A stretch of DNA of 64,000 nucleotides from Antrihabitans stalactiti (GTDB lineage: Bacteria > Actinomycetota > Actinomycetes > Mycobacteriales > Mycobacteriaceae), in NCBI RefSeq assembly GCF_012932915.1, contig NZ_VCQU01000010.1, positions 1 through 64,000 of the forward strand, written 5' to 3'. A program made the translations under genes and the position numbers. Below, one piece after another: positions 1 to 64,000 of this stretch (position 1 is the stretch's first letter; each line of letters opens with the position of its first letter). A model generated the notes under the pieces. It was given only the letters and a program-made list of their open reading frames with translations. It was not told the DNA's origin and did not search any database.

Positions 1-105
1 CTCCTCGCCCTCGCCCGCCGGCTCGTCGACGTCCTCTGGGCCCTGCTCCGCGACAGACGGGAATTCACCTCGGAAGTCCCAGCTCGACTCACAGCTGCGG
101 CTTGA
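1..105 (+). mobile_element. C-terminal end of an IS110-family transposase (cut by window edge)
   Basis: Frame 1 is open from the first base and reads 34 residues, including LALARRLVDVLWALLRDR, then stops at TGA 103-105. An 'ALARR..DVLWALLRD' ending is typical of the C-terminus of IS110/IS116/IS902 DEDD transposases, which recombine through circular intermediates and usually lack terminal inverted repeats. The stop lies only 5 bp from the stop codon of the convergent DyP gene, so the right end of the element probably reaches into the last DyP codons. Only the tail is visible, so the family call rests on a short stretch. The rest of the element must lie left of the window. Confidence 0.62.
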
Positions 106-110
106 CACGG

Positions 111-1139
111 TCATTGAGACTCCCTTCGTTTCAGACTGCCGATTTCGAGCGAACCGTTGGACTGCCGGGGTGGGGCCTCCGCTGACGCCACGATCGGCGG
201 TGGCGGTAGATCGTCGAGGAAGTCGATGGTCGGCGCGAAGAACAAGGTGCCGGTGACGGCGGTCGAGAAGTCCAGAATGCGGTCGTGCGCGGCGTCGCCC
301 GCGCCGAGAAACATCCGTCGCAGCATCGTCTCGGTGACCTCGGGCGACGCCGCGTAGCCGATGAAGTAGGTGCCGAACTCACCGGCCTGAATGCTCCCGA
401 ACGGCATGTTCGCGCGCACGATCTGTCGTTCGGTGCCGTCGGCTTCGACGACAGACGCCATCGCGACATGTGAGTCGAGCGGCTTGTCTTCGTCGGACAA
501 CTCGAAATCGTCGAGCTTCGTCCGGCCGATGACGTGCTCCTGAGCTTCGGTGGACAGTTCTTTCCAGGAAGCCATGTCGTGCAAGTACTTCTGGACGATG
601 ACGTAACTGCCGCCGGCGAAGTCCGGGTCCTTATCGCCGACCAACGCGGCGGCGACAGCGCCTTGTCCGGTCGGATTTTCGGTCCCGTCGACGAAGCCGA
701 GCAGGTCGCGCTGCTCGAAATAGCGGAAGCCGACGGTCTCGTCGACGATCGTGACCGCTCCACTCAGCCGGTCCGCAATCTTGGCCCCGAGCTCGAAACA
801 GGCGTCCATCGACTCGGCCTTGATATGGAACAACAGATCACCGGGGGTGGACGGTGCCGCGTGCCGCTCGCCGACGAACTCCGGGAGTGTGTGCAATTCA
901 ACCGGTTTCGGTCCGTCGAACAGCCGGTCCCACGCGGCCGAGCCGATGCTCGTCGTGCAGGTCAAGGCTGTGCCTGGCAGGCGGAAGCCGACCGAGCGCT
1001 CTAGGCCGGAGACGTCTGCGAGCACGTCGCGGACGACGTCCTCGCCGCCCTCGTCGATCGTGACCACCAGAAATATCGCGGCACGAGTCAACGGATCGGT
1101 GATGGTTTGGGGTTCGCCCACGTCGGTCACATTAGCCAA
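111..1139 (-). CDS. Type-B dye-decolorizing heme peroxidase with encapsulin-targeting tail
   Basis: This is a heme peroxidase of the DyP superfamily (342 aa, normal length) that uses H2O2 to oxidise dyes, phenols or Mn(II). Visible residues are the GFVDGTENP signature at about 148-156 with catalytic Asp151, proximal heme ligand His224 and distal Arg242/Asn244, as in Rhodococcus DypB. The last residues carry [10 protein letters not shown] (about 329-338) after a Pro-rich linker, a match to the peptide that loads DyP cargo into encapsulin nanocompartments. The usual partner gene, encapsulin, should follow immediately downstream, but an IS110-type transposase end is there instead. The start is TTG directly after the TAG of the upstream patatin gene. 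GTG at codon 4 is an alternative, so the two genes are translationally coupled. Confidence 0.93.
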
Positions 1140-2111
1140 CTATTTCGCCAGCAACGGCGGTACGAGTTGATCAAGCGCGGTTGCGGTCAGTTCGCGGCCA
1201 AGCAGGACGAGTTCTTCGGCTCGATGGAACTCCAGAACTCGCGCCGACGTCCGGGGCACCTCGATCAGCACATCCGGTGGGTATGCGGCCAATTGGTGGC
1301 GTTTGAGCGCAGCTTGCATCAGGTCGAGCGAGCGATTCATGATCTCGAACTGCCCCAGCTTCGGCAGGATCCGCGGAGTCGGCTCGTTCTCCTCGGCGGA
1401 TTCTTCCTCGGCTTCATCGGAATCCGGTGTCAGGGCGCCGAATCGATTGAGTACCGACCGCACCGGATCGCTTTCGAGAAGTTGGTTGGTGCTACGCCGG
1501 AATCTATCGATCAGCTCATCGACGGGACCTGGTTCGGAGGTGCCGTGGAAGTCGCCCGGGTCTTCGCCACCGACATCGACCGCGATGATGAGATCGGCCG
1601 GCACCGCGACGACCGGAACGACGGGCAACGGGTCGAGAATGCCACCGTCGGCAAGCAGTCGCCCATCGACCTCGTGCGGCGAGATGAAGCCCGGGATCGC
1701 GATCGACGCACGCATCGCTGCGACGAGCGATCCGCGCTGAAACCACACCGATCGCCCGGCGATGAGATCGGTCGCCACCGCAGTGAACGGGATGCGGAGG
1801 TCCTCGATGACCGTCTCGCCGACAAGATTGCGCACGATGTCGAAGATCCGCTCCGCGCGGACGACTGTCGGCGCGGTCAGCGCCACATCGAGCAACCGCA
1901 GCACATCGCGCTGGGTCAATCCGCTTGCCCACAGCGAGAAGTCGTCGAGTGCGTCCGCGGCGTAGAGACCGCCGATCAGGGCGCCCATGGACGAGCCCGA
2001 GATACCGACAATGTCGTAGCCGCGGTCGACAAGCTCCTCGATAACCCCGATATGGGCGTATCCCCGCGCCCCGCCGCTGCCAAGGGCCAGCGCCACACGT
2101 GTTTTCGTCAT
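1140..2111 (-). CDS. Patatin-like phospholipase (RssA type)
   Basis: This is a 323-aa predicted serine lipase/acyl hydrolase. The Ser-Asp dyad fold is complete: oxyanion-hole glycine loop GSGGARG (11-17), nucleophile elbow GSSMG with Ser41, and the DGG motif with Asp155. It has no signal peptide, so it probably acts in the cytoplasm on phospholipid or acyl esters. The start is ATG 2111-2109 ([10 protein letters not shown]). The open frame continues far upstream, but only as a shadow of the divergent cyclase gene, whose ATG lies 30 bp away. Downstream, the TAG stop is followed at once by the TTG start of the DyP gene, suggesting a patatin-DyP operon. The substrate is not readable from the sequence. 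Confidence 0.88.
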
Positions 2112-2141
2112 CACGACGATTGTGTCATTCGGTCTGGCACC

Positions 2142-2933
2142 ATGACGCACGTGGTCGAGACGGTGCTCGGAGGTGTTGCCTTTGTCGAGGCGTGCGGCCT
2201 GGTCGTGCTCGCAGCCCTGCTGATTCGCAGCAAGCGGCAGGTGCAGAGCCTGCAGCGCCAGTTGGTCTCGGGACGGGATCGGCGCTGGCTTCGCACCAGT
2301 CGAGACGCGGTCCGAGCGGTGTGGGACACCGCGAATCTGGTGCGCGAGAAGGGCATCAGCCGCGCGCTGCTCAGCTCCGTCGACGTTCTGGCCGGCTGGG
2401 CGCAGATCGAGCGGCCGGACCTGGCCCAACTTGCAGCGCGGGACGGCACCGTGACGATCTTCTTCTCCGACATCGAGGGGTCGACGGCACTCAACGAGCA
2501 GTTGGGTGACAAGGCGTGGGTGAAGTTGCTCGAACGCCACGACCGGGTGGTGCGCAATCGAATCGAGCTGCACCGAGGCCACGTCATCAAGACCCAGGGC
2601 GACGGGTTCATGGTCGCGTTCGCCGAGCCGGTCCAGGCTGTGCGGTGTGGGATCGAGGTCCAGCGGCAATTGTCCGACGGTGCGATCCGGGTGCGCGTCG
2701 GCATTCACGTCGGGGAAGCGGTCCGGCGTGGTGACGATCTGTTCGGTCTCAACGTCGCCCTGACCGCTCGGGTAGCCGCAGAGGCCAACGGCGGCGAGGT
2801 GCTGGTCAGCGATGCTGTGCGCGCGGCGCTCGTCGACGAACCCGACATCGGATTCGGGCCGGCACGAGACGTCGAGCTCAAGGGGCTACGAGGTGTCTAT
2901 CACGTTCATCCGGCCCTATGGGACCAGAACTAG
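2142..2933 (+). CDS. Membrane-anchored class III adenylate/guanylate cyclase
   Basis: This 263-aa protein has one N-terminal membrane helix (about 6-27) and a C-terminal cyclase homology domain (about 100-255). Key residues are present: first metal Asp in FSDIEGST, substrate Lys and second metal Asp in IKTQGDGF, and Asn/Arg of the transition-state pair in [13 protein letters not shown]. It is therefore a plausible active ATP or GTP cyclase working as a homodimer at the inner face of the membrane. The start ATG 2142 is 30 bp from the divergent patatin start. The 3' end overlaps the convergent cyclase gene by 4 bp at a shared CTAG. Many such single-domain cyclases exist per genome in Mycobacteriales. 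The signal sensed is unknown. Confidence 0.88.
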
Positions 2934-4435
2934 GCGCGGTCTTTCGGCTCGAAAAGAACCGTTCGGGCGCCGCGTCCGCGCAATGTGATCTTGCCGCGCC
3001 GCTTCCATCGTTCGGCCTCGGCGGCCGAGGCGGCCGACACAGCCTGCTCGGCGGCGAGGATTCGTCCGACGCGTGATTTCGCAAGTTCGGTCAGGCGTGC
3101 CGCCTCGTTCACGGGATCACCGATGACGGTGTATTCGTAGCGATGCTCGGCGCCGATATCGCCGGCGAACACCGGACCGTAGGAGACCCCGATCCCGAAG
3201 TCGACCGACTTCAGCGACCGCAATGACGCCCGCAGTTCCCGAGCAGTCGCCAGCGCCTCGCCTGCGGGATCATCGATCGGAACGGGAGCGCCGTACACCG
3301 CGAGCGCGGCATCGCCGCCGAACTTGTTGATGTACCCGCGATGCTGGTCCACGGCGGTCACCACGATGTGGAAAAAGTCGTTGAGTAGTTCGGCGACTTC
3401 GGTGGGTGGCCGCGTCGCCGCAAACGCGGTCGACCCGGCCAAGTCGATGAACAGCACCGCAACGTTCGCGACGTCGCCGCCGAGGCGCTCGTCCTGCTCG
3501 ATTGCGCGGCTCGCCACATCGTGGCCAACGTGGCGGTCGAAGAGATCGCGGAGCCGTTCACGTTCGGCAATCGTGGTGACCATCCGATTGAAGCCCATCT
3601 GGAGTCGGCCGATCTCCGAGGAGTCGTGCACGCTCACGCTGACTTCGGTGTTGCCACGCTCGACCTCGCCCATCGCGACGCCGACCTCTCGCACCGGATC
3701 GGAGACCGACCACGAGACGAGGACTGTCCCGTACAAGCCTGCGGCGATTGCGACGAACGCGAGGATGAGAATCGGTGTCTCGATCGGAGTGTCCGGTCTT
3801 ATCACCCATTTGAGGTGGCGATCGACGACGATCGCGCCGATCGCCGTGACCGGGATGGCGGTGCAGAGAGCCCAGGTGATGACGAGTCGCTGCATGACGC
3901 CGGGGGCGCGTCGTTGCGGGGGAGAAGCGATCATCGCCGCCGCGATGATCGGCCGCAGAGTGGCTTCGGTGACGAGGTAGCCCAGACACGCCATCGCAGC
4001 ACCGCCGAACAAGACAGCCAGCCCGATGATCGTGACGGTTCTGCCGCCTTCGTCGAGATTGACGAGGAGGACCACGAGCCCGCTCGCCACCCACAACGAC
4101 AGATGCACGAGCGTCTGCCGCGAGGTGATATCGAGGGCCGCGCGTTGCTGCTCGGGTGTCGGCGGTTCTTCGCGCGCGTACCAGCGCAGTGCGGGAAGGA
4201 CGAACCGCGTCGTACAGATGGCTGCGATGATCAGGCTGACACCTAGCAGCGCGATCATCACGAGGATGTTGCCGGTCGTGACGAGCCGCGGCTGCTCGTA
4301 GGCGTTGGTGCGACCGAGCAGGACGATGACGCAGAACACGAGGCCTGCACCGATCCCGTACGCGCTAATCAAACCCGCCGAATACCGGACGCGAAGAAGG
4401 AGAGTCCTTCGCTTCCAATCCGGTGGTGGGGGCAT
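2930..4435 (-). CDS. Polytopic membrane adenylate cyclase with HAMP domain
   Basis: This 501-aa protein has about six transmembrane helices in residues 15-255, a HAMP linker (about 255-310) and a C-terminal class III cyclase domain (about 325-470). That is the layout of the mycobacterial Rv1318c/Rv1319c/Rv1320c/Rv3645 group. The catalytic Asp in [10 protein letters not shown], Lys and Asp in [10 protein letters not shown], and Asn/Arg in [12 protein letters not shown] are all visible, so it is predicted to be active and to make cAMP in response to a membrane or lipid signal. It converges on the single-helix cyclase just described, with stop codons overlapping in CTAG. The start is ATG 4435-4433, 62 bp from the divergent DUF5313 gene. 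Confidence 0.9.
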
Positions 4436-4497
4436 ATTGATCTGTCTATCACCGTCGGGGCGTCGGATGTCGCAGAGAAGCTACGATCGTCATCAAT

Positions 4498-4890
4498 ATG
4501 AGCAGCGACACGCCACGTCCCGGTCTTTTGCAGTACATCGCATACAGCTATGGGCGCACGTTGCCGCCTTCGATGCGCGACTGGGTAGCCAACGACCTAG
4601 CCGGCAAAGGCGCGGGGCGACGGATGATCGTGCGCGCCACGATCCCGTGCATCATCCTGCTCGTCCCGCTGTTGTTCATCCCGACCACCTGGGATGTGCG
4701 GGCGAGCATGACCCTGCCGATCCTCATCCCGTTCGTGTATTTCGCGGTCGCGTTGAGCAAGGTGTACCGACGCCACCGGCTCTCCCAGCACGGCCTCGAT
4801 CCCAACCTCGTCGAGAAGCTCGGTCGGGAGCGAGACGCGCATATTCACCGCGCGTACGAAGAGCGGTACGGTCCGCGCAATAGCGACTAG
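4498..4890 (+). CDS. DUF5313 family membrane protein
   Basis: This is a 130-aa protein with a conserved N-terminal stretch of DUF5313 type (PGLLQYIAYSYGRTLP followed by SMRDWV), two hydrophobic helices (about 44-62 and 70-88), and a basic, charged C-terminal tail. DUF5313 proteins are found in mycolata, and their function is not known to me. The gene stands alone, divergent from the cyclase gene. It overlaps the convergent ROK kinase by 4 bp through a shared CTAG. The start ATG 4498 fits the family N-terminus. Confidence 0.8.
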   Translation: MSSDTPRPGLLQYIAYSYGRTLPPSMRDWVANDLAGKGAGRRMIVRATIPCIILLVPLLFIPTTWDVRASMTLPILIPFVYFAVALSKVYRRHRLSQHGLDPNLVEKLGRERDAHIHRAYEERYGPRNSD

Positions 4891-5909
4891 GGCGAAGTAG
4901 CGAAAGCGGACGCTGCAAGCGCCGATCCGCGTGCGCCTGCCATGTCGAGGTCCGGCACGGTTGCGACGACAGCGGACTTCGATTGTTCGTCGCGCAGGTG
5001 AGTGTTGTCGCGAACGGTCTGGATGAACCATTCGCGGAATTCCGGCTCGGTCTCGACCACGCCACCACCGATGAAGTAGGCCTTCGGATCGGTGAAATTG
5101 GCGGCCAGGGTGAACAGCCTGCCGATGGCGATGGCCTGCTGTTCGAAGATCTTTCGACCGAGCGGGTCGCCTTGTTCGGCCAACGTACGGACCTGCTTTG
5201 CGCGGTCCTTCGCGCCTTCGACTTGGTGGAGCGGGTGGTCCGGATACTGGGTGAGCCAATACGGCAACAGATTGTTCTGAATGCCGGTCAGCGACGCGAC
5301 GCTTTCCGCGTCGGCGTCGAAGCCGCAATTACAGCGCGGGGTGGGTTGGCCTTCGTCGAGTAGACCGTCCATCGGAATGAAGACGTGCCCGAGTTCACCG
5401 GCCATGCCTGCTTGACCGGTGATGACTTGCCCGGCCTCGACGAGTCCGCCGCCGAGCCCGGTGCCGATGATCGCGGACACGGACGAATTCTGCATCGCGG
5501 CATCGCCGAAGTGTTTGTGGTGGGCGTAGAGCGCGGCAGCATTCGCGTCGTTGGTGTAGACGACTGGGATCCCGATGCGCTTCTCCAACGCGGTGCGGAT
5601 GTCAAAGCCCCGCCATTCAGGCGTCGAGAAGTTCGTCGAGCCCTTGGATGAGATGACGCCGTCGGCACTGGCCGGACCTGGCGTGTCGAGACCGACCGCT
5701 CGGATCGAGTCGATCGAGATACCGGTGAGCTCCAGGACGTTGTTCATCGACTGCGCCAGCGCCTCGACCGCCGCGGTCGGACCCTCGAGCACGACACTCG
5801 GACTTTCGATCATCTTGTCGGTCAGGAAGTTGCCTTCCGGATCCATGACAGTGCTGTTGTTCTTAGTGCCGCCGTTGTCGATCCCGACCACGTACCAAGG
5901 CTGCGTCAC
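4887..5909 (-). CDS. ROK-family sugar kinase
   Basis: This is a 340-aa cytoplasmic sugar kinase of the ROK family. It has phosphate-1 loop GIDNGGTK (9-16), catalytic Asp121 in TNDANAAA, adenosine loop IGTGLGGGLV (about 148-157) and the GELGH segment (171-175). No DNA-binding domain is present, so it is a kinase and not a repressor; glucose, fructose or an amino sugar are possible substrates. The zinc motif normally reads CxCGxxGCxE. Here it is CNCGFDADAE (193-202), with the third cysteine replaced by Asp200, so metal binding may differ. There is no sugar operon around it. It shares a CTAG with the convergent DUF5313 gene. Confidence 0.85.
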   Translation of the reverse strand: MTQPWYVVGIDNGGTKNNSTVMDPEGNFLTDKMIESPSVVLEGPTAAVEALAQSMNNVLELTGISIDSIRAVGLDTPGPASADGVISSKGSTNFSTPEWRGFDIRTALEKRIGIPVVYTNDANAAALYAHHKHFGDAAMQNSSVSAIIGTGLGGGLVEAGQVITGQAGMAGELGHVFIPMDGLLDEGQPTPRCNCGFDADAESVASLTGIQNNLLPYWLTQYPDHPLHQVEGAKDRAKQVRTLAEQGDPLGRKIFEQQAIAIGRLFTLAANFTDPKAYFIGGGVVETEPEFREWFIQTVRDNTHLRDEQSKSAVVATVPDLDMAGARGSALAASAFATSP

Positions 5910-6013
5910 TTCGTGTGCCCTTCCCTTTCAGCGTTCAACCGAATCCACTTGGGATTGTTGTCGCAAAAAAGGGATCGCAAGCGAAAACCGCAAACCGCGC
6001 GGTCGACGCCCAG

Positions 6014-6742
6014 CTATTTCTGGGACAACACCGCGCTTGCCGTAATTGTGCCGTCGACGACCCCGCGGGCGACTGCGACGAGACGAAGATTGTTCGTGCG
6101 CGCGTACGAACGCAACAGTCCGAAAGCCGTGTCCATGGTCACCAGCGCGTGACCGGCGAGAACTCCTTTGGCTTGTTCGATGATCACACGGCTGTTCAAC
6201 GCATGCTGCAGCTGCTCGTTGAGGATTTCGCTCTGCTGGAGAGCACGCTGGTGGAGGATGCCGATCGCGGCCATATCGGCAAGTGCTTGGGCGGCACGAA
6301 GGTCCGTCGGCTCGATCGGGCCGATTTCGGTGCCGAAGAGGCCGATCGCGCCGATGATGTGGGCGCGCAGCCGGAGCGGCAACGCGTGGACCGAGGCGAC
6401 GCCCAGTTCGGCGGCGGCGCGCGAGAACTCGGGCCAGCGCGCGGCTTCGGCCGCTAGATCGGGAACCAGGACCGCCACCCCGCTCCGAAACGCTTCCACG
6501 CACGGACCGCTGTCGGCTTGAATCTGGAACAACTCCAGGAGCCGGATCTGCTCGGAGCTTGATGCAAGGACTTGGAGTGCGCCGCGCTGGTCGTCGAGAA
6601 GGACTCCAGCCGAGCCTGAATCGACCACGACGATGCAACCGTCGACGAGTTGTTGAAGCAGTTCGACGAGGTCGTAGTCCTCGACCATCGTGTCAGCCAA
6701 CCGGATGAAGGCGCTGGTGAGCTGTTCTTCGCGTGCAGTCAT
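6014..6742 (-). CDS. GAF-ANTAR RNA-binding antitermination regulator (second of pair)
   Basis: This 242-aa protein has a GAF sensor domain (about 8-155) and a C-terminal ANTAR domain (about 165-225, containing VIIEQAKGVLAGH and an alanine/arginine-rich three-helix pattern). ANTAR proteins bind paired hairpins in nascent RNA and prevent transcription termination. GAF-ANTAR proteins are numerous in actinobacteria and usually lack the kinase of the NasR/AmiR systems. The start is ATG 6742, 7 bp after a GGGAG Shine-Dalgarno; the open frame continues upstream without a better start. It follows the next gene upstream by 25 bp, so the two are probably one transcript. The target RNA is unknown. Confidence 0.85.
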   Translation of the reverse strand: MTAREEQLTSAFIRLADTMVEDYDLVELLQQLVDGCIVVVDSGSAGVLLDDQRGALQVLASSSEQIRLLELFQIQADSGPCVEAFRSGVAVLVPDLAAEAARWPEFSRAAAELGVASVHALPLRLRAHIIGAIGLFGTEIGPIEPTDLRAAQALADMAAIGILHQRALQQSEILNEQLQHALNSRVIIEQAKGVLAGHALVTMDTAFGLLRSYARTNNLRLVAVARGVVDGTITASAVLSQK

Positions 6743-6767
6743 GAGCGATCTCCCTTGCGACCCTTCA

Positions 6768-7472
6768 TCATCGATGGTCCGCCTCGTCATGCGGCCCGTC
6801 CAGACGTAGTCGCCGATCGACGATGTCGCCTGCAATTTCTGAAACTGGACGATTCACCGAGTAGGCATGAGCTCGCAATCGCAAGTATGCCTCCTGGGGA
6901 CCGACTCCGAGTTGAGCGATCAACATGCCTGTCGCCTGGTTGATCATTCGGTTGAGGATGAGGCTGCCGGTCCCGTCCGCACCAACTCGTGTTGCCGAAC
7001 CCAACAGCGCGACGGTGACCGTTTCGGCGACACGAAGCGCAGCGGAGTATTGCAGTGTCTCCAACGGCCCGTGCGCCTTACGGAACAGGTCGAGCACACC
7101 GACGCGGATGGCACCCACCTGCAACGGCAGCGAAAACATTGCGCCGACGCGGGCTGCATGTGGCCGCTCTGCCATTGCTGTCGGAAATATCGGCCAACGC
7201 GAATCGCGCACGGCCACATCGGGAACGAGGATCGGGTGACCCGCATCATGGGCAGCGAACGCCGGACCTTGGCCGAGCATGATTTGAATGTCCTCGACGT
7301 CGGCCGCGGTGGCGTCGCTCGAACAGAACACCTCGGGGTGGCCCGACGCGGGAATCATCACGACCGCAGCAGCGTCGATGTCGAGGACGCGTACACACGC
7401 CGAACACCACGTGCTCGTGCTGGCGGACATCGCCTCGTGGAAGGCACTGATGATCGGATCGATGCCGGTCAT
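6768..7472 (-). CDS. GAF-ANTAR RNA-binding antitermination regulator (first of pair)
   Basis: This 234-aa protein has a GAF domain (about 15-165) and an ANTAR domain (about 175-225, with NRMINQATGMLIAQLG and HAYSVNRPVSEIA). It is a divergent paralogue of the gene downstream. Cysteines at the start (WCSACVRVLD) could make the GAF domain redox-responsive, but that is inference. The start was placed at ATG 7472 (MTGIDPI). The upstream frame is open for another 280 codons only because it is antisense to the flavoprotein gene at 7584. The 111-bp region to that divergent gene should hold both promoters. Confidence 0.8.
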   Translation of the reverse strand: MTGIDPIISAFHEAMSASTSTWCSACVRVLDIDAAAVVMIPASGHPEVFCSSDATAADVEDIQIMLGQGPAFAAHDAGHPILVPDVAVRDSRWPIFPTAMAERPHAARVGAMFSLPLQVGAIRVGVLDLFRKAHGPLETLQYSAALRVAETVTVALLGSATRVGADGTGSLILNRMINQATGMLIAQLGVGPQEAYLRLRAHAYSVNRPVSEIAGDIVDRRLRLDGPHDEADHR

Positions 7473-7583
7473 GACCGTGCGGTGATCACTCGCCCACCGT
7501 CCGCTCTGCCGCCATCTACTGATCGTTGCACAGACTGCGGCGAACCCGTTTACATGTATGCCCGACACTCTTAGGCTCGCGAC

Positions 7584-8537
7584 ATGCCTGTGGTGTGGTC
7601 GGACGAGGTAGACGACGTTTTGGGCGGCGACCTTACGTGTGGCGTCGCTTATGTGACGCCCGCGGGCGGTGCGGTGGTGACCGCGGTGGCGCCGGTCGGG
7701 CTGCGTGACCGAGAGCGGGGGACAGTCGGCTTCACGACATCGCTCGGCTTCGGACGCAAACTCGACCGAATGAAGGCCCAACCGAAGGTGGCACTGGCGT
7801 ACCACACTCGCGAGCATGGCATCGGCGATCGACACAACCAGCGGTACATACTCGTGCAAGGGGTTGCGTCCTTCGACCCAGCGCCGAACCAACAGTTGCT
7901 GGAGGAGATCGGCGAACGAGTCGTGCCGTTCATGGGACCGCCGCAGCGCGGCGCCTTCTGGGACCGCTGGCTGAGCGCGTACTACGCCGACCGCGTCGTG
8001 GTGACCGTAGCGGTCACTCGCGTTGTCGAGTGGCTCGATCTCGCTGCGACCGGCCGGCCGAAGGTGTACGGCACCCCGCTGTCTGCCGATCAGGCGGTTC
8101 CGCAAACGCCACCGAAGAAGGGGACGGCCCCACGCGTGGACGCCGTCAAGAATGGCGAACGCGCGGCCAAACTGCCGTATCGACTGCTCGGGTATCGCCA
8201 GGCCGACGGTTTTCCTGCCGTGTTGCCGGTCGACGTCACCGCCGCGACCCCCGATGGCATCCGCCTTCGCGTCCCGGCTGGGGTGCCGCAAGGTGGTCGG
8301 CGGGCGGGGCTGCTCGCGCACGCGTATCGAGCCAAGCTGATCGGACTGGAATCGCGCCAGAACACCGGATGGCTAGAGGTCGATGGCACCGAGGCGCTGT
8401 ACTCACCCCACACCGAAGCCGGCTTCAAGGCGCCCCCGAACAAAACGGTCCTGCTGCTGGCCAACGGTTTCATGGCTCGGCGTGGGCTTGCCCAAGCTCG
8501 CAAAGCCGGTCGGCTGGAAGCGCTCACGCGAGACTAG
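7584..8537 (+). CDS. Two-domain flavin split-barrel (PNPOx-like) oxidoreductase
   Basis: This is a 317-aa protein. The first half looks like a pyridoxamine-phosphate-oxidase-type split barrel (strand pattern around TVGFTTSLGFGRKLDRMK and PKVALAYHTREH). The second half (about 185-310) resembles a repeat of the same fold used in F420/FMN-binding proteins of mycolata. The family binds FMN, F420 or heme, and the sequence does not show which. There is no signal peptide. It is transcribed alone, divergent from the GAF-ANTAR pair and followed by a palindromic repeat 22 bp past the stop. The specific substrate is unknown. Confidence 0.72.
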   Translation: MPVVWSDEVDDVLGGDLTCGVAYVTPAGGAVVTAVAPVGLRDRERGTVGFTTSLGFGRKLDRMKAQPKVALAYHTREHGIGDRHNQRYILVQGVASFDPAPNQQLLEEIGERVVPFMGPPQRGAFWDRWLSAYYADRVVVTVAVTRVVEWLDLAATGRPKVYGTPLSADQAVPQTPPKKGTAPRVDAVKNGERAAKLPYRLLGYRQADGFPAVLPVDVTAATPDGIRLRVPAGVPQGGRRAGLLAHAYRAKLIGLESRQNTGWLEVDGTEALYSPHTEAGFKAPPNKTVLLLANGFMARRGLAQARKAGRLEALTRD

Positions 8538-8559
8538 GTCGCGGGGACGTCTCGTAACC

Positions 8560-8599
8560 GTGCGTGAGTCTTACCCCTCTAGGGGTCAAATTCACGCAC
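8560..8599. repeat. 40-bp palindromic repeat, copy 1
   Basis: This is an imperfect 40-bp palindrome with outer arms GTGCGTGAGT and TTCACGCAC, inner arms ACCCCT/AGGGGT and a CT loop. Four more copies of exactly the same length occur in the window (24988, 26024, 40731, 42185). It lies between the flavoprotein stop and the DUF222-HNH promoter. It could act as a terminator for the former, but there is no T-tract. Confidence 0.85.
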
Positions 8600-8644
8600 A
8601 GTTGGAGCGGGGTTGATAGCCGTATCTAGCTGCACAAATAACCT

Positions 8645-8673
8645 TTGACTCGTACATACGTGCTACGTAAAAT
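8645..8673 (+). promoter_or_regulatory. Sigma-A-type promoter of the DUF222-HNH gene (leaderless)
   Basis: TTGACT (8645-8650), a 17-bp spacer and TAAAAT (8668-8673) form a near-consensus housekeeping promoter. The expected start point falls at about 8680-8681, exactly on ATG 8681, so the mRNA is predicted to be leaderless. This also argues against the in-frame TTG at 8645, which would place the promoter inside the coding region. Confidence 0.7.
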
Positions 8674-8680
8674 AGGTGGC

Positions 8681-9979
8681 ATGGGGTTGGGGGAGGTTCT
8701 CGAAGTGATCGACACGCTCGACACAGTCGAGCCGTGGCGCTACTCCACGACCGAACTCATGACCGTGCTCCCGGAACTGTCCGGGGCGATCCACTCGTTG
8801 GAGGCGTTGCGGGTCGCGTTGGTCGCCGAACTCGACAAACACGGTGTGCCCGGTGGACTCGGAGCCACCTCGACGGCGACCTGGTTGGCGAACCGGACGT
8901 CACTGTCGCCGGGGGAGTCGAACCGGATCCTCAGACTCGGGGTCGCATTGGATGCCCACCCCGATATCGCCGCGGCATATCAGGCGAAGTTGATCACCGC
9001 CGACGCGGCCCGGTTGATCGTGGCGTTCCTGGAAAAACCGCCACCCGGGATGCCGGTGGAGGCGGTGGACTCGGTGCGGACGTTTCTGCTCGACGCCGCC
9101 CACGGCGGGGACCTACGCGAACTGCGCGTGCATATCGCCCGGTTGCGAGAAACCTTCGATACCGACGACACCCCGGCCAGTGAGGACACCGACCGCAACG
9201 AGTTCTACGCCTCCACCACACTCAACGGGCGAATGGCAGTCAAAGGCGACTTCGACGCCGAAACCGGAGAAATGCTGCTCGCGGCATTGTCACCACTGTC
9301 GACGCCACGCCCCACCGACGAAGCGGGTCCAGACAACCGGACTCCGGCGCAGCGGCGGGCGGACGGGTTCACCGAGATTCTGCGTCGCTACCTCGACTCC
9401 GGTGCCAGTCCCGACGACGGTGGGGAGCGTCCGCACCTGCATCTGCATATTCAGGCCAATGATTTAGCAGGTCAAGAACCCGCGACGGAGGCGGTGTCGG
9501 ACAAGCCGGACAATGCCTACTTCTTCGATCTGTTCGGCAAAACGAGTGTGGGGCGGATGCCGTGGATGGGTGCGATGAGCATCGAGTCGGCGCGGCGTAT
9601 TGCCTGCGACAGTGTGGTGCATCCGATCGTGATGGATGAGAACGGATCGCCATTGAATCTGGGCCGGAGTGTGCGGACGGCGAATCGTAAGCTCCGCCGC
9701 GCCCTGGTCGCGCGTGATGGTGGGTGTGCGTTCCGGGGCTGCGGGAGACCGGCGGCGTGGTGCGACGCGCACCATATTCAGCATTGGATCGATGGCGGGG
9801 CGACGGATTTGGACAACCTCGTGCTGCTGTGCCGGTTCCACCACCGCCTGATCCACCACAGTGAATGGGAGGTCGTGATGGGCCGAGACCGGCACCCTTG
9901 GTTCATCCCGCCCGCCAGGATCGATCCGTTGCGAAGACCCATCGCGGCGCATGGCCGCGCGAATCCGCAAGCGGCATAA
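8681..9979 (+). CDS. DUF222 / HNH endonuclease-domain protein (13E12 family)
   Basis: This is a 432-aa protein. It has an N-terminal helical DUF222 region (about 15-300) and a C-terminal HNH nuclease domain (about 335-395) with zinc cysteines in CAFRGCGRP, the AWCDAHHIQHW His pair and LDNLVLLCRFHH. Such proteins occur in many copies in actinobacteria. Some mycobacterial members belong to the REP13E12 repeat family, so they may be mobile or serve as DNA-cleaving selfish genes; their cellular role is not established. The start is ATG 8681, supported by the promoter at 8645-8673. A strong bidirectional terminator follows at 9996, and a 40-bp repeat lies 82 bp upstream of the ATG. Confidence 0.88.
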   Translation: MGLGEVLEVIDTLDTVEPWRYSTTELMTVLPELSGAIHSLEALRVALVAELDKHGVPGGLGATSTATWLANRTSLSPGESNRILRLGVALDAHPDIAAAYQAKLITADAARLIVAFLEKPPPGMPVEAVDSVRTFLLDAAHGGDLRELRVHIARLRETFDTDDTPASEDTDRNEFYASTTLNGRMAVKGDFDAETGEMLLAALSPLSTPRPTDEAGPDNRTPAQRRADGFTEILRRYLDSGASPDDGGERPHLHLHIQANDLAGQEPATEAVSDKPDNAYFFDLFGKTSVGRMPWMGAMSIESARRIACDSVVHPIVMDENGSPLNLGRSVRTANRKLRRALVARDGGCAFRGCGRPAAWCDAHHIQHWIDGGATDLDNLVLLCRFHHRLIHHSEWEVVMGRDRHPWFIPPARIDPLRRPIAAHGRANPQAA

Positions 9980-9995
9980 CACAACTACATAACCC

Positions 9996-10033
9996 AAGGC
10001 TCTGCATCGGACCACCAACCGATGCAGAGCCTT
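9996..10033. terminator. Bidirectional hairpin terminator
   Basis: A perfect 15-bp stem (AAGGCTCTGCATCGG at 9996-10010 pairing with 10019-10033) with an 8-nt loop lies between the HNH gene and the convergent methyltransferase-like gene. AA/TT ends give a short U-run on both strands. Confidence 0.85.
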
Positions 10034-10051
10034 CGTGCATTCAGGGGAGCG

Positions 10052-10642
10052 CTAGCTGGACCGTCGATATTGGGGGACAAGGGCAGGCACTTCCTGGCGG
10101 TAGTTGTCGTAGTCCGCACCGAATTGTTCACTCATCCATTTCTCCTCCAGCCGGAACTTCCGCCAGAGCGCACCGAAGATGATCACCAGTGCGACGACTG
10201 CTCGCCATTCGTCACGAGCGACCGCACTGCCGATGAACGCGAGGAGCAGGCCGGTGTAGATCGGGTGCCGGACCAGGCCATACGGACCGCTGCGGACCAG
10301 CTCGTGACCGACTTTCACGGTCACCGTGCCGCTCCAATTCCGGCCGAGGTGTTCGCGAGCCCAAACCGTGAAACCCAGACCGACTACGACGCAGGCGAGC
10401 CCAATCGAATCGGTCACCCAATTGCCCGGAAAGATCGGTGAACGGAGAAGCCAATTGGGCACTGCGTCGGAGAACAACAGGTAGCCGCCGATCGCGAGCG
10501 GGACAATATGACCGAGCCGGGATGCGATGGGTTCTTTGCGTGAATTGTCTTTGTTGCCTCGTGCCAACGCCAGCCAGTAAATAACCCAGGCCAACCACAA
10601 CAATGGAATTACGAGCGAAAAAGCATCGTCCATTCCCGCCAT
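10052..10642 (-). CDS. Isoprenylcysteine carboxyl methyltransferase-like membrane protein
   Basis: This 196-aa protein has about five membrane helices. Its C-terminal segment contains GPYGLVRHPIYTGLLL and a final RKFRLEEKWMSEQFG stretch with an acidic LEE pair, the hallmark of the ICMT/PEMT membrane methyltransferase superfamily. RHPxY is its S-adenosylmethionine-binding motif. Bacterial members methylate unknown small molecules or lipids rather than prenylated proteins. The start may be ATG 10642 (MAGMDDAF) or the internal ATG 9 bases later. It is divergent from the membrane gene at 10673 with only about 30 bp between them, and it converges on the HNH gene across the 9996 terminator. Confidence 0.82.
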   Translation of the reverse strand: MAGMDDAFSLVIPLLWLAWVIYWLALARGNKDNSRKEPIASRLGHIVPLAIGGYLLFSDAVPNWLLRSPIFPGNWVTDSIGLACVVVGLGFTVWAREHLGRNWSGTVTVKVGHELVRSGPYGLVRHPIYTGLLLAFIGSAVARDEWRAVVALVIIFGALWRKFRLEEKWMSEQFGADYDNYRQEVPALVPQYRRSS

Positions 10643-10672
10643 TGTATGGACCTAGCCGGTCGGCCTACCGTG

Positions 10673-11236
10673 ATGTGTATGCAGGGGATCGAACTCACCG
10701 ACGAGCAAATCTTGGTCATGACGCCGTCGGAACGGCGTGAACTCATCGAGCGGTTGGCCCGCCCGGTTGCCGAGCTGATCCCGACCGGTGCAATCAAGCG
10801 AAATCGCCGTGTCCGACTCGGAATGATGGTCTTCGGAACGGTTGCACTGATTCCCTGGATCGTCTACCTGGTCGCCACCTTGCCGAACACCTACGTTGCG
10901 CAGAACTGGACGCTGACCTGGGTCGGGTTCGACTTGTTGCTGCTGGCAATGATGGCCACCACGGTGGTCCTCGGCCTGCTCCGACGGCAATTGCTCGTTC
11001 TGACTGCGTTCGCGACGGGCGTGCTGCTGATCTGCGATGCCTGGTTCGACATCACGACCGCGGCGGCCGACGACGTGTGGATATCGGTGATTGCCGCCGT
11101 GTGTGGCGAGCTGCCGCTTGCCTTCGTGTTGATCAGCGGGACGCTCCGGCTCATCCGTGTGATGACGGCCAGGTTGTGGATTTTGCAGCCAGGCATGCGC
11201 CTGTGGCATGTCGAGCTCCCGCTACCGCGCGAGTAA
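10673..11236 (+). CDS. Predicted four-helix membrane protein of unknown function
   Basis: I do not recognise this protein. It is about 187 aa from ATG 10673 (ATG 10679 is equally possible). A soluble N-terminal part (LTDEQILVMTPSERRELIER) is followed by four hydrophobic segments (about 48-68, 78-98, 105-125 and 133-155) and a basic tail. The gene is single and divergent from the ICMT-like gene. The next gene starts 42 bp downstream on the same strand, so they could be cotranscribed. No catalytic motif is visible. Confidence 0.6.
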   Translation: MCMQGIELTDEQILVMTPSERRELIERLARPVAELIPTGAIKRNRRVRLGMMVFGTVALIPWIVYLVATLPNTYVAQNWTLTWVGFDLLLLAMMATTVVLGLLRRQLLVLTAFATGVLLICDAWFDITTAAADDVWISVIAAVCGELPLAFVLISGTLRLIRVMTARLWILQPGMRLWHVELPLPRE

Positions 11237-11278
11237 TCAGGGCGATGAGTTTCGGGCCCTGCCTCGGTATGTATTGGC

Positions 11279-11650
11279 ATGACACAACACGAGAACGCAG
11301 CCCTGAAGATTTGGCGAGCCCATTTCGACGCCTGGACAAGTAAAGACATGGATACGGCGATGACATATATCGCCGACGACATCGTGTGCGACGCGCCTGC
11401 GGGCCGGCTCGACGGTGCCGCCGCATATCGCAATTTCCTGGAACCATTTTCCCGGATTCTCACCGGCGTCAAGCCGTTCGCATCGTTCGGCGACGAGAAG
11501 ACGGCCGTGGGGATCTACGAGGCCCAGACCTTCCCGGTTCCGCACGCTCCTGGGGCCGAGTGCGTCACCGTCGTCGACGGCAAGATCACCCACAGTCGAT
11601 TCATCTTCGATCGGACACCGTTCGACGCAGCGCGCCGCAGCCAGGGATAG
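11279..11650 (+). CDS. SnoaL/NTF2-like fold protein
   Basis: This is a 123-aa single-domain cone-shaped alpha+beta protein of the SnoaL-like/NTF2-like superfamily. An N-terminal helix pattern (WRAHFDAWTSKDMDTAMTY) is followed by the IADDIVCDAP strand and the pattern GxxxYRNFLEPF. Family members include cyclases, isomerases and small-ligand-binding proteins, and the residues do not reveal which activity applies. The start ATG 11279 fits the family. Transcription ends at the strong terminator that starts 3 bp past the stop codon. Confidence 0.75.
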   Translation: MTQHENAALKIWRAHFDAWTSKDMDTAMTYIADDIVCDAPAGRLDGAAAYRNFLEPFSRILTGVKPFASFGDEKTAVGIYEAQTFPVPHAPGAECVTVVDGKITHSRFIFDRTPFDAARRSQG

Positions 11651-11652
11651 CA

Positions 11653-11689
11653 AAAGCCGCCCCGTGCAGATCCTGCATGGGGCGGCTTT
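11653..11689. terminator. Bidirectional Rho-independent terminator
   Basis: Arms AAAGCCGCCCC (11653-11663) and GGGGCGGCTTT (11679-11689), with six further inner pairs and a 3-nt loop, form a long GC-rich hairpin ending in T's on both strands. It separates the NTF2-like gene from the convergent HbhA-like gene. Confidence 0.92.
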
Positions 11690-11698
11690 CGTCTTTAT

Positions 11699-12253
11699 TT
11701 AGACAGTCGGCAGCGCTTCGGTGGCTGCGTCGACCTTGTCAGCAGCGGCGTCGGCGGTGTCTTCGGCCCGACCGGCAACGCGGTTGGCAAGCTTCGCTGC
11801 CTGTTCGCCGATGGTGCGGGTGCGCTCGGAAACCGTGCCGAGTGCCTCTTCGGCGGCCTCGACGGCCTTCGTGTAGAGGTCCTCGGCCTTCTCGATGCGC
11901 TCTTCGATGGCCGGGCGGGTGCGCAGGCGCTCGATGGCACCTTCGCCGCGCTCAGCGAACTCGGAGTAGCGATCGATGGCGATGGTGCGGTACTCGTCGG
12001 CGATCTTGCGCAGCTCTTCGGCGGTCAGCTTGGTGCGCAGTTCGGCAACATCGTCGGGCAGCGACGACTGCAGGCCGGTGAACCGCTCACGGAGTGCCTC
12101 GAACTGTTCCTGGACATCGGCGGTCAGGGTGGTGACGCGGGCGCGTGCCTCGACGGCAACGTCGGAGAGGGTCTGGACGGCAGCTTCGCCGACGCCGACG
12201 GTGGCGTACAGCGGCTTGCGAGCAGCCTCGATCGGCTTGGTGGTTTCAGTCAT
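11699..12253 (-). CDS. HbhA-like (heparin-binding hemagglutinin family) coiled-coil protein without the Lys-rich tail
   Basis: This is a 184-aa all-helical protein. Its N-terminus (about 10-110) resembles mycobacterial HbhA (KPLYATVGVGEAAVQTL, then a long coiled coil with LRERFTGLQSSLPDDV and YRTIAIDRYSEFAERGE). In HbhA the C-terminus is a run of Lys/Ala/Pro repeats that binds heparan sulfate. Here it is acidic/alanine-rich (AEDTADAAADKVDAATEALPTV region) with very few lysines, so heparin binding is unlikely. A role in membrane or lipid-droplet association is more plausible by family analogy. The start is ATG 12253 with an AAGGAG Shine-Dalgarno. There is no signal peptide, as in HbhA. Confidence 0.82.
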   Translation of the reverse strand: MTETTKPIEAARKPLYATVGVGEAAVQTLSDVAVEARARVTTLTADVQEQFEALRERFTGLQSSLPDDVAELRTKLTAEELRKIADEYRTIAIDRYSEFAERGEGAIERLRTRPAIEERIEKAEDLYTKAVEAAEEALGTVSERTRTIGEQAAKLANRVAGRAEDTADAAADKVDAATEALPTV

Positions 12254-12474
12254 GCTGGCTCTCCTTTTAAGGGGCTTGGGTGAAGCTGGCAACTCCGCTC
12301 GGTCTACAGCGTGTGCCTTCGTATACGCCTTGCCAGCTGTGGCATCGTTGGCGGACAAGACGATTCATCGGTGGCACGTATGAGCCGCTCTACATTGAGT
12401 GTGCCAACTCCCAACCCTAAACAAGACTGCTTGCTCGTGCAAGCGGTGTAGCTAGCACCACAGCAATCAATTAA

Positions 12475-12504
12475 ATTGTGCACAATCTAATTGTGTGCTA
12501 GATT
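12475..12504 (+). promoter_or_regulatory. ohrR-ohr promoter with overlapping OhrR operator half-sites
   Basis: A perfect palindrome ATTGTGCACAAT (12475-12486) overlaps a second inverted repeat CACAAT-CTA-ATTGTG (12481-12495), giving three alternating half-sites. A plausible promoter uses TTGTGC (12476-12481), a 17-bp spacer and TAGATT (12499-12504), putting the start point at about ATG 12511 (leaderless). OhrR of the MarR family represses by binding AT-rich palindromes of this kind, so autoregulation is inferred. Confidence 0.7.
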
Positions 12505-12510
12505 TCTCTC

Positions 12511-12972
12511 ATGACCAACGACCTCGCACTCGACCGGCAGGTGTGCTTCGCGCTGTATGCCGCATCGCGGGCGATGACGTCGGTCTACCGCCCGATGCTC
12601 GACGAACTCGGCCTTACCTATCCGCAATACCTGGTCTTGTTGGTGCTGTGGGAACGGGACGGTCGCGGCGTCGGCGAGTTGGGCGACGAGCTGGCGCTCG
12701 ACAGCGGGACGCTGTCGCCATTGCTCAAAAGGCTCAGTGCACTCGGCCTGGTCGAGCGCAAACGGCTCTCCGCGGACGAGCGCAGGGTCGCGATACATCT
12801 CACCGATCAAGGACGGGCGCTACAAGCGAAAGCGAGTGGCATCCCGCATCGGATCGCTCGCTGTTCCGGCTTGCCGGTCAGCGAAATCGAAAATCTGCGC
12901 GAAACCCTCGTGCAGCTGACCAATTCACTGAATTCCAAAACTGAATTCCAAAACCAAGGAGACGACAGATGA
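12511..12972 (+). CDS. ohrR: Organic hydroperoxide-sensing MarR-family repressor OhrR
   Basis: This is a 153-aa winged-helix repressor. The sensing cysteine lies in RQVCFALYAASRAM (Cys12), the OhrR hallmark. A second cysteine, Cys117, suggests the 2-Cys type, which forms a disulfide on oxidation. The winged helix spans about 45-100 (LALDSGTLSPLLKRL, DERRVAIHLTDQGR). When oxidised it releases DNA and allows expression of ohr. The gene overlaps ohr by 4 bp (ATGA 12969-12972), so both are made from one mRNA controlled by the operator at 12475-12504. Confidence 0.93.
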   Translation: MTNDLALDRQVCFALYAASRAMTSVYRPMLDELGLTYPQYLVLLVLWERDGRGVGELGDELALDSGTLSPLLKRLSALGLVERKRLSADERRVAIHLTDQGRALQAKASGIPHRIARCSGLPVSEIENLRETLVQLTNSLNSKTEFQNQGDDR

Positions 12973-13391
12973 CCATCCTTTACACCGCAGAAGCACTCGC
13001 CACCGGCGACGGACGCAATGGCCACGCACGCACCACCGACGGAAAGATCGACGTCGTCCTCGCGGCACCAAAAGAAATGGGTGGCAGCGGTGAAGGCACC
13101 AACCCCGAGCAGCTCTTTGCCGCCGGCTACTCGGCGTGCTTCCATAGCGCGCTGCGGTTGGTCGGCAAGCGCGAAAAGGCGAACATCGACGATTCGGCAG
13201 TCGGCGCACAGGTCGGCATCGGCCCCAACGGATCCGGCGGATTCGGTCTCGAGGTCACGCTGGAAATCTCGCTTCCGCACGTGTCTGCGGACGAAGCGCG
13301 CGCCCTCGCCGAGAAGGCGCACCAGGTCTGCCCGTACTCCAATGCGACCCGTGGGAACATTCCTGTCACGTTGGTCATCGCTGAGGACTGA
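12969..13391 (+). CDS. ohr: Organic hydroperoxide resistance protein Ohr
   Basis: This is a 140-aa thiol peroxidase of the OsmC/Ohr superfamily. Peroxidatic Cys57 lies in AAGYSACFHSAL and resolving Cys122 in HQVCPYSNATRG, both in their standard places. It reduces organic and fatty-acid hydroperoxides in the cytoplasm, normally with lipoylated proteins as reductant. Translation is coupled to ohrR by a 4-bp ATGA overlap. A GGAGACGAC sequence before the ATG serves as Shine-Dalgarno. The next gene (XdhC-like) follows after 20 bp on the same strand, so readthrough into the molybdenum-hydroxylase accessory genes is possible. Confidence 0.95.
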   Translation: MTILYTAEALATGDGRNGHARTTDGKIDVVLAAPKEMGGSGEGTNPEQLFAAGYSACFHSALRLVGKREKANIDDSAVGAQVGIGPNGSGGFGLEVTLEISLPHVSADEARALAEKAHQVCPYSNATRGNIPVTLVIAED

Positions 13392-13411
13392 AAGTCTGCT
13401 CTGATGTAGAC

Positions 13412-14524
13412 ATGCGCGACGTTCTCGAAGAGCTGCATCACCGCTGGTCGGCGGGTGAGACGGTAGGCATGGCCACCGTCGTCGGAGCGTACTTGTCCGC
13501 ACCCCGCGCGGTCGGGGCCGCCATGGTGGTCTCGGCCGCGGGCACGGTCACCGGCAGCATCTCGGGCGGGTGCGTCGAAGGCGCGGTCTACGAACTTGCG
13601 CAGCGCGTAATCAACGACGGCATACCGGTTTTGGAACGGTACGGGGTGTCCGACGACGACGCGTTCGCTGCGGGTTTGTCGTGCGGCGGCACCATCGAGG
13701 TGTTCGTCGAGCGGATCACCCCCGCAGATTTCCCCGCGCTCGACGATTTCGTGTCGTCGGTCGCGGAGGACAGGCCGGTCGCGACGGCGACGGTGATCGC
13801 GCACCCTGATCCCGCGAGAGTGGGTGCGCGACTTGTCGTGTGGCCGCACGATGCTGCCGGATCGATCGGCTCCGCTCGCGCCGACGCCGCCATCGTCGAC
13901 GATGCGCGAGGACTGCTTGCCGGCGGTCGCAGCGCGACATTGACCTACGGACCCGAGGGCGAACGGCTCGGCGACGGAATGTCCGTTTTCGTCAACGTGT
14001 TGGAGCCGCCGCGACGGATGCTGATCTTCGGTGCAACCGATTTCGCGCGGGCTATGGCGCGGCAAGGCAGCTTCTTGGGCTATCGCGTGACCGTCTGTGA
14101 TGCCCGCGCAGTTTTTACTACGGCGCAACGCTTTCCAGAGGCCGACGAGGTAGTCGTCGCATGGCCGCACAAATATCTGGAAGCCGAGGTCGAGGCAGGC
14201 CGCGTCGACGACCGGACTGTCGTCACGGTGTTGACGCACGATCCGAAGTTCGACATACCGGTACTGGCGACGGCGTTGCGCGCACAACTCGGCTACGTAG
14301 GCGCGATGGGGTCGCGCCGGACCCACGACGACAGAATTGCCCAACTGCGCGAACTCGGCCTCGACGATCGCGAATTGGCCGCGCTCGCTTCGCCGATCGG
14401 CTTGGACCTGGGTGCTCGCACGCCCGCCGAGACTGCGGTTTCGATTGCCGCCGAGATCATCGCCGCACAGTGGGGTGGCAGCACACAGCGACTCGGCACG
14501 ACGCTGGGCCGGATCCATCAGTGA
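13412..14524 (+). CDS. XdhC/CoxF-family molybdenum hydroxylase maturation protein
   Basis: This is a 370-aa protein. It has an N-terminal XdhC/CoxI domain (about 1-110, with VGAAMVVSAAGTVTGSISGGC and GLSCGGTIEVFVE) and a C-terminal Rossmann-like XdhC_C domain (about 190-350, with MLIFGATDFARAMA and GYVGAMGSRRTHDDR). XdhC proteins bind molybdenum cofactor, help its sulfuration and insert it into xanthine-dehydrogenase-type enzymes. The end overlaps the MobA-like gene by 4 bp (GTGA), and both face the Mo-hydroxylase structural operon. They are clearly its accessory factors. Confidence 0.9.
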   Translation: MRDVLEELHHRWSAGETVGMATVVGAYLSAPRAVGAAMVVSAAGTVTGSISGGCVEGAVYELAQRVINDGIPVLERYGVSDDDAFAAGLSCGGTIEVFVERITPADFPALDDFVSSVAEDRPVATATVIAHPDPARVGARLVVWPHDAAGSIGSARADAAIVDDARGLLAGGRSATLTYGPEGERLGDGMSVFVNVLEPPRRMLIFGATDFARAMARQGSFLGYRVTVCDARAVFTTAQRFPEADEVVVAWPHKYLEAEVEAGRVDDRTVVTVLTHDPKFDIPVLATALRAQLGYVGAMGSRRTHDDRIAQLRELGLDDRELAALASPIGLDLGARTPAETAVSIAAEIIAAQWGGSTQRLGTTLGRIHQ

Positions 14525-15075
14525 CTGCGGTGGCCGGCCTCGTCCTCGCTGCGGGCGCAGGACGCCGGATGGGACAACCGAAAGCTTTGCTGCGGCACGC
14601 ATCCGGTGAAACGTTCGTGCACGCGGCGGTCCGGGCGCTACGTGATGGTGGCTGCGATTCGGTGACCGTCGTCGTCGGCGCCGCGCATGTCGACGCTGCC
14701 GACGTGGACGCGACGATCGTGACCGCGCCGGGGTGGGAAGCGGGGATGGGGGAGTCGCTACGTGCGGGGCTGGCTGCACTCGACCCGTCGGACACCGACG
14801 CCGCGTTGATACTGCTCGTCGACCTGCCGGATGTGGGAAGCGCTGTCGTGCACCGCGTTCTGACCGCAACGCCGATCGACGGAAACGTTCTCGCCAGGGC
14901 GACGTTCGGCGGCGAGCCGGGCCACCCGGTGCTGATCGGTCGGGCGCATTGGGCGGCGGTCCGCGTCGCGGCGGACGGCGACAAAGGTGCGCGCGACTAT
15001 CTCGCCGGGAACGAGGTCACGACCGTCGAATGCGGTGACCTCGCTACTGGTCGTGACCTTGACGTGCCGCGTTGA
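14521..15075 (+). CDS. MobA-like NTP transferase (molybdenum cofactor cytidylyltransferase, MocA type)
   Basis: This 184-aa nucleotidyltransferase has the N-terminal loop LVLAAGAGRRMGQPKALL (about 6-23) and a LVDLPDVGS metal-binding segment. It resembles MocA-type enzymes that attach CMP to molybdopterin for xanthine-dehydrogenase-family enzymes. The start is GTG 14521, overlapping the XdhC stop by 4 bp; the longer open frame to 14161 is a shadow of xdhC. The 3' end overlaps the convergent Mo-hydroxylase large-subunit gene by 32 bp. Guanylyl versus cytidylyl specificity cannot be settled by eye; the XdhC context favours CTP. Confidence 0.85.
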   Translation: MTAVAGLVLAAGAGRRMGQPKALLRHASGETFVHAAVRALRDGGCDSVTVVVGAAHVDAADVDATIVTAPGWEAGMGESLRAGLAALDPSDTDAALILLVDLPDVGSAVVHRVLTATPIDGNVLARATFGGEPGHPVLIGRAHWAAVRVAADGDKGARDYLAGNEVTTVECGDLATGRDLDVPR

Positions 15076-17764
15076 TCGCCGCCCATACTCGGTCCGCCGA
15101 CATCGGCATCTGGTAGATCCGAACGCCGACCGCATCTCGGATCGCGTTCGCGATGGACGGCGCTACCGGGTTGTACGGCGATTCACTCATCGACTTCGCA
15201 CCGAGCGGACCGAGGCTGTCGAAGGTGTCGGCGAAGTAGACCTCGGTGTGAGGAACGTCGGCGAATTGCGGGAGATGGTAGTGCCGAAGCGTTTTCGTGA
15301 TCACCGAGCCGGCGCCGTCGAGCTGGATCTCCTCGTACAGTGAACTGCCGATACCTTGCGCCACACCACCTTCCACCTGGCCGGTGAGTTGTTGTGGATT
15401 CATCACGGTCCCGGCGTCGACCGCCTGAACCGATTGCAGAATTCGCACCTGGCCGGTGTCGACGTTCACGGCGACGCGTGTGGCGTGGACGTTGAACGCC
15501 ACCGATCGGGGCGTGCCCGACTGATGATCGCGCGCGATCAGTGAACCACCTGCGGCGTCGAGCAATTCCTCGAAGGTGACCAACTGATCACCGCACTGAA
15601 CACCGTCGCGGCCGAGGACTCCGGGCTCGGACGCCCCCGAAATCTTCGCGGCCACTTCGAGGATCTGTTCCCGTAGCGCGTTGGCGGACAGGTTCAGCGA
15701 CTTGCCTGCGACAGTCGTTCCGGCGGACCCGAAGGCCCCGGTGTCGTACTTGGCACCGTCGGTGTCGGACTGGCGAATTCGTATCCGGTCCGGACCCGTG
15801 CCTAACGCTGTCGCGGCGAGTTGGGTATGGACCGTAGTCGTGCCGTTGCCGAACTCCGAGGTCCCGACCTCGACGTCGTAGCTACCGTCCGGACGCAGCG
15901 AGACCGACGTATCCGACAGGTGCCCGAACGGCGGTAGCGTGCCGATCATCGAGATGGCCATGCCCTCGCCGGTTCGCCATTGGTCACCCTCGGGCGCCGC
16001 CACGCCGTTGCCTCTGCGCAGCGCAGCTTCGGCCAAGTCGAGACACTGATCGAGGCCGTAGCTGCCGAACATCAGATCGCCGGTGTCGACGTGAGCGTCG
16101 ACGAACAGGTCGCCGGGAACCACCACATTCAGGCGTCGCATCTCGAACGGATCGATCCCGAGTTCGCGGGCCAGGTCGTCGATCGCGGAATCGACCGCGA
16201 AGATCACCTGGCCGAGGCCGTAGCCGCGGAACGCGCCGGAGGGAATGTTGTTGGTATATACAGCCTCAGCGTCGACCCGCTTGTTGGGCGAACGATAGAC
16301 CGAGATCGATTCTCCGACAGCGTGAAACAGCACGCCCGGACTGTGGTTGCCGTACGCCCCCGCGTCTGACAGCACGTCGATCGCCAGCGCCGTCAGCTTC
16401 CCGTCTGCCGTTGCACCTGCAATGACCTCGACCCGCATCGGATGCCGGCAGGGTACGACGGTGAATTCGTCTGTGCGCGTGTACTCGAGCTGAACCGGGC
16501 GTCCGGTCCGGAGCACGGCGAGCGTGACGAGATCCTCGGTCAGCAGTTCCTGCTTGCCGCCGAAGCCGCCGCCCACGCGGGCGGTGAACACGCGCACGTT
16601 TTCAGGTTCGAGACCGAAGATGTGGCACAGCTCGTCGCGAACGAGATACGGCACTTGCGAACTGGTGCGCAGGACGAGCCGGCCGTCGTCGTCGCGCCAT
16701 CCGATCGTGCAATGTGTCTCGAGATGCGCGTGGGCGATTCGCTGCGTCTGCCAGGAGCCGCGCACCACCTTGTCTGCCGCTGCGAGCCCGGCCTCGATGC
16801 TGCCGACCTCGCCGTGTACCGCGCCGACGACATTTCGCGTGGGGTCGACGATCCGGCTCTCCGGGCCCTTATCGCCGTGCAGCAAGGGCGCACCGGGAGT
16901 CCGGGCGGACTCGGGATCGAAAACCGCAGGGAGAGCCTCGTATTCGACGACGATGCGTCGGCAGCCCTCCTCGGCTTTGCTGCGGCTGTCCGCGACCACC
17001 GCTGCAACACGCTGGCCTTTGAACCGCAGTGTCCGATCGAAGATGCGTGTGTCGTCGGGATCGGCGGCCCGCATTTCGTGACGTGCGGTGGAGAACAGCA
17101 CGTCAGGGCTGTCGAGGTAGGTGAACACACACTCGACGCCATCGAGCGCCTCGGCTGCCGACGTGTCGATCGAGACGATCTTCGCGTGCGCATGGGGACT
17201 GCCCAGCACGGCGATATGGAGCAGCCCTTCGATTGCTGTGTCCAGCGTGTACGGCTCACGGCCCGAGACGACGCGCCGACCTGCCGGAGCAGCCAGCGAT
17301 TGACCGCAGGCTTTCCCATCGATGGGTGCCTCGATGTTGACGACGCCACGTAGGGCGTCCTCGATCGAGCGGTATCCCGTACAACGGCAGATGTTTCCCT
17401 TGAGGCGTTGTGGCAGGTTGTCGAGGTCGGCGTCGTCGAACGTGGACGTCGTGACGATCATTCCCGCTGTGCAGAAGCCGCATTGGAACCCGGCCGCATC
17501 GACGAATTGCTTCGCGAGGGGATGTAAATCCTCGGGTGTGCCGAGTCCGGCGACCGTCGTCACCGACGCGCCCGCCGCGCGAACGGCGGGAAACACGCAC
17601 GAGTGCACCGGCTTACCGTCGACCAACACCGAGCAGGCTCCGCAGTCGCCGGCGTCGCAACCCTTCTTCACCTCGAAATGACCCTGCTCGCGCAGCAGTG
17701 TGCGCAAACATTGCCCGGCACGCGGCTCGGTGTCGACTTGTTCGCCGTTGACCTCGACCTTCAT
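15044..17764 (-). CDS. Xanthine dehydrogenase-family Mo-hydroxylase, fused 2Fe-2S and molybdopterin subunits
   Basis: This 906-aa fusion starts with two [2Fe-2S] domains. Plant-type cysteines are at 36, 41, 44 and 56, and the helical second cluster has cysteines at 95, 98, 126 and 128. After a linker, the aldehyde-oxidase/xanthine-dehydrogenase Moco domains run from about 165 to 900. They contain GGGFGGKQELLTEDLV, SGAFRGYGLGQ and, near the C-terminus, AKSMSESPYNP, in which Glu is the expected catalytic base. These enzymes hydroxylate heterocycles or aldehydes with water oxygen. The substrate is not predictable here. The small and large subunits are more often separate genes. The start ATG 17764 overlaps the FAD-subunit stop by 4 bp (ATGA). 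Confidence 0.9.
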   Translation of the reverse strand: MKVEVNGEQVDTEPRAGQCLRTLLREQGHFEVKKGCDAGDCGACSVLVDGKPVHSCVFPAVRAAGASVTTVAGLGTPEDLHPLAKQFVDAAGFQCGFCTAGMIVTTSTFDDADLDNLPQRLKGNICRCTGYRSIEDALRGVVNIEAPIDGKACGQSLAAPAGRRVVSGREPYTLDTAIEGLLHIAVLGSPHAHAKIVSIDTSAAEALDGVECVFTYLDSPDVLFSTARHEMRAADPDDTRIFDRTLRFKGQRVAAVVADSRSKAEEGCRRIVVEYEALPAVFDPESARTPGAPLLHGDKGPESRIVDPTRNVVGAVHGEVGSIEAGLAAADKVVRGSWQTQRIAHAHLETHCTIGWRDDDGRLVLRTSSQVPYLVRDELCHIFGLEPENVRVFTARVGGGFGGKQELLTEDLVTLAVLRTGRPVQLEYTRTDEFTVVPCRHPMRVEVIAGATADGKLTALAIDVLSDAGAYGNHSPGVLFHAVGESISVYRSPNKRVDAEAVYTNNIPSGAFRGYGLGQVIFAVDSAIDDLARELGIDPFEMRRLNVVVPGDLFVDAHVDTGDLMFGSYGLDQCLDLAEAALRRGNGVAAPEGDQWRTGEGMAISMIGTLPPFGHLSDTSVSLRPDGSYDVEVGTSEFGNGTTTVHTQLAATALGTGPDRIRIRQSDTDGAKYDTGAFGSAGTTVAGKSLNLSANALREQILEVAAKISGASEPGVLGRDGVQCGDQLVTFEELLDAAGGSLIARDHQSGTPRSVAFNVHATRVAVNVDTGQVRILQSVQAVDAGTVMNPQQLTGQVEGGVAQGIGSSLYEEIQLDGAGSVITKTLRHYHLPQFADVPHTEVYFADTFDSLGPLGAKSMSESPYNPVAPSIANAIRDAVGVRIYQMPMSADRVWAAINAARQGHDQ

Positions 17765-18552
17765 CGCAGCTCCTCCAGGACTTCCTGTGCAAGAACGCCA
17801 CTCACGTGTCTGCGCCAGTCGGGTTTGCCATGCGGGTCGTCGAACCACACGTCGATCTCGGCCACCTTTGCGGCCACGTCGGCTGCCGTGGGCAGCGCAT
17901 CGAATCGAAGCTGCACAGGCTTTGTGGTGGCTGCCGTGATGGTGATGACGAACTCACCGTTCGGTGCCAGTCTGCCGATGACCACCGACCCCGAACGGCC
18001 GAGGGGTGCAAGGGCAACTTTGCGGAACGCGGTGCGGCTGTCCAGTGAATCCGTGGGAATCATGATGCTGCGCAACACATCTCCAGGTTGCATGACGTTG
18101 GCGTTGACGCCGGTGACGAACTCGGTGACGCCGATCTCGTAGTCGTCACCGTTTGCCGCCCAGACCGTCAACGTGGCGTCGAGCGCAGCCATCAATGAAA
18201 CCATCGCGCCTGCGGGTAGCGAAAGGCTCAAATTTCCGCCGACAGTTGCTGTGTTCCAGATCTTTTCCGATGCCAGCAGCGCCGAGCAGCATTGGCGAAA
18301 CAGCGCAGCCGCGGGGTGGTCGGCATGTGCGAGCTCGGCCAAGGTGCACGTGGCGGCGACCTCCAGACCGTGCGCGGTCGACGTCAACGGCGGCCAACCC
18401 AAGGTCGACAAATCGACCAGAGTGGTCAGGTGGTCCTGGGGCTCGGAAAAGAGCCACGTGCCCCCGGCGAGCACTTGGGTGTCCGCGCCGAGAATCGACA
18501 GATCAGCTCGACTGCGGGCGCTGACGACGCTGGTGATAGTCCCGAGATCCAT
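17761..18552 (-). CDS. FAD-binding medium subunit of Mo-hydroxylase (CoxM/XdhB type)
   Basis: This is a 263-aa CO-dehydrogenase-type flavoprotein subunit. It has a PCMH-type FAD domain (about 5-170, with VLAGGTWLF and the ATVGGNLSLSLPAGAM motif that holds the FAD) and a C-terminal CO_deh_flav domain. It passes electrons from the 2Fe-2S centres of the downstream fused subunit to an acceptor. The start is ATG 18552 with a GGAGCG Shine-Dalgarno. The TGA stop overlaps the ATG of the fused large subunit (17761-17764), so the two are translated in tandem. The gene lies 27 bp after the ABM-domain membrane protein. Confidence 0.88.
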   Translation of the reverse strand: MDLGTITSVVSARSRADLSILGADTQVLAGGTWLFSEPQDHLTTLVDLSTLGWPPLTSTAHGLEVAATCTLAELAHADHPAAALFRQCCSALLASEKIWNTATVGGNLSLSLPAGAMVSLMAALDATLTVWAANGDDYEIGVTEFVTGVNANVMQPGDVLRSIMIPTDSLDSRTAFRKVALAPLGRSGSVVIGRLAPNGEFVITITAATTKPVQLRFDALPTAADVAAKVAEIDVWFDDPHGKPDWRRHVSGVLAQEVLEELR

Positions 18553-18579
18553 TGCGCTCCTTGCTCGAAAGAACAATCA

Positions 18580-19545
18580 TCAGGGCAGATGCCACACGAC
18601 CCGCGTCACCAGATAGAACAGTGTCGCGGCGAACACGATGAAAATCACGGTCGCGGCGAGCCCGATCAGATCGTTTCGGCGGCCTGCGCGCTCCTGTGGT
18701 TCGAGCCAGAACGCGAGCGCTCGCGTGACGATCGGCATGACGACCCACGTCAGCAGGCTCACCGACAGGATGTTGCCGACAAGCAAGCTGATCCACAGCT
18801 GCGCTCCGGGCCAGAGTTCGGTGAGACCAAGGGTGAGGAGCACTACGAGCGGATAGAGACCGCAGAGGACTGCGAGCGACGTTTTCCAGTCCGGGGGACC
18901 GGCTTGCGCTCCGGAGCTCGACGGGAACCACGACCCATAGGGGGTGGCGACGCGTTGTAGGTCGAAATCGCTGAAATCCGCGCCTTCGGCGAGGATCGCG
19001 GCCCGCTCCGGCGAATCGAGCCAACGATTCAAATCCTCGATCGAAGCGAAGCTGTTGACGATCGTCCACTCGTTTTGGACGCCAGGGATTGGTCGATGCA
19101 ATTCCGATGTGCGGAAACCAGGAAATGCCTTTTCCATCTGGCTGATCCGTTGTTGCCAGGCGAGGAAATCATCTTCGCGGTCCGCAGCGACTTTATGCGA
19201 AACGACGACGGTCACTACTTCGTCGTTCTTGTCTGGGAGGACGGCCTGCGATTGCGGCTTTTCGAACAGATCGGCGCCGCTTTCGAGCAGGGTCCGGCGG
19301 GTATCGCTGTCCAGCCACCGTTTCAGGTTGGCTGTGCCGTCGAACCGATAAACTACAGACCATTCGGTCTGAGCATCCAGCGGAGGAATGACTTCCGTGT
19401 CGAGGAATCCGGTAAACGATGCCGCGGCTTCGTCGACGCCGTGCTGCCATTTTCGAAACTCGGCCTCCCGGCCCGGTCGCAAGTGCTCTGTGATGACCAC
19501 GGTCGCGGAGGAAGGCTTGGGCCCCACGGTTTCTGTCGCGGACAT
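18580..19545 (-). CDS. Tandem ABM-domain protein with C-terminal membrane anchor
   Basis: This 321-aa protein has two antibiotic-biosynthesis-monooxygenase (ABM, dimeric alpha/beta barrel) repeats (about 15-105 and 110-205). Three transmembrane helices follow (about 225-245, 250-272 and 290-315). ABM domains occur in quinol monooxygenases, heme-degrading enzymes and stress proteins, and actinobacteria have many of this membrane-anchored form with unknown substrate. It lies 27 bp before the Mo-hydroxylase FAD subunit on the same strand, so it is probably the first gene of that operon. That suggests, as inference, a link to redox metabolism of the same substrate. Confidence 0.78.
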   Translation of the reverse strand: MSATETVGPKPSSATVVITEHLRPGREAEFRKWQHGVDEAAASFTGFLDTEVIPPLDAQTEWSVVYRFDGTANLKRWLDSDTRRTLLESGADLFEKPQSQAVLPDKNDEVVTVVVSHKVAADREDDFLAWQQRISQMEKAFPGFRTSELHRPIPGVQNEWTIVNSFASIEDLNRWLDSPERAAILAEGADFSDFDLQRVATPYGSWFPSSSGAQAGPPDWKTSLAVLCGLYPLVVLLTLGLTELWPGAQLWISLLVGNILSVSLLTWVVMPIVTRALAFWLEPQERAGRRNDLIGLAATVIFIVFAATLFYLVTRVVWHLP

Positions 19546-19696
19546 GTCAGCGACGGATTGTGACGAATTCGGCGTGCAAATTGATTTCGCCGTCCTCGGC
19601 GATTAGGTCGTCCGGCGTCATGACGCAGAATTTACCCTTCAATCACCTGCCGATGACCGTCGCGCGGAAAAAACTTGAGGTCGGTTATCTGCCCTA

Positions 19697-21109
19697 TCAG
19701 AGTGGATAGTTGCCGAGCACATTTTCCGGGTCGGTTTGCGAGCGCAACAACCGCAAGCGCTCGAGGTTGCCGCCGTACGCCGCCGCGATTTCGGCCTCGG
19801 TTTCCGGAAATCCTGGCCGCACCTCGACACTGTAGGTGCCGACCGTGTGGCTCGCGAGCGCGGCCAATGTGTCACGCGCCCAACCGATACACGCGTCGCC
19901 GTCGTCGCCTTCGGACCAGATCGCGTTCAACGGTATGTTCCACTCGCTCGACCGCCCCCAAAATGCGGTGTCGCCGTCAGCGACATCCGCGATGGCACCG
20001 CCGGTGTGCTGGAAATCGATGCGACAGGCAGGCGTGGGCGCCGATCGGATCTGCGCGTCGAGTGCATCTGCGACGGCGGAATCCAACGTCGGACCGACGA
20101 ATACGGACTTGCCGAAGAACGATCCCCGTTCCTCACCCGGTTCTGGCAGGGGAATCGGCGGAGGCTCTGCACCGCCGCGTCCGGGAATGGCGAATTCGGG
20201 AAGCTCGGCGAGATAGCGACCCGACATTTCCGATCGGTAGAGCGGAGCGCTCTTCGAACCCGCAGCGATAGCGGACGCGGCCGACCGTGCCCGCGCGATT
20301 GCCGCGTCGTCCTGGCTCCTGCACGCGGTGAAGACGAAGAAAACGGGCTCGCCAGGCGATAGCTCGGAAAAGCCAAGGACCGCGCCGATCGTCGTGTCGC
20401 GCGGCTGTTCCGGTGCGATGCGGAAGTACGTCTCGAGTGCGTCGAGGTTGAGCACCATGCGATCGACCCACATCGGACCCAATTCGTGCGTGCGCAGCAT
20501 CGCGGCCGTCACGACACCGAACGCAGGCGCGGACCCACGCACCGCCCACCACAGATCGGCTTCGGCACCGGTGCTTGCGTCCGACAGCTTGACGACGTCG
20601 CCTGACGGAAGCACCAGTTCGACCTCGACCAGGTGGTCGAGCGTGAGACCGACGCTGCGTGTCAGATACCCGACGCCGCCGCGGGTGGCGAGCCCGATCC
20701 CTGCGTGACCGACGATGCCGACGGGAACGACGCGTCCGCTCGGCGCCAGCGCGTCGAGCATCGACCCGACTCTGGCGCCGCCGCCCATGATGACCCGATC
20801 ACCTTGGGCACGAGCGAAATTAAGATGTGCAGACAAGTCGAGCAGTACCGCGTCGTCGGCGACGCAATTCGAGCTGAGCCCGCCGCCGCGGACGGTGACA
20901 GGGCTTCCGGATTCAGCTGCGATGGCCATGGTGGTGGCGACGTCGTCGACCGACAATGGCGTCACTACGCAGGCTGGGTGTCGTCGAGACGCATCGGGAA
21001 AGAAGATTCTTCCCAACGATGATCGGTATCCATCCGTGTCCGGCAGGTGGACTCGATCCGTGAGCGCGGACTGCAGACGTGCGACGCACTCGGCGTCGAT
21101 GAGTGTCAC
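19697..21109 (-). CDS. FAD-linked oxidase (PCMH/berberine-bridge type)
   Basis: This is a 470-aa protein. It has an FAD-binding PCMH domain (about 38-210, with VTVRGGGLSSNCVADDAVLLD and RGGVGYLTRSVGLTLDHLV) and a C-terminal berberine-bridge-enzyme segment ending NLERLRLLRSQTDPENVLG. In most relatives the RGGGHS motif His carries covalent FAD. Here it is Leu, so the flavin is probably not linked at that position. It is likely an oxidase or dehydrogenase of a secondary metabolite or carbohydrate. There is no signal peptide. It follows the FAD monooxygenase gene by 19 bp and is probably cotranscribed with it. Confidence 0.82.
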   Translation of the reverse strand: MTLIDAECVARLQSALTDRVHLPDTDGYRSSLGRIFFPDASRRHPACVVTPLSVDDVATTMAIAAESGSPVTVRGGGLSSNCVADDAVLLDLSAHLNFARAQGDRVIMGGGARVGSMLDALAPSGRVVPVGIVGHAGIGLATRGGVGYLTRSVGLTLDHLVEVELVLPSGDVVKLSDASTGAEADLWWAVRGSAPAFGVVTAAMLRTHELGPMWVDRMVLNLDALETYFRIAPEQPRDTTIGAVLGFSELSPGEPVFFVFTACRSQDDAAIARARSAASAIAAGSKSAPLYRSEMSGRYLAELPEFAIPGRGGAEPPPIPLPEPGEERGSFFGKSVFVGPTLDSAVADALDAQIRSAPTPACRIDFQHTGGAIADVADGDTAFWGRSSEWNIPLNAIWSEGDDGDACIGWARDTLAALASHTVGTYSVEVRPGFPETEAEIAAAYGGNLERLRLLRSQTDPENVLGNYPL

Positions 21110-21128
21110 CGCCCGAGCATAAAGCCGG

Positions 21129-22211
21129 TCAGTACTCGGGCAGCTCGAAACCGTTGGCTACCGCGACGATATTTTCGCCGCCGTCTGCCAGTTCGTGGGT
21201 CCGCAGCACCCAATCGCGCATCCGCGCCTCGTAGTTCGCCAGTCCCGCGGCGTAATTCCCATCGGCAGCAGCAAGTTCGCCGGCGAGGACGTAGGCGCCC
21301 ACCATTGCGAGGCCTGTGCCCTGACCAGTCAGCGGTGACGGACAGAATGCCGCGTCGCCGAGGAGCCCGATCCTGCCGCGTGACCACGAATCGAGCTTGA
21401 CCTGGCTGCAGGAATCGAAGTAGAAGTCGGGGGAGTCGTCGAGCTGGGCAACCAATCTTGCTACTTCCCAACCCATTCCAGCTGTGTGCTCGCGGACGAA
21501 TTGCTTTTGTTGTTCGACGTCGCGGTAGTCGTACTCGATAGCGTCGGACTGGAACGAGAAGTACACGATCGCTTCGGTATTCCCGTGGACCGGACGAATC
21601 CCCGCCGACCGGTCCGCCTCGTTGTAGGCGAGCGCCCAATCTTGCAGGCCGAGATGGTTGGGTACCGTCCAGAACGCGAGGTAGGTCCCGAGGTGGTGGA
21701 CGAAATCGGTCTCGGCGCCGAAGATTTGCGCGCGGACTGCCGAGTGCAGACCATCGGCGCCGATCACGAGGTCGAAGGTGCGTTGGGCCCCGCTCGCGAA
21801 ATCGACGACGACGCCTTCGGCTTGCTCGGATAGCCGGGTGATCCGGTCGCCGAAGAGGTACTCCACGTCGCCGCTGGTCGCGTCGTAGAGCACGCGGGAG
21901 AGGTCCCCGCGCAGAATTTCGATCTCGGCGATCTGCCCGTCGCCACCGTGATCTTCCGGTCGCATCGAGGACAGCTCGTTGCGATCGGCGTCCACGATCG
22001 AGAAGCCGAGGGTATTGGTCGCTGCGTTGCGGATCTGATCGTCGAGCCCCATCCGAACGGCGAGCGTTCGGGCCACGCCGCGCAAATCGACTGCCTGGCC
22101 GCCGGGCCGCAGTGCGGGCGACTTCTCGACGACCGTGACGGCAAAGCCGAAGCGGCGCAACCAGAATGCGAGGGTCGGTCCGGCGATACTTGCACCCGAA
22201 ATCAAGATCAT
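21129..22211 (-). CDS. FAD-dependent monooxygenase (PHBH/TetX-like)
   Basis: This is a 360-aa class A flavoprotein monooxygenase. It has the N-terminal Rossmann dinucleotide motif ISGASIAGPTLAFWLRRFG (about 3-21), the middle DG-like motif VIGADGLHSAVR and the C-terminal RIGLLGDAAFCPSPLTGQGTG FAD-ribityl motif (GD motif). It would hydroxylate an aromatic or polycyclic substrate with NAD(P)H and O2. The tetracycline-inactivating TetX group is a close structural relative, so drug modification is possible but unproven. The start is ATG 22211, overlapping the LuxR stop by 4 bp (ATGA 22208-22211), so expression is coupled to the regulator. Confidence 0.87.
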   Translation of the reverse strand: MILISGASIAGPTLAFWLRRFGFAVTVVEKSPALRPGGQAVDLRGVARTLAVRMGLDDQIRNAATNTLGFSIVDADRNELSSMRPEDHGGDGQIAEIEILRGDLSRVLYDATSGDVEYLFGDRITRLSEQAEGVVVDFASGAQRTFDLVIGADGLHSAVRAQIFGAETDFVHHLGTYLAFWTVPNHLGLQDWALAYNEADRSAGIRPVHGNTEAIVYFSFQSDAIEYDYRDVEQQKQFVREHTAGMGWEVARLVAQLDDSPDFYFDSCSQVKLDSWSRGRIGLLGDAAFCPSPLTGQGTGLAMVGAYVLAGELAAADGNYAAGLANYEARMRDWVLRTHELADGGENIVAVANGFELPEY

Positions 22212-24940
22212 GTCTGCCTCTGTTCCAGCGCCCACGCTGCGATCAGCGTGCGATTGGTCAGTCCTAATTTGGCCAGAATGCTACGAACATGGGTCTCCAC
22301 CGTGCGCTCCGACAGCACCAATTCGGCAGCAATCTGGCGGTTGGCCATACCGTCTGCGACCAGTTCGGCGACCTCGCGCTCGCGCGTGGTGAGGGGGTTG
22401 GGCGTCCGCGCGGCCCGACCGAGTTCGGCGGCCAACGAATCTGCCTCTCGAAGCCTGCCCGACAGGCCGAGTCGCCGAAATTCGCGTGCTGCTTGGTCCG
22501 CCAGCGGCCGCGCCTCGCGGATATCGCCGGGAGCGGCGCGGGCGAGCAAGGCACGGGCGAGCCCGACCCGACTCAGCGCGACGAACGGACGGGACCCGAT
22601 GCGACCGTCGACGTCGACGGCGAGCCGGAAGTGTTCGACGGCAGCATCGAGGTGGCCGGCGGTAAACGCGAGCTTGCCGAGAACACCCGCCGTCGAACCA
22701 CCAGGGAAGACTGCGCCCGTGCCGTCTCCGAGGTACGGGCTTTCGATCTCGCGGAACAGTTGGTACACCGATTCGGCCGCTTCGGCGTCGCCGACCAATT
22801 CGGCGACCACACCTATTTGATGCAGCACGCCTGCCCACCGCGGCCCGATTTCGAGGACGGCAGGCAGATGCCGAAACTCCTCGAACCCGGCGCGAGCCTC
22901 GTCGAGATCACCGGCGAGTGCGTAGAACATCGGCACGGCAATTCGTGCGATCGGAATCGGGGGCGCCTTCCGCAGTGGCGCTAGGTACGACTCCAGTTCT
23001 GCGGGCGCGATACTCCCGTCGAGGGCGCGCTTTTGCGAGATGTAAGCCTGGAGGAGCGAGATCATCGACTGATCGCCGATCTTCTCGGCGACGGCCTGCG
23101 CTTTCGCGGCGTGCTCGTCGGCGATGGCGAGCTCGCCGACCAGCGCCGCCCGCGCCGCGCGTAGCCGGTGCAGATGCCACCAGGCGACGGCAAGTTTCCT
23201 CGACTGCGCGACGTGTTCGATCTCCGCTAAGGAGTTGTCCACCAACGCGATGTCGCCGAGTTGGAAACCGGCGTCGACATTCCAGATGTGGCCCCAGAGT
23301 TGCGCCAGCGGCTGCTCGGCGCGCGCTCCGACCGTGACGGCGCGGTCGGCGAGAATACGACGTTCGTCGACGAACTGCGGTGCAGACAGCGTGAAATGGC
23401 GAGCATGGATGCCATCGAGGATGGCATCCGAATCCTGGCTCTTCTCAGCAAGTTCCAGTGCTTTGGCGGAGATCTCGCGCGCCGAGATGCAGTTGCCCGC
23501 GTCTGCCGCGGATCGCGCACGATGTGCGAGCAGCCGCGCGCGCAACGCATGAGCGTCGGCAGGCAGCATCCCGAGCGCACGCGACCGAAGTCGATCGACT
23601 GTCCCGACGATGTGGGGTGAATCGACGCCGTGCACGACGAGCGCAGCCGCAGCAGCGAGTTCCGGCAGTGCCGCGCGGTCCGCGATATCGGCAGCGCGAA
23701 TGCAGTGCTCGAGACTGTCGGCGATTCGGCCTGCGGCAAACTCCGCACGCGCGAGCTCGACGGTCAGTTGAGCGACCATCGCAGGATCGACCTCGGCGGG
23801 GGAGGTCTCGAGCGCCGATTCCAGCACTGCCGCTGCCTCGTCGTACGCAGCCGCCGTCATCGCAACCTGTGCCGCGACCAGCGCCCATCGGGCCGCGTGT
23901 CGTGCGGCGTCGGGTCCGGCGGCTCGCTGCCAGTGACCTGCGACGATCCCGGCCAGCGTCGTGTCGACCGCGGCGGCTTCGGCCAGTGCCTCCGCGGCGC
24001 GACGATGTAGCACGGTACTGATCGACGGAGCAAGCTCCGCATACACGGCGTCGCGGATGAGCGCGTGCGAGAAAGCCATCGACCGCACATCGATCCGACG
24101 AACGATTCCTTCGAAGGTCGCGCGGTCGAGCGATACTTCCGCATTCAGCATGTGCGGCAACATCGTTGGATCGAATCGCTCGCCGAGGACGCTGGCGGCG
24201 CGGAGAGCGTCGCGTGTGTCCGCGTCGAGCCTGTCGATCTGGGCGGTGACGAGGCTACGAAGTTCGGGGTTTGCTGCCGGATCTGCTCCTGATTCGATCA
24301 GCAATCGAAGGTACAGCGGGTTTCCGCCGGTTCGGACCTGCAGTTCGGCCGCCGTGTCGACTGGCACCGTCGACGAGTTTGCCAGCAACTCGCGCACCTC
24401 GACAGCGGTCAAACCGGACAACGAAATCGACTGCGCGTGTGGGCTTCTCAGCAAATCCGGCAGATGTTCGGCGAGGGCCGGCCCGGCAGGGGAGCGGTAG
24501 GTGGCGATGACGAGGATCGGCAACCGGCGTAGTTCGCGAGCGATGTGTCGCAACAACGCCAGCGAGGTGCTGTCTGCCCAGTGCAGGTCTTCCAGGACGA
24601 TGAGCACGCCGGTTGTGGCGCACAGTGATTCGAGTTCGGCGGCGACCGCGTCGAATAGTTCGAACCGCGTCCCAGCCGTCAGCGCCTCCCGGATTTCGGG
24701 CAGGTCGCGCGCGACCTTGTGCCACGGCCATAGGGGCGGCATGCCTGGGTCGTCGACGGCGTAGCCCTGACCGGTCCGCACGGTGGACGCGGACTCGACC
24801 AGTTGCGACGTCAACTCGGATTTGCCGATTCCGGCGGGACCGCTGATGAGAACCAATCGGCCTGATCCATTTGCGGCCGAGGCGAGCGCCGCGTGTAGGC
24901 GTGCGGACTCCGCATGACGGCCCACAAACGGTGCCTGCAT
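22208..24940 (-). CDS. Large ATPase-LuxR transcriptional regulator (LAL/MalT-like)
   Basis: This is a 910-aa STAND-type regulator. It has an N-terminal AAA ATPase (about 1-270) with Walker A LISGPAGIGKSELT and Walker B LIVLEDLHWADS, a long helical TPR-like sensor region (about 330-840), and a C-terminal LuxR HTH (about 848-905, with LTTREREVAELVADGMANRQ and SERTVETHVRSILAKLGL). It probably activates the two FAD-enzyme genes whose translation is coupled to its own. I chose ATG 24940 (MQAPFVGR); ATG 24970 is possible. The open frame reaching 25027 begins inside a palindromic repeat and is rejected. Confidence 0.88.
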   Translation of the reverse strand: MQAPFVGRHAESARLHAALASAANGSGRLVLISGPAGIGKSELTSQLVESASTVRTGQGYAVDDPGMPPLWPWHKVARDLPEIREALTAGTRFELFDAVAAELESLCATTGVLIVLEDLHWADSTSLALLRHIARELRRLPILVIATYRSPAGPALAEHLPDLLRSPHAQSISLSGLTAVEVRELLANSSTVPVDTAAELQVRTGGNPLYLRLLIESGADPAANPELRSLVTAQIDRLDADTRDALRAASVLGERFDPTMLPHMLNAEVSLDRATFEGIVRRIDVRSMAFSHALIRDAVYAELAPSISTVLHRRAAEALAEAAAVDTTLAGIVAGHWQRAAGPDAARHAARWALVAAQVAMTAAAYDEAAAVLESALETSPAEVDPAMVAQLTVELARAEFAAGRIADSLEHCIRAADIADRAALPELAAAAALVVHGVDSPHIVGTVDRLRSRALGMLPADAHALRARLLAHRARSAADAGNCISAREISAKALELAEKSQDSDAILDGIHARHFTLSAPQFVDERRILADRAVTVGARAEQPLAQLWGHIWNVDAGFQLGDIALVDNSLAEIEHVAQSRKLAVAWWHLHRLRAARAALVGELAIADEHAAKAQAVAEKIGDQSMISLLQAYISQKRALDGSIAPAELESYLAPLRKAPPIPIARIAVPMFYALAGDLDEARAGFEEFRHLPAVLEIGPRWAGVLHQIGVVAELVGDAEAAESVYQLFREIESPYLGDGTGAVFPGGSTAGVLGKLAFTAGHLDAAVEHFRLAVDVDGRIGSRPFVALSRVGLARALLARAAPGDIREARPLADQAAREFRRLGLSGRLREADSLAAELGRAARTPNPLTTREREVAELVADGMANRQIAAELVLSERTVETHVRSILAKLGLTNRTLIAAWALEQRQT

Positions 24941-25261
24941 AACGAGCAGTATCCACGATGACTCCGACATGGATTTACACCCCAACTGTGCGTGAGTTTG
25001 GCCCCTCTGGGGGCCAAACTCACGCACGGGACGACGGACCTCGCTGCTGCCGGATATCCAGCCACAAGACGGTGGATTTCCACTCGGAATCCGAGCGAAA
25101 TCCCACCCGATCGAACAGTTCCAAGACTTTGTGCGGTTGGGTACCGCTCGCGCAACTCGGCTCGAATTCAGTACTGCACCTACGTAATGACACTGATCCG
25201 GCCAGGTCGTTTCGAACCCACACTTGCGTCACATCGCATGAACGACTCACTGGGAGAACCA
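24941..25261. other. Intergenic region with one palindromic repeat
   Basis: This 321-bp divergent region between the LuxR gene (minus) and yceI (plus) has no credible gene. It holds palindrome copy 2 at 24988-25027 and the yceI Shine-Dalgarno GGGAG at 25252. Open frames running through it are driven by the repeat sequence. I see no further clear promoter or operator. Confidence 0.6.
24988..25027. repeat. 40-bp palindromic repeat, copy 2 (perfect arms)
   Basis: The arms are a perfect 18 bp each: GTGCGTGAGTTTGGCCCC (24988-25005) and its reverse complement (25010-25027), with a TCTG loop. This is the most symmetric of five copies. It lies between divergent genes, so it cannot be a terminator for both of them. 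Confidence 0.92.
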
Positions 25262-25780
25262 ATGACCACCAACGCCATTTCGTCGAACCGCCAGAACACC
25301 CTCGCGGGTGGCCTGTGGATGGTCGACACGGCGCACAGTTCCGCAACCTTCACCGTCCGAAAGCTCGGGTTCATCGTGAAAGGCTCCGTGCCCATCGGCA
25401 GCGGACAAATCTCGATCGGCCCGGACGGCTACGCCGAACGCGCAGCAGGGACGATCGAACTGTCCGCCATCGACACGGGAAACAAGCGCCGCGACAAGGA
25501 CCTTCGCAAGCCGAACTTCCTCGATCTGGACAACTACCCGATGATGACGTTCGTCGCACGCGACATCGTGCGGACCGAGTCAGGCCTGCAGGTCGCCGGC
25601 GAAGCGCAGGTACGCGGGCAGCAGGTGCCCCTCGAATTCGACGTGTCGGTCGATGGCGATCGGATGATCGCAACCGCCACGCTCGATCGCTGCGCCTTCG
25701 GCCTGAAGGTGCCCCGATTCCTGATCGGCCGGTACGTGTCCGTGACGGTTGAGGCCGTGGTACGCCGCGCGGACCGGTGA
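25262..25780 (+). CDS. YceI-family lipid/isoprenoid-binding protein (paralogue 1)
   Basis: This 172-aa protein has a YceI lipocalin-like barrel: opening motif WMVDTAHSSATFTVRKLGF, then IDTGNKRRDKDLRKPNFLD and YPMMTFVARDI. YceI proteins bind long isoprenoid or fatty-acid ligands. This copy lacks a signal peptide, as do many actinobacterial ones, so it is cytoplasmic. The start is ATG 25262 after a GGGAG Shine-Dalgarno; an in-frame ATG at 25238 is weaker. A second YceI gene lies at 26593. The gene sits between repeat copies 2 and 3. Confidence 0.88.
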   Translation: MTTNAISSNRQNTLAGGLWMVDTAHSSATFTVRKLGFIVKGSVPIGSGQISIGPDGYAERAAGTIELSAIDTGNKRRDKDLRKPNFLDLDNYPMMTFVARDIVRTESGLQVAGEAQVRGQQVPLEFDVSVDGDRMIATATLDRCAFGLKVPRFLIGRYVSVTVEAVVRRADR

Positions 25781-25781
25781 C

Positions 25782-25985
25782 CTAGTCCTCGTCGGTGTCG
25801 CTGGGCCGGGGCGTGCTGGCGAGCAGGTCCTTGCGTAGCTCTTCGAGACGGGTGCCGACCGCCGACGGGCCGCGTCGCGTCAACAACGCGTCGCGGCTCG
25901 GTTCGGCGTCGAGAAGGGTCAGCACTCGTCCCGCGCCGTCTTCGATTGCACGGAAAATGGGAATCAGGATTCGTCTGGCGTCCAA
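25782..25985 (-). CDS. Small hypothetical protein
   Basis: This 67-aa frame starts at TTG 25985 with a GAAGGGGG sequence about 9 bases upstream. It converges on yceI with only 1 bp between stop codons. The predicted product has an amphipathic helix (RRILIPIFRAIEDGAGRVLTL) and a charged tail with LEELRKDLLAS. I do not recognise it. Support is its close fit between neighbours and its helix-like composition. It could be a random frame. Confidence 0.4.
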   Translation of the reverse strand: MDARRILIPIFRAIEDGAGRVLTLLDAEPSRDALLTRRGPSAVGTRLEELRKDLLASTPRPSDTDED

Positions 25986-26023
25986 GGTCGTCGCCCCCTT
26001 CCTCGCACATACCTACCACGCCC

Positions 26024-26063
26024 GTGCGCGCGTCTCACCCCCACAGGGGTGAAAATCACGCAC
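26024..26063. repeat. 40-bp palindromic repeat, copy 3
   Basis: Left arm GTGCGCGCGTCTCACCCC and right arm AGGGGTGAAAATCACGCAC flank a short CAC centre. The arms differ slightly, giving the element a polarity; this copy is in plus orientation. It ends 5 bp before the stop codon of the secreted-protein gene at 26069 and could serve as its terminator structure. Confidence 0.88.
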
Positions 26064-26068
26064 GGTTG

Positions 26069-26488
26069 TCAGCGGAGATTGCCGATGCAATACCCCTGCT
26101 GCGTGCTCGCGAGTTCGAAGGTCCGTGCTTCGCTGCGTTCGTACCCGTCGACGTCGACGTTGACGAATGCGTAACCCGCCGGCGAGCCGTGCCCGGTCAT
26201 GGTCCGGATGGTGTTCGGGTTGAACGTCCTTATATCTAGGAAGTCGTGCTGCTTGCTGTAGAACGGCGGCTCGGTCGAGGCGGTGCCGGACAGCTTCCAT
26301 GTCAGGTCCGCCGGGCACACGTAGGGATAGTCCGGGATATCGGTTCCATACAGTCGTCCTTGCAGGTACTGCGAGACGACCCACGCGGCGTTGTCGCCGT
26401 ACACAGGTTCAGCCGACGCGTTCGACGCTGCGGCACACGAAATCAATGCGGCCGCGGGAATTGCGGCGGCGAGGCGTCGAAACGACAT
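26069..26488 (-). CDS. Secreted protein of unknown function
   Basis: This 139-aa protein has a clear signal peptide (MSFRRLAAAIPAAALISCA, probable cleavage after ASNASA at about 26). The mature domain contains two cysteines (YVCPADL and the near-terminal GYCIGNLR) that could form a disulfide, plus aromatic segments (YPYV, DFLDIRTFNPNTIRTM). I do not recognise the family. The Cys in the signal peptide does not form a convincing lipobox. The gene lies between two YceI genes, downstream of the second YceI on the same strand after a gap of about 100 bp. Confidence 0.68.
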   Translation of the reverse strand: MSFRRLAAAIPAAALISCAAASNASAEPVYGDNAAWVVSQYLQGRLYGTDIPDYPYVCPADLTWKLSGTASTEPPFYSKQHDFLDIRTFNPNTIRTMTGHGSPAGYAFVNVDVDGYERSEARTFELASTQQGYCIGNLR

Positions 26489-26592
26489 CTCCAGGCTCCT
26501 TCGGTCTCGGTCCGGTTGCTACAAGCGTCTTGCAACCGGACCGACGACGTCAGGGGCTAGAGGGCTGGACTTTTGCCACCCTGCCAGGACCG

Positions 26593-27138
26593 CTACTGCG
26601 GCTCGATGAGCTGGATCTCGAGCTCCACCTGGACCGCGTCGCTCAGCATTCCGGGGATCTGCGGACCGACATCGAAGTCGCTGCGCTTGATTTTGCCTAC
26701 CGCGGAGAACCCGGCGTGCCGTTCGCCGGACGGTCCGAACGCTTGCACGCCGCCCCATTCGACGTCGAGGGTGACCGGTGCCGTCTTCGCGCCGAGAGTC
26801 ACTTCGCCCTGGACCGTGAAGTTCGGGGCTACCTGGACGGGTCCGAGGGCGCGGAACGTGATGGTCGGGCGGTGTGCGACGTCGAGGAAGTCGGCGGTGC
26901 GAACGTGCTCGTCACGCTGGGCGTTGCCGGTGTCGAACGAGTCGAGGTGGATAACGGCGCCGATGTCGGCGGCACCGGTCTCGTCGATGACGAACGTCGT
27001 CTCGAATCGGGTGAAGCCGCCGCGGACCTTCGCGATCCCGAGGTGCCGGACGGTGAAGCCGACCGACGAGTGCGCTGTATCCAGGGCCCAGGAGCCTGCG
27101 GCGAGGGCGGCTGTGGTGGAGTCGGTTGAAAGTGTCAT
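26593..27138 (-). CDS. YceI-family lipid/isoprenoid-binding protein (paralogue 2)
   Basis: This 181-aa YceI-fold protein has ALDTAHSSVGFTVRHLGIAKV near the N-terminus, FDTGNAQRDEHVRTADFLDV and PTITFRALGPV in the middle, and FGPSGERHAGFSAVGKIKR near the end. That makes it closer to canonical YceI than paralogue 1. There is no signal peptide. The start is ATG 27138; the frame extends 17 codons further without a better start. It diverges from the MmyB-type regulator gene (101 bp between), a layout that usually means the regulator controls the enzyme or binding protein opposite. Confidence 0.88.
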   Translation of the reverse strand: MTLSTDSTTAALAAGSWALDTAHSSVGFTVRHLGIAKVRGGFTRFETTFVIDETGAADIGAVIHLDSFDTGNAQRDEHVRTADFLDVAHRPTITFRALGPVQVAPNFTVQGEVTLGAKTAPVTLDVEWGGVQAFGPSGERHAGFSAVGKIKRSDFDVGPQIPGMLSDAVQVELEIQLIEPQ

Positions 27139-27239
27139 GCCGACAACGTTGGCCGCGTCGGCGCGATGCAACCAGACCGGCTTGATCATGGCACTGACAG
27201 GGCGAGGCTAAACGGTGCTGTTCGGGGGACGATGGAACC

Positions 27240-28070
27240 ATGGCGAAGTCCGAATTCGGTCAGTTTCTGATCTCCCGGCGCGCGCGGTTGAATCCGGGCG
27301 ACGTGGGCTTGCCGGATTCCGGGAGACGCCGCACGCCCGGACTGCGCCGCGAAGAGGTCGCCGCGCTCGCGGGTGTGAGCGTCGACTATCTGGCTCGGCT
27401 CGAGCAGGGCCGCGACAGTAATCCGTCGGTCTCGATCATCGGAGCGTTGGCCGACACGTTGCAGCTGGACGATGCCGAGCGCAAGCACTTCGGCTGGCTC
27501 GCGATCACGAGTGACAACAAGAGCGCCTGCCCTGGCGATACCCCGGCGGACGAAAAGCTGTCGCCCGCGGTCGAGGCGATTTTGTATTCCGTCGACACAG
27601 CGGCCTTCGTGATCGGGCGAAATCTCGATGTCGTTGGCTGGAACGAGCATTGGGAGAAATTCGCCACGCCACTCGGACTGCTGGACGAGTCGGCTCGGCG
27701 CAACCTTGCGTGGCACACGTTTGCGGCTCCGACGGCGCCCAAGATGATCCGCAACTGGGCAGAAGTGGCGGATTCGTACACTTCCCGACTGCGCGCGGCA
27801 ACGGTTCGATGGCCGAACGATTCCGAATTGAATCGAACAATCGAAGAGCTACAACAGTTTCCCGAGTTCGCGCGGCGCTGGGAGGAGCATCTCGTCGACG
27901 ACAAGACCGGTGGTGTCTTGCGAATCGCGCACCCGCGCAACGGGAATGTGGAATTCGAGTACGAGACCCTCGAGCTCTCGGACCTGTGCTTGGTCGTATG
28001 GCTCACCGAGCGATCCGCGGCTCGCGCCAACGTGCTGCGGCTGGTCGAAGACCGCGCCGTGAACGACTAG
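27240..28070 (+). CDS. XRE-family regulator with MmyB-like ligand-binding domain
   Basis: This is a 276-aa protein. It has an N-terminal XRE helix-turn-helix (about 5-80, with LRREEVAALAGVSVDYLARLEQG, here containing the RREEVA pattern typical of the group) and a C-terminal MmyB-like PAS-type ligand-binding domain (about 105-265, with WNEHWEKFAT and HPRNGNVEFEYETLEL). In streptomycetes and mycolata such regulators bind fatty acids or other small hydrophobic ligands and control a divergently transcribed gene, here a YceI protein. The start is ATG 27240. The stop codon overlaps the convergent acyltransferase stop in a CTAG. Confidence 0.87.
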   Translation: MAKSEFGQFLISRRARLNPGDVGLPDSGRRRTPGLRREEVAALAGVSVDYLARLEQGRDSNPSVSIIGALADTLQLDDAERKHFGWLAITSDNKSACPGDTPADEKLSPAVEAILYSVDTAAFVIGRNLDVVGWNEHWEKFATPLGLLDESARRNLAWHTFAAPTAPKMIRNWAEVADSYTSRLRAATVRWPNDSELNRTIEELQQFPEFARRWEEHLVDDKTGGVLRIAHPRNGNVEFEYETLELSDLCLVVWLTERSAARANVLRLVEDRAVND

Positions 28071-28648
28071 CTGCTCGACTCCTCGCGCAACCGGGGCTCG
28101 GTGCGGTTCTCGGGATTGATGCCGAGCTTGTCGGAATAGAACTCGCGAACGAGGTTCATGTCTGCACCGATGTCACCGGTCGGGGTGAACGTCGGCCCCA
28201 CGCCGACCGTTTTCGTCGCCCCGTCGATGAAACCGAGTGAAATCGGCAAGCCGGTCTGCTGGGAGATCCGGTAGAAGCCGGACTTCCAAAACTCGGTCTT
28301 GGTCCGGGTGCCCTCGGCGGCGATGCACAACAGGAACGATTCGTTGCCTTTCGCGGTCTCCAGCAACGCGCGGATGGTCTCGCCAGGGTTGGCTCGATCG
28401 AGCGGCACCCCACCGGTAGCTCGGAGCAGGGGAGCGAACGGACCCTTGAAGAATTCCTTCTTGATGAGCACGGTCGGCTGCACGCGGCTGCTCCAGCACA
28501 TGGCGATGGTGGCCACCCAGTCCCAGTTCGACGTATGCGGCGCGCCGACGAGGATTCCCTTCTGCGGCACCGTGCCAACGGTCTTCCAACGTGCGACGCG
28601 CAGCGCGGCGCGCGCGATGGCTCTGCGGATGCGGAATCCTCGATTCAT
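28067..28648 (-). CDS. 1-acyl-sn-glycerol-3-phosphate acyltransferase-like protein
   Basis: This 193-aa PlsC-type acyltransferase has the catalytic HxxxxD motif as HTSNWD (about 38-43), the glycerol-phosphate EGTR motif (about 115-118) and a substrate-binding KKEFFKGPFAPLLRATGG region. It is short and has no strong membrane helix, like the small acyltransferases of actinobacteria thought to acylate lysophosphatidic acid or other lysolipids. The start ATG 28648 gives a full-length family member. It converges on the MmyB regulator with overlapping stops (CTAG) and ends the minus-strand group that begins with the Rieske gene's neighbour region. Confidence 0.85.
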   Translation of the reverse strand: MNRGFRIRRAIARAALRVARWKTVGTVPQKGILVGAPHTSNWDWVATIAMCWSSRVQPTVLIKKEFFKGPFAPLLRATGGVPLDRANPGETIRALLETAKGNESFLLCIAAEGTRTKTEFWKSGFYRISQQTGLPISLGFIDGATKTVGVGPTFTPTGDIGADMNLVREFYSDKLGINPENRTEPRLREESSS

Positions 28649-28663
28649 ACCGCGAACGTTAGC

Positions 28664-29110
28664 TCAGCCGATCACCACCGAGTCGCCTTGAACCGACACG
28701 CTCCTCGGTGCGAGCGGGGCAGACGCCGGACCGACGCGGACCGATCCGTCGAGATTGAACTTGCTGCCATGGCACGGACAGTTGATGGTGCCGCCGGAGA
28801 CGTCGGACACATTGCACCCGGCATGTGGACACGTTGCTGAGAAACCGCGGAAATCGCCGCTGCTGGGCTGGGTGACGACGACGTCGCCAAGGACGGCGCC
28901 GCCACCGACCGGGATGTCGCCGGCGTTCACGGTCGCAGGGGCGCTTTTCGGATCCTTGCTGGTAGCGGGTGCTGCCGACGCACGTGCATTGTTCGACAAC
29001 GCGCTGGCGGCAGCCAGTGTGGCGGCGGCAACGCCGATGCCGGCGACGATCGTCCGGCGCGGGAATTCCGCGGTGTCGTTGCGCTGGGGATTGTGTTCGA
29101 GGTGTTGCAT
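28664..29110 (-). CDS. Tat-exported Rieske [2Fe-2S] protein
   Basis: This is a 148-aa protein. It has an N-terminal twin-arginine signal (FPRRTIVAG at about 17-25, a hydrophobic stretch and ASA near 46) and a single Rieske domain (about 60-148). Cluster ligands are Cys94/His96 in CPHAGC and Cys111/His114 in CPCHGS, with Cys99/Cys113 as the structural disulfide. It is therefore a high-potential Rieske protein outside the membrane, and no cytochrome b or oxygenase partner is adjacent. The start is ATG 29110, behind a GAGGAG Shine-Dalgarno. The open frame upstream to 29224 was rejected because the Tat signal fits the shorter form. Confidence 0.88.
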   Translation of the reverse strand: MQHLEHNPQRNDTAEFPRRTIVAGIGVAAATLAAASALSNNARASAAPATSKDPKSAPATVNAGDIPVGGGAVLGDVVVTQPSSGDFRGFSATCPHAGCNVSDVSGGTINCPCHGSKFNLDGSVRVGPASAPLAPRSVSVQGDSVVIG

Positions 29111-29217
29111 GGCTGGTCGCTCCTCGTTCGGGCTGCGTATCGATGGGACCGCTCTTTGGAGAACGAACACCGCGCCCGACCGGTTCAACCGCAGCGGCGC
29201 GGCGCAATAATGCTGCT

Positions 29218-29553
29218 GTGACATACGACGCGGAACTGGCCGATCGGATTCGAGAAATTGTCGCGTCGGAGCGGGGCGTCGACGAGAAGCGAATGTTCGG
29301 CGGGCTGGCGTTTCTGATCGGCGGGAACATGGCCGTCAGCGCGAGTGGCAAGGGCGGGCTGATGGTCCGGGTGGATCCCGATAGCGCGCCTGAGCTGCTC
29401 AGAGCCGGCCAGGTCGAGCCGATGGTGATGCGGGGACGCGAGATGCTCGGCTGGCTGCGAGTCGATGCAGAAGCGGTGCAAGACGACGCCGACTTGCTGA
29501 CCTGGGTAAATCGCGGAATCGCGTATGCGAAAGCGTTACCTCGCAAGAGTTAA
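29218..29553 (+). CDS. TfoX/Sxy N-terminal domain protein
   Basis: This 111-aa single-domain protein resembles the N-terminal domain of TfoX/Sxy: KRMFGGLAFLIGGNMAVS and GLMVRVDPDS followed by MLGWLRVDAE. Stand-alone copies are common in actinobacteria, where no link to competence is known. The start is GTG 29218; the longer frame is a shadow of the Rieske gene. It is divergent from the Rieske gene with 107 bp between starts. Confidence 0.8.
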   Translation: MTYDAELADRIREIVASERGVDEKRMFGGLAFLIGGNMAVSASGKGGLMVRVDPDSAPELLRAGQVEPMVMRGREMLGWLRVDAEAVQDDADLLTWVNRGIAYAKALPRKS

Positions 29554-29635
29554 CCGGCGTTTGAGGAGACCGAACGGTTATCCGGCTGTTACGATCTCGG
29601 GACCCGCTTTAGAATAAACCGAAGGTAGGACCGCG

Positions 29636-30592
29636 GTGAATCGTCGCGTAAGAACTCTCTTGACCAGTGTTTTCGCCATGATCGCGGCGCTGTGCGTAGT
29701 CACAGTGCCCGGCGTCGGAACAGCACAGGCTGATACCTCCTTGGTATATGTGCATTCCGCGGCGATGAACAAAGACATTCCAGTGATGGTCCTGAAGGCT
29801 GCAGGTGGAGGCCCCGCCCCGACCTTCTACCTGTTGGACGGTCTACGGGCCCCAGACAACGACAGTGGCTGGCTGATCAACACCGACGTCGTGAGCTTCT
29901 TTGCAGGCAAGCACGTCAACGTCGCCATTCCGTTCGGTGGCGGCGGCACGTTCTACTCCGACTGGCAGCGTGACGACCCGAGGCTCGGGCACGTCAGGTG
30001 GGAGACGTTCCTGACGAACGAGCTCCCGGCCTACATGAAGTCGCAGTTCAACAGTGACGGCGTGAACAACGCCATCGCAGGACTGTCGATGAGTGGAACG
30101 TCGGCGCTGAACCTGGCGACGCACCGGCCGGACTTCTACAAGGCCGTCGCGTCCTACAGCGGATACCCGACGGCGAGCAGCCCGGGCTTTGCGCAGGGCA
30201 TTCAGATCTCGGTCGGCGAAATGGGCGGCAATGCTGCCAACATGTGGGGCATCTGGCCCGGTGGCGACTGGCTCCGTAACGATCCGTTGCTGAACGTCGG
30301 CGCGTTGCGTGGCAAGGCTGTGTACGTTTCGGCAGGCCTCGGCGCACCGGCTCCGACCGACGCATCGGTCAACCCGGCCAGCAGGAGCTTCGATCCGGTC
30401 CGGTTCGCACAGCTCGTTCCGTTGGAAACTGCCGCAGGCATCAGCTCGCAGACCTTCATCCCCGCGGTGCAGCTCGCAGGCGCCAAGGTTCAGGTCAACG
30501 TCACTCCGGTCGGTATCCACTGGTGGAACCACTGGCAGGATCGCTTGCACGAGTCCTGGTACGGCACGATCGCCCCGGCAATCGGAGCCTGA
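29636..30592 (+). CDS. Secreted mycolyltransferase (antigen 85 / esterase D family)
   Basis: This 318-aa alpha/beta-hydrolase is exported by a Sec signal peptide (hydrophobic 8-28, cleavage after GTAQA at about 32). The Ag85 pattern is clear: AIPFGGGGTFYSDW (about 97-110), nucleophile motif GLSMSG with Ser151, and C-terminal His in GIHWWNHWQD. Such enzymes transfer mycolic acids between trehalose monomycolate and arabinogalactan or trehalose in the cell envelope, so this gene marks a mycolate-producing host. The start is GTG 29636 after an AAGGTAGG Shine-Dalgarno. A strong terminator follows 12 bp past the stop. The gene is monocistronic. Confidence 0.93.
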   Translation: MNRRVRTLLTSVFAMIAALCVVTVPGVGTAQADTSLVYVHSAAMNKDIPVMVLKAAGGGPAPTFYLLDGLRAPDNDSGWLINTDVVSFFAGKHVNVAIPFGGGGTFYSDWQRDDPRLGHVRWETFLTNELPAYMKSQFNSDGVNNAIAGLSMSGTSALNLATHRPDFYKAVASYSGYPTASSPGFAQGIQISVGEMGGNAANMWGIWPGGDWLRNDPLLNVGALRGKAVYVSAGLGAPAPTDASVNPASRSFDPVRFAQLVPLETAAGISSQTFIPAVQLAGAKVQVNVTPVGIHWWNHWQDRLHESWYGTIAPAIGA

Positions 30593-30604
30593 CGCTCTAG
30601 CGGT

Positions 30605-30648
30605 AATCCCCGTACAGCTGGCCTCAAAGGGTCGGCTGTGCGGGGATT
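30605..30648. terminator. Hairpin terminator
   Basis: Stem arms AATCCCCG (30605-30612) and CGGGGATT (30641-30648) continue inward with six more pairs (TACAGC against GCTGTG, one wobble). A TT end is followed by TCTGCG. It terminates the mycolyltransferase gene and, on the other strand, the ClC gene that converges on it. Confidence 0.82.
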
Positions 30649-30663
30649 TCTGCGTATCTGGAG

Positions 30664-32703
30664 CTAGCGCGTAGGTGCGAGAAGCGCTTTGACGTGGTCG
30701 AGCTCTGCGGGTTCCCCGAGCAGCGTCACCACGTCGCCGCTCTGGAAGTTGCTTCCCGCAGCGCCGGCGAGCACGCTGTCGCCGCGGGTGATCGACACGA
30801 CGATGACGTCGTTGGGAAGCGTGTTGTCGCCCAGAGCCTTCCCGACGAGCGCCGAGCCTGCGTCGACCTGTACATCGACAAGGTCGGCGTGTGCCGATAT
30901 CCGGGAGAATCGGTGCACGTCGGCTTCCGCGGCTACCCGGTAGGCGTGCACGATTTCGCGAACGCCGACGATCCCACGGACCTCTCGCTTGGCATCCAAC
31001 ACCGTCAACCAGCGGTGGGTGCCGTGCAGTGCATCGAGTGCGTCGTCGAGTTTGGCGTCATCGGCAACGGTCGGCGCGCCCGCCTCGACCCTTCGCGATA
31101 CGGCGATGCCCATCGGTCCGCCGCTGAGTTGGTCGCTGTACGCGGACCCGACGAATCGCGATTGCGCGTCGACCACGGGCGCGCCGGGAACCGCCGCCGA
31201 CCGCAGCTGTTCCAAGGCTTCGCCGATCGGCAGGTCGCCGCGGAGCACGAGCTTGGGTGCCGACATCGCGTCGACCACCGACGCACGACCCAACAATGGC
31301 AGCCCGGCGCGCAACCGCGCGGACCGCGCTTCTTCCCGGTTCTGTGCCTGGGCGCGGTAGATCGTCTCGCCCGACCGTCTGACGATGAGGTAGGACAGCC
31401 CGACCGCGGCCATGGCGGGCGCGAGGATCGTGATGCTGCTGGTCATCTCGGCAACCATCAGCATGACGGCGAGCGGCACTCGGGCGATACTCCCGAAACA
31501 CGCCATCATGCCGACGATGACGAACGGCGCCGGACTGTCCGGCACGGCAGGTGCGAACGGTTCGAGTATTCGCCAGATTGCGGCGCCGGTGAATGCGCCG
31601 ATCACTAGACCCGGACCGAAGATTCCACCGGATCCGCCGGTACCGATCGACAGCGATGTGGCAAGGATCTTCGCCACCGGCAAAATCAAGATCACCCACA
31701 GCGGCATCGCCAGCAGGCCGTCGCGGTCCAGACCGTTCTGCACCCAGCCGTAGCCGCTACCAAGGATTTCCGGGATACCCAGCGCGAGCAAACCGACCAG
31801 CAGGCCGCCGATCGCGGGCTTCACCATGCGGCTACCGGGGAGGCGACGGGTGATGTCGACCGTGAAGTAGAAGGTCTTCGCGAAGAGCAGACCGATCAGG
31901 CCTGCGCAGATTCCGATGATGGCGAACCACACGAGTTGCAGCGGCTCGTCGAACTTGTATGTGCTTGCGGCGGAACCGAAAAGCGGGTCGAATCCCAGGA
32001 ACGCCCCGTAGACCGTATAGCTGACGATCGAGGTGAAGAGGCCGGGAATGATGGCCTCGAATTCGAAGTCGTCCTTGTAAACGATTGCACCACAGAGCAA
32101 TGCGCCGCCGACCGGAGCGCCGAAGATTGCCCCGATCCCGGACCCGATACCGACCGCAACGGCGATTCGGCCGTCCTTCGGGGTGAGGTCCAGGGTGCGA
32201 GCGAGCAAGGAGCCGAACCCTGCCGAGATCTGCGCTGTCGGTCCTTCCCGTCCCGCGGAACCGCCCGACCCGATCGTGATCGCGGAGGCGACGAGTTTGA
32301 CGAAGACGGCGCGCATCCGAATCATTCGCGGGTTTTTGTTGACCGCCTCGATAGCTGCGTCGGTCCCGTGACCTTCTGCTTCGGGCGCCCAGGTGAAAAC
32401 GATGATGCCCGAAAGCAATCCACCGAGCGCGACGACCAGCGGTATGGCCCAAGGTCGGGTGAACTCGCCGCTGCCCTTCGCACCACCGTCGCCGATGGGT
32501 GCGGGCGGCGTATAGCCACCGAGCGTTTCGAGAAACAGATGCGTCGACGCGGTGAGGGTCGCGAAGAACACGGCAGCGCCAAGTCCGGCGATGATGCCGA
32601 TCGCGGTGCCAAGGGCGAGCCATTTCTGAAGATAGCTCGCTCTTCGGAGCCAGCCACCCAATGCAGTACCAACGGACATTAGCCACTGCCGGACCGCGAT
32701 CAT
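30664..32703 (-). CDS. ClC-family chloride channel/antiporter with CBS and TrkA-C domains
   Basis: This is a 679-aa protein. It has a ClC membrane domain (about 25-440) with ion-pathway motifs GSGGSAGREGP (gating Glu in GREGP) and GTGGSGGIFGPGL. A cytoplasmic pair of CBS domains follows (about 475-590), then a TrkA-C/RCK-C domain (about 600-675, with LVDVQVDAGSALVGKAL and FQSGDVVTLLGE). The extra TrkA-C domain suggests nucleotide or ion regulation. It would move chloride, or exchange Cl-/H+, across the inner membrane. The start is ATG 32703; an internal ATG 24 bases on is possible. It converges on the mycolyltransferase gene and is divergent from cbtB. Confidence 0.9.
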   Translation of the reverse strand: MIAVRQWLMSVGTALGGWLRRASYLQKWLALGTAIGIIAGLGAAVFFATLTASTHLFLETLGGYTPPAPIGDGGAKGSGEFTRPWAIPLVVALGGLLSGIIVFTWAPEAEGHGTDAAIEAVNKNPRMIRMRAVFVKLVASAITIGSGGSAGREGPTAQISAGFGSLLARTLDLTPKDGRIAVAVGIGSGIGAIFGAPVGGALLCGAIVYKDDFEFEAIIPGLFTSIVSYTVYGAFLGFDPLFGSAASTYKFDEPLQLVWFAIIGICAGLIGLLFAKTFYFTVDITRRLPGSRMVKPAIGGLLVGLLALGIPEILGSGYGWVQNGLDRDGLLAMPLWVILILPVAKILATSLSIGTGGSGGIFGPGLVIGAFTGAAIWRILEPFAPAVPDSPAPFVIVGMMACFGSIARVPLAVMLMVAEMTSSITILAPAMAAVGLSYLIVRRSGETIYRAQAQNREEARSARLRAGLPLLGRASVVDAMSAPKLVLRGDLPIGEALEQLRSAAVPGAPVVDAQSRFVGSAYSDQLSGGPMGIAVSRRVEAGAPTVADDAKLDDALDALHGTHRWLTVLDAKREVRGIVGVREIVHAYRVAAEADVHRFSRISAHADLVDVQVDAGSALVGKALGDNTLPNDVIVVSITRGDSVLAGAAGSNFQSGDVVTLLGEPAELDHVKALLAPTR

Positions 32704-32829
32704 GATGCACTTTAGCCCGACAGGAAGTAATTGATCTGTTGATCAAGAATGAATCGGCAGAGTACGCTGAGCCTCGTCGTCAGGGCTATTTCGATCTGCT
32801 AATTATCGCAATTGCTCCCAGGAGGATCC

Positions 32830-33024
32830 ATGGCATTCGTTGCCTCGCCGAGCCGCGCTACCGAGTCCATCGGTTCGATGCTCATGCTGGTCGGCGCAGT
32901 CCTACTCGCGCTCCTGACTTTGTACTTGGTCGGTTTCGATCAAGGCGCATTGTCGCGTAGTGGCCTGTATCTGCATGAACTCATGCACGACGGCAGGCAT
33001 TTGCTCGGCCTTCCCTGCCACTGA
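32830..33024 (+). CDS. cbtB: CbtB-type cobalt transporter small subunit, orphan
   Basis: This 64-aa protein has one membrane helix (about 17-35) and the conserved C-terminal histidine block LYLHELMHDGRHLLGLPCH (His49, His53, His57 and His64). That is the signature of CbtB, the small subunit proposed to work with CbtA in cobalt uptake. A strong GGAGGA Shine-Dalgarno lies just before ATG 32830. No cbtA follows, since the next gene encodes an NAD(P)-binding protein. I found no cobalamin-riboswitch core (GCCACTG) in the 126 bp upstream. cbtA may be elsewhere or lost. Confidence 0.85.
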   Translation: MAFVASPSRATESIGSMLMLVGAVLLALLTLYLVGFDQGALSRSGLYLHELMHDGRHLLGLPCH

Positions 33025-33081
33025 CGGTCGTTCCAGATTTGTGGTATATCGCGGCTCGGTGGCGCGATTTACCTTTCTTGC

Positions 33082-33705
33082 ATGAAAATTGCAATGTTCG
33101 GCGTGACGGGCACCGTCGGTAGCGTGTTGCTCGATTCAGCCCTTGCGGCGGGGCACGATGTGCGGATTCTCGTTCGCTCACCGGAGAAGTTGACGGCTCG
33201 GTCGCCATTCTTGTCCGTTACCGAAGGCGACGCATGTGATGCCGCCGCAGTCGACGGCGTTGTTGCCGGGACCGACGCTGTGCTCAGCTCATTGGGTGGC
33301 TTTCGTGGACCGGAGAGCCTCAGCATCGGGACAGCCGCGATCATGGATTCGATGGCGCGCCATAGCGTCCGGCGCATCGTGATCATGCAGGGCTTTCATT
33401 TGCACATGGACGGCGATCCTCGCAACGTCGGAAAGCGCCTCATCGGCCCGATCATGAAGACGGTCGGACCGGCGATCGTGCACCACGCGGCCGTGATGGC
33501 AACGGCTGTCGCGGAAAGTGATCTGGACTGGACCATCGTTCGAGCGCCACGTGTCGTCGCCGGCGACCCAACTGGTCACCTGCGTACGGGCAGACTGAAG
33601 ATCGGTCCGTGGAGCACCGTCACCACCGGCGACGTCGCCGCATTCATGCTGGACTGTCTCGACAACGGTCGCTACGTCGGTGCGGCGCCGATGATCGCGT
33701 CGTGA
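33082..33705 (+). CDS. NAD(P)-binding atypical SDR (NmrA/flavin-reductase-like)
   Basis: This 207-aa Rossmann protein has the N-terminal motif MKIAMFGVTGTVGSVLLDSAL and an otherwise atypical short-chain dehydrogenase layout. There is no YxxxK catalytic pair, but there is a WTIVRAPRV segment typical of NmrA/biliverdin-reductase-B-like proteins. It may be a redox sensor or a reductase. The start ATG 33082 lies 57 bp after cbtB. It converges on the LuxR-type gene at 33715 with 9 bp between. Confidence 0.82.
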   Translation: MKIAMFGVTGTVGSVLLDSALAAGHDVRILVRSPEKLTARSPFLSVTEGDACDAAAVDGVVAGTDAVLSSLGGFRGPESLSIGTAAIMDSMARHSVRRIVIMQGFHLHMDGDPRNVGKRLIGPIMKTVGPAIVHHAAVMATAVAESDLDWTIVRAPRVVAGDPTGHLRTGRLKIGPWSTVTTGDVAAFMLDCLDNGRYVGAAPMIAS

Positions 33706-33714
33706 GCGCTCCGC

Positions 33715-34851
33715 TCAGTCAGACCAAGGTCCGCCGCGAAGCGCTTTGTCCGCCTGCGCACGCTTTTCGTTGTCGCGAAATCGCGGCTCGTAGTGGGCGA
33801 AGAACACCTTGCCGACCAGGTCGCGGCGGCTGCGGACGCCGGTTTTGTCGAAGATGCTCTTCAGGTGTTGCTGGACCGTGTGCGCCGAAACGGTCAAGTC
33901 GTTCGAGATCTGAGTAGTCGACGCACCTTGCAGGACGAGCCGGGTGACTTCCTTTTCGCGCTCGGTCAGCCCATAGGCAGACATCAGCAACGGATAGATG
34001 CGGCTCGGGTGCGCCGGCTCGACGATGACCGCGATCCGTCGCTGCCCGGTCGAATTGAGGCAGGCACCGTGCAGCACAACCCATGCGCCCGACCGCGACA
34101 GGACGCGGGACAACGCCACCTCGCCCGCCCGATTGCGGTCCTCAGCCAAGCGCAGGGTCCTACCAGCGAGCGTGGTTACGGCGGCAGGCAATTCGCCGCG
34201 GTCCCAATCTCCGCCCGGTATGTCGGCCATCCATCGCGCTACACCAGGCGTCGCCGACTCGATGTCCCAATTCTCATTCAGCACAAGCAAACCCGGTGAG
34301 TCTGCATATTCGGGCTCCTCGGCCTGGCCGAAGAGCAGCGCGCGGCGAGCACCATCTGCGAGGCACGGCGCAACCGCGGCGAGGAAGTTCTTCTCCGACT
34401 CGGTGAACAGGGGCCGACCGGGTTCGCGGTAGAGGCTCAGCGCGCCCCACACTTCGCCGTTGCGCGTCCGCAGTCGCGCAATCAGTTCCTGGTCACCGCC
34501 CATGGTCATGTTCCGTTGCCACCGCGGACTGTTCGTGGGGTCGCCGCCGGTCACTTCGTGCAATGTCGAAATCCCCAGCGGCGAACGCATGACATCGGGA
34601 ATGGATTGCGCATCGTCCTCGTAGTACTCGGCCGCGAGCCACTCGCCAGGGAATTCGGCGAGTCCGTGGTGGAAATGGCTGGTCATCAGTAACGACGCCG
34701 GGTCGACGGTGTACCAGCATGGCGTTTGAAAGTAGGGCACCACGCCTGCGACGACAGCCGACGTGTCATGCCACATCGTCACGATGTCGCGCGGCTGCGC
34801 ACATATCTGCGCAATCTTCTCGGTCGCGCGCTGAATCGAGTCCGCGCTCAT
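33715..34851 (-). CDS. LuxR-family regulator with GAF-like N-terminal region
   Basis: This is a 378-aa protein. Its C-terminal LuxR HTH (about 300-355) contains SAYGLTEREKEVTRLVL and STTQISNDLTVSAHTVQQHLKSIF, and a central region (about 95-170) resembles a GAF-type sensor. The N-terminal 90 residues have no clear motif. The start was placed at ATG 34851; a 220-codon upstream extension is antisense to the divergent metallo-beta-lactamase gene. The 105 bp between the divergent starts suggests the regulator controls that enzyme. Confidence 0.82.
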   Translation of the reverse strand: MSADSIQRATEKIAQICAQPRDIVTMWHDTSAVVAGVVPYFQTPCWYTVDPASLLMTSHFHHGLAEFPGEWLAAEYYEDDAQSIPDVMRSPLGISTLHEVTGGDPTNSPRWQRNMTMGGDQELIARLRTRNGEVWGALSLYREPGRPLFTESEKNFLAAVAPCLADGARRALLFGQAEEPEYADSPGLLVLNENWDIESATPGVARWMADIPGGDWDRGELPAAVTTLAGRTLRLAEDRNRAGEVALSRVLSRSGAWVVLHGACLNSTGQRRIAVIVEPAHPSRIYPLLMSAYGLTEREKEVTRLVLQGASTTQISNDLTVSAHTVQQHLKSIFDKTGVRSRRDLVGKVFFAHYEPRFRDNEKRAQADKALRGGPWSD

Positions 34852-34956
34852 GAATCTCACGGTACGACCATGCCGTACCTGCGGAAATACCAGGTTTATG
34901 GAATGTCGCGGGTGCGGTGGCCGTCGATACCGTCGATGTCGACGAAAGGAACGACG

Positions 34957-35757
34957 ATGCGTATCAATCGAATCGCACGCGATATCACGGTCCTCGCCGA
35001 TGAAATGGAAGTACCTGGCATCGGCCATCTTCCGGTGAATGCGTTCGTACTGCACGCAACCGAGCCAGTCGTCGTCGATACAGGCCTCAGCCTGCCCGGC
35101 CGCGGATTCATGGACGCGCTCGGCTCGGTCGTCGACGTCGAGGACATCGAATGGATCTGGCTCACCCATCCCGACCGGGATCACACGGGATCGTTGTTCG
35201 ACTTGCTCGACGCCGCACCGAACGCGCGGGTCGTCACCACCTTCGCCGGCGTTGGCATCATGTCGACCGAACGACCGCTGCCGATGAACCGTGTCTATCT
35301 GCTGAACCCAGGCCAATCGCTCGATGTCGGAGACCGGCGACTGACAGCGTTCCGCCCACCGCTGTTCGACAATCCGAGCACCGTCGGGTTCTACGACGAG
35401 AGCAGCGAGGCATGCTTCACCTCCGACTGCTTCGGAGCACCGATGCCGAGTGCCGATCTCGCCATCGCCGACGACGTCGGCTACTCGTCGCCGAACGACG
35501 TGCGGGCAGCCCAACATCTATGGGCGAGCGTGGACAGTCCGTGGGTGCAAGTCGTGGACGAGACGAAGTTCCTCGCCACGGTGTCGGCCCTCGCTGCCTT
35601 GCAGCCCAGGTGGCTGCTCAGCACCCACTTGCCGCCGGCGCACGAACGCACGACCGAATTCTTGGCAATGCTCGCCTCGGCACCGCACGCCGACCCGTTC
35701 ATCGGACCCGATCAGGCTGCGCTCGAGCAGTTGTTGGCATCGTTCGAGCCTGCCTGA
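34957..35757 (+). CDS. Metallo-beta-lactamase-fold protein, ODP/FprA-like
   Basis: This 266-aa MBL-fold protein has metal motif WLTHPDRDHTGS (His71, Asp73, Asp75 and His76), FTSDCFGAPM in the middle and STHLPPAH near 220. The HxDxDH form, together with the SDCFG stretch, resembles the oxygen-binding di-iron (ODP/FprA) branch rather than hydrolytic HxHxDH enzymes. A role in O2/NO reduction is possible, but there is no flavodoxin domain here. The start is ATG 34957 after an AAAGGA Shine-Dalgarno. It is divergent from the LuxR gene. Confidence 0.8.
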   Translation: MRINRIARDITVLADEMEVPGIGHLPVNAFVLHATEPVVVDTGLSLPGRGFMDALGSVVDVEDIEWIWLTHPDRDHTGSLFDLLDAAPNARVVTTFAGVGIMSTERPLPMNRVYLLNPGQSLDVGDRRLTAFRPPLFDNPSTVGFYDESSEACFTSDCFGAPMPSADLAIADDVGYSSPNDVRAAQHLWASVDSPWVQVVDETKFLATVSALAALQPRWLLSTHLPPAHERTTEFLAMLASAPHADPFIGPDQAALEQLLASFEPA

Positions 35758-35882
35758 CGTCGCTGTTCCGCAACCTCCAGGACCGCCTGTCCCATCCGCG
35801 ACCATGTCGGCGAACATGGGAATCGCGCATGTGCGAAAGTTCAGGCAGTACACCGTTGTCCTTCGAAAGGGTTGCAAAGCGA

Positions 35883-36899
35883 ATGAGCGAGAATCCAAAG
35901 GCGGTTGCGGACAAGCTGCTCGACGCGCTCGTCGAGCACGTGCTGGCCGAAGTAACCGATCGTTTCGACGAGGTTGTCGTGCGAGAGATCGACTTGGTCC
36001 TCGCAGCGGCGGACACCCTCAAACTCGGTGACGTCGTCGATCCCGCAGATGTGAAGGTCACCGCGCGCATCGGGGTGGACCAGGTAGGTGCCAGCGCGCT
36101 GGTCGAGACGCTGGTCGGACCGTTTGCCGACACGTTCTACAACTTGGACGCGGCCTCGGAACACAACCTCGGCGATGTCATCGACCGCGACAAGTTCCAG
36201 GCGCTCGTCTCCGCTGTTCTCCATATGTCGACTGCGCAGAATCGGGTTTTCGACCGATTGACGGAGAGTCCATTGGTGGCTCAGCTCGCGTCGAGTTTCG
36301 TCGGCAGCATCGTCGGCGACATCCTCGCGGAGAACAGGAAAAAGGTCGAACGGGTGCCCGGGATGAGCTCGTTGTTCTCGGTCGGCGACAGGGTTGCCTC
36401 AACCGCGGCGAAGGTGGGCAAGGGCCAACTGGACGCGATGGCAGGCAAGAGCGCGCAATTCGCGCTGCAGCAGACCGAGAGCGCGGTCCGCGACTTGATC
36501 AAGAACGCGCCGGTCGAGGACGCAGCACTCCAGGTCTGGGACCTCCACGCGAACGAACCGGTCAGCGAGCTGCGCAAGTACGGGTCCGAGGAAGAGAACC
36601 GCGAAATCACTGGGCTCGTATACGAATTGGCCAAGTCAGCGCGGAACGAGGAGTACACCCTCGAGCTGGTCGACGCCTTCATCGATACGTTCTTCGAGAC
36701 GGTCGGCACCAAGACCATTCGCGAGCTGCTCGACCAAATCGGTCTCAGCCGTGACGATTTGGTCAACGAAGGTGCTCGATTCGCGCCGTCGATTATCGAC
36801 GCACTCATCGCGAACGGCGTGCTTGCCGCGCAGATCCGTGAGCGCCTGGAGCCGTTCTTCGCCTCCGATAAGGTGCTCGCAATTATCTCCGAGGGCTAG
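35883..36899 (+). CDS. Uncharacterised helical protein, paralogue of 52726-53736
   Basis: I do not recognise this 338-aa protein. It is mostly helical, without membrane segments or signal peptide. Aligned by eye, it shares the order of short motifs with the 336-aa product at 52726-53736: LTESPLVAQLAS / LAESPLATSWAS, DILAENRKKVERVPG / DVIADNRRVAEKVPG, ANEPVSE / SDEPISS, and DQIGLSRDDLVNEGARFAP / EDIGVGRDDILEEANRFAP. The second copy lies next to DUF445 and Abi-alpha genes. The start is ATG 35883. The end overlaps the convergent secreted-protein gene through CTAG. Confidence 0.7.
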   Translation: MSENPKAVADKLLDALVEHVLAEVTDRFDEVVVREIDLVLAAADTLKLGDVVDPADVKVTARIGVDQVGASALVETLVGPFADTFYNLDAASEHNLGDVIDRDKFQALVSAVLHMSTAQNRVFDRLTESPLVAQLASSFVGSIVGDILAENRKKVERVPGMSSLFSVGDRVASTAAKVGKGQLDAMAGKSAQFALQQTESAVRDLIKNAPVEDAALQVWDLHANEPVSELRKYGSEEENREITGLVYELAKSARNEEYTLELVDAFIDTFFETVGTKTIRELLDQIGLSRDDLVNEGARFAPSIIDALIANGVLAAQIRERLEPFFASDKVLAIISEG

Positions 36900-37627
36900 G
36901 CAAGCAAGGAGCACACCAGCTGCGGACCGGCCAGGGCGCCACATAGATCGGCGTTCTGGTCCTGCGCTGAACCGAACGTCATGGAGACGATGACGAACCC
37001 GGGGCCGAACGACGCTGATGCGACTTCGTCCCCCGGTTCGCTTCCGTCTGTCCATCCCCACTTCGTGCCGATGACGCCGGGCAGGTTAGCGGTGCCCCAA
37101 TCCTGCACGGTCCCGTCGGCGGCGACCTTGCCCGCGTTGGACATCCACGACAGGATCGGTGACTTCGCATCCGAGGTGAGCTTCGCCGCGAGGAACTTCG
37201 CGACATCGGCCGTACTGGTCACCGACGTTCCCCAGTAACCACTGCTCCAGGTGCTGTCGAGGCCGAATTCATTGGAGACGGCGTCGATCGCCCCGGGATA
37301 TTCCGCGTCGATCAGGTCGGCGGCGCGGTCGTCGGAGAACCGGATCATCTGTTCGGCGAGGGTTCGATCCCAGTCCGACGCATTGCCACGGCGCAGCGAA
37401 TAATCCGCCAGATATAGCTTCATGAGTGACAGCCCTGGGCGCGCTTCGTGCTCGTTGTCGCTGCCGAATCGGACGCTCGGAATCAGGGACTGGTACGACA
37501 CAGAGGTCCTGGTCGACAAGTCGACAAGGTCGAGCTGCGCTCCGCCCGCGGATGCTGTGGGTCCGGCCAACATCATGAATGCAATCGCTGCCAGCACGGC
37601 CAACGCTGCTGTTCGACATCGGATCAT
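36896..37627 (-). CDS. Secreted serine-hydrolase / class A beta-lactamase-like protein
   Basis: This 243-aa exported protein has a signal peptide (hydrophobic about 7-22, cleavage after PTASA). The mature part shows penicillin-binding-type motifs: SxxK as SLMK (about 67-70), an SDD in place of SDN (about 98-100) and TKWGWTDG in place of KTG (about 186-193). Such actinobacterial beta-lactamase2-like proteins often act on the cell wall rather than on drugs, so catalytic activity is uncertain. It converges on the helical-protein gene with overlapping stops (CTAG). Confidence 0.72.
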   Translation of the reverse strand: MIRCRTAALAVLAAIAFMMLAGPTASAGGAQLDLVDLSTRTSVSYQSLIPSVRFGSDNEHEARPGLSLMKLYLADYSLRRGNASDWDRTLAEQMIRFSDDRAADLIDAEYPGAIDAVSNEFGLDSTWSSGYWGTSVTSTADVAKFLAAKLTSDAKSPILSWMSNAGKVAADGTVQDWGTANLPGVIGTKWGWTDGSEPGDEVASASFGPGFVIVSMTFGSAQDQNADLCGALAGPQLVCSLLA

Positions 37628-37695
37628 GCGCTCTACCTTCGTGTCGGGGAGACATATTCAATCACCAGCCCGCCCCGTTGCGGTTGGATAGGTCG

Positions 37696-37791
37696 ATGAA
37701 CCTCATATTGTGGATCGCCGCCGGCGTTCTCGCAGCGGCAAGCTTCGCAGCTGGTGGGCGCGGTCGGATGTTTCGCCGACCTCTGAGCTGA
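37696..37791 (+). pseudogene. Possible N-terminal remnant of a DoxX-like membrane protein
   Basis: A 31-codon frame from ATG 37696 reads MNLILWIAAGVLAAASFAAG, which resembles the first helix of DoxX-like proteins, then continues with a basic tail and stops at TGA 37789. The remaining three helices of DoxX are absent; 14 bases later the HD-GYP gene starts. It is either a decayed DoxX gene or a genuine small one-helix peptide. Confidence 0.35.
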
Positions 37792-37804
37792 CGAGGACTA
37801 CTCG

Positions 37805-39346
37805 ATGGACGTTCGGCTCGCCGAGCTTGTCGCGGCCTTTGCGCTCGGGCAGGACAATGCATTCGGTCAACCACTCGGCTCGCGGTTGCGCGCGTGTGTG
37901 GTCGCGGCGCGGCTCGCCGAATTTATCGGTCTGAGCGCTGCCGACCGAGAGACCGTCTACTGGGTTGCGCAGCTTCGCTATCTCGGCTGCACCGGGCATG
38001 CACACGAAGTTGCTGCCGTCTTCGGCGACGAGATCGCGTTGCGGTCGCAATCGTTGGTCAGCGATTTCACCGATCCCCGCGAGGTGCTCCCGGCGATCGT
38101 GCGGACCGCGGGCAGCGCTCACTCGGGGGTTCGGCGAGCGAAGGACGTCGTCGCGATGCTCGCAGGCGGCCGGGCGTACATGCAGATGAACTTCCAGACC
38201 GGTTGCGAAGTCGCGGATGCGCTGCTCGTGCGATTGCGGATGTCGGACGAGGTGCGAAAGTCGTTGCGCTACACGTTCGAACGGTGGAATGGCCGGGGCT
38301 TTCCGAATGGGGCCAAGGGAACGTCGATCCCGCTGCCGATGCGTATCGTCGACCTCTGCCAGGACCTCGAAGTGCTTGCCCGGGTCCAGGGGCCTGACAA
38401 CGCGATCGCAACCGTGCGCCGACGCGGCGGCGTCTACGACCCCGAGGTAGTCGATGCGTCGACATCGTTGGGACCCGACGTCTTCTTCGAGTTGGACAAG
38501 CTAGATCCGTGGGACGAGGCGCTCGCAGCCGAGCCTGAACCGCAGCGCGTGCTGAGCGGGTCGGCGCTCGATGATGCGCTCCTCGTTGCCGCTGACTTCA
38601 TCGACCTCAAATCGCCTTACACCGCCGGACACTCGCGAGGGGTGGCCACCCTCGCCGCCGCGGCGGCGGAACATATGGGCCTCGATTCGGCCGCTGTCCG
38701 TGAGGTTGGTCGGGCGGCGCTGGTGCACGATTTCGGCCGGACGGCGGTTCCAAACTCGATCTGGGACAAGCCCGGACCGCTCACCAGGTCCGAGATGGAC
38801 CGAGTGCAGCTGCATCCGATGCTCACCGAACAGATTCTGCGGCGATGCACCGGATTGGCCGCGCTCGTCCCGGCAGCGTCATGTCACCACGAGAAGCTCG
38901 ATGGATCCGGATATGCGAAGGGGCTAAGCGGGTCCGGGCTTTCGCCCGCGGCGCGAATCGTGGCCGTCGCCGATTGCTATCACGCGATGACGGAGGATCG
39001 CGCGCATCGACCGGCGCTGTCGGCGTCGCAGGCGGCGGTCGAGCTGCGAGCGATGGTCGAAGCAGGGTTGCTCGACGAAAGCGCGGCAGACGGGGTGCTG
39101 CAAGCTGCCGGCCATATCGGCACTGCCACGAAGCGGCGTAAGTACCCGGCAGGGTTGACCGATCGCGAGGTCCAGGTGCTGCGGTTGGCCGTGCAGGGAT
39201 GGACTGTCCGGCAGATCGCGCAGGAACTGGTCATCTCGCCGAAAACGGCCGGCCACCATATTCAGCACATCTACACCAAGATCGGCGTCTCGACCCGTGG
39301 CGCCGCCGCGCTGTTCGCGATCGAGAACGACCTGGTTCAGACCTGA
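37805..39346 (+). CDS. HD-GYP-like phosphohydrolase fused to LuxR DNA-binding domain
   Basis: This is a 513-aa protein. A degenerate first HD-GYP-like half (about 10-230, with ERWNGRGFPNG) is followed by a second, complete HD half (about 255-420). The second half has His308-Asp309 in VHDFGR and HHEKLDGSGYAKG (361-373), where the usual GYP is GYA. A C-terminal LuxR HTH (about 448-505, with LTDREVQVLRLAVQGWTVRQ) completes it. HD-GYP domains degrade cyclic di-GMP or related cyclic dinucleotides, so the protein may couple nucleotide sensing directly to transcription. The gene is single and overlaps the convergent amidase gene by 10 bp. The window also encodes a GGDEF-EAL protein. Confidence 0.85.
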   Translation: MDVRLAELVAAFALGQDNAFGQPLGSRLRACVVAARLAEFIGLSAADRETVYWVAQLRYLGCTGHAHEVAAVFGDEIALRSQSLVSDFTDPREVLPAIVRTAGSAHSGVRRAKDVVAMLAGGRAYMQMNFQTGCEVADALLVRLRMSDEVRKSLRYTFERWNGRGFPNGAKGTSIPLPMRIVDLCQDLEVLARVQGPDNAIATVRRRGGVYDPEVVDASTSLGPDVFFELDKLDPWDEALAAEPEPQRVLSGSALDDALLVAADFIDLKSPYTAGHSRGVATLAAAAAEHMGLDSAAVREVGRAALVHDFGRTAVPNSIWDKPGPLTRSEMDRVQLHPMLTEQILRRCTGLAALVPAASCHHEKLDGSGYAKGLSGSGLSPAARIVAVADCYHAMTEDRAHRPALSASQAAVELRAMVEAGLLDESAADGVLQAAGHIGTATKRRKYPAGLTDREVQVLRLAVQGWTVRQIAQELVISPKTAGHHIQHIYTKIGVSTRGAAALFAIENDLVQT

Positions 39347-40674
39347 TCCAGCTGGGCGGCAACAGTCAAAAGCTGCTTTTCGGTGTTCGGTGCCCCGATC
39401 AATTGGACGGCCAACGGTAGTCCGTCGCGTTCGCCGAGCGGAACGACAAGAGCCGGAAAACCGGCCAAGTTCCACGCCTGGGTGAACGGCACCGCTCGCG
39501 CCGATGCGAGATATGTTGCCAAGTACCCTTTTTCGCTGAGTTCGCCTGCGAGACCGGGGCCTCGTGCGGTGACGGGCGTGACCAAGATGTCGTGGTTGTC
39601 GAAGAAGCTCGCCGCACGGTCGTGCCAGCGCTGCTGCGCCGACGGTCGAGGGCCGCCGAACTCGAGCACTCGTCGACCGCGACGGATCATCTGCCTGGTC
39701 CGCGGCTCGAGGTCGGCTTCGTCGAGGCCGAGATGCTCGGCTTCGATTGCGATGCCCGCGAGCCAACGACGTCCCCACTGATTGAGCAGAGTCGCCGGGT
39801 ACGACGGGTCGGCCTTGGTCACCTCGTAACCCAACGAGGTCAGCGCGGCGTCGGCAGCATCGACCGCTGCCTTCTGGTGGGCATCCGGTTGGCCGAGAGG
39901 GGAGGGGCTACGCAGTGATCGGGCAATCCGCAGTCTCGTCGACGGCTCGGAAAGCTCTGCGAGGTGCGGGTCGCCCGCCAGGACCGCGAAGGCCGCTGCG
40001 GCATCGGCCGCCGTCCGCGCGATCGGACCGGTGACGGTGAGGCCGCACCAATGCTCGACCTGACCGCCCGGCAACGGAATTCGGTCCTTGGTCGGCTTCA
40101 GTCCGACGACTCCGCAGTACGCCGCCGGCACCCGCACCGAGCCACCACCGTCGGTGCCCAGCGCTAAGGCTGCCATCCCGGTGGCTACCGCAACAGCGCC
40201 GCCACCGGTGGATCCGCCCGAATTCAGGTGGGGATTCAAGGGATTGCGCGTCGGACCGAAGGCTTTCGACGCAGTGAAGGCCCACGCAGCAAGCTCGGGC
40301 ATCCGTGTGGTCCCGACGACTACGCACCCTGCGGCGCGAAGTCGTGCCACCAGTGGATCGTCGGTCTGCGCGGTCGCGGTGCTGGTGGCGGCGGAACCGT
40401 GCCGCATTTGTTCGCCCGCGACGGCGATGTTGTCCTTGATCGCGACGGGAACCCCGGCGAGGGGGAGTTCGCTGCGACGGGGGTGACGGTCGATGGCGGC
40501 GGCCTCGACCAGTGCGGCCGCTCGGCGCACGGACTGAAAGGCGTTCAGCTGCGGATCCAGGGTGGCGATGCGGTCCAGGTGCGTCCGAACGACGTCGACT
40601 GCAGACATTGCGCCGGATTGAACCGCCTTGGAAATCTCGCTCGCGGACAGCAGCTTGTCGGTTGTGGTTTCCAT
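39337..40674 (-). CDS. Amidase-signature-family amidohydrolase
   Basis: This 445-aa protein has the complete Ser-cisSer-Lys triad. The Lys lies in VAIKDNIAV (about 77-80), the cis-Ser in NSGGSTGGGAVAVA (about 152-165) and the nucleophile Ser in TDGGGSVRVPAAYCG (about 173-187). These enzymes cleave carboxamides, including acyl amides and aryl amides; the sequence does not fix the substrate. The start is ATG 40674 (METTTDK). An open frame continues upstream to 40770, but that extension begins inside palindromic repeat copy 4 and is discarded; an ATG about 18 codons upstream remains a possible alternative. It overlaps the HD-GYP gene by 10 bp. Confidence 0.88.
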   Translation of the reverse strand: METTTDKLLSASEISKAVQSGAMSAVDVVRTHLDRIATLDPQLNAFQSVRRAAALVEAAAIDRHPRRSELPLAGVPVAIKDNIAVAGEQMRHGSAATSTATAQTDDPLVARLRAAGCVVVGTTRMPELAAWAFTASKAFGPTRNPLNPHLNSGGSTGGGAVAVATGMAALALGTDGGGSVRVPAAYCGVVGLKPTKDRIPLPGGQVEHWCGLTVTGPIARTAADAAAAFAVLAGDPHLAELSEPSTRLRIARSLRSPSPLGQPDAHQKAAVDAADAALTSLGYEVTKADPSYPATLLNQWGRRWLAGIAIEAEHLGLDEADLEPRTRQMIRRGRRVLEFGGPRPSAQQRWHDRAASFFDNHDILVTPVTARGPGLAGELSEKGYLATYLASARAVPFTQAWNLAGFPALVVPLGERDGLPLAVQLIGAPNTEKQLLTVAAQLDQV

Positions 40675-40730
40675 TGGACGAGTGTCGGCGGGTCGCTGCG
40701 GTCGCCGCATCGGGAGTTCACCCCATTCCC

Positions 40731-40770
40731 GTGCGCGCGTCTCACCCCAACAGGGGTAAAACTCGCGCAC
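40731..40770. repeat. 40-bp palindromic repeat, copy 4
   Basis: Left arm GTGCGCGCGTCTCACCCC and right arm GGGGTAAAACTCGCGCAC, same polarity as copy 3. It sits in the divergent promoter region between the amidase and MFS genes. With copy 5 in opposite orientation at 42185, it brackets the MFS gene. Confidence 0.88.
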
Positions 40771-40830
40771 GGTTCTTCTACGCTGGTCGATCTAGACATT
40801 GGCGAGATCTGATGGCTTTTGGAGCTGGCG

Positions 40831-42213
40831 ATGGTCGAGGCGAGTACAGGTCCGGCGCATCCGAAGCTGATCATCGCGGCCGTCTCGACGTCGTTGTTCT
40901 GCGTGCAGATCGACTACTTCGCCATGAATCTCGCGGTGCCGCGTATGTCCGACGATTTGTCGGCCAGCGCAACCGACCTGCAATGGGTGATCAGCGCGTA
41001 CATGCTCGCGCTCGGAGCCTTGATGGTTCCGGGTGGTCGGCTCGGCGACATGTTCGGTCGGCGCCGGGTCCTGCTTGTTGGCAACGCGCTTTTCGGTCTC
41101 GCGTCTGTCCTTTGTGCCCTCGCGCCGTCGGCCGAATTGTTGATCGCCGGTCGCGTGGTCCAGGGCGCCGGTGCGGCGTTGATCTTTCCGGTGTCGGTGA
41201 GCGTTCTCACGAACGCGTTTCCGCCAGTCCGTGCGAGTCATGCGATCGGATTGTGTTATGGCATAGCCGGTCTCGGCAACGCAGCCGGACCGCTCGTCGG
41301 CGGACTACTGACCGAGTCGCTCAGTTGGCGTGCGATCTTCTGGTTGAACGTTCCGCTGACGGTCGTCGCTATCGTGATCGGCGCGATCGCCATCACGGAA
41401 TCGTCGGACGAACAGTCGCCACGTCGGCTCGACATCCTCGGATTGGCGCTTCTCACAACGGGAATCGCGGCGTTCACCCTTGTCTTCGATCGCGCGCCGA
41501 CGTGGGGATGGCTGTCGGTATCGACAATCGCGCTGTTCGTCGTGACGATGGTGCTGCTGACCGGCTTCGTCGTCGCTGAGAACCGGGTCCGCTGGCCGCT
41601 GGTCGATTTTGCTCTCGCGCGCAATCCACGATTCGCTGTGCTCGTCGTTGCAGGCACGATTGCCAATATCGCGTATGCGGTCACTATTTTCGGTTCGACG
41701 TTGTATCTACAGCAAGCACGTGCCCTCGACCCTATTGCCGCCGGAATCGTTTTCCTCGGTCCGTCGGCGGGCGCGGCAATCGGCGGACCGTTGTCCGGTT
41801 GGCTCGCCGCGCGCTTTCCACCGATCACGGTCATGGGAATCGGTTGTGTGGCGGCCGGTGTGGCTTTGGCAGCGCTGACTTCCGTTGCGAGCTGGCCCGT
41901 TTACGTTCCAATCCTGAGCTTGTGCGGATTCACGATGGGTCTGGTGTATGCGTTTACAACTGTCGCAACACAGTCCGTCGTTCGCCCCGACCGTGCCGGG
42001 GAAGCCGCGGGCATCACGCTCACGTTCCTCGTCACGATGGCCGGGGTCGGCGTCGCGGTAAGTTCGTCGTCCATCGAGATTCTCGAAAAGCACAGCCTCT
42101 CCAGCGCAGCCGCGATCGACCGAGTGTTCCTGGTCCTCGCGGTGGGTCTGCTCGTCGCCGGAACGGTCGTGCTGGCGATGAACCGTGCGCGAATTTCACC
42201 CCCGGAGGGGTGA
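40831..42213 (+). CDS. MFS drug-type exporter (DHA2-like, EmrB/QacA)
   Basis: This 460-aa transporter has 12-14 membrane helices. The motif-A loop is GGRLGDMFGRRR (about 70-81) and the antiporter motif-C-like segment is GNAAGPLVGGLLTE (about 150-163). Proton-driven efflux of drugs or metabolites is the likely function. The start is ATG 40831 behind GGAG (40821-40824); an upstream TTG is weaker. The final nine codons (RARISPPEG plus TGA) are supplied by palindromic repeat copy 5, so the original C-terminus was altered or extended by the repeat. Confidence 0.88.
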   Translation: MVEASTGPAHPKLIIAAVSTSLFCVQIDYFAMNLAVPRMSDDLSASATDLQWVISAYMLALGALMVPGGRLGDMFGRRRVLLVGNALFGLASVLCALAPSAELLIAGRVVQGAGAALIFPVSVSVLTNAFPPVRASHAIGLCYGIAGLGNAAGPLVGGLLTESLSWRAIFWLNVPLTVVAIVIGAIAITESSDEQSPRRLDILGLALLTTGIAAFTLVFDRAPTWGWLSVSTIALFVVTMVLLTGFVVAENRVRWPLVDFALARNPRFAVLVVAGTIANIAYAVTIFGSTLYLQQARALDPIAAGIVFLGPSAGAAIGGPLSGWLAARFPPITVMGIGCVAAGVALAALTSVASWPVYVPILSLCGFTMGLVYAFTTVATQSVVRPDRAGEAAGITLTFLVTMAGVGVAVSSSSIEILEKHSLSSAAAIDRVFLVLAVGLLVAGTVVLAMNRARISPPEG

Positions 42214-42224
42214 GACGCGCGCAC
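42185..42224. repeat. 40-bp palindromic repeat, copy 5 (reverse orientation)
   Basis: The plus strand reads GTGCGCGAATTTCACCCC, centre, then GGGGTGAGACGCGCGCAC. Reverse-complemented, it matches the polarity of copies 3 and 4. It overlaps the end of the MFS coding sequence (stop TGA 42211-42213) and stops 6 bp before the acs stop codon, so it also occupies the convergent terminator position. Confidence 0.9.
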
Positions 42225-42230
42225 GGGGGT

Positions 42231-44165
42231 TCAGCTGTTTCGGATCGCCTCGAATACCTTCGGATCGACCAACGTGGATGTGTCGCCCAGTTCGCGACCT
42301 TCGGCAACGTCGCGGAGCAAGCGCCGCATGATCTTGCCGCTGCGAGTCTTCGGTAGCTCCGGGACGATGTGAATCTCACGGGGTTTCGCGATCGGGCTGA
42401 TTTCGCGTGCGACTTCAGCTTTGAGCTCGGCGACTAGGTCGGCGTCGCCGCCATGGGCGCTTTCTTTCAGGATCACGAAGGCGACGATGCCTTGGCCGGT
42501 GGTGTCGTCCGATGCGCCGACGACGGCAGCTTCGGCGACGCCGTAGTGTCCGACCAGCGCGGATTCGACTTCCGAGGTCGAGATTCGGTGCCCGGATACG
42601 TTCATGACGTCGTCGACGCGGCCGAGGACCCAGAAGGCGTCGTCCTCGTCGACTTTTGCGCCGTCGCCGGCGAAGTACCAGCCCTGGTCGGCGTAGCGGT
42701 CCCAGTAGGTCTCCCGGTAACGGTCCATATCGCCCCAGATGCCGCGCAACATGGCCGGCCACGGCTGGTCGAGCACCAGGTAGCCGACTGCCTCGGTCTC
42801 GCCGAGAGCGATGTCGTTGCCGTCGTCGTCGACGACCTTCGCCGAAATTCCGGGCAGCGGCCCCATCGCGGCACCCGGCTTGGTAGCGGTGACGCCGGGC
42901 AGTGGGCTCATCATGATTGCCCCGGTTTCGGTCTGCCACCAGGTGTCGACGATCGGTGCTTTGTCGGCGCCGATGTGTTTGCGGTACCAGCGCCAGGCTT
43001 CGGGGTTGATCGGTTCGCCGACCGAGCCGAGCAGCCGGATCGAGGACAGGTTGTGCGCCTCGGGGATGGCGTGGCCCCACTTCATGAACGTCCGGACCAA
43101 GGTGGGTGCGGTGTAATAGATTGTGACGCCGTACTTTTCGACGATCTCCCAGTGGCGGTGCTCGTTCGGTGAGTTGGGGGTGCCTTCGTAGACGACTTGG
43201 GTGGTCCGGTTGCTGAGCGGTCCGTAGACGATGTAGGAGTGCCCGGTGACCCAGCCGATGTCGGCGGTGCACCAGTAGACGTCCTGACCGGCTTTGTGGT
43301 CGAAGACGTAGTGGTGGGTGTACGACGTCTGGGTGAGGTAGCCGCCCGTGGTGTGGACGATTCCCTTTGGCTTACCCGTCGTGCCCGAGGTGTAGAGGAT
43401 GAACAACGGATGCTCGGAATCGAAAGCCTGCGCCTCATGCTCGGGCGAGGCAACCGCGACGGTGTCGTCCCACCACGCATCCCGCTTCTCGGTCCAGGGG
43501 ACGTCCATGCCCGTGCGCCGCACGACCAGAACATGCTCGACCGAATGCTCACCATCGGCCAATGCCCCGTCGACGGCTTCCTTCAGCGGTGCGGATTTGC
43601 CACGTCGCCATTGACCGTCGGTGGTCACGATGAGGCGGGCTTCGGCGTCGTCGACCCGGCTGCGCAGCGCGGTCGGGGAGTAGCCGGCGAAGACGACCGA
43701 GTGGGTCAGGCCAAGGCGAGCGCAGGCCAGCATCGAGATGATGGCTTCGGGGATCATCGGCATGTAGATGGCGACGCGGTCGCCGGCTTCCAGACCGAGT
43801 TCGGTGAAGTAGTTTGCGGCCCTGGAGACTTCGGCGAGCAGGTCGTTGTAGGTCAGGTCGCGTGAGTCGCCGGGTTCGCCTTCCCAGTGGATGGCGACCT
43901 GGTCGCCGTGACCGTCGAGGACGTGGCGGTCGACGCAGTTGTAGGCGACGTTGAGCTTGCCGCCGACGAACCATTTCGCGACCGGTGCGTCGGTCCAGTC
44001 GAGGACCTCGGTGAACGGCTCGTGCCAGTGCAGTCGGGCTGCTTGGTCGGCCCAGAAGCCGAGTCGATCGGCCTCTGCAGCGGCGGCGAGTTCAGGTCCG
44101 GCGTTGGCGGTCGCCGCGAACTCGGGGCTGGGTGGGAAGACGTCAAGGTCGGTTACTGCAGTCAT
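42231..44165 (-). CDS. acs: Acetyl-CoA synthetase (AMP-forming)
   Basis: This 644-aa ligase has the normal Acs length. ATP loop YTSGTTGKPKGIVHTTGG (about 258-275), core TWWQTETGAIM, RVDDVMNVSGHRIST hinge and C-terminal PKTRSGKIMRR, with the lysine that is regulated by acetylation, are all present. It activates acetate to acetyl-CoA through acetyl-AMP. The neighbouring genes upstream on the same strand encode an ActP-like symporter and DUF485 protein, so uptake and activation are linked. The start is ATG 44165. An inverted repeat separates it from the symporter gene. Confidence 0.95.
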   Translation of the reverse strand: MTAVTDLDVFPPSPEFAATANAGPELAAAAEADRLGFWADQAARLHWHEPFTEVLDWTDAPVAKWFVGGKLNVAYNCVDRHVLDGHGDQVAIHWEGEPGDSRDLTYNDLLAEVSRAANYFTELGLEAGDRVAIYMPMIPEAIISMLACARLGLTHSVVFAGYSPTALRSRVDDAEARLIVTTDGQWRRGKSAPLKEAVDGALADGEHSVEHVLVVRRTGMDVPWTEKRDAWWDDTVAVASPEHEAQAFDSEHPLFILYTSGTTGKPKGIVHTTGGYLTQTSYTHHYVFDHKAGQDVYWCTADIGWVTGHSYIVYGPLSNRTTQVVYEGTPNSPNEHRHWEIVEKYGVTIYYTAPTLVRTFMKWGHAIPEAHNLSSIRLLGSVGEPINPEAWRWYRKHIGADKAPIVDTWWQTETGAIMMSPLPGVTATKPGAAMGPLPGISAKVVDDDGNDIALGETEAVGYLVLDQPWPAMLRGIWGDMDRYRETYWDRYADQGWYFAGDGAKVDEDDAFWVLGRVDDVMNVSGHRISTSEVESALVGHYGVAEAAVVGASDDTTGQGIVAFVILKESAHGGDADLVAELKAEVAREISPIAKPREIHIVPELPKTRSGKIMRRLLRDVAEGRELGDTSTLVDPKVFEAIRNS

Positions 44166-44187
44166 CGTGCGATTTCTCCAAAGTTGG

Positions 44188-44237
44188 CCCTCGTGAGTCT
44201 TTTAGGAGTCCCTGGACTCCTAAAAGACTCACGAGGG
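44188..44237. repeat. 23-bp perfect inverted repeat between acs and symporter genes
   Basis: Arms 44188-44210 and 44215-44237 are perfectly complementary (outer CCCTCGTGAGTC, inner TTTTAGGAGTC) around a CCTG loop. It differs from the 40-bp family but shares the CGTGAGT/ACTCACG core near its ends. It lies in the 79-bp gap between acs and the upstream symporter gene and may attenuate transcription between them or mark a second repeat family. Confidence 0.85.
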
Positions 44238-44244
44238 GTGGGGG

Positions 44245-45873
44245 TCAGTGTGCGGTGGCCTTTTCGGCGCCGACGCCGGTGAGGGACCGAACTTCCATCT
44301 CGGCATCCTTGGCGGTGTTGTCCTTGTTCTTCGCGAGCAACGTGCCGACGATGCCCAGGACGAAGGCGAGGGGGATCGAGACGATGCCTGGGTTGGACAG
44401 CGGGAAGTAGGCGAAGTCGGATCCGGGGATCATCGCGGTCTTCGATCCGGACACGGCCGGGGAGAAGATGATCAGGACGATGGTCGAGATCAGGCCGCCG
44501 TACATGCTGCACAGTGCGCCGGTGGTGTTGAAGCGCTTCCAGAACAACGAGTACAGGATCGTCGGGAGATTCGCTGCCGCGGCGACCGCGAAGGCGAGTG
44601 CGACGAGGAACGCGATGTTCTGACCGTTGGCGAGGATGCCGAGACCGATCGCCAGGACACCGATGACGACGGCGGTGATCCGCGATACCCGGACCTGCTC
44701 GTTCTCGTCCGCGTTGCCCTTCTTGATCACGCTGGCGTAGATGTCGTGCGCAAACGAGGTGGACGCGGTAATCGTCAGTCCGGCAACAACTGCCAGGATC
44801 GTCGCGAAGGCGACTGCCGATATGACGCCGAGCAGGATCACGCCACCGAGTTCGAACGCGAGCAGTGGGGCTGCCGAGTTCTGGCCACCTGCCGCAGCAA
44901 GGATCTTGTCGGGTCCGACGATGGCCGCTGCGCCGTAGCCGAGGATCAGGGTGAACAAGTAGAACGCGCCGATCAATGCGATGGCCCAGACCACGGACTT
45001 GCGGGCTTCCTTCGCGGTCGGCACCGTGTAGAAGCGCATCAGGACGTGGGGCAAGCCTGCGGTGCCGAGTACCAGTGCGAGACCGAGGGACAGGAAGTTC
45101 AGCTTCGCGGTGTTGCTGCCGCCGTACTGCGCCCCGGGCTCGAGCACGTCGCGCGCTGCAGCGGCCTTATTGGTGGAACCCGATACCGTCTCCTGCGCGG
45201 AGCCGAGAATGTCGGACACGTTGAAGCCGAACTTTGCCAAGACGAGGACCGTCATGAATGCCGCGCCCGCAATGAGCAGGACTGCTTTGATGATCTGCAC
45301 CCAGGTGGTGCCTTTCATGCCGCCGACCAGGACGTACACGATCATCAGAACGCCGACGACCGCGATGACGATCGACTGGCCGGTGCGGCTCGAAATGTTG
45401 AGCAACAGAGCGACGAGTCCGCCGGCACCTGCCATCTGCGCGAGCAGGTAGAACAGCGACACGATCAGGGTCGACAACGCGGCCGCGGTGCGGACCGGAC
45501 GCTGCTTGAGCCGGAAGCTGAGCACGTCGGCCATCGTGAACTTGCCGGTGTTGCGCAAGAGTTCGGCCACGAGCAGCAGTGCGACGAGCCAGGCGACCAG
45601 GAAGCCGATCGAGTAGAGGAAGCCGTCGTAGCCGTAGACGGCGATGGCGCCTGCGATGCCGAGAAAGCTTGCCGCGGAAAGGTAGTCACCTGCGATGGCG
45701 ATGCCGTTCTGTGGGCCGGAGAAGCCGCGGCCGCCGGTGAAGAAGTCGGCGGCGCTCTTGTTGTTGCGACTGGCCCGGACGACGACCACCATCGTGACCG
45801 CGACGAACAACGCAAAGATGCCAATGTTGGCAGCGGGATTGCCGACTGCGCCGCCGGCGGCGAGAGTGCTCAT
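44245..45873 (-). CDS. Cation/acetate symporter (ActP-like, SSS family)
   Basis: This 542-aa sodium:solute symporter has about 13 membrane helices. The SSS core is visible (FFTGGRGFSGPQNGIAIAGDYLSAASFLG near 44-72), the ActP-typical GLPHVLMRFYTVPTAKEARKS follows the middle, and the C-terminal tail is short and charged. It takes up acetate or related monocarboxylates. Acs follows downstream. Its ATG overlaps the stop of the upstream DUF485 gene (ATGA 45870-45873), the standard yjcH-actP pair. Confidence 0.9.
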   Translation of the reverse strand: MSTLAAGGAVGNPAANIGIFALFVAVTMVVVVRASRNNKSAADFFTGGRGFSGPQNGIAIAGDYLSAASFLGIAGAIAVYGYDGFLYSIGFLVAWLVALLLVAELLRNTGKFTMADVLSFRLKQRPVRTAAALSTLIVSLFYLLAQMAGAGGLVALLLNISSRTGQSIVIAVVGVLMIVYVLVGGMKGTTWVQIIKAVLLIAGAAFMTVLVLAKFGFNVSDILGSAQETVSGSTNKAAAARDVLEPGAQYGGSNTAKLNFLSLGLALVLGTAGLPHVLMRFYTVPTAKEARKSVVWAIALIGAFYLFTLILGYGAAAIVGPDKILAAAGGQNSAAPLLAFELGGVILLGVISAVAFATILAVVAGLTITASTSFAHDIYASVIKKGNADENEQVRVSRITAVVIGVLAIGLGILANGQNIAFLVALAFAVAAAANLPTILYSLFWKRFNTTGALCSMYGGLISTIVLIIFSPAVSGSKTAMIPGSDFAYFPLSNPGIVSIPLAFVLGIVGTLLAKNKDNTAKDAEMEVRSLTGVGAEKATAH

Positions 45874-46232
45874 GACTGTGTGCCTTCGAGTTCGTGACGG
45901 ATCGCTTCGGCCCGAGGATCGAGCTCACGGTTGGCGAATCGGACGTAGATTCCGGTGATTGCGAAGGTGGTCACGAACTGTCCGAGCCCGAGCAGCAAGC
46001 CGAGGTTGACGTTGCCGAAAACTCGCGTCGACATGAAGTCGTGCGCGTACGTGCTGAGCAGGACGAAGGTGACATACCACAGCAGGAAGAAGGCGGTCAT
46101 CGGGAAAACGAAGCGGCGCAACCGGCTTCGTAGTTCCTGGAATTCAGGACTTGCTTGCATGTCGATGAAGTCCTGGGCGGTCGGTGTGCGCGGCGGCGGC
46201 GCAACCTGAGGCTGAACGGCAGGTGTGGTCAT
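45870..46232 (-). CDS. DUF485 (YjcH-like) inner-membrane protein
   Basis: This 120-aa protein has two membrane helices (about 50-70 and 85-105) and the DUF485 opening SPEFQELRSRLRRFVFPMT. DUF485 proteins are encoded directly before ActP-type acetate symporters and are thought to assist them. The start is ATG 46232 (MTTPAVQP); the open frame extends further without a better start. The stop overlaps the symporter start by 4 bp. Confidence 0.88.
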   Translation of the reverse strand: MTTPAVQPQVAPPPRTPTAQDFIDMQASPEFQELRSRLRRFVFPMTAFFLLWYVTFVLLSTYAHDFMSTRVFGNVNLGLLLGLGQFVTTFAITGIYVRFANRELDPRAEAIRHELEGTQS

Positions 46233-46338
46233 AGAGAGGACGCTATTGAGATGGCCGTCACAGTTGAAGTGTGTGGTACCGATCACGCGGTGAGCTGTTC
46301 ACCTTTGCGACGAGCGGTCGATTGCGTGCGACGAACGG

Positions 46339-48093
46339 TCAGGCAGAATGGAGCCCTTGTTCGCGGTCGCTGCCCATGCCCAGGCGTTCCGGCGCGTGCA
46401 GCCGAGTGAAGATGCGGCTGACGTCCAGCGCGGACTGACCGCGGGTCAGCTTGCTCACCAGCACCATCGAGGCGAAGGCGGCCGGTACGCTGACGGCGGC
46501 CGGATAGTCGAGAATCGCGGCAGGCCACCCGCCCCAAACCGTGTCGGATACACCGCCGAGCAGAGACGCGACCGTTGCTCCCGCCGCGATGACGCCGCCG
46601 GTGATCAACCCGGTAGCGGCACCCGCGGCGGTAAGTCCGCGCCACCAGATTCCGAGCACCAACAGTGGACACAACGTCGATGCTGCGACACCGAAAACCA
46701 AACCGACCGAACGGGATACGTCGAGCGACGCAACGGTGAGCGATAAGGCGAGCGGTACCAAGCCTGCGGCCACAGCGGCAATGCGGAAGTCACGTACTCG
46801 GCCGCGCAGCACGTCCGTGCTGATCACACCCGCGACGCTGACGAGCAGTCCCGATGAGGTCGAGAGGAATGCAGCTAGAGCGCCCGCCGCGACGAGCGCC
46901 GCCAGAAGTTGGCCGGGTAGCCCGGCCAACACCGACCCCGGCAGCAGGAGGACGGCAGCGTCGGAGGTTCCTGTGATGAGCAGTTGCGGGACATAGAGCC
47001 GGGCGAAGACGCCGAGCAACGTCGGGAACAGATAGAAGACGCCGAGCAGCCCGATGACCGCCAAAGCGGTTGCCCGTGCCGCCCTTCCGTCGGGATTGGT
47101 ATAGAAGCGGACCAGCACGTGGGGCAGGCCCATGGTGCCGAGGAAGGTTGCCAGAATCAGCGAATACACCTGGTACTGCGGATGCGGACCACCGAAGCCG
47201 TTGCCGGGTGCGAGCCAGTCGGACCCGTTCGCGGGAGCACCCGACACCACAGGCACCGCCGAACCTGCCTCCAGCAGCAGCTTCGTGCCCGCCGAGAGTT
47301 TGTGTTCGCCGGGAGCCAGAACCACCGGACCGTTCACCGTCGTCCCGTCGACGGTGCCGGTCGCCGTCACAGCCTCGGGCCCGGTGACCTGGACGATCAC
47401 GTCGACGGTGATATCGACTGTCGTTCGCTCCGAGAGCGTGGGTGGGGCAGGGGAACCGAGCTCGCGGTCGTCGGCGAAGAAATGAAACATCAGGACAACC
47501 GCGGGGATGGCCACTGCGGTGAGCTTGAGCCAATATTGGAATGCCTGGACGAACGTGATCGAGCGCATGCCGCCACCCACCACGTTGGCAATGACGATGA
47601 TGCCGACGAGGGCAGCGCCCACCCAATGCGGTACGCCGAGCACGATATTCAAGGTCAATCCGGCGCCGTGGAACTGGGGAATCAGATACAGGCCACAAAC
47701 CAGGACGACGATGAGCGTTGCCAACTTGCGCAGTCGTGTCGAATGGAGCCGGAATTCGGCGAAGTCGGGGACCGTGTACGCACCCGACCGGCGCAGGGGA
47801 GCAGCAACGAACAGCAGTAGCCCGAGGTACCCGGCTGTGAAGCCGACTGGGTACCAGAGTGCGTCGGCACCGTATTTGGCGATGAGGCCGGCGACGCCCA
47901 GAAATGAGGCAGCGGAGAGGTATTCGCCCGATATCGCGGCGGCATTCCACCGTGCGCCGACGCTGCGGGAGGCGACGAGAAAGTCCGACGTCGTCCGCGC
48001 GAGCCGGACTCCGTACACGCCGATCGCGACCGTCGCGACGGCCGCGAACACCAGGGCGAGCACGGTCAGTGCGGGTACCGGATGGTGGTCCAT
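46339..48093 (-). CDS. Second SSS-family monocarboxylate symporter with extra periplasmic insert
   Basis: This is a 584-aa sodium:solute symporter. SSS features include FLVASRSVGARWNAAAISGEYLSAASFLG (residues about 38-66) and the ActP-like GLPHVLVRFYTNPDGRAA. Between two helices there is an insert of about 90 residues (about 212-300) rich in Thr/Val and Gly, with no hydrophobic helix, that should face outside. Such inserts occur in some actinobacterial acetate permeases. It follows the small membrane gene 48095-48466 with 1 bp between stop and start and probably forms a functional unit with it. Confidence 0.85.
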   Translation of the reverse strand: MDHHPVPALTVLALVFAAVATVAIGVYGVRLARTTSDFLVASRSVGARWNAAAISGEYLSAASFLGVAGLIAKYGADALWYPVGFTAGYLGLLLFVAAPLRRSGAYTVPDFAEFRLHSTRLRKLATLIVVLVCGLYLIPQFHGAGLTLNIVLGVPHWVGAALVGIIVIANVVGGGMRSITFVQAFQYWLKLTAVAIPAVVLMFHFFADDRELGSPAPPTLSERTTVDITVDVIVQVTGPEAVTATGTVDGTTVNGPVVLAPGEHKLSAGTKLLLEAGSAVPVVSGAPANGSDWLAPGNGFGGPHPQYQVYSLILATFLGTMGLPHVLVRFYTNPDGRAARATALAVIGLLGVFYLFPTLLGVFARLYVPQLLITGTSDAAVLLLPGSVLAGLPGQLLAALVAAGALAAFLSTSSGLLVSVAGVISTDVLRGRVRDFRIAAVAAGLVPLALSLTVASLDVSRSVGLVFGVAASTLCPLLVLGIWWRGLTAAGAATGLITGGVIAAGATVASLLGGVSDTVWGGWPAAILDYPAAVSVPAAFASMVLVSKLTRGQSALDVSRIFTRLHAPERLGMGSDREQGLHSA

Positions 48094-48094
48094 G

Positions 48095-48466
48095 TCAGTC
48101 GTCGACCAGCTCGGCGAAATCGTGTTCGTTGCGCTCGGCGAGTGTGACGTACACCCTGCCGACTCCGTAGAGCAACGGATACGCCGTCAGGCCGAGGAGC
48201 AACCACGGCAACCGCACCCCGAGCACGGTCGCCGAACCCAGCGCTGGAAACGCGATGCCGAGCAACGGTATTGCGCACAGCACGACGACCGTCAGGACAG
48301 CCAGCCGTAGGGCGAGTGCGAGTTGCGCCCGGACCAGTCCGCGCACGAGCGCATCACCGATTGCGGTGTGTTCCTGCACTTCCACCCGCGTACGGACCGT
48401 GCGGGCCCCGCGGCGCTGAGCCAGCACGACCCGTTGGCGCGGCGGCGGCTGGCCTGGCGCGGTCAC
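48095..48466 (-). CDS. Small two-helix membrane protein, putative symporter partner
   Basis: This 123-aa protein has a basic N-terminal region (about 1-45), two membrane helices (about 50-75 and 82-105) and a short acidic tail. It sits directly upstream of the second symporter gene, in the position DUF485 holds before ActP, and probably plays a similar helper role; it does not look like DUF485 itself. The start is GTG 48466, overlapping the LytTR stop (GTGA 48463-48466). Confidence 0.72.
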   Translation of the reverse strand: MTAPGQPPPRQRVVLAQRRGARTVRTRVEVQEHTAIGDALVRGLVRAQLALALRLAVLTVVVLCAIPLLGIAFPALGSATVLGVRLPWLLLGLTAYPLLYGVGRVYVTLAERNEHDFAELVDD

Positions 48467-49236
48467 CGTGTCGACCGACTCTGTAGCGGACCGCGAATGA
48501 GCCGGTCCTTGAGCGCTCGGGTGTGTCTGCGGCTGACCGGTAGTTCGACTGCGGGGGACTTTCCGTTGGCGCGCAACGCCACCATCGTTCCGTTGCCGCT
48601 GGTCCGGATGCCGGTCACCGCCGCCAGGGCGACGAGGTAGGACCGATGGACGCGCAAGAACCCGGCGTCGGACCAGCGAGCCTCCAACGCAGACAACGGT
48701 ATCCGGACGAGATGCGAGCCGGTGTCGGTGTGCAGCCGTGCATAGTCACCTTCCGCCTCGACCCAGCTGACGCAACGGCGCTGCACCATCCTCGTCACTC
48801 CGCCGTGTTCGACGGGGATGACGTCGTCGGGTGGGGGCGCTGCTTGGGCGGTCGGCTTCGTGCGTGCTGCGACGATTCGACGGACCGACTCCGCAAGCCG
48901 TTCCTCGCGCAGCGGCTTGAGCAGGTAGTCGACGGCGCCCAGTTCGAATGCAGCAACGGCGCGGTCGTCGTGTGCCGTCACGAACACGACGGCAGGTGGC
49001 TCGGCGAAGTCGGAAATGATGCCTGCCAGCTCCAGCCCGTCGAGTCCGGGCATGTTGATGTCAAGAAATATCGCGTCGATCTTCTGCGACCGCAGCAGCC
49101 GCAGCGCAGTCGTCGAATCGCCCGCAGTATGAATCTCGCCGACACCTGCCTGCGCGCGCAGCAGGAACGCCAGCTCGTCGAGAGCGGGCTTCTCGTCGTC
49201 GACGGCAAGGACGGTCAGGTGCGAGATCTGGGTCAC
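48463..49236 (-). CDS. LytTR-family response regulator
   Basis: This is a 257-aa protein. It has an N-terminal receiver domain (about 5-120, with DDEKPALDEL, phosphoacceptor Asp in AIFLDINMPGLDG and LLKPLREERL) and a C-terminal LytTR DNA-binding domain (about 145-245, with VEAEGDYARLHT and FLRVHRSYLVAL). Its partner kinase gene is directly upstream with a GTGA overlap. The two symporter genes downstream are its likely targets, in analogy to BtsSR/YpdAB, which control pyruvate and related transporters in enterobacteria. The start is GTG 49236. Confidence 0.9.
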   Translation of the reverse strand: MTQISHLTVLAVDDEKPALDELAFLLRAQAGVGEIHTAGDSTTALRLLRSQKIDAIFLDINMPGLDGLELAGIISDFAEPPAVVFVTAHDDRAVAAFELGAVDYLLKPLREERLAESVRRIVAARTKPTAQAAPPPDDVIPVEHGGVTRMVQRRCVSWVEAEGDYARLHTDTGSHLVRIPLSALEARWSDAGFLRVHRSYLVALAAVTGIRTSGNGTMVALRANGKSPAVELPVSRRHTRALKDRLIRGPLQSRSTR

Positions 49237-50402
49237 AACGGGTCCATCGTAGGTCGCGGAGGCGCCGCTGCGATGCCTGCCCGAAACTTCGGGACCCGCA
49301 TGCTCACCTTGGTTCCTGCGCCCGGTGCCGTATCAACAACGAGTCCGTAGTCGTTGCCGAACGCGGCGCGGAGTCGGTCGTCGACGTTCGCCAGGCCAAC
49401 GTGTGCGGACTCGCCACCTTCGACAGCGTCGAGCGCGCCCGATCGCAACACTTCCGGGTCCATGCCGACGCCGTCGTCTTCGACGCTGACGACGCAGTCG
49501 GTGCCCGCATCCTCGGCTGTGACGGTCACCGTTCCGGTCTTGCCCGCAAGCCCGTGCCGGACGGCGTTTTCGACGAGCGGTTGCAGCGCGAGAAACGGCA
49601 ACACGACGTTGAGCACCTCGGGCGCGACCTGGATCTTGCACTGCAACGCAGACCCGAATCGGGCTCGCTCCAGAGTGAGATAGCGGTCGATGTTGCGTAG
49701 CTCGTCGGCGAGGACGGTGAATTCGCCTGCGGTCCGGAAGGAGTAGCGGGTGAAGTCCGCGAATTCGAGGATGAGCTCCCGCGCGCGATCCGGGTCGGTG
49801 CGGACGAACGACGCGATCGTGTTGAGTGCGTTGTAGATGAAGTGCGGACTGATCTGCGCGCGCAACGCTCGCACCTCGGCCCGATCGAGTCGGGCGCGCG
49901 AGGCATCCAGTTCAGCCAGCTCGATCTGGCTGCTGGCGTAGCGAGCGACTTCGGTGATCGCACTGAGCATCCCGGGTCCCGGCGAGGTATTCGTGACCAC
50001 GCCGAGAACTCCGACAACCCCGGCATCTTCGACGACCAAAGGTTGCGCGACCAATGCGATCGCGCCGGACCCTGGGTTCGACACGAGCGCACGTCGCCCG
50101 TCGACGGCAGATTGGCGGGCGAGCTCGGTAAAGCGTTCTGCGAGTTCCGGATACGGACCATTCCAGGCGAGCAGATCGCCGTCGTCCGAGGCTATGCCCA
50201 GCGCATCTGCACCGGTCAGGAGGCGAAGGTGCGGCGCAGCTTCTTCGGCCGATTGCTGGTCGAGGCCACGTCGAAGCGGATGTGCGGCAAGGGAAGCGGT
50301 ATGCAGCGTGGCATGAACGGCACGCTCGGCCGGCGTCGTCAGTTCGCGGCGCGTCCGCATCCACACGAGCACCGGGACGCCGATCAGTGCCGCAACAACC
50401 AA
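49233..50402 (-). CDS. LytS/YpdA-type sensor histidine kinase
   Basis: This is a 389-aa (or slightly longer) kinase. It has an N-terminal membrane segment, a GAF-like sensor region (about 50-165) and a His_kinase/HATPase unit. The H-box is in AQISPHFIYNALNTIASF (about 186-203), the N-box in LQPLVENAVRHGL (about 275-287), and G-box residues in GLANVDDRLRAAFG. The only canonical in-frame start is TTG 50402. An AAGGAG sequence lies about 30 bases upstream, followed by in-frame ATC/ATT codons that would complete the membrane helix, so a rare start codon is possible. Its stop overlaps the LytTR start. Confidence 0.85.
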   Translation of the reverse strand: MVVAALIGVPVLVWMRTRRELTTPAERAVHATLHTASLAAHPLRRGLDQQSAEEAAPHLRLLTGADALGIASDDGDLLAWNGPYPELAERFTELARQSAVDGRRALVSNPGSGAIALVAQPLVVEDAGVVGVLGVVTNTSPGPGMLSAITEVARYASSQIELAELDASRARLDRAEVRALRAQISPHFIYNALNTIASFVRTDPDRARELILEFADFTRYSFRTAGEFTVLADELRNIDRYLTLERARFGSALQCKIQVAPEVLNVVLPFLALQPLVENAVRHGLAGKTGTVTVTAEDAGTDCVVSVEDDGVGMDPEVLRSGALDAVEGGESAHVGLANVDDRLRAAFGNDYGLVVDTAPGAGTKVSMRVPKFRAGIAAAPPRPTMDPL

Positions 50403-50458
50403 CGCGACGACAATTGCGGCGGTGATGATCGGCTCCTTCGGCTACGGCCTGTGTTCGG

Positions 50459-51298
50459 TCACGGCAGGCGAGGACCCTTACCCCAGTACAGGTCGCCGCG
50501 GTCGCGGTGGGCCCAGCCACCGGCGTCGTAGCCTTCGAGTGTGAATGCTTCTTCGCAGAACTGCATTCCGAAGACCGAGAGATAGATGCTGCGGTACACC
50601 GAGATGGCTCGTTTCACTCGGTGCATCGCAGCGACCGCTTCGGGGTGCGCTTCGATCAAGTAGTAGCGACGAAAATCCACCACCGGCTCGTCCGAAAACC
50701 GGACCAGCCCAAGCCTGTTCAGGTTGCCGAGGTAGTGCTTGGCACGATCGGGCCAGGCGCAGCCTGCCATGTCGGCGACGAAGGAAATACCGGCGGCGAT
50801 CCTCTGCGAACCGATTCCGAACAATGTATTCGTCCGGATGTCGATCGACGGTTGTGCACCGGCAACAGCGAGGAACCGCAGAATGCGAGCCTCATCCGGT
50901 GTGAGCTCGCTCAGGATGTGGTCGAAGGCCGGATGTTCGCGATTGGCTTGCGCGGCAGCGCTCCACGAGCGATACAACAGCTCGTCGCCTCGCCGTTTGA
51001 GTCCGCGCGGTGCGCCTTGCGATCGAGACTGCGTCTCCTCTTCGACTCCGAGCGCACTCATCGCCGCAGCACGGACCTGTTCGATCTGCGAATCCAAGAT
51101 CTCCGAGACTGGGACGCCGGTCGCGAACTGGCTTGCCACGTCACTGGCGTTGTCGACCGAACCTTTGGTGATGACGTTCACGGCTCGAAGCAACGACGCC
51201 GCCGTCAGGCGCGCAATCCCCAAGGGGTCGGCGACGTTCGCGCCCATCTTGGCGATGTCGCCGACGGAAAGGCCTGAGTCTTCATCTTTTTCGCTCAT
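50459..51298 (-). CDS. Abi-alpha (DUF4393)-like protein
   Basis: This 279-aa protein has the Abi-alpha pattern in its middle and C-terminal half: PAFDHILSELTPDEARILRFL (about 125-145) followed by AVAGAQPSIDIRT and a LGNLNRLGLVRF segment near 190. The name comes from abortive-infection proteins, but most family members have no tested function. The start is ATG 51298, 1 bp after the DUF445 stop, so translation is coupled to DUF445. It is the last gene of the uncharacterised block before the LytSR-type pair, with 56 bp to the kinase start. There are no membrane helices. Confidence 0.68.
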   Translation of the reverse strand: MSEKDEDSGLSVGDIAKMGANVADPLGIARLTAASLLRAVNVITKGSVDNASDVASQFATGVPVSEILDSQIEQVRAAAMSALGVEEETQSRSQGAPRGLKRRGDELLYRSWSAAAQANREHPAFDHILSELTPDEARILRFLAVAGAQPSIDIRTNTLFGIGSQRIAAGISFVADMAGCAWPDRAKHYLGNLNRLGLVRFSDEPVVDFRRYYLIEAHPEAVAAMHRVKRAISVYRSIYLSVFGMQFCEEAFTLEGYDAGGWAHRDRGDLYWGKGPRLP

Positions 51299-51299
51299 G

Positions 51300-52646
51300 T
51301 CATGCTCCGAACAGAACGAGGTGCGCGGCGCCCACGCCAAGACCCAACACTGCGCCGTGGACGTACAACAACCACGCGTCTTGCTCGATCACCGAGTAGA
51401 TCATGTCCATGAATTGGTCCGGTGGTAGCTCGGCAAGTTTCTGCGTCGCGAATCGTTCGATCTTGGCAGCCTGCGCATCCGTGAATTCCTTGTCCTCGGT
51501 GAGCGTGGGCGCGAAGTCGAATGTGGCGCGCGCCGAACCGGCACTGAGGGCGTCGAATTCCTTGGGACCGATCGCAACTCGAACCATCGACTTCATCGGC
51601 CCGAGAATGTGGCCGATTTCGTGGGAGACCAGATCTTCGACGAATCCACGTGTTCGGTCGCCGCGCGGACCGTTCATCAGTTCGTCTGCGATGTTGGGGA
51701 TGGTGAGCACGTCCGTCGCGAGGACCTGACCGAAATCGGCCGCGGCCTTGCCCTGCCGTTTGGCGAGCTTGGCCTGCTTCCACGGGTATTTGTAGCGCGG
51801 CTGTGGTTCTGCGGGCTCGAAGACGATCTTCACGGCGAGGTAGTTCACCGTGACGCCGATCAGGGCAGCACCGACAAGCACGACGACCCAGGTAGGGATT
51901 GCGCTGACGATCGGCACCTGATGCCAGTAGTAGATGACCAGGGCGAAGATGACGCCGAACGGTAGGCCGAGCAGTCCGATCCGAATCATGAATTTCAGCT
52001 CGGGGGCGGCGACGCGCCAGATGAGGTCTTTCATGATCGTCGGATTGTCGGACAGGAATCGAATGGCCATGAGCCGGACGTCGACCATCTGCTCGACGTT
52101 CTCGCCGACTTTGTCGAGCGCACGAGTGGTGATTGCGGGCATTTGGTCTTCGATCGTCTTGACGAGAGTTTCCCGTACTCCCGGCGTCATGTCGCGCCAC
52201 AACTGCGGGTGTTCGCGTTCCATCACGTCGGCGACCAAACTCGGTAGATCCTCTTTCACGATCTCCGTGATGTGGCCTGCCAGTTGTTCCGGCTCGAACT
52301 GGAGGTACATGTCTTTGACGTTGCCGATCTTCATGATCGCTTTGTCGACGGCGAAGCAGGCCAGTTTTTCCGCACGTGCAGGAATGAAGCCCTGGTAACC
52401 GATGATTCCGCCGGGTGCCCACAGCGGCAGAACCTGCACGCGACGGGGGAGGAACGGGAAGATCGTTTTCAAGCCCGGAAGGTAGAAGCCACGAAACTGC
52501 ACCGGCGTGAACAGCATGAAAACGCCTGTCCAGTTGGTAATTACGCCTGCGATCACGCTCACGAGCGGGATGCTGATCATGTCGACCCAGAATTTCGACA
52601 GGCCGGTCATTTCCTCCCAATCGAGGAATGGACCGCTCGCAATCAT
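51300..52646 (-). CDS. DUF445 family membrane protein (paralogue 1)
   Basis: This 448-aa protein has DUF445 features: an N-terminal helix with IPLVSVIAGVITNWTGVFMLFTPVQFRGF (about 18-46, NWxG and PxxFxG type), GIIGYQGFIPARAEKLA (about 70-86) and a second membrane pair in the middle (about 220-275, with VNYLAVKIVFEP). It ends in a hydrophobic tail. DUF445 proteins are inner-membrane proteins of unknown role. The start is ATG 52646; a better-looking GGGAGGAA lies too close to an internal ATG. The next gene downstream follows with 1 bp between stop and start. Confidence 0.87.
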   Translation of the reverse strand: MIASGPFLDWEEMTGLSKFWVDMISIPLVSVIAGVITNWTGVFMLFTPVQFRGFYLPGLKTIFPFLPRRVQVLPLWAPGGIIGYQGFIPARAEKLACFAVDKAIMKIGNVKDMYLQFEPEQLAGHITEIVKEDLPSLVADVMEREHPQLWRDMTPGVRETLVKTIEDQMPAITTRALDKVGENVEQMVDVRLMAIRFLSDNPTIMKDLIWRVAAPELKFMIRIGLLGLPFGVIFALVIYYWHQVPIVSAIPTWVVVLVGAALIGVTVNYLAVKIVFEPAEPQPRYKYPWKQAKLAKRQGKAAADFGQVLATDVLTIPNIADELMNGPRGDRTRGFVEDLVSHEIGHILGPMKSMVRVAIGPKEFDALSAGSARATFDFAPTLTEDKEFTDAQAAKIERFATQKLAELPPDQFMDMIYSVIEQDAWLLYVHGAVLGLGVGAAHLVLFGA

Positions 52647-52725
52647 GTCCACAATTCCACTTCCATACAGCGTTGGATGGCCAGAGCTCGATGCGAAGTC
52701 TAACGGTGGGTGATCCGAATGCGGA

Positions 52726-53736
52726 TCAGTCGAGTATCTGTTGCACGGCCGGGGAATTGAAGAAGTCCGTATGGGTGCGTCGGACGGCGTCCTCGAACAT
52801 TCCGTTCGCCACCACGAGTTCGAGAAGCGGCGGTGCAAAACGGTTCGCCTCTTCGAGAATGTCGTCGCGCCCGACGCCGATGTCTTCGAGCAACTCGGCC
52901 AGACTCGTCTCCCCATACTTCTCGAAGAAATAGCCGACGCCTTCGGCCAAGAGCTCGCGAAAGTACTCCGTTTTGCGGAAGCTGAACCAGAACTCGAAGA
53001 TCAGGACCAGCAGGTCCTCGATATCGTCGGCCGAGACCAGGTCGCCGAACGAGCTGATCGGCTCGTCGGAGTGTCGCTGCCACAGGTCGACGGTCGCGTC
53101 GACGAGCGGGCTGGGTTCGTCGGTGTTTGCCGAGGCGCGGGCTTTTGCCTGAACGTAGCGAACCAGCCGTTCGGATAGCTCCTGCAACCGCAGATCGGCC
53201 TGTCGTCCGGCGCCGGGTGCGATTCGCTCGAGGATTTGGGCGCCCGCTTCGATCACCTCGGCCACACCGGGGACCTTCTCGGCGACCCGCCGGTTGTCGG
53301 CGATCACGTCTGCTGCGACGCGGTGGACCAGCCACGACGCCCAACTTGTCGCCAGCGGACTTTCGGCCAGCCTGTCGACGAATCGTCCGAAGGCAGGCAA
53401 GCCGGTGAGCGAGGCTGTCAGCTCCTCGAACTGCCGTTCGTCGAGCAAGAGACGCAACGGCTCGCGACCGTGAACGCTGTGCCCGTACAAGCGGCGAGCC
53501 ATCTCACCGGCAAGTTCGGGGATGGATCCGTCGATCCGCCAATTCGCGGCGTATTTCTGTGCGACTGCAGTGATCTGCTCGGCAGTGACCGCTTGGTTCA
53601 ACGTCAACTTCGCGGCGTCGGCGAGCGTTGCATCGACTTCGCGCTCGATCAGCGCCGTCAACGAATCGCTGGTCAGCTGCTGCCGCCAGTATTCGACGAG
53701 CGCGGTCAGCAGAAGGTCGGCTTTCGTGTCGGTCAC
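52726..53736 (-). CDS. Uncharacterised helical protein, paralogue of 35883-36899
   Basis: I do not recognise this 336-aa protein. It is rich in charged amphipathic helices, with no membrane segment or signal peptide. It shares motif order with the 338-aa product at 35883-36899 (ESPL, ADNRR..EKVPG, DEPISS, GVGRDDILEEANRFAPP). It lies between GGDEF-EAL and DUF445 genes on the same strand. The start is GTG 53736 (VTDTKADLLL), which makes its length match the paralogue. The longer open frame runs into the GGDEF-EAL coding region and was rejected. Confidence 0.72.
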   Translation of the reverse strand: MTDTKADLLLTALVEYWRQQLTSDSLTALIEREVDATLADAAKLTLNQAVTAEQITAVAQKYAANWRIDGSIPELAGEMARRLYGHSVHGREPLRLLLDERQFEELTASLTGLPAFGRFVDRLAESPLATSWASWLVHRVAADVIADNRRVAEKVPGVAEVIEAGAQILERIAPGAGRQADLRLQELSERLVRYVQAKARASANTDEPSPLVDATVDLWQRHSDEPISSFGDLVSADDIEDLLVLIFEFWFSFRKTEYFRELLAEGVGYFFEKYGETSLAELLEDIGVGRDDILEEANRFAPPLLELVVANGMFEDAVRRTHTDFFNSPAVQQILD

Positions 53737-53770
53737 GAACCAAGGATATGGAAGTGGTCGAGATCGCGCG

Positions 53771-55516
53771 TCACAGCAGGCGCAGTTCGAGTGCTGGTTG
53801 CGGGCGTGCATAGAAGTAGCCCTGAGACAGGTCGATGCCGTGGCCGGCGACCAGAGCGGCTTGTTCTCGTGTTTCGACGCCTTCCACAATGACCTCGAGG
53901 TCGAATGCTGCCGCGATGGCGGTGATCGCATTCAGCAGTGGGTGCGCCGCCTCGGTATCGGCAATGATCGCGCCGTCGACCTTGAGGATGTCGCACGGCA
54001 GTGTCGCAACCCTGCTCAAAGTGGAGTAGCCGCTGCCGAAATCGTCGACGGCGATCCGAATTCCCATGTCGCGCAACTGCGCGAGGAGTCGCGTCGCGTC
54101 GCGAGAATCGGCGGCAAGGTCGGTTTCGGTCACTTCGAGCACGAGTCGTTCTGCGGGCCAACCGGTTCGGGCAAGTATCGCGGCGACGATGTCGGCGTAG
54201 GCATGACCGTTGAGCTCGGGGCCAGAGACGTTGACGTGGAGGTCGAGCGGTCGCGCGATGTTCGCCTGCAGCTGGTGAGCCTGGGTACAGGCGAGGTCGA
54301 GTACGAGCCGGCCCAGGTCGGAAATGAGGTCGTTGTCTTCGGCGAGTCGTACCAGCCCTTCCGGTGTGATGTCTGGGTGCAGCGTGGCGGGCCACCGCAC
54401 CAGGGCCTCGACGGCCACCGCTTCGGCAGTGCCGCGATCGGATATCCGGACGATCGGCTGGAAAAATACAGCGAGAGCGCGGGTTTCGATGGCGTGACGG
54501 AGTGAGTCGACGATCGCCGGCCGTTCTGCGGACTCGACTACGACGCGACCGCGGCCAGCGTTCTTGGCCCGGTACAGCGCGATATCGGCGCGGCCGATGA
54601 TCAGCGACGCGGAGTCCCCGCGCCGCCAACTGGTGATCCCGGCGGAGCAGTCCGTGGAGGCGGCCGATCGAAGCTGATCTGCGATCAGTGCTGCTTCCGT
54701 CTCGGAGGTGTTCGGAAGCAACAGGGCGAATTCGTCGCCGCCGTAGCGGGAGAGGAGCCGGCCGGGTTTGAGGATGTTCAGCCACGCCTCCGCGACTTGT
54801 TTCAGTAGCTGGTCCCCAGCGGTGTGTCCGAGGTGGTCGTTGATCGATTTGAAACGGTCCAAATCGAAAAGCACAAGCGCCAACGACTGCCCGGAAGTCG
54901 CTGCCTTCTCCATTTCCACGTAGAGCACATTGTCGAGCCCGCGGCGGTTCAGAAGCCCGGTCAAGGGGTCGAACACCGCTTCTCTCGCGACAATGTTGAG
55001 CGCTGTCACCGATGCCCCGACGAGGCCGGCTGCGGTCGCAGGCAGAACCGCCGCCCACCAGGGCATGTCGTCGTCGAGCATTCCGACGACAAGGCAGAAA
55101 ATGACTACCGTCGTGATGAGGACGGTTGCTTTCGGCCAGCTGAAAGCGAGTGCGGCGTGACACGTGATGCATGTGTAGATGGATGCGATGGCGACATCGC
55201 CCGCAACGGTCGGTGCCTGCCCGATCAACACAGTCACCACGACGATCGAGAGGCCGACGAACGCCAGATGCGCGTTAGTTGTCAATCGCGATCGCAGAAT
55301 GTGGACGCCGATTCCCATGACGATCGAAAAGGCCGAGCCGCCGACAATGATCAACTTGTTCGAATCTGGCGCCGGCATTGCCGATCCGAAGATGATGCCA
55401 GCCACGCCGATGACGAGGAAAAACCCTGCTGTCGTGCGACCCATCACGTCCCGGTTGGTCAACGCGGGAGCCGGGATCGCGGCGGCGATCACACGCTGCC
55501 GCGCAGTTCGGTCCAT
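53771..55516 (-). CDS. Membrane GGDEF-EAL cyclic-di-GMP protein
   Basis: This is a 581-aa protein. It has about six membrane helices (about 25-170), a GGDEF domain (about 180-330) with intact SRYGGDEFALLLP, and an EAL domain (about 340-575). The EAL domain has VAVEALVRW, the Asn in LHVNVSGPE, Glu in LEVTETDL, DDFGSGYS, KVDGAI and EGVET, all at expected places. Both synthase and phosphodiesterase activity are therefore plausible. It is the second gene of the minus-strand block, 44 bp after the upstream DUF445 stop. The next gene, for the helical protein, starts 34 bp downstream of its stop. Confidence 0.92.
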   Translation of the reverse strand: MDRTARQRVIAAAIPAPALTNRDVMGRTTAGFFLVIGVAGIIFGSAMPAPDSNKLIIVGGSAFSIVMGIGVHILRSRLTTNAHLAFVGLSIVVVTVLIGQAPTVAGDVAIASIYTCITCHAALAFSWPKATVLITTVVIFCLVVGMLDDDMPWWAAVLPATAAGLVGASVTALNIVAREAVFDPLTGLLNRRGLDNVLYVEMEKAATSGQSLALVLFDLDRFKSINDHLGHTAGDQLLKQVAEAWLNILKPGRLLSRYGGDEFALLLPNTSETEAALIADQLRSAASTDCSAGITSWRRGDSASLIIGRADIALYRAKNAGRGRVVVESAERPAIVDSLRHAIETRALAVFFQPIVRISDRGTAEAVAVEALVRWPATLHPDITPEGLVRLAEDNDLISDLGRLVLDLACTQAHQLQANIARPLDLHVNVSGPELNGHAYADIVAAILARTGWPAERLVLEVTETDLAADSRDATRLLAQLRDMGIRIAVDDFGSGYSTLSRVATLPCDILKVDGAIIADTEAAHPLLNAITAIAAAFDLEVIVEGVETREQAALVAGHGIDLSQGYFYARPQPALELRLL

Positions 55517-55560
55517 TGCGTAACACTAACGACCGACGATGTACATCGGCTGTAAACGGT

Positions 55561-56793
55561 TCAGGCTCCCAACACAAGGTGGAGCTGAAGCTCGCCGACG
55601 AGGAAGCCGAGCACGGCTCCGACAACGATGATCTTCCATTCGTCCTGCTTGAATGCGGGGCGTAACAGTTCCTCGTATTCTTCGTTCGTCATCGTCGCCA
55701 TCTTCTCGCCGAGGAAGCTGGGTAGGTCGACTACGCCATCCGCGAGGTTGCTCATCTCGACGCCCCGGGTCTTGATCCGCTCGATCACCAGGTCCGCCAC
55801 TCTGCGCTTGATGCGTTGGTAGGGAAATCCGCCGATGAGGGTCACCACAGGCTTTGCGATTCCGGATTGGTCGTCGACCGCCCGGTCCACCTCATGGGCG
55901 ATCAGGGCAAGGAATCGATCCGACTTGGGTCCGGTGAGCATTGCTTCGAGCATGTTTTCCGGCGTCAGAATTTCGGCGGCCACGATCTGGGCGTAATCGC
56001 GCGTCACCTCGTCGCGCCGCTTGTGGAACACGCCTTGCCAGGTGTAGCCGAAGATGCGACGCGGCTTGACCGGCCGAAAGATCATCTGCAGCGCCAGATA
56101 GTCGGTGACAAGACCGGTGATCGCACCGAACAACGGCATGATCCACGGCGAATGCGTGAGGGCGTAAGCGAACACCTGGACCACGCCGATGGCGAACCCG
56201 AACGGTATGCCGACGTTGCAGATGAACCTCAGTTCCGCCTTCCCGGTCGTGCGGAACAGCCGGACCGTCAACGCCTTGTCGCGGGTCAGCGCATTGATGG
56301 CGAGAGCGCGGATGTCGAGGACGTCGTCGACCTTCTCGCGCATTTCGCCCAGCATGCGTTCGACGGTCGCGGGCATGCTGTCGCCCAGTCGGCCGAGCAT
56401 GAGGGACTTCGCAGGCGGCGGAATGACTCCCCACAGCCCGGGGCGGGTCTCTTCGAACACCGCTTCGGTCAAATCGGTGATCATCTCGCGCATAGGTACG
56501 TCGAGCTTTGCCATCATGTCGTCGACGTCGATGCGGTCGATGATCTCCTGCGGGTTGAGGATTCTGCCCATCAGCAGATTCACAGCGATCGTCGCGATGC
56601 GTTCGACACCTCGCGGAACGATGCCCTGCCAACCGAGAAATGGCTTGATGCCCTTGAATTCCAATGGGCGGAACATCATTTCGACAGCCGCCAGCTTGGT
56701 CACGTACCCGATGACTGCCGCGATGATCGGCATCGACGCATACAGGTACCAGTGATCCTGGAGGTCTTGCAGAAAGCTGGTCAGGACACTCAC
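55561..56793 (-). CDS. DUF445 family membrane protein (paralogue 2), first gene of block
   Basis: This 410-aa DUF445 protein has an N-terminal helix with IIAAVIGYVTKLAAVEMMFRPLEFKG (about 23-48), GWQGIVPRGVERIA and a second membrane region (about 190-240, with LVTDYLALQMIFRPVKPRR). The duplicated MMFRP/MIFRP motif shows the internal repeat typical of the family. The start is GTG 56793. A perfect KstR-type palindrome lies 18 bp upstream, so this gene, and perhaps the block behind it, is predicted to respond to that repressor. Function is unknown. Confidence 0.88.
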   Translation of the reverse strand: MSVLTSFLQDLQDHWYLYASMPIIAAVIGYVTKLAAVEMMFRPLEFKGIKPFLGWQGIVPRGVERIATIAVNLLMGRILNPQEIIDRIDVDDMMAKLDVPMREMITDLTEAVFEETRPGLWGVIPPPAKSLMLGRLGDSMPATVERMLGEMREKVDDVLDIRALAINALTRDKALTVRLFRTTGKAELRFICNVGIPFGFAIGVVQVFAYALTHSPWIMPLFGAITGLVTDYLALQMIFRPVKPRRIFGYTWQGVFHKRRDEVTRDYAQIVAAEILTPENMLEAMLTGPKSDRFLALIAHEVDRAVDDQSGIAKPVVTLIGGFPYQRIKRRVADLVIERIKTRGVEMSNLADGVVDLPSFLGEKMATMTNEEYEELLRPAFKQDEWKIIVVGAVLGFLVGELQLHLVLGA

Positions 56794-56810
56794 CTCAGTA
56801 GTTGCCGCAC

Positions 56811-56832
56811 AAACTAGAACGTGTTCTAGTTT
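56811..56832. promoter_or_regulatory. KstR-type operator
   Basis: A perfect 22-bp palindrome has core TAGAACGTGTTCTA at 56815-56828. It fits the published KstR consensus TnnAACnnGTTnnA, the operator of the cholesterol-catabolism repressor in Mycobacterium and Rhodococcus. It lies 18 bp before the GTG of the DUF445 gene (minus) and 108 bp before the FAD gene (plus). A second TTCTAG at 56831 partly repeats the half-site. Confidence 0.75.
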
Positions 56833-56897
56833 CTAGGGTGACATGCACGAAAGCGTCGTGTCAATCGGAGCGTCTATTGACATGAGGCGGGCTGTTG

Positions 56898-56926
56898 GTC
56901 ATACACTCACGAAACAAATGTATGAC
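56898..56926 (+). promoter_or_regulatory. Inverted repeat at the promoter of the FAD-membrane-TetR operon
   Basis: GTCATACA (56898-56905) and TGTATGAC (56919-56926) are perfect 8-bp arms separated by 13 bp. TATGAC (56921-56926) is a possible -10 element, with GTCATA 17 bp upstream as a weak -35, so the arms cover the promoter. It ends 14 bp before ATG 56941. It could be the site of the TetR regulator encoded third in the operon; that is inference. Confidence 0.55.
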
Positions 56927-56940
56927 CGGAAGGCGGATCA

Positions 56941-58404
56941 ATGACGATCGGAAGTCGCGTTGTCATCTTGGGCGGCAGTGTCGCGGGGTTGTGCGCCGCA
57001 GGCGCCGTCGCATCGCACTTCGACGAGGTGATCGTGCTCGAGCGGGATTCGCTGCCGGCGGATGCGCAGCATCGTCGAGGCGTGCCGCAGAGCAAACACC
57101 CGCACTTCCTGTTGAACTCCGGTCGGCGCGCGATCGAGGTGTTGTTCCCGGGTTACGAGGCGGCACTCCTCGCGGCAGGCGGCCGCATGTTGAACCCCTC
57201 GCGGGACGCTGCGTATTGCGAGGCGGTCGGTTGGGCGCCGCGAAAATCGGGTTCTATGACGATGATCTACGGTTCGCGAATCCTGATCGAGCGAGTCTTG
57301 CGAGACATGGTGCGCAAGCTGGACAACGTGACGATCCGCGAGGACATCGTAGTTCGAGGGATCGAGACCTCGCAGAAGCTGGGCCGCGTCACTGGCGTCC
57401 GCTTCGTGGATGGCCAAGGCGAACAATCGATTTCGTCCGATCTGGTCATCGATGCGATGGGTAGAGGCTCGTCGGTCCCGGCGTGGCTGGCTGCGGCGGG
57501 CTGGCCGGAACCGCCGGTGCGTTCGCTCGACGCCAAAGTTGCCTATTCGTCGCTGTGGTACCAACTTCCGCCGGTCGAAGAGCGGCCCGACAGTTGGTGG
57601 TGGCAGCACTTGGCGATCATGCCCAACCAGGCCAAGGGCGAACATCCCGAGGAATTCGACTATTTGGTCAACTTCTTCCCGATCGAGGGTGACCGCGCAA
57701 TCGCGTGCATGGGCGCCTGGGGCTTGGAGTTGCCGAAGAAGACCGACACGTTTCTCGAAGCGGCACAACGGATCCGCACCCCGGTGTTCGCGGCCGCGAT
57801 GCAGAAATGTGAACAGCTCTCCGAGGTGCACCTCACGCGCTCGACCGGCAACAAGTGGCGCCGGTACGACTTGGTGGACAATCCGCCACTCGGCCTGATC
57901 GCGATCGGCGATTCGATCTGCGCGTTCAACCCGTTCTATGGCCAGGGGATGAGTTCGGCCGCGCGGTCGGCGCTCATCTTGGCCGAGCAACTGAGTGGCA
58001 CCCGACAGCTCGACCGGTCCTTCCTTCACCGCTTTCTCGAGGAGCAACGTAAGTCGCTGCGCGTGCCGTGGATGCTCGCGATCGCCCGCGACCAAGGGTA
58101 CGAACACGCGACCGGCACCGAGATTGCGTCACCGCTGCGGCGCAAAGTCTCCGCGGCGATGGTGTGGCCGGTATTCAACCTCATCACGGCCGCCGGACGC
58201 GAGGACGACGTCGTCGAAGATCATTTCGCTCGCGTCTTCAATCTCGACGAGTCGATGATGGAGATGGCCAGGAACCCGCGCGTGCTCGCCGGTCTTCTGC
58301 GCTACAAGGTCAAGCTGATGCTCGGACGGCAGAAGATGCCGAGGAGCTTCGACCTGCAGCTCGATCCACCTGCGACGGACTACACCTTGAGTGCGTCGGC
58401 ATGA
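56941..58404 (+). CDS. FAD-dependent oxidoreductase/epoxidase-like protein
   Basis: This is a 487-aa flavoprotein. It has the N-terminal Rossmann motif VVILGGSVAGLCAAGAVASHF (about 8-28), an ERDSLP acidic end, and the mid-region IAIGDSICAFNPFYGQGMSSAARSAL (about 320-345), which is the FAD-ribityl GD motif. It resembles geranylgeranyl-reductase/epoxidase-like monooxygenases of the UbiH-PHBH superfamily; the substrate is unknown. The start is ATG 56941 with a GGAAGGCGG Shine-Dalgarno. The stop overlaps the next gene by 4 bp (ATGA). A KstR-type box lies 108 bp upstream. Confidence 0.82.
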   Translation: MTIGSRVVILGGSVAGLCAAGAVASHFDEVIVLERDSLPADAQHRRGVPQSKHPHFLLNSGRRAIEVLFPGYEAALLAAGGRMLNPSRDAAYCEAVGWAPRKSGSMTMIYGSRILIERVLRDMVRKLDNVTIREDIVVRGIETSQKLGRVTGVRFVDGQGEQSISSDLVIDAMGRGSSVPAWLAAAGWPEPPVRSLDAKVAYSSLWYQLPPVEERPDSWWWQHLAIMPNQAKGEHPEEFDYLVNFFPIEGDRAIACMGAWGLELPKKTDTFLEAAQRIRTPVFAAAMQKCEQLSEVHLTRSTGNKWRRYDLVDNPPLGLIAIGDSICAFNPFYGQGMSSAARSALILAEQLSGTRQLDRSFLHRFLEEQRKSLRVPWMLAIARDQGYEHATGTEIASPLRRKVSAAMVWPVFNLITAAGREDDVVEDHFARVFNLDESMMEMARNPRVLAGLLRYKVKLMLGRQKMPRSFDLQLDPPATDYTLSASA

Positions 58405-59519
58405 CAGCGACGTGTGACGCCGCGGCAGAGCGCATTACGGCGTCGTTGGGCTTCTCCTGCCATGACGTGAACCCGGTGCTCACGGTCCGGAATCCCGCCG
58501 ATCTGGCGAACTGGACGATGCCGGTGCTCGAGGTGCTGATCATCGGTGGTGCGATATTCGCGTTGGTTCATGCGCTGCGACGGCTGCGTCGTGACGGAGA
58601 TCCGACGAATCTCGCGCTGTGGTTCGCATCGCTGGTGTACCTGTTCGTCGTCGAACCGCCGTTGTACTTCCCGGAGTGGTTCGGCCTGGAGGACCAATTC
58701 GGGTTCATTTTTGCGCACAACGTATTCACGGTGCAGTTCATGTACGACCGGCTCCCGCTCTACATCGTGGCGATCTATCCGGTGCTCAGCCAGCTTGCCT
58801 ACGAGCTGGTTCGGGTGCTCGGCGTCTTCGCCCGCAGGGGCGCCTTCGTCGGCGCGGTCTGCGTGGCGTTGGTGTGCCAAGTGTTCTACGAGGTCTTCGA
58901 TCAGCTCGGTCCGCAGCTGAAGTGGTGGGCGTGGAACCTCGACAACAAGGTGAACCATCCGCTCATGGCGGCTGTCCCGATGAACAGCGTCGTGTTGTTC
59001 GCATCGGTGTCGTTCGGCGCGATCACGTTTCTGGTCGTGAAGCTGGTCGGCCAGCCGGTCTGGCGCGGCAGGCGCTTGCCGGCGTGGTCGCTGGTTCTGC
59101 GCATCGTGATTGCGGGCGCATTGGCGCCGCTGGCGATGCCGATCGCCGGATTGCCCACCGCCCCATTCGGCGGCGACGATCCCAACACGACTGGTCAAGC
59201 GATCGTGCTGGCCATCGAGCTGGCGTTGTTGTGGGTGGTCGGCGGGACGATTTTGGTCCGGCAGTGGCTGGACCAGCCTGTTCCCACCGAATCGGAACCG
59301 GTCGACGCGTTCGTGCGGATCTATCCGGCCGTGTACCTCGTTGTTCTCGGCATTCTGTGGGTAAGCGCGTTGCCGGCGTTCATCGGGGCTCGTGACGGCA
59401 TCACCCTCGACGGCACACCGATCGGCAACGGGCCGTACACGTTGTTGTGTTTCGTCGCATCCGTTGCGTGCGTCGCTGTAGCCCTGTTCCCTCGACGTCG
59501 TGCGATGATCCCGGCGTGA
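58401..59519 (+). CDS. Polytopic membrane protein of unknown function
   Basis: This is a 372-aa protein with roughly nine to ten membrane helices, first at about 40-62. Aromatic loops include YLFVVEPPLYFPEWFGLEDQ and FIFAHNVFTVQFMYDRLPLY; acidic and tyrosine residues there may bind a metal or hydrophobic ligand. I do not recognise the family. Translation is coupled both ways: ATGA with the FAD gene before it and GTGA with the TetR gene after it. This suggests that it works with the FAD protein on the same compound. The start ATG 58401 is fixed by the overlap. Confidence 0.72.
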   Translation: MTATCDAAAERITASLGFSCHDVNPVLTVRNPADLANWTMPVLEVLIIGGAIFALVHALRRLRRDGDPTNLALWFASLVYLFVVEPPLYFPEWFGLEDQFGFIFAHNVFTVQFMYDRLPLYIVAIYPVLSQLAYELVRVLGVFARRGAFVGAVCVALVCQVFYEVFDQLGPQLKWWAWNLDNKVNHPLMAAVPMNSVVLFASVSFGAITFLVVKLVGQPVWRGRRLPAWSLVLRIVIAGALAPLAMPIAGLPTAPFGGDDPNTTGQAIVLAIELALLWVVGGTILVRQWLDQPVPTESEPVDAFVRIYPAVYLVVLGILWVSALPAFIGARDGITLDGTPIGNGPYTLLCFVASVACVAVALFPRRRAMIPA

Positions 59520-60121
59520 GAACTCGCGGCTGGAACGGCGACCTGCCCCGAGACGAGGACGATGCGCGCAAACGCATCGTCGACGCAGCCACGCGTTGCG
59601 TCGATCGACTCGGACCGACGAAGGTGAACATCGCTGCCGTTGCGACCGAGTTGGGGATCACTCGTCAAACGGTGTACCGATACTTTCCTGGTTTGCCGGA
59701 CTTGCTCGCAGCTGTCGCGGAAGCGGGCACCGAGCAGTTTCTGGCGCGGATGGAGGCGCATCTCGCCCACGTCACGAGCGCCGAGGAGGCCGTTGCCGAG
59801 TCGATTGTGTTCTCGTTGAACGCGATTCCGACCGAGCCCTACATCGGTCTGCTGATCCAGGCGGGGGAGAACGAGGTCTTCAGCCGAGGAGTGACGTCGT
59901 CGCAGGCGATGTCGTACGGCGCGCAAATGTTGGGCCGTATGCCTGTCGATTGGGATTCGATCGGGGTCCGCGGGGGAGACCTCGAGTCGCTCGCCGAGAT
60001 CATCATGCGACTCATGGTGTCGTTTCTCGAGTATCCCGCCGACCCGCCTCGCTCCGACGACGAGGTCCGGACGTTGGTTCGGCGGTGGCTCGGTCCCGCG
60101 CTAGTACACCGATCGGTTTAA
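59516..60121 (+). CDS. TetR-family regulator, third gene of the FAD-membrane operon
   Basis: This 201-aa repressor has an N-terminal HTH (about 15-65): RKRIVDAATRCVDRLGPTKV and ELGITRQTVYRYFPGLPDLL. The C-terminal ligand domain has no further recognisable signature. The start is GTG 59516, overlapping the membrane-protein stop (GTGA). It is probably an autoregulator of its own operon, with the inverted repeat at 56898-56926 as candidate site. The next TetR gene starts 14 bp downstream. Confidence 0.85.
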   Translation: MRTRGWNGDLPRDEDDARKRIVDAATRCVDRLGPTKVNIAAVATELGITRQTVYRYFPGLPDLLAAVAEAGTEQFLARMEAHLAHVTSAEEAVAESIVFSLNAIPTEPYIGLLIQAGENEVFSRGVTSSQAMSYGAQMLGRMPVDWDSIGVRGGDLESLAEIIMRLMVSFLEYPADPPRSDDEVRTLVRRWLGPALVHRSV

Positions 60122-60135
60122 TCGAAGGTAAAGTG

Positions 60136-60711
60136 GTGCAGGTGGCGGCACGAGACAGACTTATTCAAAGCACGATCGACCTCGTGCGACGAAACGGCGT
60201 CGCGGGAACCGGGGTCGCGCAGCTGCTGGAAAACAGCGGGATCTCGAGGCGGACCATCTACCTCAATTTCCCGGGCGGGAAGTCCGAACTCGTTGCCGAG
60301 GCAACCCGGGTCGCCGGGCGAGCCATGTCGACCTTCGTCGAGAGTGTCGCGAATCCCAGCGCCGACGATGCGCTCGCCGCATTCGTCGAGTGGTGGAAGC
60401 AGTTCGTCCTTGCCAGCGACTTCACTGCCGGATGCCCGATTGTCGCTGCCGCGCTCGGCAGGTCCGAATCGGCCGAGGCCGCCGACGCTGCCGGCGAAGT
60501 GTTCACAGACTGGGAGCAGATTCTCGCGGCCCGGCTGGAGCGCGAGGACGTCGAGGCGGACACTGCAAAGTCCCTTGCCACGACGATCATTTCCGCAATC
60601 GAGGGTGCAGTGGTCGTGTCGCTTGCTACCCATTCGACCGCGCCGCTCGAACGCACCAGCCGGCATATGGCCGAGCTCGTCGCACTCCACGCGCCGGTCA
60701 AGCGCGACTGA
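60136..60711 (+). CDS. TetR-family regulator (LmrA/YxaF-like)
   Basis: This is a 191-aa protein. It has an N-terminal HTH (RDRLIQSTIDLVRRNGVAG and ENSGISRRTIYLNFPGGKSEL) and a C-terminal domain with FTAGCPIVAAALGRSE, the pattern of the LmrA/YxaF-like TetR group (TetR_C_33), which often controls drug exporters. An MFS exporter lies on the opposite strand and overlaps its 3' end by 14 bp. The start was placed at GTG 60136 behind GAAGG; GTG 60133 and 60142 are alternatives. Confidence 0.82.
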   Translation: MQVAARDRLIQSTIDLVRRNGVAGTGVAQLLENSGISRRTIYLNFPGGKSELVAEATRVAGRAMSTFVESVANPSADDALAAFVEWWKQFVLASDFTAGCPIVAAALGRSESAEAADAAGEVFTDWEQILAARLEREDVEADTAKSLATTIISAIEGAVVVSLATHSTAPLERTSRHMAELVALHAPVKRD

Positions 60712-62095
60712 GTGCGGCCCTCATGGCCGGGAATACCCCGACCACTGCGGCGACTGCGAATGTGAACAGCAGCAGGTGAGCCGAATTCACAACGTCGGCA
60801 CCGAGATTGACGAGAACCCCGGCGAGCGCGGCACTGAACGCGCTGGCGATGATGAAGACGGTGTTGATGCCTGACGCTGCTTTCGCGCCTTCTTCCTCAC
60901 TGCCGCTAGTGCCGAGCGCGGTGACCGTGAGGTGCGGGAAGGCGATTCCGATGCCGCTGCCTGCGGCGAACAGTGCGAAGAACCAGCCGATGATCATCCA
61001 CATGCCCGGCGTCGTCACGGTGAGTGCGCCGTAGAACACGAGACCCACTCCTAGGACGAGCGGTCCAGCGGTGGTCAAGCGGCGCACTGTGTTCCGGCTG
61101 GTCGCGGTCGCGCTGACTATCTGTGACAACGACCAACCGAGCGATAGCGAGGCACCGAGGAAGCCTGCCGTGAGTGGTGCGAGCCCACCGATCTCCTGGC
61201 CGAAGAAAGGAATGAACGCCTCGATGCCGATCCCGAACGCGAGCCCGCCGACGGTGAGGTACACCCACGGCAACCTCGACCCACGCTGAAACGTCACGGC
61301 AGGCAACACGGCACCGTGCGCGCGACGGTCGTGGTCGATGAACCATACGGCGGTCAAGATCCCTACTGCGATGGTCGCAATCGTCCAGAAGCCATGGGGG
61401 ACAATGCTTGCGACGCTCACCGATGCGACCGCGACGGTCAGGAGGAACAGCGAACCGGCGGGGACCGCGCCCGTCGGCTGCGCTTTCGTCGTCCGCGGAA
61501 TGACCCGCACCGTGAGTAGGATCAGAATGGCGGACGTCGCAACGAGAAGGCCGAATGCGCCACGCCAGGAATCGAATTGAGCGAACAAGCCACCGGTGAG
61601 CGGTCCGAGGACGTTGCCGACACCCCACATCGCCGACAGCAGTGCGGCCCCGCGCGCCCAAAGCCGTTGGGGGAGAGCGCGCTGAATCAGCGCGTAACCA
61701 AGGCCGGCAAGCAGACCGCCGCCAAGGCCTTGCACGGCACGACCGGCCAGTAGCGCAAACATGTTGGGGCTCAACGCGGAGATCAACGATCCTGCGGCGA
61801 AAAGGCCGAAGGCGCTGACGTAGGCCGTCACCGAGCCGTACTTGGTGAGAATGCGGCTGACCAGCATGGCCGTGATGATCGAGGCGACGAGAAATGACGT
61901 CATCGTCCACGCGTAGTACTGCTCGCCGCCGATATCGCCGACGATGGTGGGCAGCAGGCTCGTGGTGATGTACACGTTGCTCGCTTCGAGCAGCACGCCA
62001 CCGGCGAGCACCGCGGCGACCGGCGCATATTTGCCGGTGACGAGTTCGCCCCACGTACCCGAATGCTCTGCTGCGTCAAGCGTCGTCTGCGTCAT
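60698..62095 (-). CDS. MFS exporter under SoxR control
   Basis: This 465-aa transporter has 12-14 helices. Its N-terminal half contains the MFS repeat AGRAVQGLGGGLLAGLGYAL and GVGNVLGPLTGGLFAQF (antiporter motif C). It is likely a proton-driven exporter of a redox-active compound or drug. A SoxR box lies 17 bp upstream of ATG 62095, between a TTGACC and TAGCGT promoter with 19-bp spacer, and soxR is the gene just upstream on the same strand. It overlaps the convergent TetR gene by 14 bp. The start at MTQTTLDAAEHSG is supported by the promoter position. Confidence 0.88.
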   Translation of the reverse strand: MTQTTLDAAEHSGTWGELVTGKYAPVAAVLAGGVLLEASNVYITTSLLPTIVGDIGGEQYYAWTMTSFLVASIITAMLVSRILTKYGSVTAYVSAFGLFAAGSLISALSPNMFALLAGRAVQGLGGGLLAGLGYALIQRALPQRLWARGAALLSAMWGVGNVLGPLTGGLFAQFDSWRGAFGLLVATSAILILLTVRVIPRTTKAQPTGAVPAGSLFLLTVAVASVSVASIVPHGFWTIATIAVGILTAVWFIDHDRRAHGAVLPAVTFQRGSRLPWVYLTVGGLAFGIGIEAFIPFFGQEIGGLAPLTAGFLGASLSLGWSLSQIVSATATSRNTVRRLTTAGPLVLGVGLVFYGALTVTTPGMWMIIGWFFALFAAGSGIGIAFPHLTVTALGTSGSEEEGAKAASGINTVFIIASAFSAALAGVLVNLGADVVNSAHLLLFTFAVAAVVGVFPAMRAALSRA

Positions 62096-62111
62096 ACCAG
62101 CGACGCTAAGT

Positions 62112-62129
62112 CCTCGAGTTGACTTGAGG
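62112..62129 (-). promoter_or_regulatory. SoxR box within the MFS promoter
   Basis: CCTCGAGTTGACTTGAGG differs at only two positions from the SoxR consensus CCTCAAGTTAACTTGAGG. On the minus strand it lies between TTGACC (-35) and TAGCGT (-10) with a 19-bp spacer, the elongated spacing used by MerR-type activators. The predicted start point coincides with ATG 62095 (leaderless). Oxidised SoxR should activate the MFS gene. Confidence 0.85.
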
Positions 62130-62141
62130 TCAAGGGGTTTG

Positions 62142-62612
62142 TCACTCGACACGATGCGCACCTGGACCTTGTTCGCCGAGTTGGTCCTCCGGGTTGAGCA
62201 AGCGGCACGCCTTCATCGACAGGCATCCGCAGCCGATGCAACCGACGAGTTCTGCTTCCAGCGACTCGATTGTGCGCCGCCGTTCTTCGAGGGTTGTCTT
62301 CCACGCCCGCGAGATTCGTTGCCATTCGCGGCGAGTGGGCATGCGGTCCATCGGTAACGGCGCGAGCAAGTCGCTCACCGTGGTGAGGGGAATGCCGAGC
62401 CGTTTTGCGATGACGACGAGACTGACTCGCCTGATCATGTGCCGCGGGAAACGGCGTTGATTCGTCGACGTCCGTTGGGCGGCGATCAAGCCGAGACTCT
62501 CGTAGTAGTGCAGCGCAGACACCGCGACGCCAGTGCGTCTGGAGACTTCGCCCACCGACAGCAGGTCGTCGGGATCGAGATCGGTATCGTCGTGCACGTG
62601 CGCCGTGCTCAT
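62142..62612 (-). CDS. soxR: Redox-sensitive MerR-family activator SoxR
   Basis: This is a 156-aa protein. It has an N-terminal MerR HTH (SVGEVSRRTGVAVSALHYYESLGL, about 19-42), a dimerisation helix and the [2Fe-2S] motif CIGCGCLSMKAC (Cys125, Cys128, Cys130 and Cys136) characteristic of SoxR. In actinobacteria SoxR senses redox-cycling antibiotics rather than superoxide and activates transporters and oxidoreductases, which fits the MFS gene 46 bp downstream. No soxS is seen. The start is ATG 62612. It diverges from the last MFS gene by about 50 bp. Confidence 0.95.
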   Translation of the reverse strand: MSTAHVHDDTDLDPDDLLSVGEVSRRTGVAVSALHYYESLGLIAAQRTSTNQRRFPRHMIRRVSLVVIAKRLGIPLTTVSDLLAPLPMDRMPTRREWQRISRAWKTTLEERRRTIESLEAELVGCIGCGCLSMKACRLLNPEDQLGEQGPGAHRVE

Positions 62613-62661
62613 ACATCGACGGTAGCGAACGAGACCGACATTCCGGGGTTCCTACACTGAG

Positions 62662-63969
62662 GTGGTGACCGAGCCTGCGGAACGGCGACTGAACCAGGCA
62701 ATCGGCATCTGGATTGTCGGGGTCCTCGTCTACCTGCTGGCGGTGTTCCACCGATCCTCGCTCGCTGTTGCGGGATTAGCCGCGACCGATCGGTTCGATA
62801 TCAACGCCGCTCAACTCGCGACGTTCACCATGCTGCAGTTGCTGGTCTACGCGCTGATGCAAATTCCGGTCGGCCTTTTGGTCGACCGATTCGGTCCGCG
62901 CAACGTGCTGCTCGTGGGAGCTGTGCTGCTCACGCTGGCGCAGACCGGTTTCGCCTTCGCCGACAGCTACATTCCTGCACTGGTCGCGCGAGTGTTCGTG
63001 GGCATGGGCGATGCGATGACGTTCATTTGCGTTCTGCGGCTGGTCAATTCGTGGTTCGGTCCGCGTCGGATTCCGCTGGTCACGCAGCTGACCGGCGTCA
63101 TCGGCCAGGCTGGCGCGATCATCGCGGCCATCCCGATGACGTTCGCGCTCGGTCATCTGGGCTGGACCAAGGCGTATCTGTTCGCGGCGTCGCTCGGCAT
63201 CGTGCTCATCATCGCGCTGCTCGTCGTCGTCCATGACGCGCCAGGGTCGCGGTCGTTGCGCGGTCCGTCGCTGACACCGGCCGAAATTCGCCGCAGTCTC
63301 GCAATGTCGTGGGAGCACCCGGGAACTCGGCTGGGATTCTGGATGCACTTCTCGACCCAGTTCAGCGCAACGACCCTCGGTTTGCTGTGGGGCTATCCGT
63401 TCTTCGTCCGCGGGGAAGGCACGAGCAAAGAGGTCGCGGGTCTGCTGCTGACCATCATGGTGGTGGCAGTGATCAGCGCGGGACCGGTCCTGGGCTGGCG
63501 GATCACTGTCCGGCCGTGGCATCGGTCGACGATCGTGCTCGGCATCGTGTCCGCGATCGTCGTCGTATGGACGGTCGTCTTGTCGTGGCCAGGCAACGCG
63601 CCGCTGTGGCTGCTTGTTCTCCTCGTGGTGGTCACCGGAGTCGGCGGTCCGGCGTCGATGATCGGCTTCGATCTGGGGCGGACGTCGAATCCACCCAACC
63701 GCCTGGCCAGCGCGACCGGAATCATCAATCAGGGCGGCTTCTACGCCAGTCTTGTGTTGGTGATTGCGATCGGGCTGATCCTCGACTGGCGAACACCGGG
63801 TGCGAGTACCGAATACTCGCCCAACGCATTTCGCTGGGCGATGAGCTTCCAGTACGTCCTGTGGTCGCTCGGGCTCGTCCAAATCTGGCGTTACCGCATC
63901 AAAGCCCGAGCGCGGCTGAAGAGCGAGGATCCGGACCTGTGGGCGGAATTGTCGCGCGGCAATTCTTGA
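62662..63969 (+). CDS. MFS transporter
   Basis: This 435-aa transporter has 12 predicted helices. A conserved loop LVDRFGPRNVLLVGAVLL (motif A-like) follows helix 2, and GLLWGYPFFVRGEG lies in the second half. Substrate specificity is not visible. The start is GTG 62662, with GTG 62665 as alternative; a TACACT -10-like box at 62653-62658 puts the expected start point on the second GTG, so the mRNA may be leaderless. It is divergent from soxR, so the intergenic region could be shared for regulation, though no second SoxR box was seen there. Confidence 0.87.
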   Translation: MVTEPAERRLNQAIGIWIVGVLVYLLAVFHRSSLAVAGLAATDRFDINAAQLATFTMLQLLVYALMQIPVGLLVDRFGPRNVLLVGAVLLTLAQTGFAFADSYIPALVARVFVGMGDAMTFICVLRLVNSWFGPRRIPLVTQLTGVIGQAGAIIAAIPMTFALGHLGWTKAYLFAASLGIVLIIALLVVVHDAPGSRSLRGPSLTPAEIRRSLAMSWEHPGTRLGFWMHFSTQFSATTLGLLWGYPFFVRGEGTSKEVAGLLLTIMVVAVISAGPVLGWRITVRPWHRSTIVLGIVSAIVVVWTVVLSWPGNAPLWLLVLLVVVTGVGGPASMIGFDLGRTSNPPNRLASATGIINQGGFYASLVLVIAIGLILDWRTPGASTEYSPNAFRWAMSFQYVLWSLGLVQIWRYRIKARARLKSEDPDLWAELSRGNS

Positions 63970-64000
63970 CGTTGCGCGCTAGCTCCGGGATGCGGCCGCC

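Follow-up and report, generated by a model that had tools for sequence, protein, structure and literature searches.

Organization of the locus

The analysed window (the whole stretch of DNA, 64 kb in length) contains a gene of a DUF445 membrane protein and, divergently oriented, a gene of a FAD-dependent oxidoreductase. They are separated by an intergenic region of 147 bp (56794–56940), which houses an operator of the KstR type. The start of the DUF445 gene is slightly unsure: the sequence GAGGTGA, resembling a ribosome-binding site, overlaps the GTG codon. The coordinates of all features are given in Table 1.

Table 1. Features of the DUF445 locus, positions in the window
Feature	Position	Strand	Basis
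GGDEF-EAL gene; co-control by read-through possible, not conserved	53771..55516	-	homologue loci
Gap of 44 bp between the DUF445 and GGDEF-EAL genes with TAGTGT-N6-ATG, possible leaderless promoter	55517..55560	-	inference
DUF445 membrane protein, 410 aa, PF04286	55561..56793	-	Pfam 74.6 bits, cut-off 33.8
Hexamer TAGTTT, possibly the -10 element of the DUF445 promoter; overlaps the operator	56811..56816	-	by eye
KstR-type operator, 10-bp inverted-repeat arms and GT spacer	56811..56832	.	pattern and matrix scores
Second inverted repeat GGTCATACA-N13-TGTATGACC, before the FAD gene	56897..56927	.	conserved in relatives
FAD-dependent oxidoreductase gene, divergent	56941..58404	+	Pfam matches below curated cut-offs
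TetR-family regulator, candidate for the 56897-56927 repeat	59447..60121	+	TetR_N 31.3 bits; KstR model 25.6, cut-off 280
Second DUF445 paralogue	frame 51300-52916		DUF445 25.1 bits, under cut-off

Sequence of the operator and matrix scores

The operator is composed of the arms AAACTAGAAC (56811–56820) and GTTCTAGTTT (56823–56832), which are 100% complementary to each other, and the non-palindromic spacer GT; its core TAGAACGTGTTCTA occupies positions 56815–56828. The earlier note described the site as a perfect 22-bp palindrome 18 bp from the DUF445 start. The arms, of 10 bp each, are indeed perfect, but the central GT breaks the symmetry, leaving 20 of 22 positions palindromic in a 10+2+10 inverted repeat, and 17 bp separate the site from the GTG start (56793). 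The pattern TnnAACnnGTTnnA was found twice in the window, versus 0.26 matches expected from shuffled sequences; the second match, 57925–57938, falls within the FAD gene.

Two matrices were used for scoring. Matrix 1 was built from eight boxes of the steroid cluster of the same genome only (L023–L030), and matrix 2 from 21 distinct mycobacterial sites supported by EMSA or RT-qPCR, taken from Table 3 of Kendall 2007 (PMC1995591). Matrix 1 gave the DUF445 site 34.3 bits and no other place in the window more than 6.7. By matrix 2, its score was 23.9 bits, while the supported sites themselves scored 9.9–22.6; 9.4 was the highest value both among unrelated places elsewhere in the window and among 3987 random 250-bp window stretches. 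Across 92 DUF445 loci (L042–L133), places unrelated to the promoter reached up to 15.5 bits, far below 23.9. The core of the site is identical, letter for letter, to that of the kstR promoter site of M. tuberculosis and M. smegmatis in the same Table 3 (PMC1995591), where EMSA binding is recorded for the M. tuberculosis site. The operator sequence is present and scores far above background, i.e., the box is real.

KstR and KstR-type boxes in the genome

The earlier note proposed a search of the whole genome for kstR and other boxes and regarded a genome lacking kstR as evidence against its reading. A profile search revealed kstR at C23:179828–180373 (model NF033703, 338.9 bits; cut-off 280), which excludes the latter case, and the box family was found at steroid genes. 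The KstR model had 78 matches in the genome at E ≤ 0.001, one of them above the cut-off; the runner-up was a TetR protein with 45.5 bits. The best matches of this KstR in the PDB were the structures of M. tuberculosis KstR (3mnl, 5cw8), and the DNA-binding region is almost identical.

The pattern TAGAACnnGTTnnA had 37 matches in the genome (16 + 21), corresponding to 26 distinct places, and the reversed pattern had 9 (7 + 2); the full TAGAACnnGTTCTA was found at 11 of the TAGAACnnGTTnnA places. Steroid genes adjacent to boxes are represented by kstR, kstD (882 bits; cut-off 788), kshA (KshA_C, 309.6 bits), hsaA, paired with kshA (707.6 bits; cut-off 450), and the gene for fadA5-type steroid 3-ketoacyl-CoA thiolase (723.1 bits; cut-off 515) with a divergent P450 gene. 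Other scanned genes flanking the boxes encode acyl-CoA dehydrogenases, CoA ligase, wax-ester synthase, SnoaL-like proteins and enoyl-CoA hydratase. The steroid cluster is located on contig C23, and the window on contig C2.

By matrix 2, the DUF445 site was joint first with L007 (23.9 bits) among 24 loci of this genome, some of which overlap. Ten other loci of the genome, containing the loose consensus only, were scored with the same matrix as a control; nine had scores of 4.0–9.4 and L008 had 16.7, i.e., the control was not clean.

Less expected genes were also present among the scanned flanks of the boxes. Strong KstR-type boxes adjoin the gene of an FdhF/YdeP-type oxidoreductase (L019, C12:51126), an RNase D-like gene (L007, C1:651230) and the gene of an APH-type phosphotransferase (L020, C20:570780); these are possibly further KstR targets or boxes of neighbouring genes.

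The gene kstR was found above the cut-off in all 22 genomes checked, both with and without the DUF445 box. Since box-less genomes also contain it, the presence of kstR alone is no predictor of the box at DUF445.

Box at the orthologue in Antrihabitans sp. YC2-6

The sole close DUF445 orthologue found in the four genomes of the genus belongs to Antrihabitans sp. YC2-6 (L042, 85% identical), and the close orthologue group is thus present in only two of the four. The exact TAGAACAGGTTCTA is located 106–119 bases before its start, and the one-mismatch box TAGAACAAGTTCTC 50–63 bases before it. The core of the exact box, read on the other strand, is that of the EMSA-positive M. tuberculosis site of Rv3520c in PMC1995591. 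The protein start V-x-V-L-x-S-F is common to both Antrihabitans loci. The neighbourhood of the DUF445 gene in YC2-6 is unlike that in the window, and only the coding region is aligned by blastn; the box therefore did not simply travel with the DNA around the gene.

In YC2-6, the boxed DUF445 gene is followed (L042, 7259–13061) by genes for alpha/beta hydrolase, about 31 bp further on, a PucR-type regulator, acyl-CoA ligase and a DUF3556 membrane protein. The alpha/beta hydrolase was searched in the genus as a possible shared partner: it had no match in the genome of the window (E ≤ 1e-50), whereas G002, taken as YC2-6, contains it and G003 has a match to part of the protein.

Distribution of the box among DUF445 homologues

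In the search for the DUF445 family, 29 of 401 genomes had matches at E ≤ 1e-100. The box is absent from the promoter in 25 of 28 further loci of this search and in all six named Nocardia loci (48–52% identity), and the exact pattern is absent from all 28 other DUF445 loci of the genus. The nearest box-less homologues, L079 and L080 (57%), have no box, although their genomes contain kstR.

DUF445 genes are amplified in the genome of the window, with 17 matched places, some of which are parts of one gene; genomes of the genus contain 4–17 each. One paralogue of this genome (L061, 1108–1121; G000:C20) has the one-mismatch core TGTTACATGTTCTA approximately 190 bp upstream of the likely start; the matrices disagree on it (17.1 by matrix 1, below 9.5 by matrix 2), and a few other chance places score similarly. 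In three paralogues of the genus, scores of 9.6–12.1 were obtained roughly 200 bases ahead of the point where the match begins.

A further search was performed in Nocardia with a Nocardia DUF445 homologue (E ≤ 1e-120); matches were found in 35 of 150 genomes at 44 places, and 30 loci were fetched, a second 84% copy in G405 lying outside the fetched set. All 13 loci at least 84% identical to the query contain an element at the same place, in ten of them as exact TnnAACnnGTTnnA. A degenerate element is present in all four loci with 77–81% identity (L117–L120), and no element was found in the 13 loci with 63–74% identity. The degenerate form, GTTAGAAACCTGTTACTG, lies some 67 bases ahead of the start of the DUF445 match and departs from the consensus, as if decaying. 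The 17 loci (13 with the box and 4 with the degenerate form) constitute one supported clade. Across the aligned DNA from the upstream gene (SnoaL-like in L083) to DUF445, conservation is highest in the element. By matrix 2, the 13 elements score 7.0–19.8: three of them (7.0, 8.8 and 9.1) fall short of the lowest-scoring supported site (9.9), and the majority of the others, with 10.4–14.6, are within the range of unrelated places (up to 15.5). Owing to these low scores, the Nocardia case rests on the alignment, fixed position and conservation, and not on the score.

The tree was built for 54 DUF445 proteins. Six loci of the family search, six Nocardia loci (five of which coincide with places of the family search) and 25 other paralogue loci of the genus, all box-less, were left out. 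The state of the box changes twice on the tree if degenerate forms are counted as boxes and three times if they are not, and box-less homologues are positioned between the two box groups. Forcing the 19 box rows into a single clade was rejected with p-AU 6e-83, in a test weakened by long branches and the post-hoc choice of the group. This topology speaks for DUF445 having been recruited twice into the KstR regulon; the alternative would be one ancient box lost many times. As judged from the loci compared, the predicted KstR box is a trait confined to a single orthologue group and a single clade in Nocardia, and not one of DUF445 at large.

Possible promoter and proposed mechanism

The hexamer TAGTTT (56816–56811) overlaps one arm of the operator; it was read as a possible -10 element on the basis of the -10 pattern TANNNT. 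In the Nocardia clade, TACAGT overlaps the box in most loci. A sigma-70 scan of the region found no promoter. An overlap of the -10 element and the operator is described for the kstR promoter in Kendall 2007 (PMC1995591).

KstR is a TetR-type repressor of sterol catabolism in Mycobacterium and Rhodococcus (Kendall 2007, PMC1995591). According to a review (PMC6678751), it is released by 3-hydroxy-cholest-5-en-26-oyl-CoA, and cholesterol itself has no releasing effect in M. smegmatis. A KstR dimer bound at the operator would mask what is presumed to be the -10 region of the DUF445 promoter and block transcription. In the course of sterol breakdown, an early CoA-thioester intermediate would bind KstR, which would then leave the operator, and the DUF445 membrane protein would presumably be induced and made alongside the steroid-catabolic enzymes.

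The earlier note had assigned a KstR-type operator to the DUF445 gene, and this assignment is supported by kstR and boxed steroid genes in the genome and by the box at DUF445 in a second neighbourhood and a second lineage. On this comparative evidence, the palindrome appears to be a KstR operator with the DUF445 gene as its target, with a probability of roughly 0.85.

Alternative targets and regulators

The earlier note tentatively extended the control to the GGDEF-EAL, helical, second DUF445 and Abi-alpha genes. In such an operon, running from DUF445 via GGDEF-EAL to Abi-alpha, sterol breakdown would feed c-di-GMP signalling. The DUF445 and GGDEF-EAL genes lie on the same strand, 44 bp apart, and transcription could plausibly read through from the DUF445 promoter once it is derepressed. 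However, at the GGDEF-EAL start, TAGTGT-N6-ATG, no ribosome-binding site is visible, which suggests that the gap holds a leaderless promoter belonging to the GGDEF-EAL gene itself. The exact box is absent from all seven other GGDEF-EAL loci of the genus that were fetched (8 of 16 places, one being that of the window), where the best scores are 4.5–12.0. The gene after DUF445 also differs, being that of the alpha/beta hydrolase in YC2-6, and in Nocardia, where the ORFs of one locus were listed, the one that follows on the plus strand does not encode GGDEF-EAL. Common control of these genes is thus unlikely.

The Abi_alpha protein of the window (50459–51340; PF14337, 126.2 bits) also matches the candidate defence family PDC-S47.

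The box could instead serve the divergent FAD gene, alone or along with DUF445, as the 147-bp region is common to both genes and KstR boxes are often located between divergent genes, according to Kendall 2007 (PMC1995591). Orthologues of the FAD gene were found in 17 of 301 genomes at E ≤ 1e-150 (18 loci including the window), and none of the 17 other loci has a KstR box upstream of the gene. In G002, taken as YC2-6, the two genes are on separate contigs, with boxes at DUF445 only, and in the window the end of the KstR core is 112 bp ahead of the FAD start. Moreover, a separate conserved inverted repeat, close to a TTGACA, accompanies the FAD gene: TCATAC...GTATGA was found before this gene in 10 of 18 loci, including the window, in three genera, and related sequence was seen by eye in the rest. 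This repeat is probably an operator of the TetR gene located two genes downstream, and not of KstR. Control of the FAD gene by the box is accordingly quite improbable, and the DUF445 gene is the most likely owner of the operator.

It is very improbable that the box is a chance or vestigial one without effect. In Kendall 2007 (PMC1995591), 5 of 31 motif instances in M. smegmatis were judged possibly not relevant, and most DUF445 homologues have no box; against this stand the top score of the site, its promoter-proximal position, the box at the orthologue in another neighbourhood and the conservation of the box in the Nocardia clade above the rest of the intergenic region. Ownership by another TetR-type regulator, e.g., the product of 59447–60121, which the earlier note had allowed for, is hardly to be expected because the module of this nearest TetR has a different conserved inverted repeat; two TetR genes are located within 4 kb, and matches to the KstR model are numerous in the genome, but a single protein exceeds its cut-off, and the sequence of the box is that used at kstR and steroid genes.

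Properties of the DUF445 protein

The DUF445 protein is a tandem duplication, the N- and C-terminal halves of which match each other with E 3e-9 in blastp and a probability of 98.7% in hhalign. Each repeat comprises one hydrophobic segment, the conserved RP...WQG hairpin, a long helical region and another hydrophobic segment, giving four hydrophobic segments in total; the charges beside the segments suggest that both helical regions face the cytoplasm. The model of the full-length protein had a pTM of 0.65, and that of the C-terminal half alone a poor 0.37. No confident fold match in the PDB was found for the full-length model by Foldseek or VIA-align. TTYH proteins, at the top of the Foldseek list, had a TM of 0.14–0.20 and an rmsd of 15–18, and nothing was drawn from them. 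The sequence had a single match in the PDB, with E 0.97, and the phage and defence libraries gave no match for this DUF445 protein.

E. coli YjiN is a member of the DUF445 family (PF04286). There is almost no literature on the family, and the literature search found the word DUF445 in no title or abstract. In searches covering few of the subscription journals, and of papers that may mention such genes just by locus tag, none was found naming KstR and DUF445 together; a search for cholesterol, KstR and 'hypothetical membrane protein', with the same coverage of journals, likewise found none.

The DUF445 gene is very probably a new member of the known KstR regulon and not a new mechanism, the interest lying in the uncharacterised protein. 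From its regulation only, we would guess that it is an inner-membrane protein helping the membrane to handle sterols or their CoA intermediates. More specifically and quite tentatively, this DUF445 subfamily might be a dedicated inner-membrane part of sterol catabolism, recruited at least twice (in the Antrihabitans lineage and in the Nocardia clade) since it is needed on sterols, e.g., for dealing with sterol or steroid-CoA intermediates on the cytoplasmic side of the membrane. The link to KstR provides a growth condition for a phenotype search in one DUF445 subfamily and places an uncharacterised membrane protein among the possible components of sterol breakdown.

Comparison with known systems

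The KstR2 regulon is likewise governed by a TetR repressor of cholesterol catabolism, but its palindrome, AAGCAAGNNCTTGCTT as given in PMC8228715, is different. The KstR2-type pattern A.CAAG..CTTG.T had no match in the loci scanned, including L013 and L049, which cover the DUF445 site.

The protein of the window resembles the DUF445 family in its Pfam match and in the two-fold repeat with RP...WQG. It differs from the family in the KstR box, present, among the loci fetched, only in the orthologue group of the window and one Nocardia clade.

The regulation resembles that of the KstR regulon of Mycobacterium and Rhodococcus (PMC1995591): the core matches the one at the kstR promoter, the same boxes stand at kstR and steroid genes of this genome, and the site is located just upstream of the gene. 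Unlike in that regulon, the probable target here is the gene of a DUF445 membrane protein, located away from the steroid cluster.
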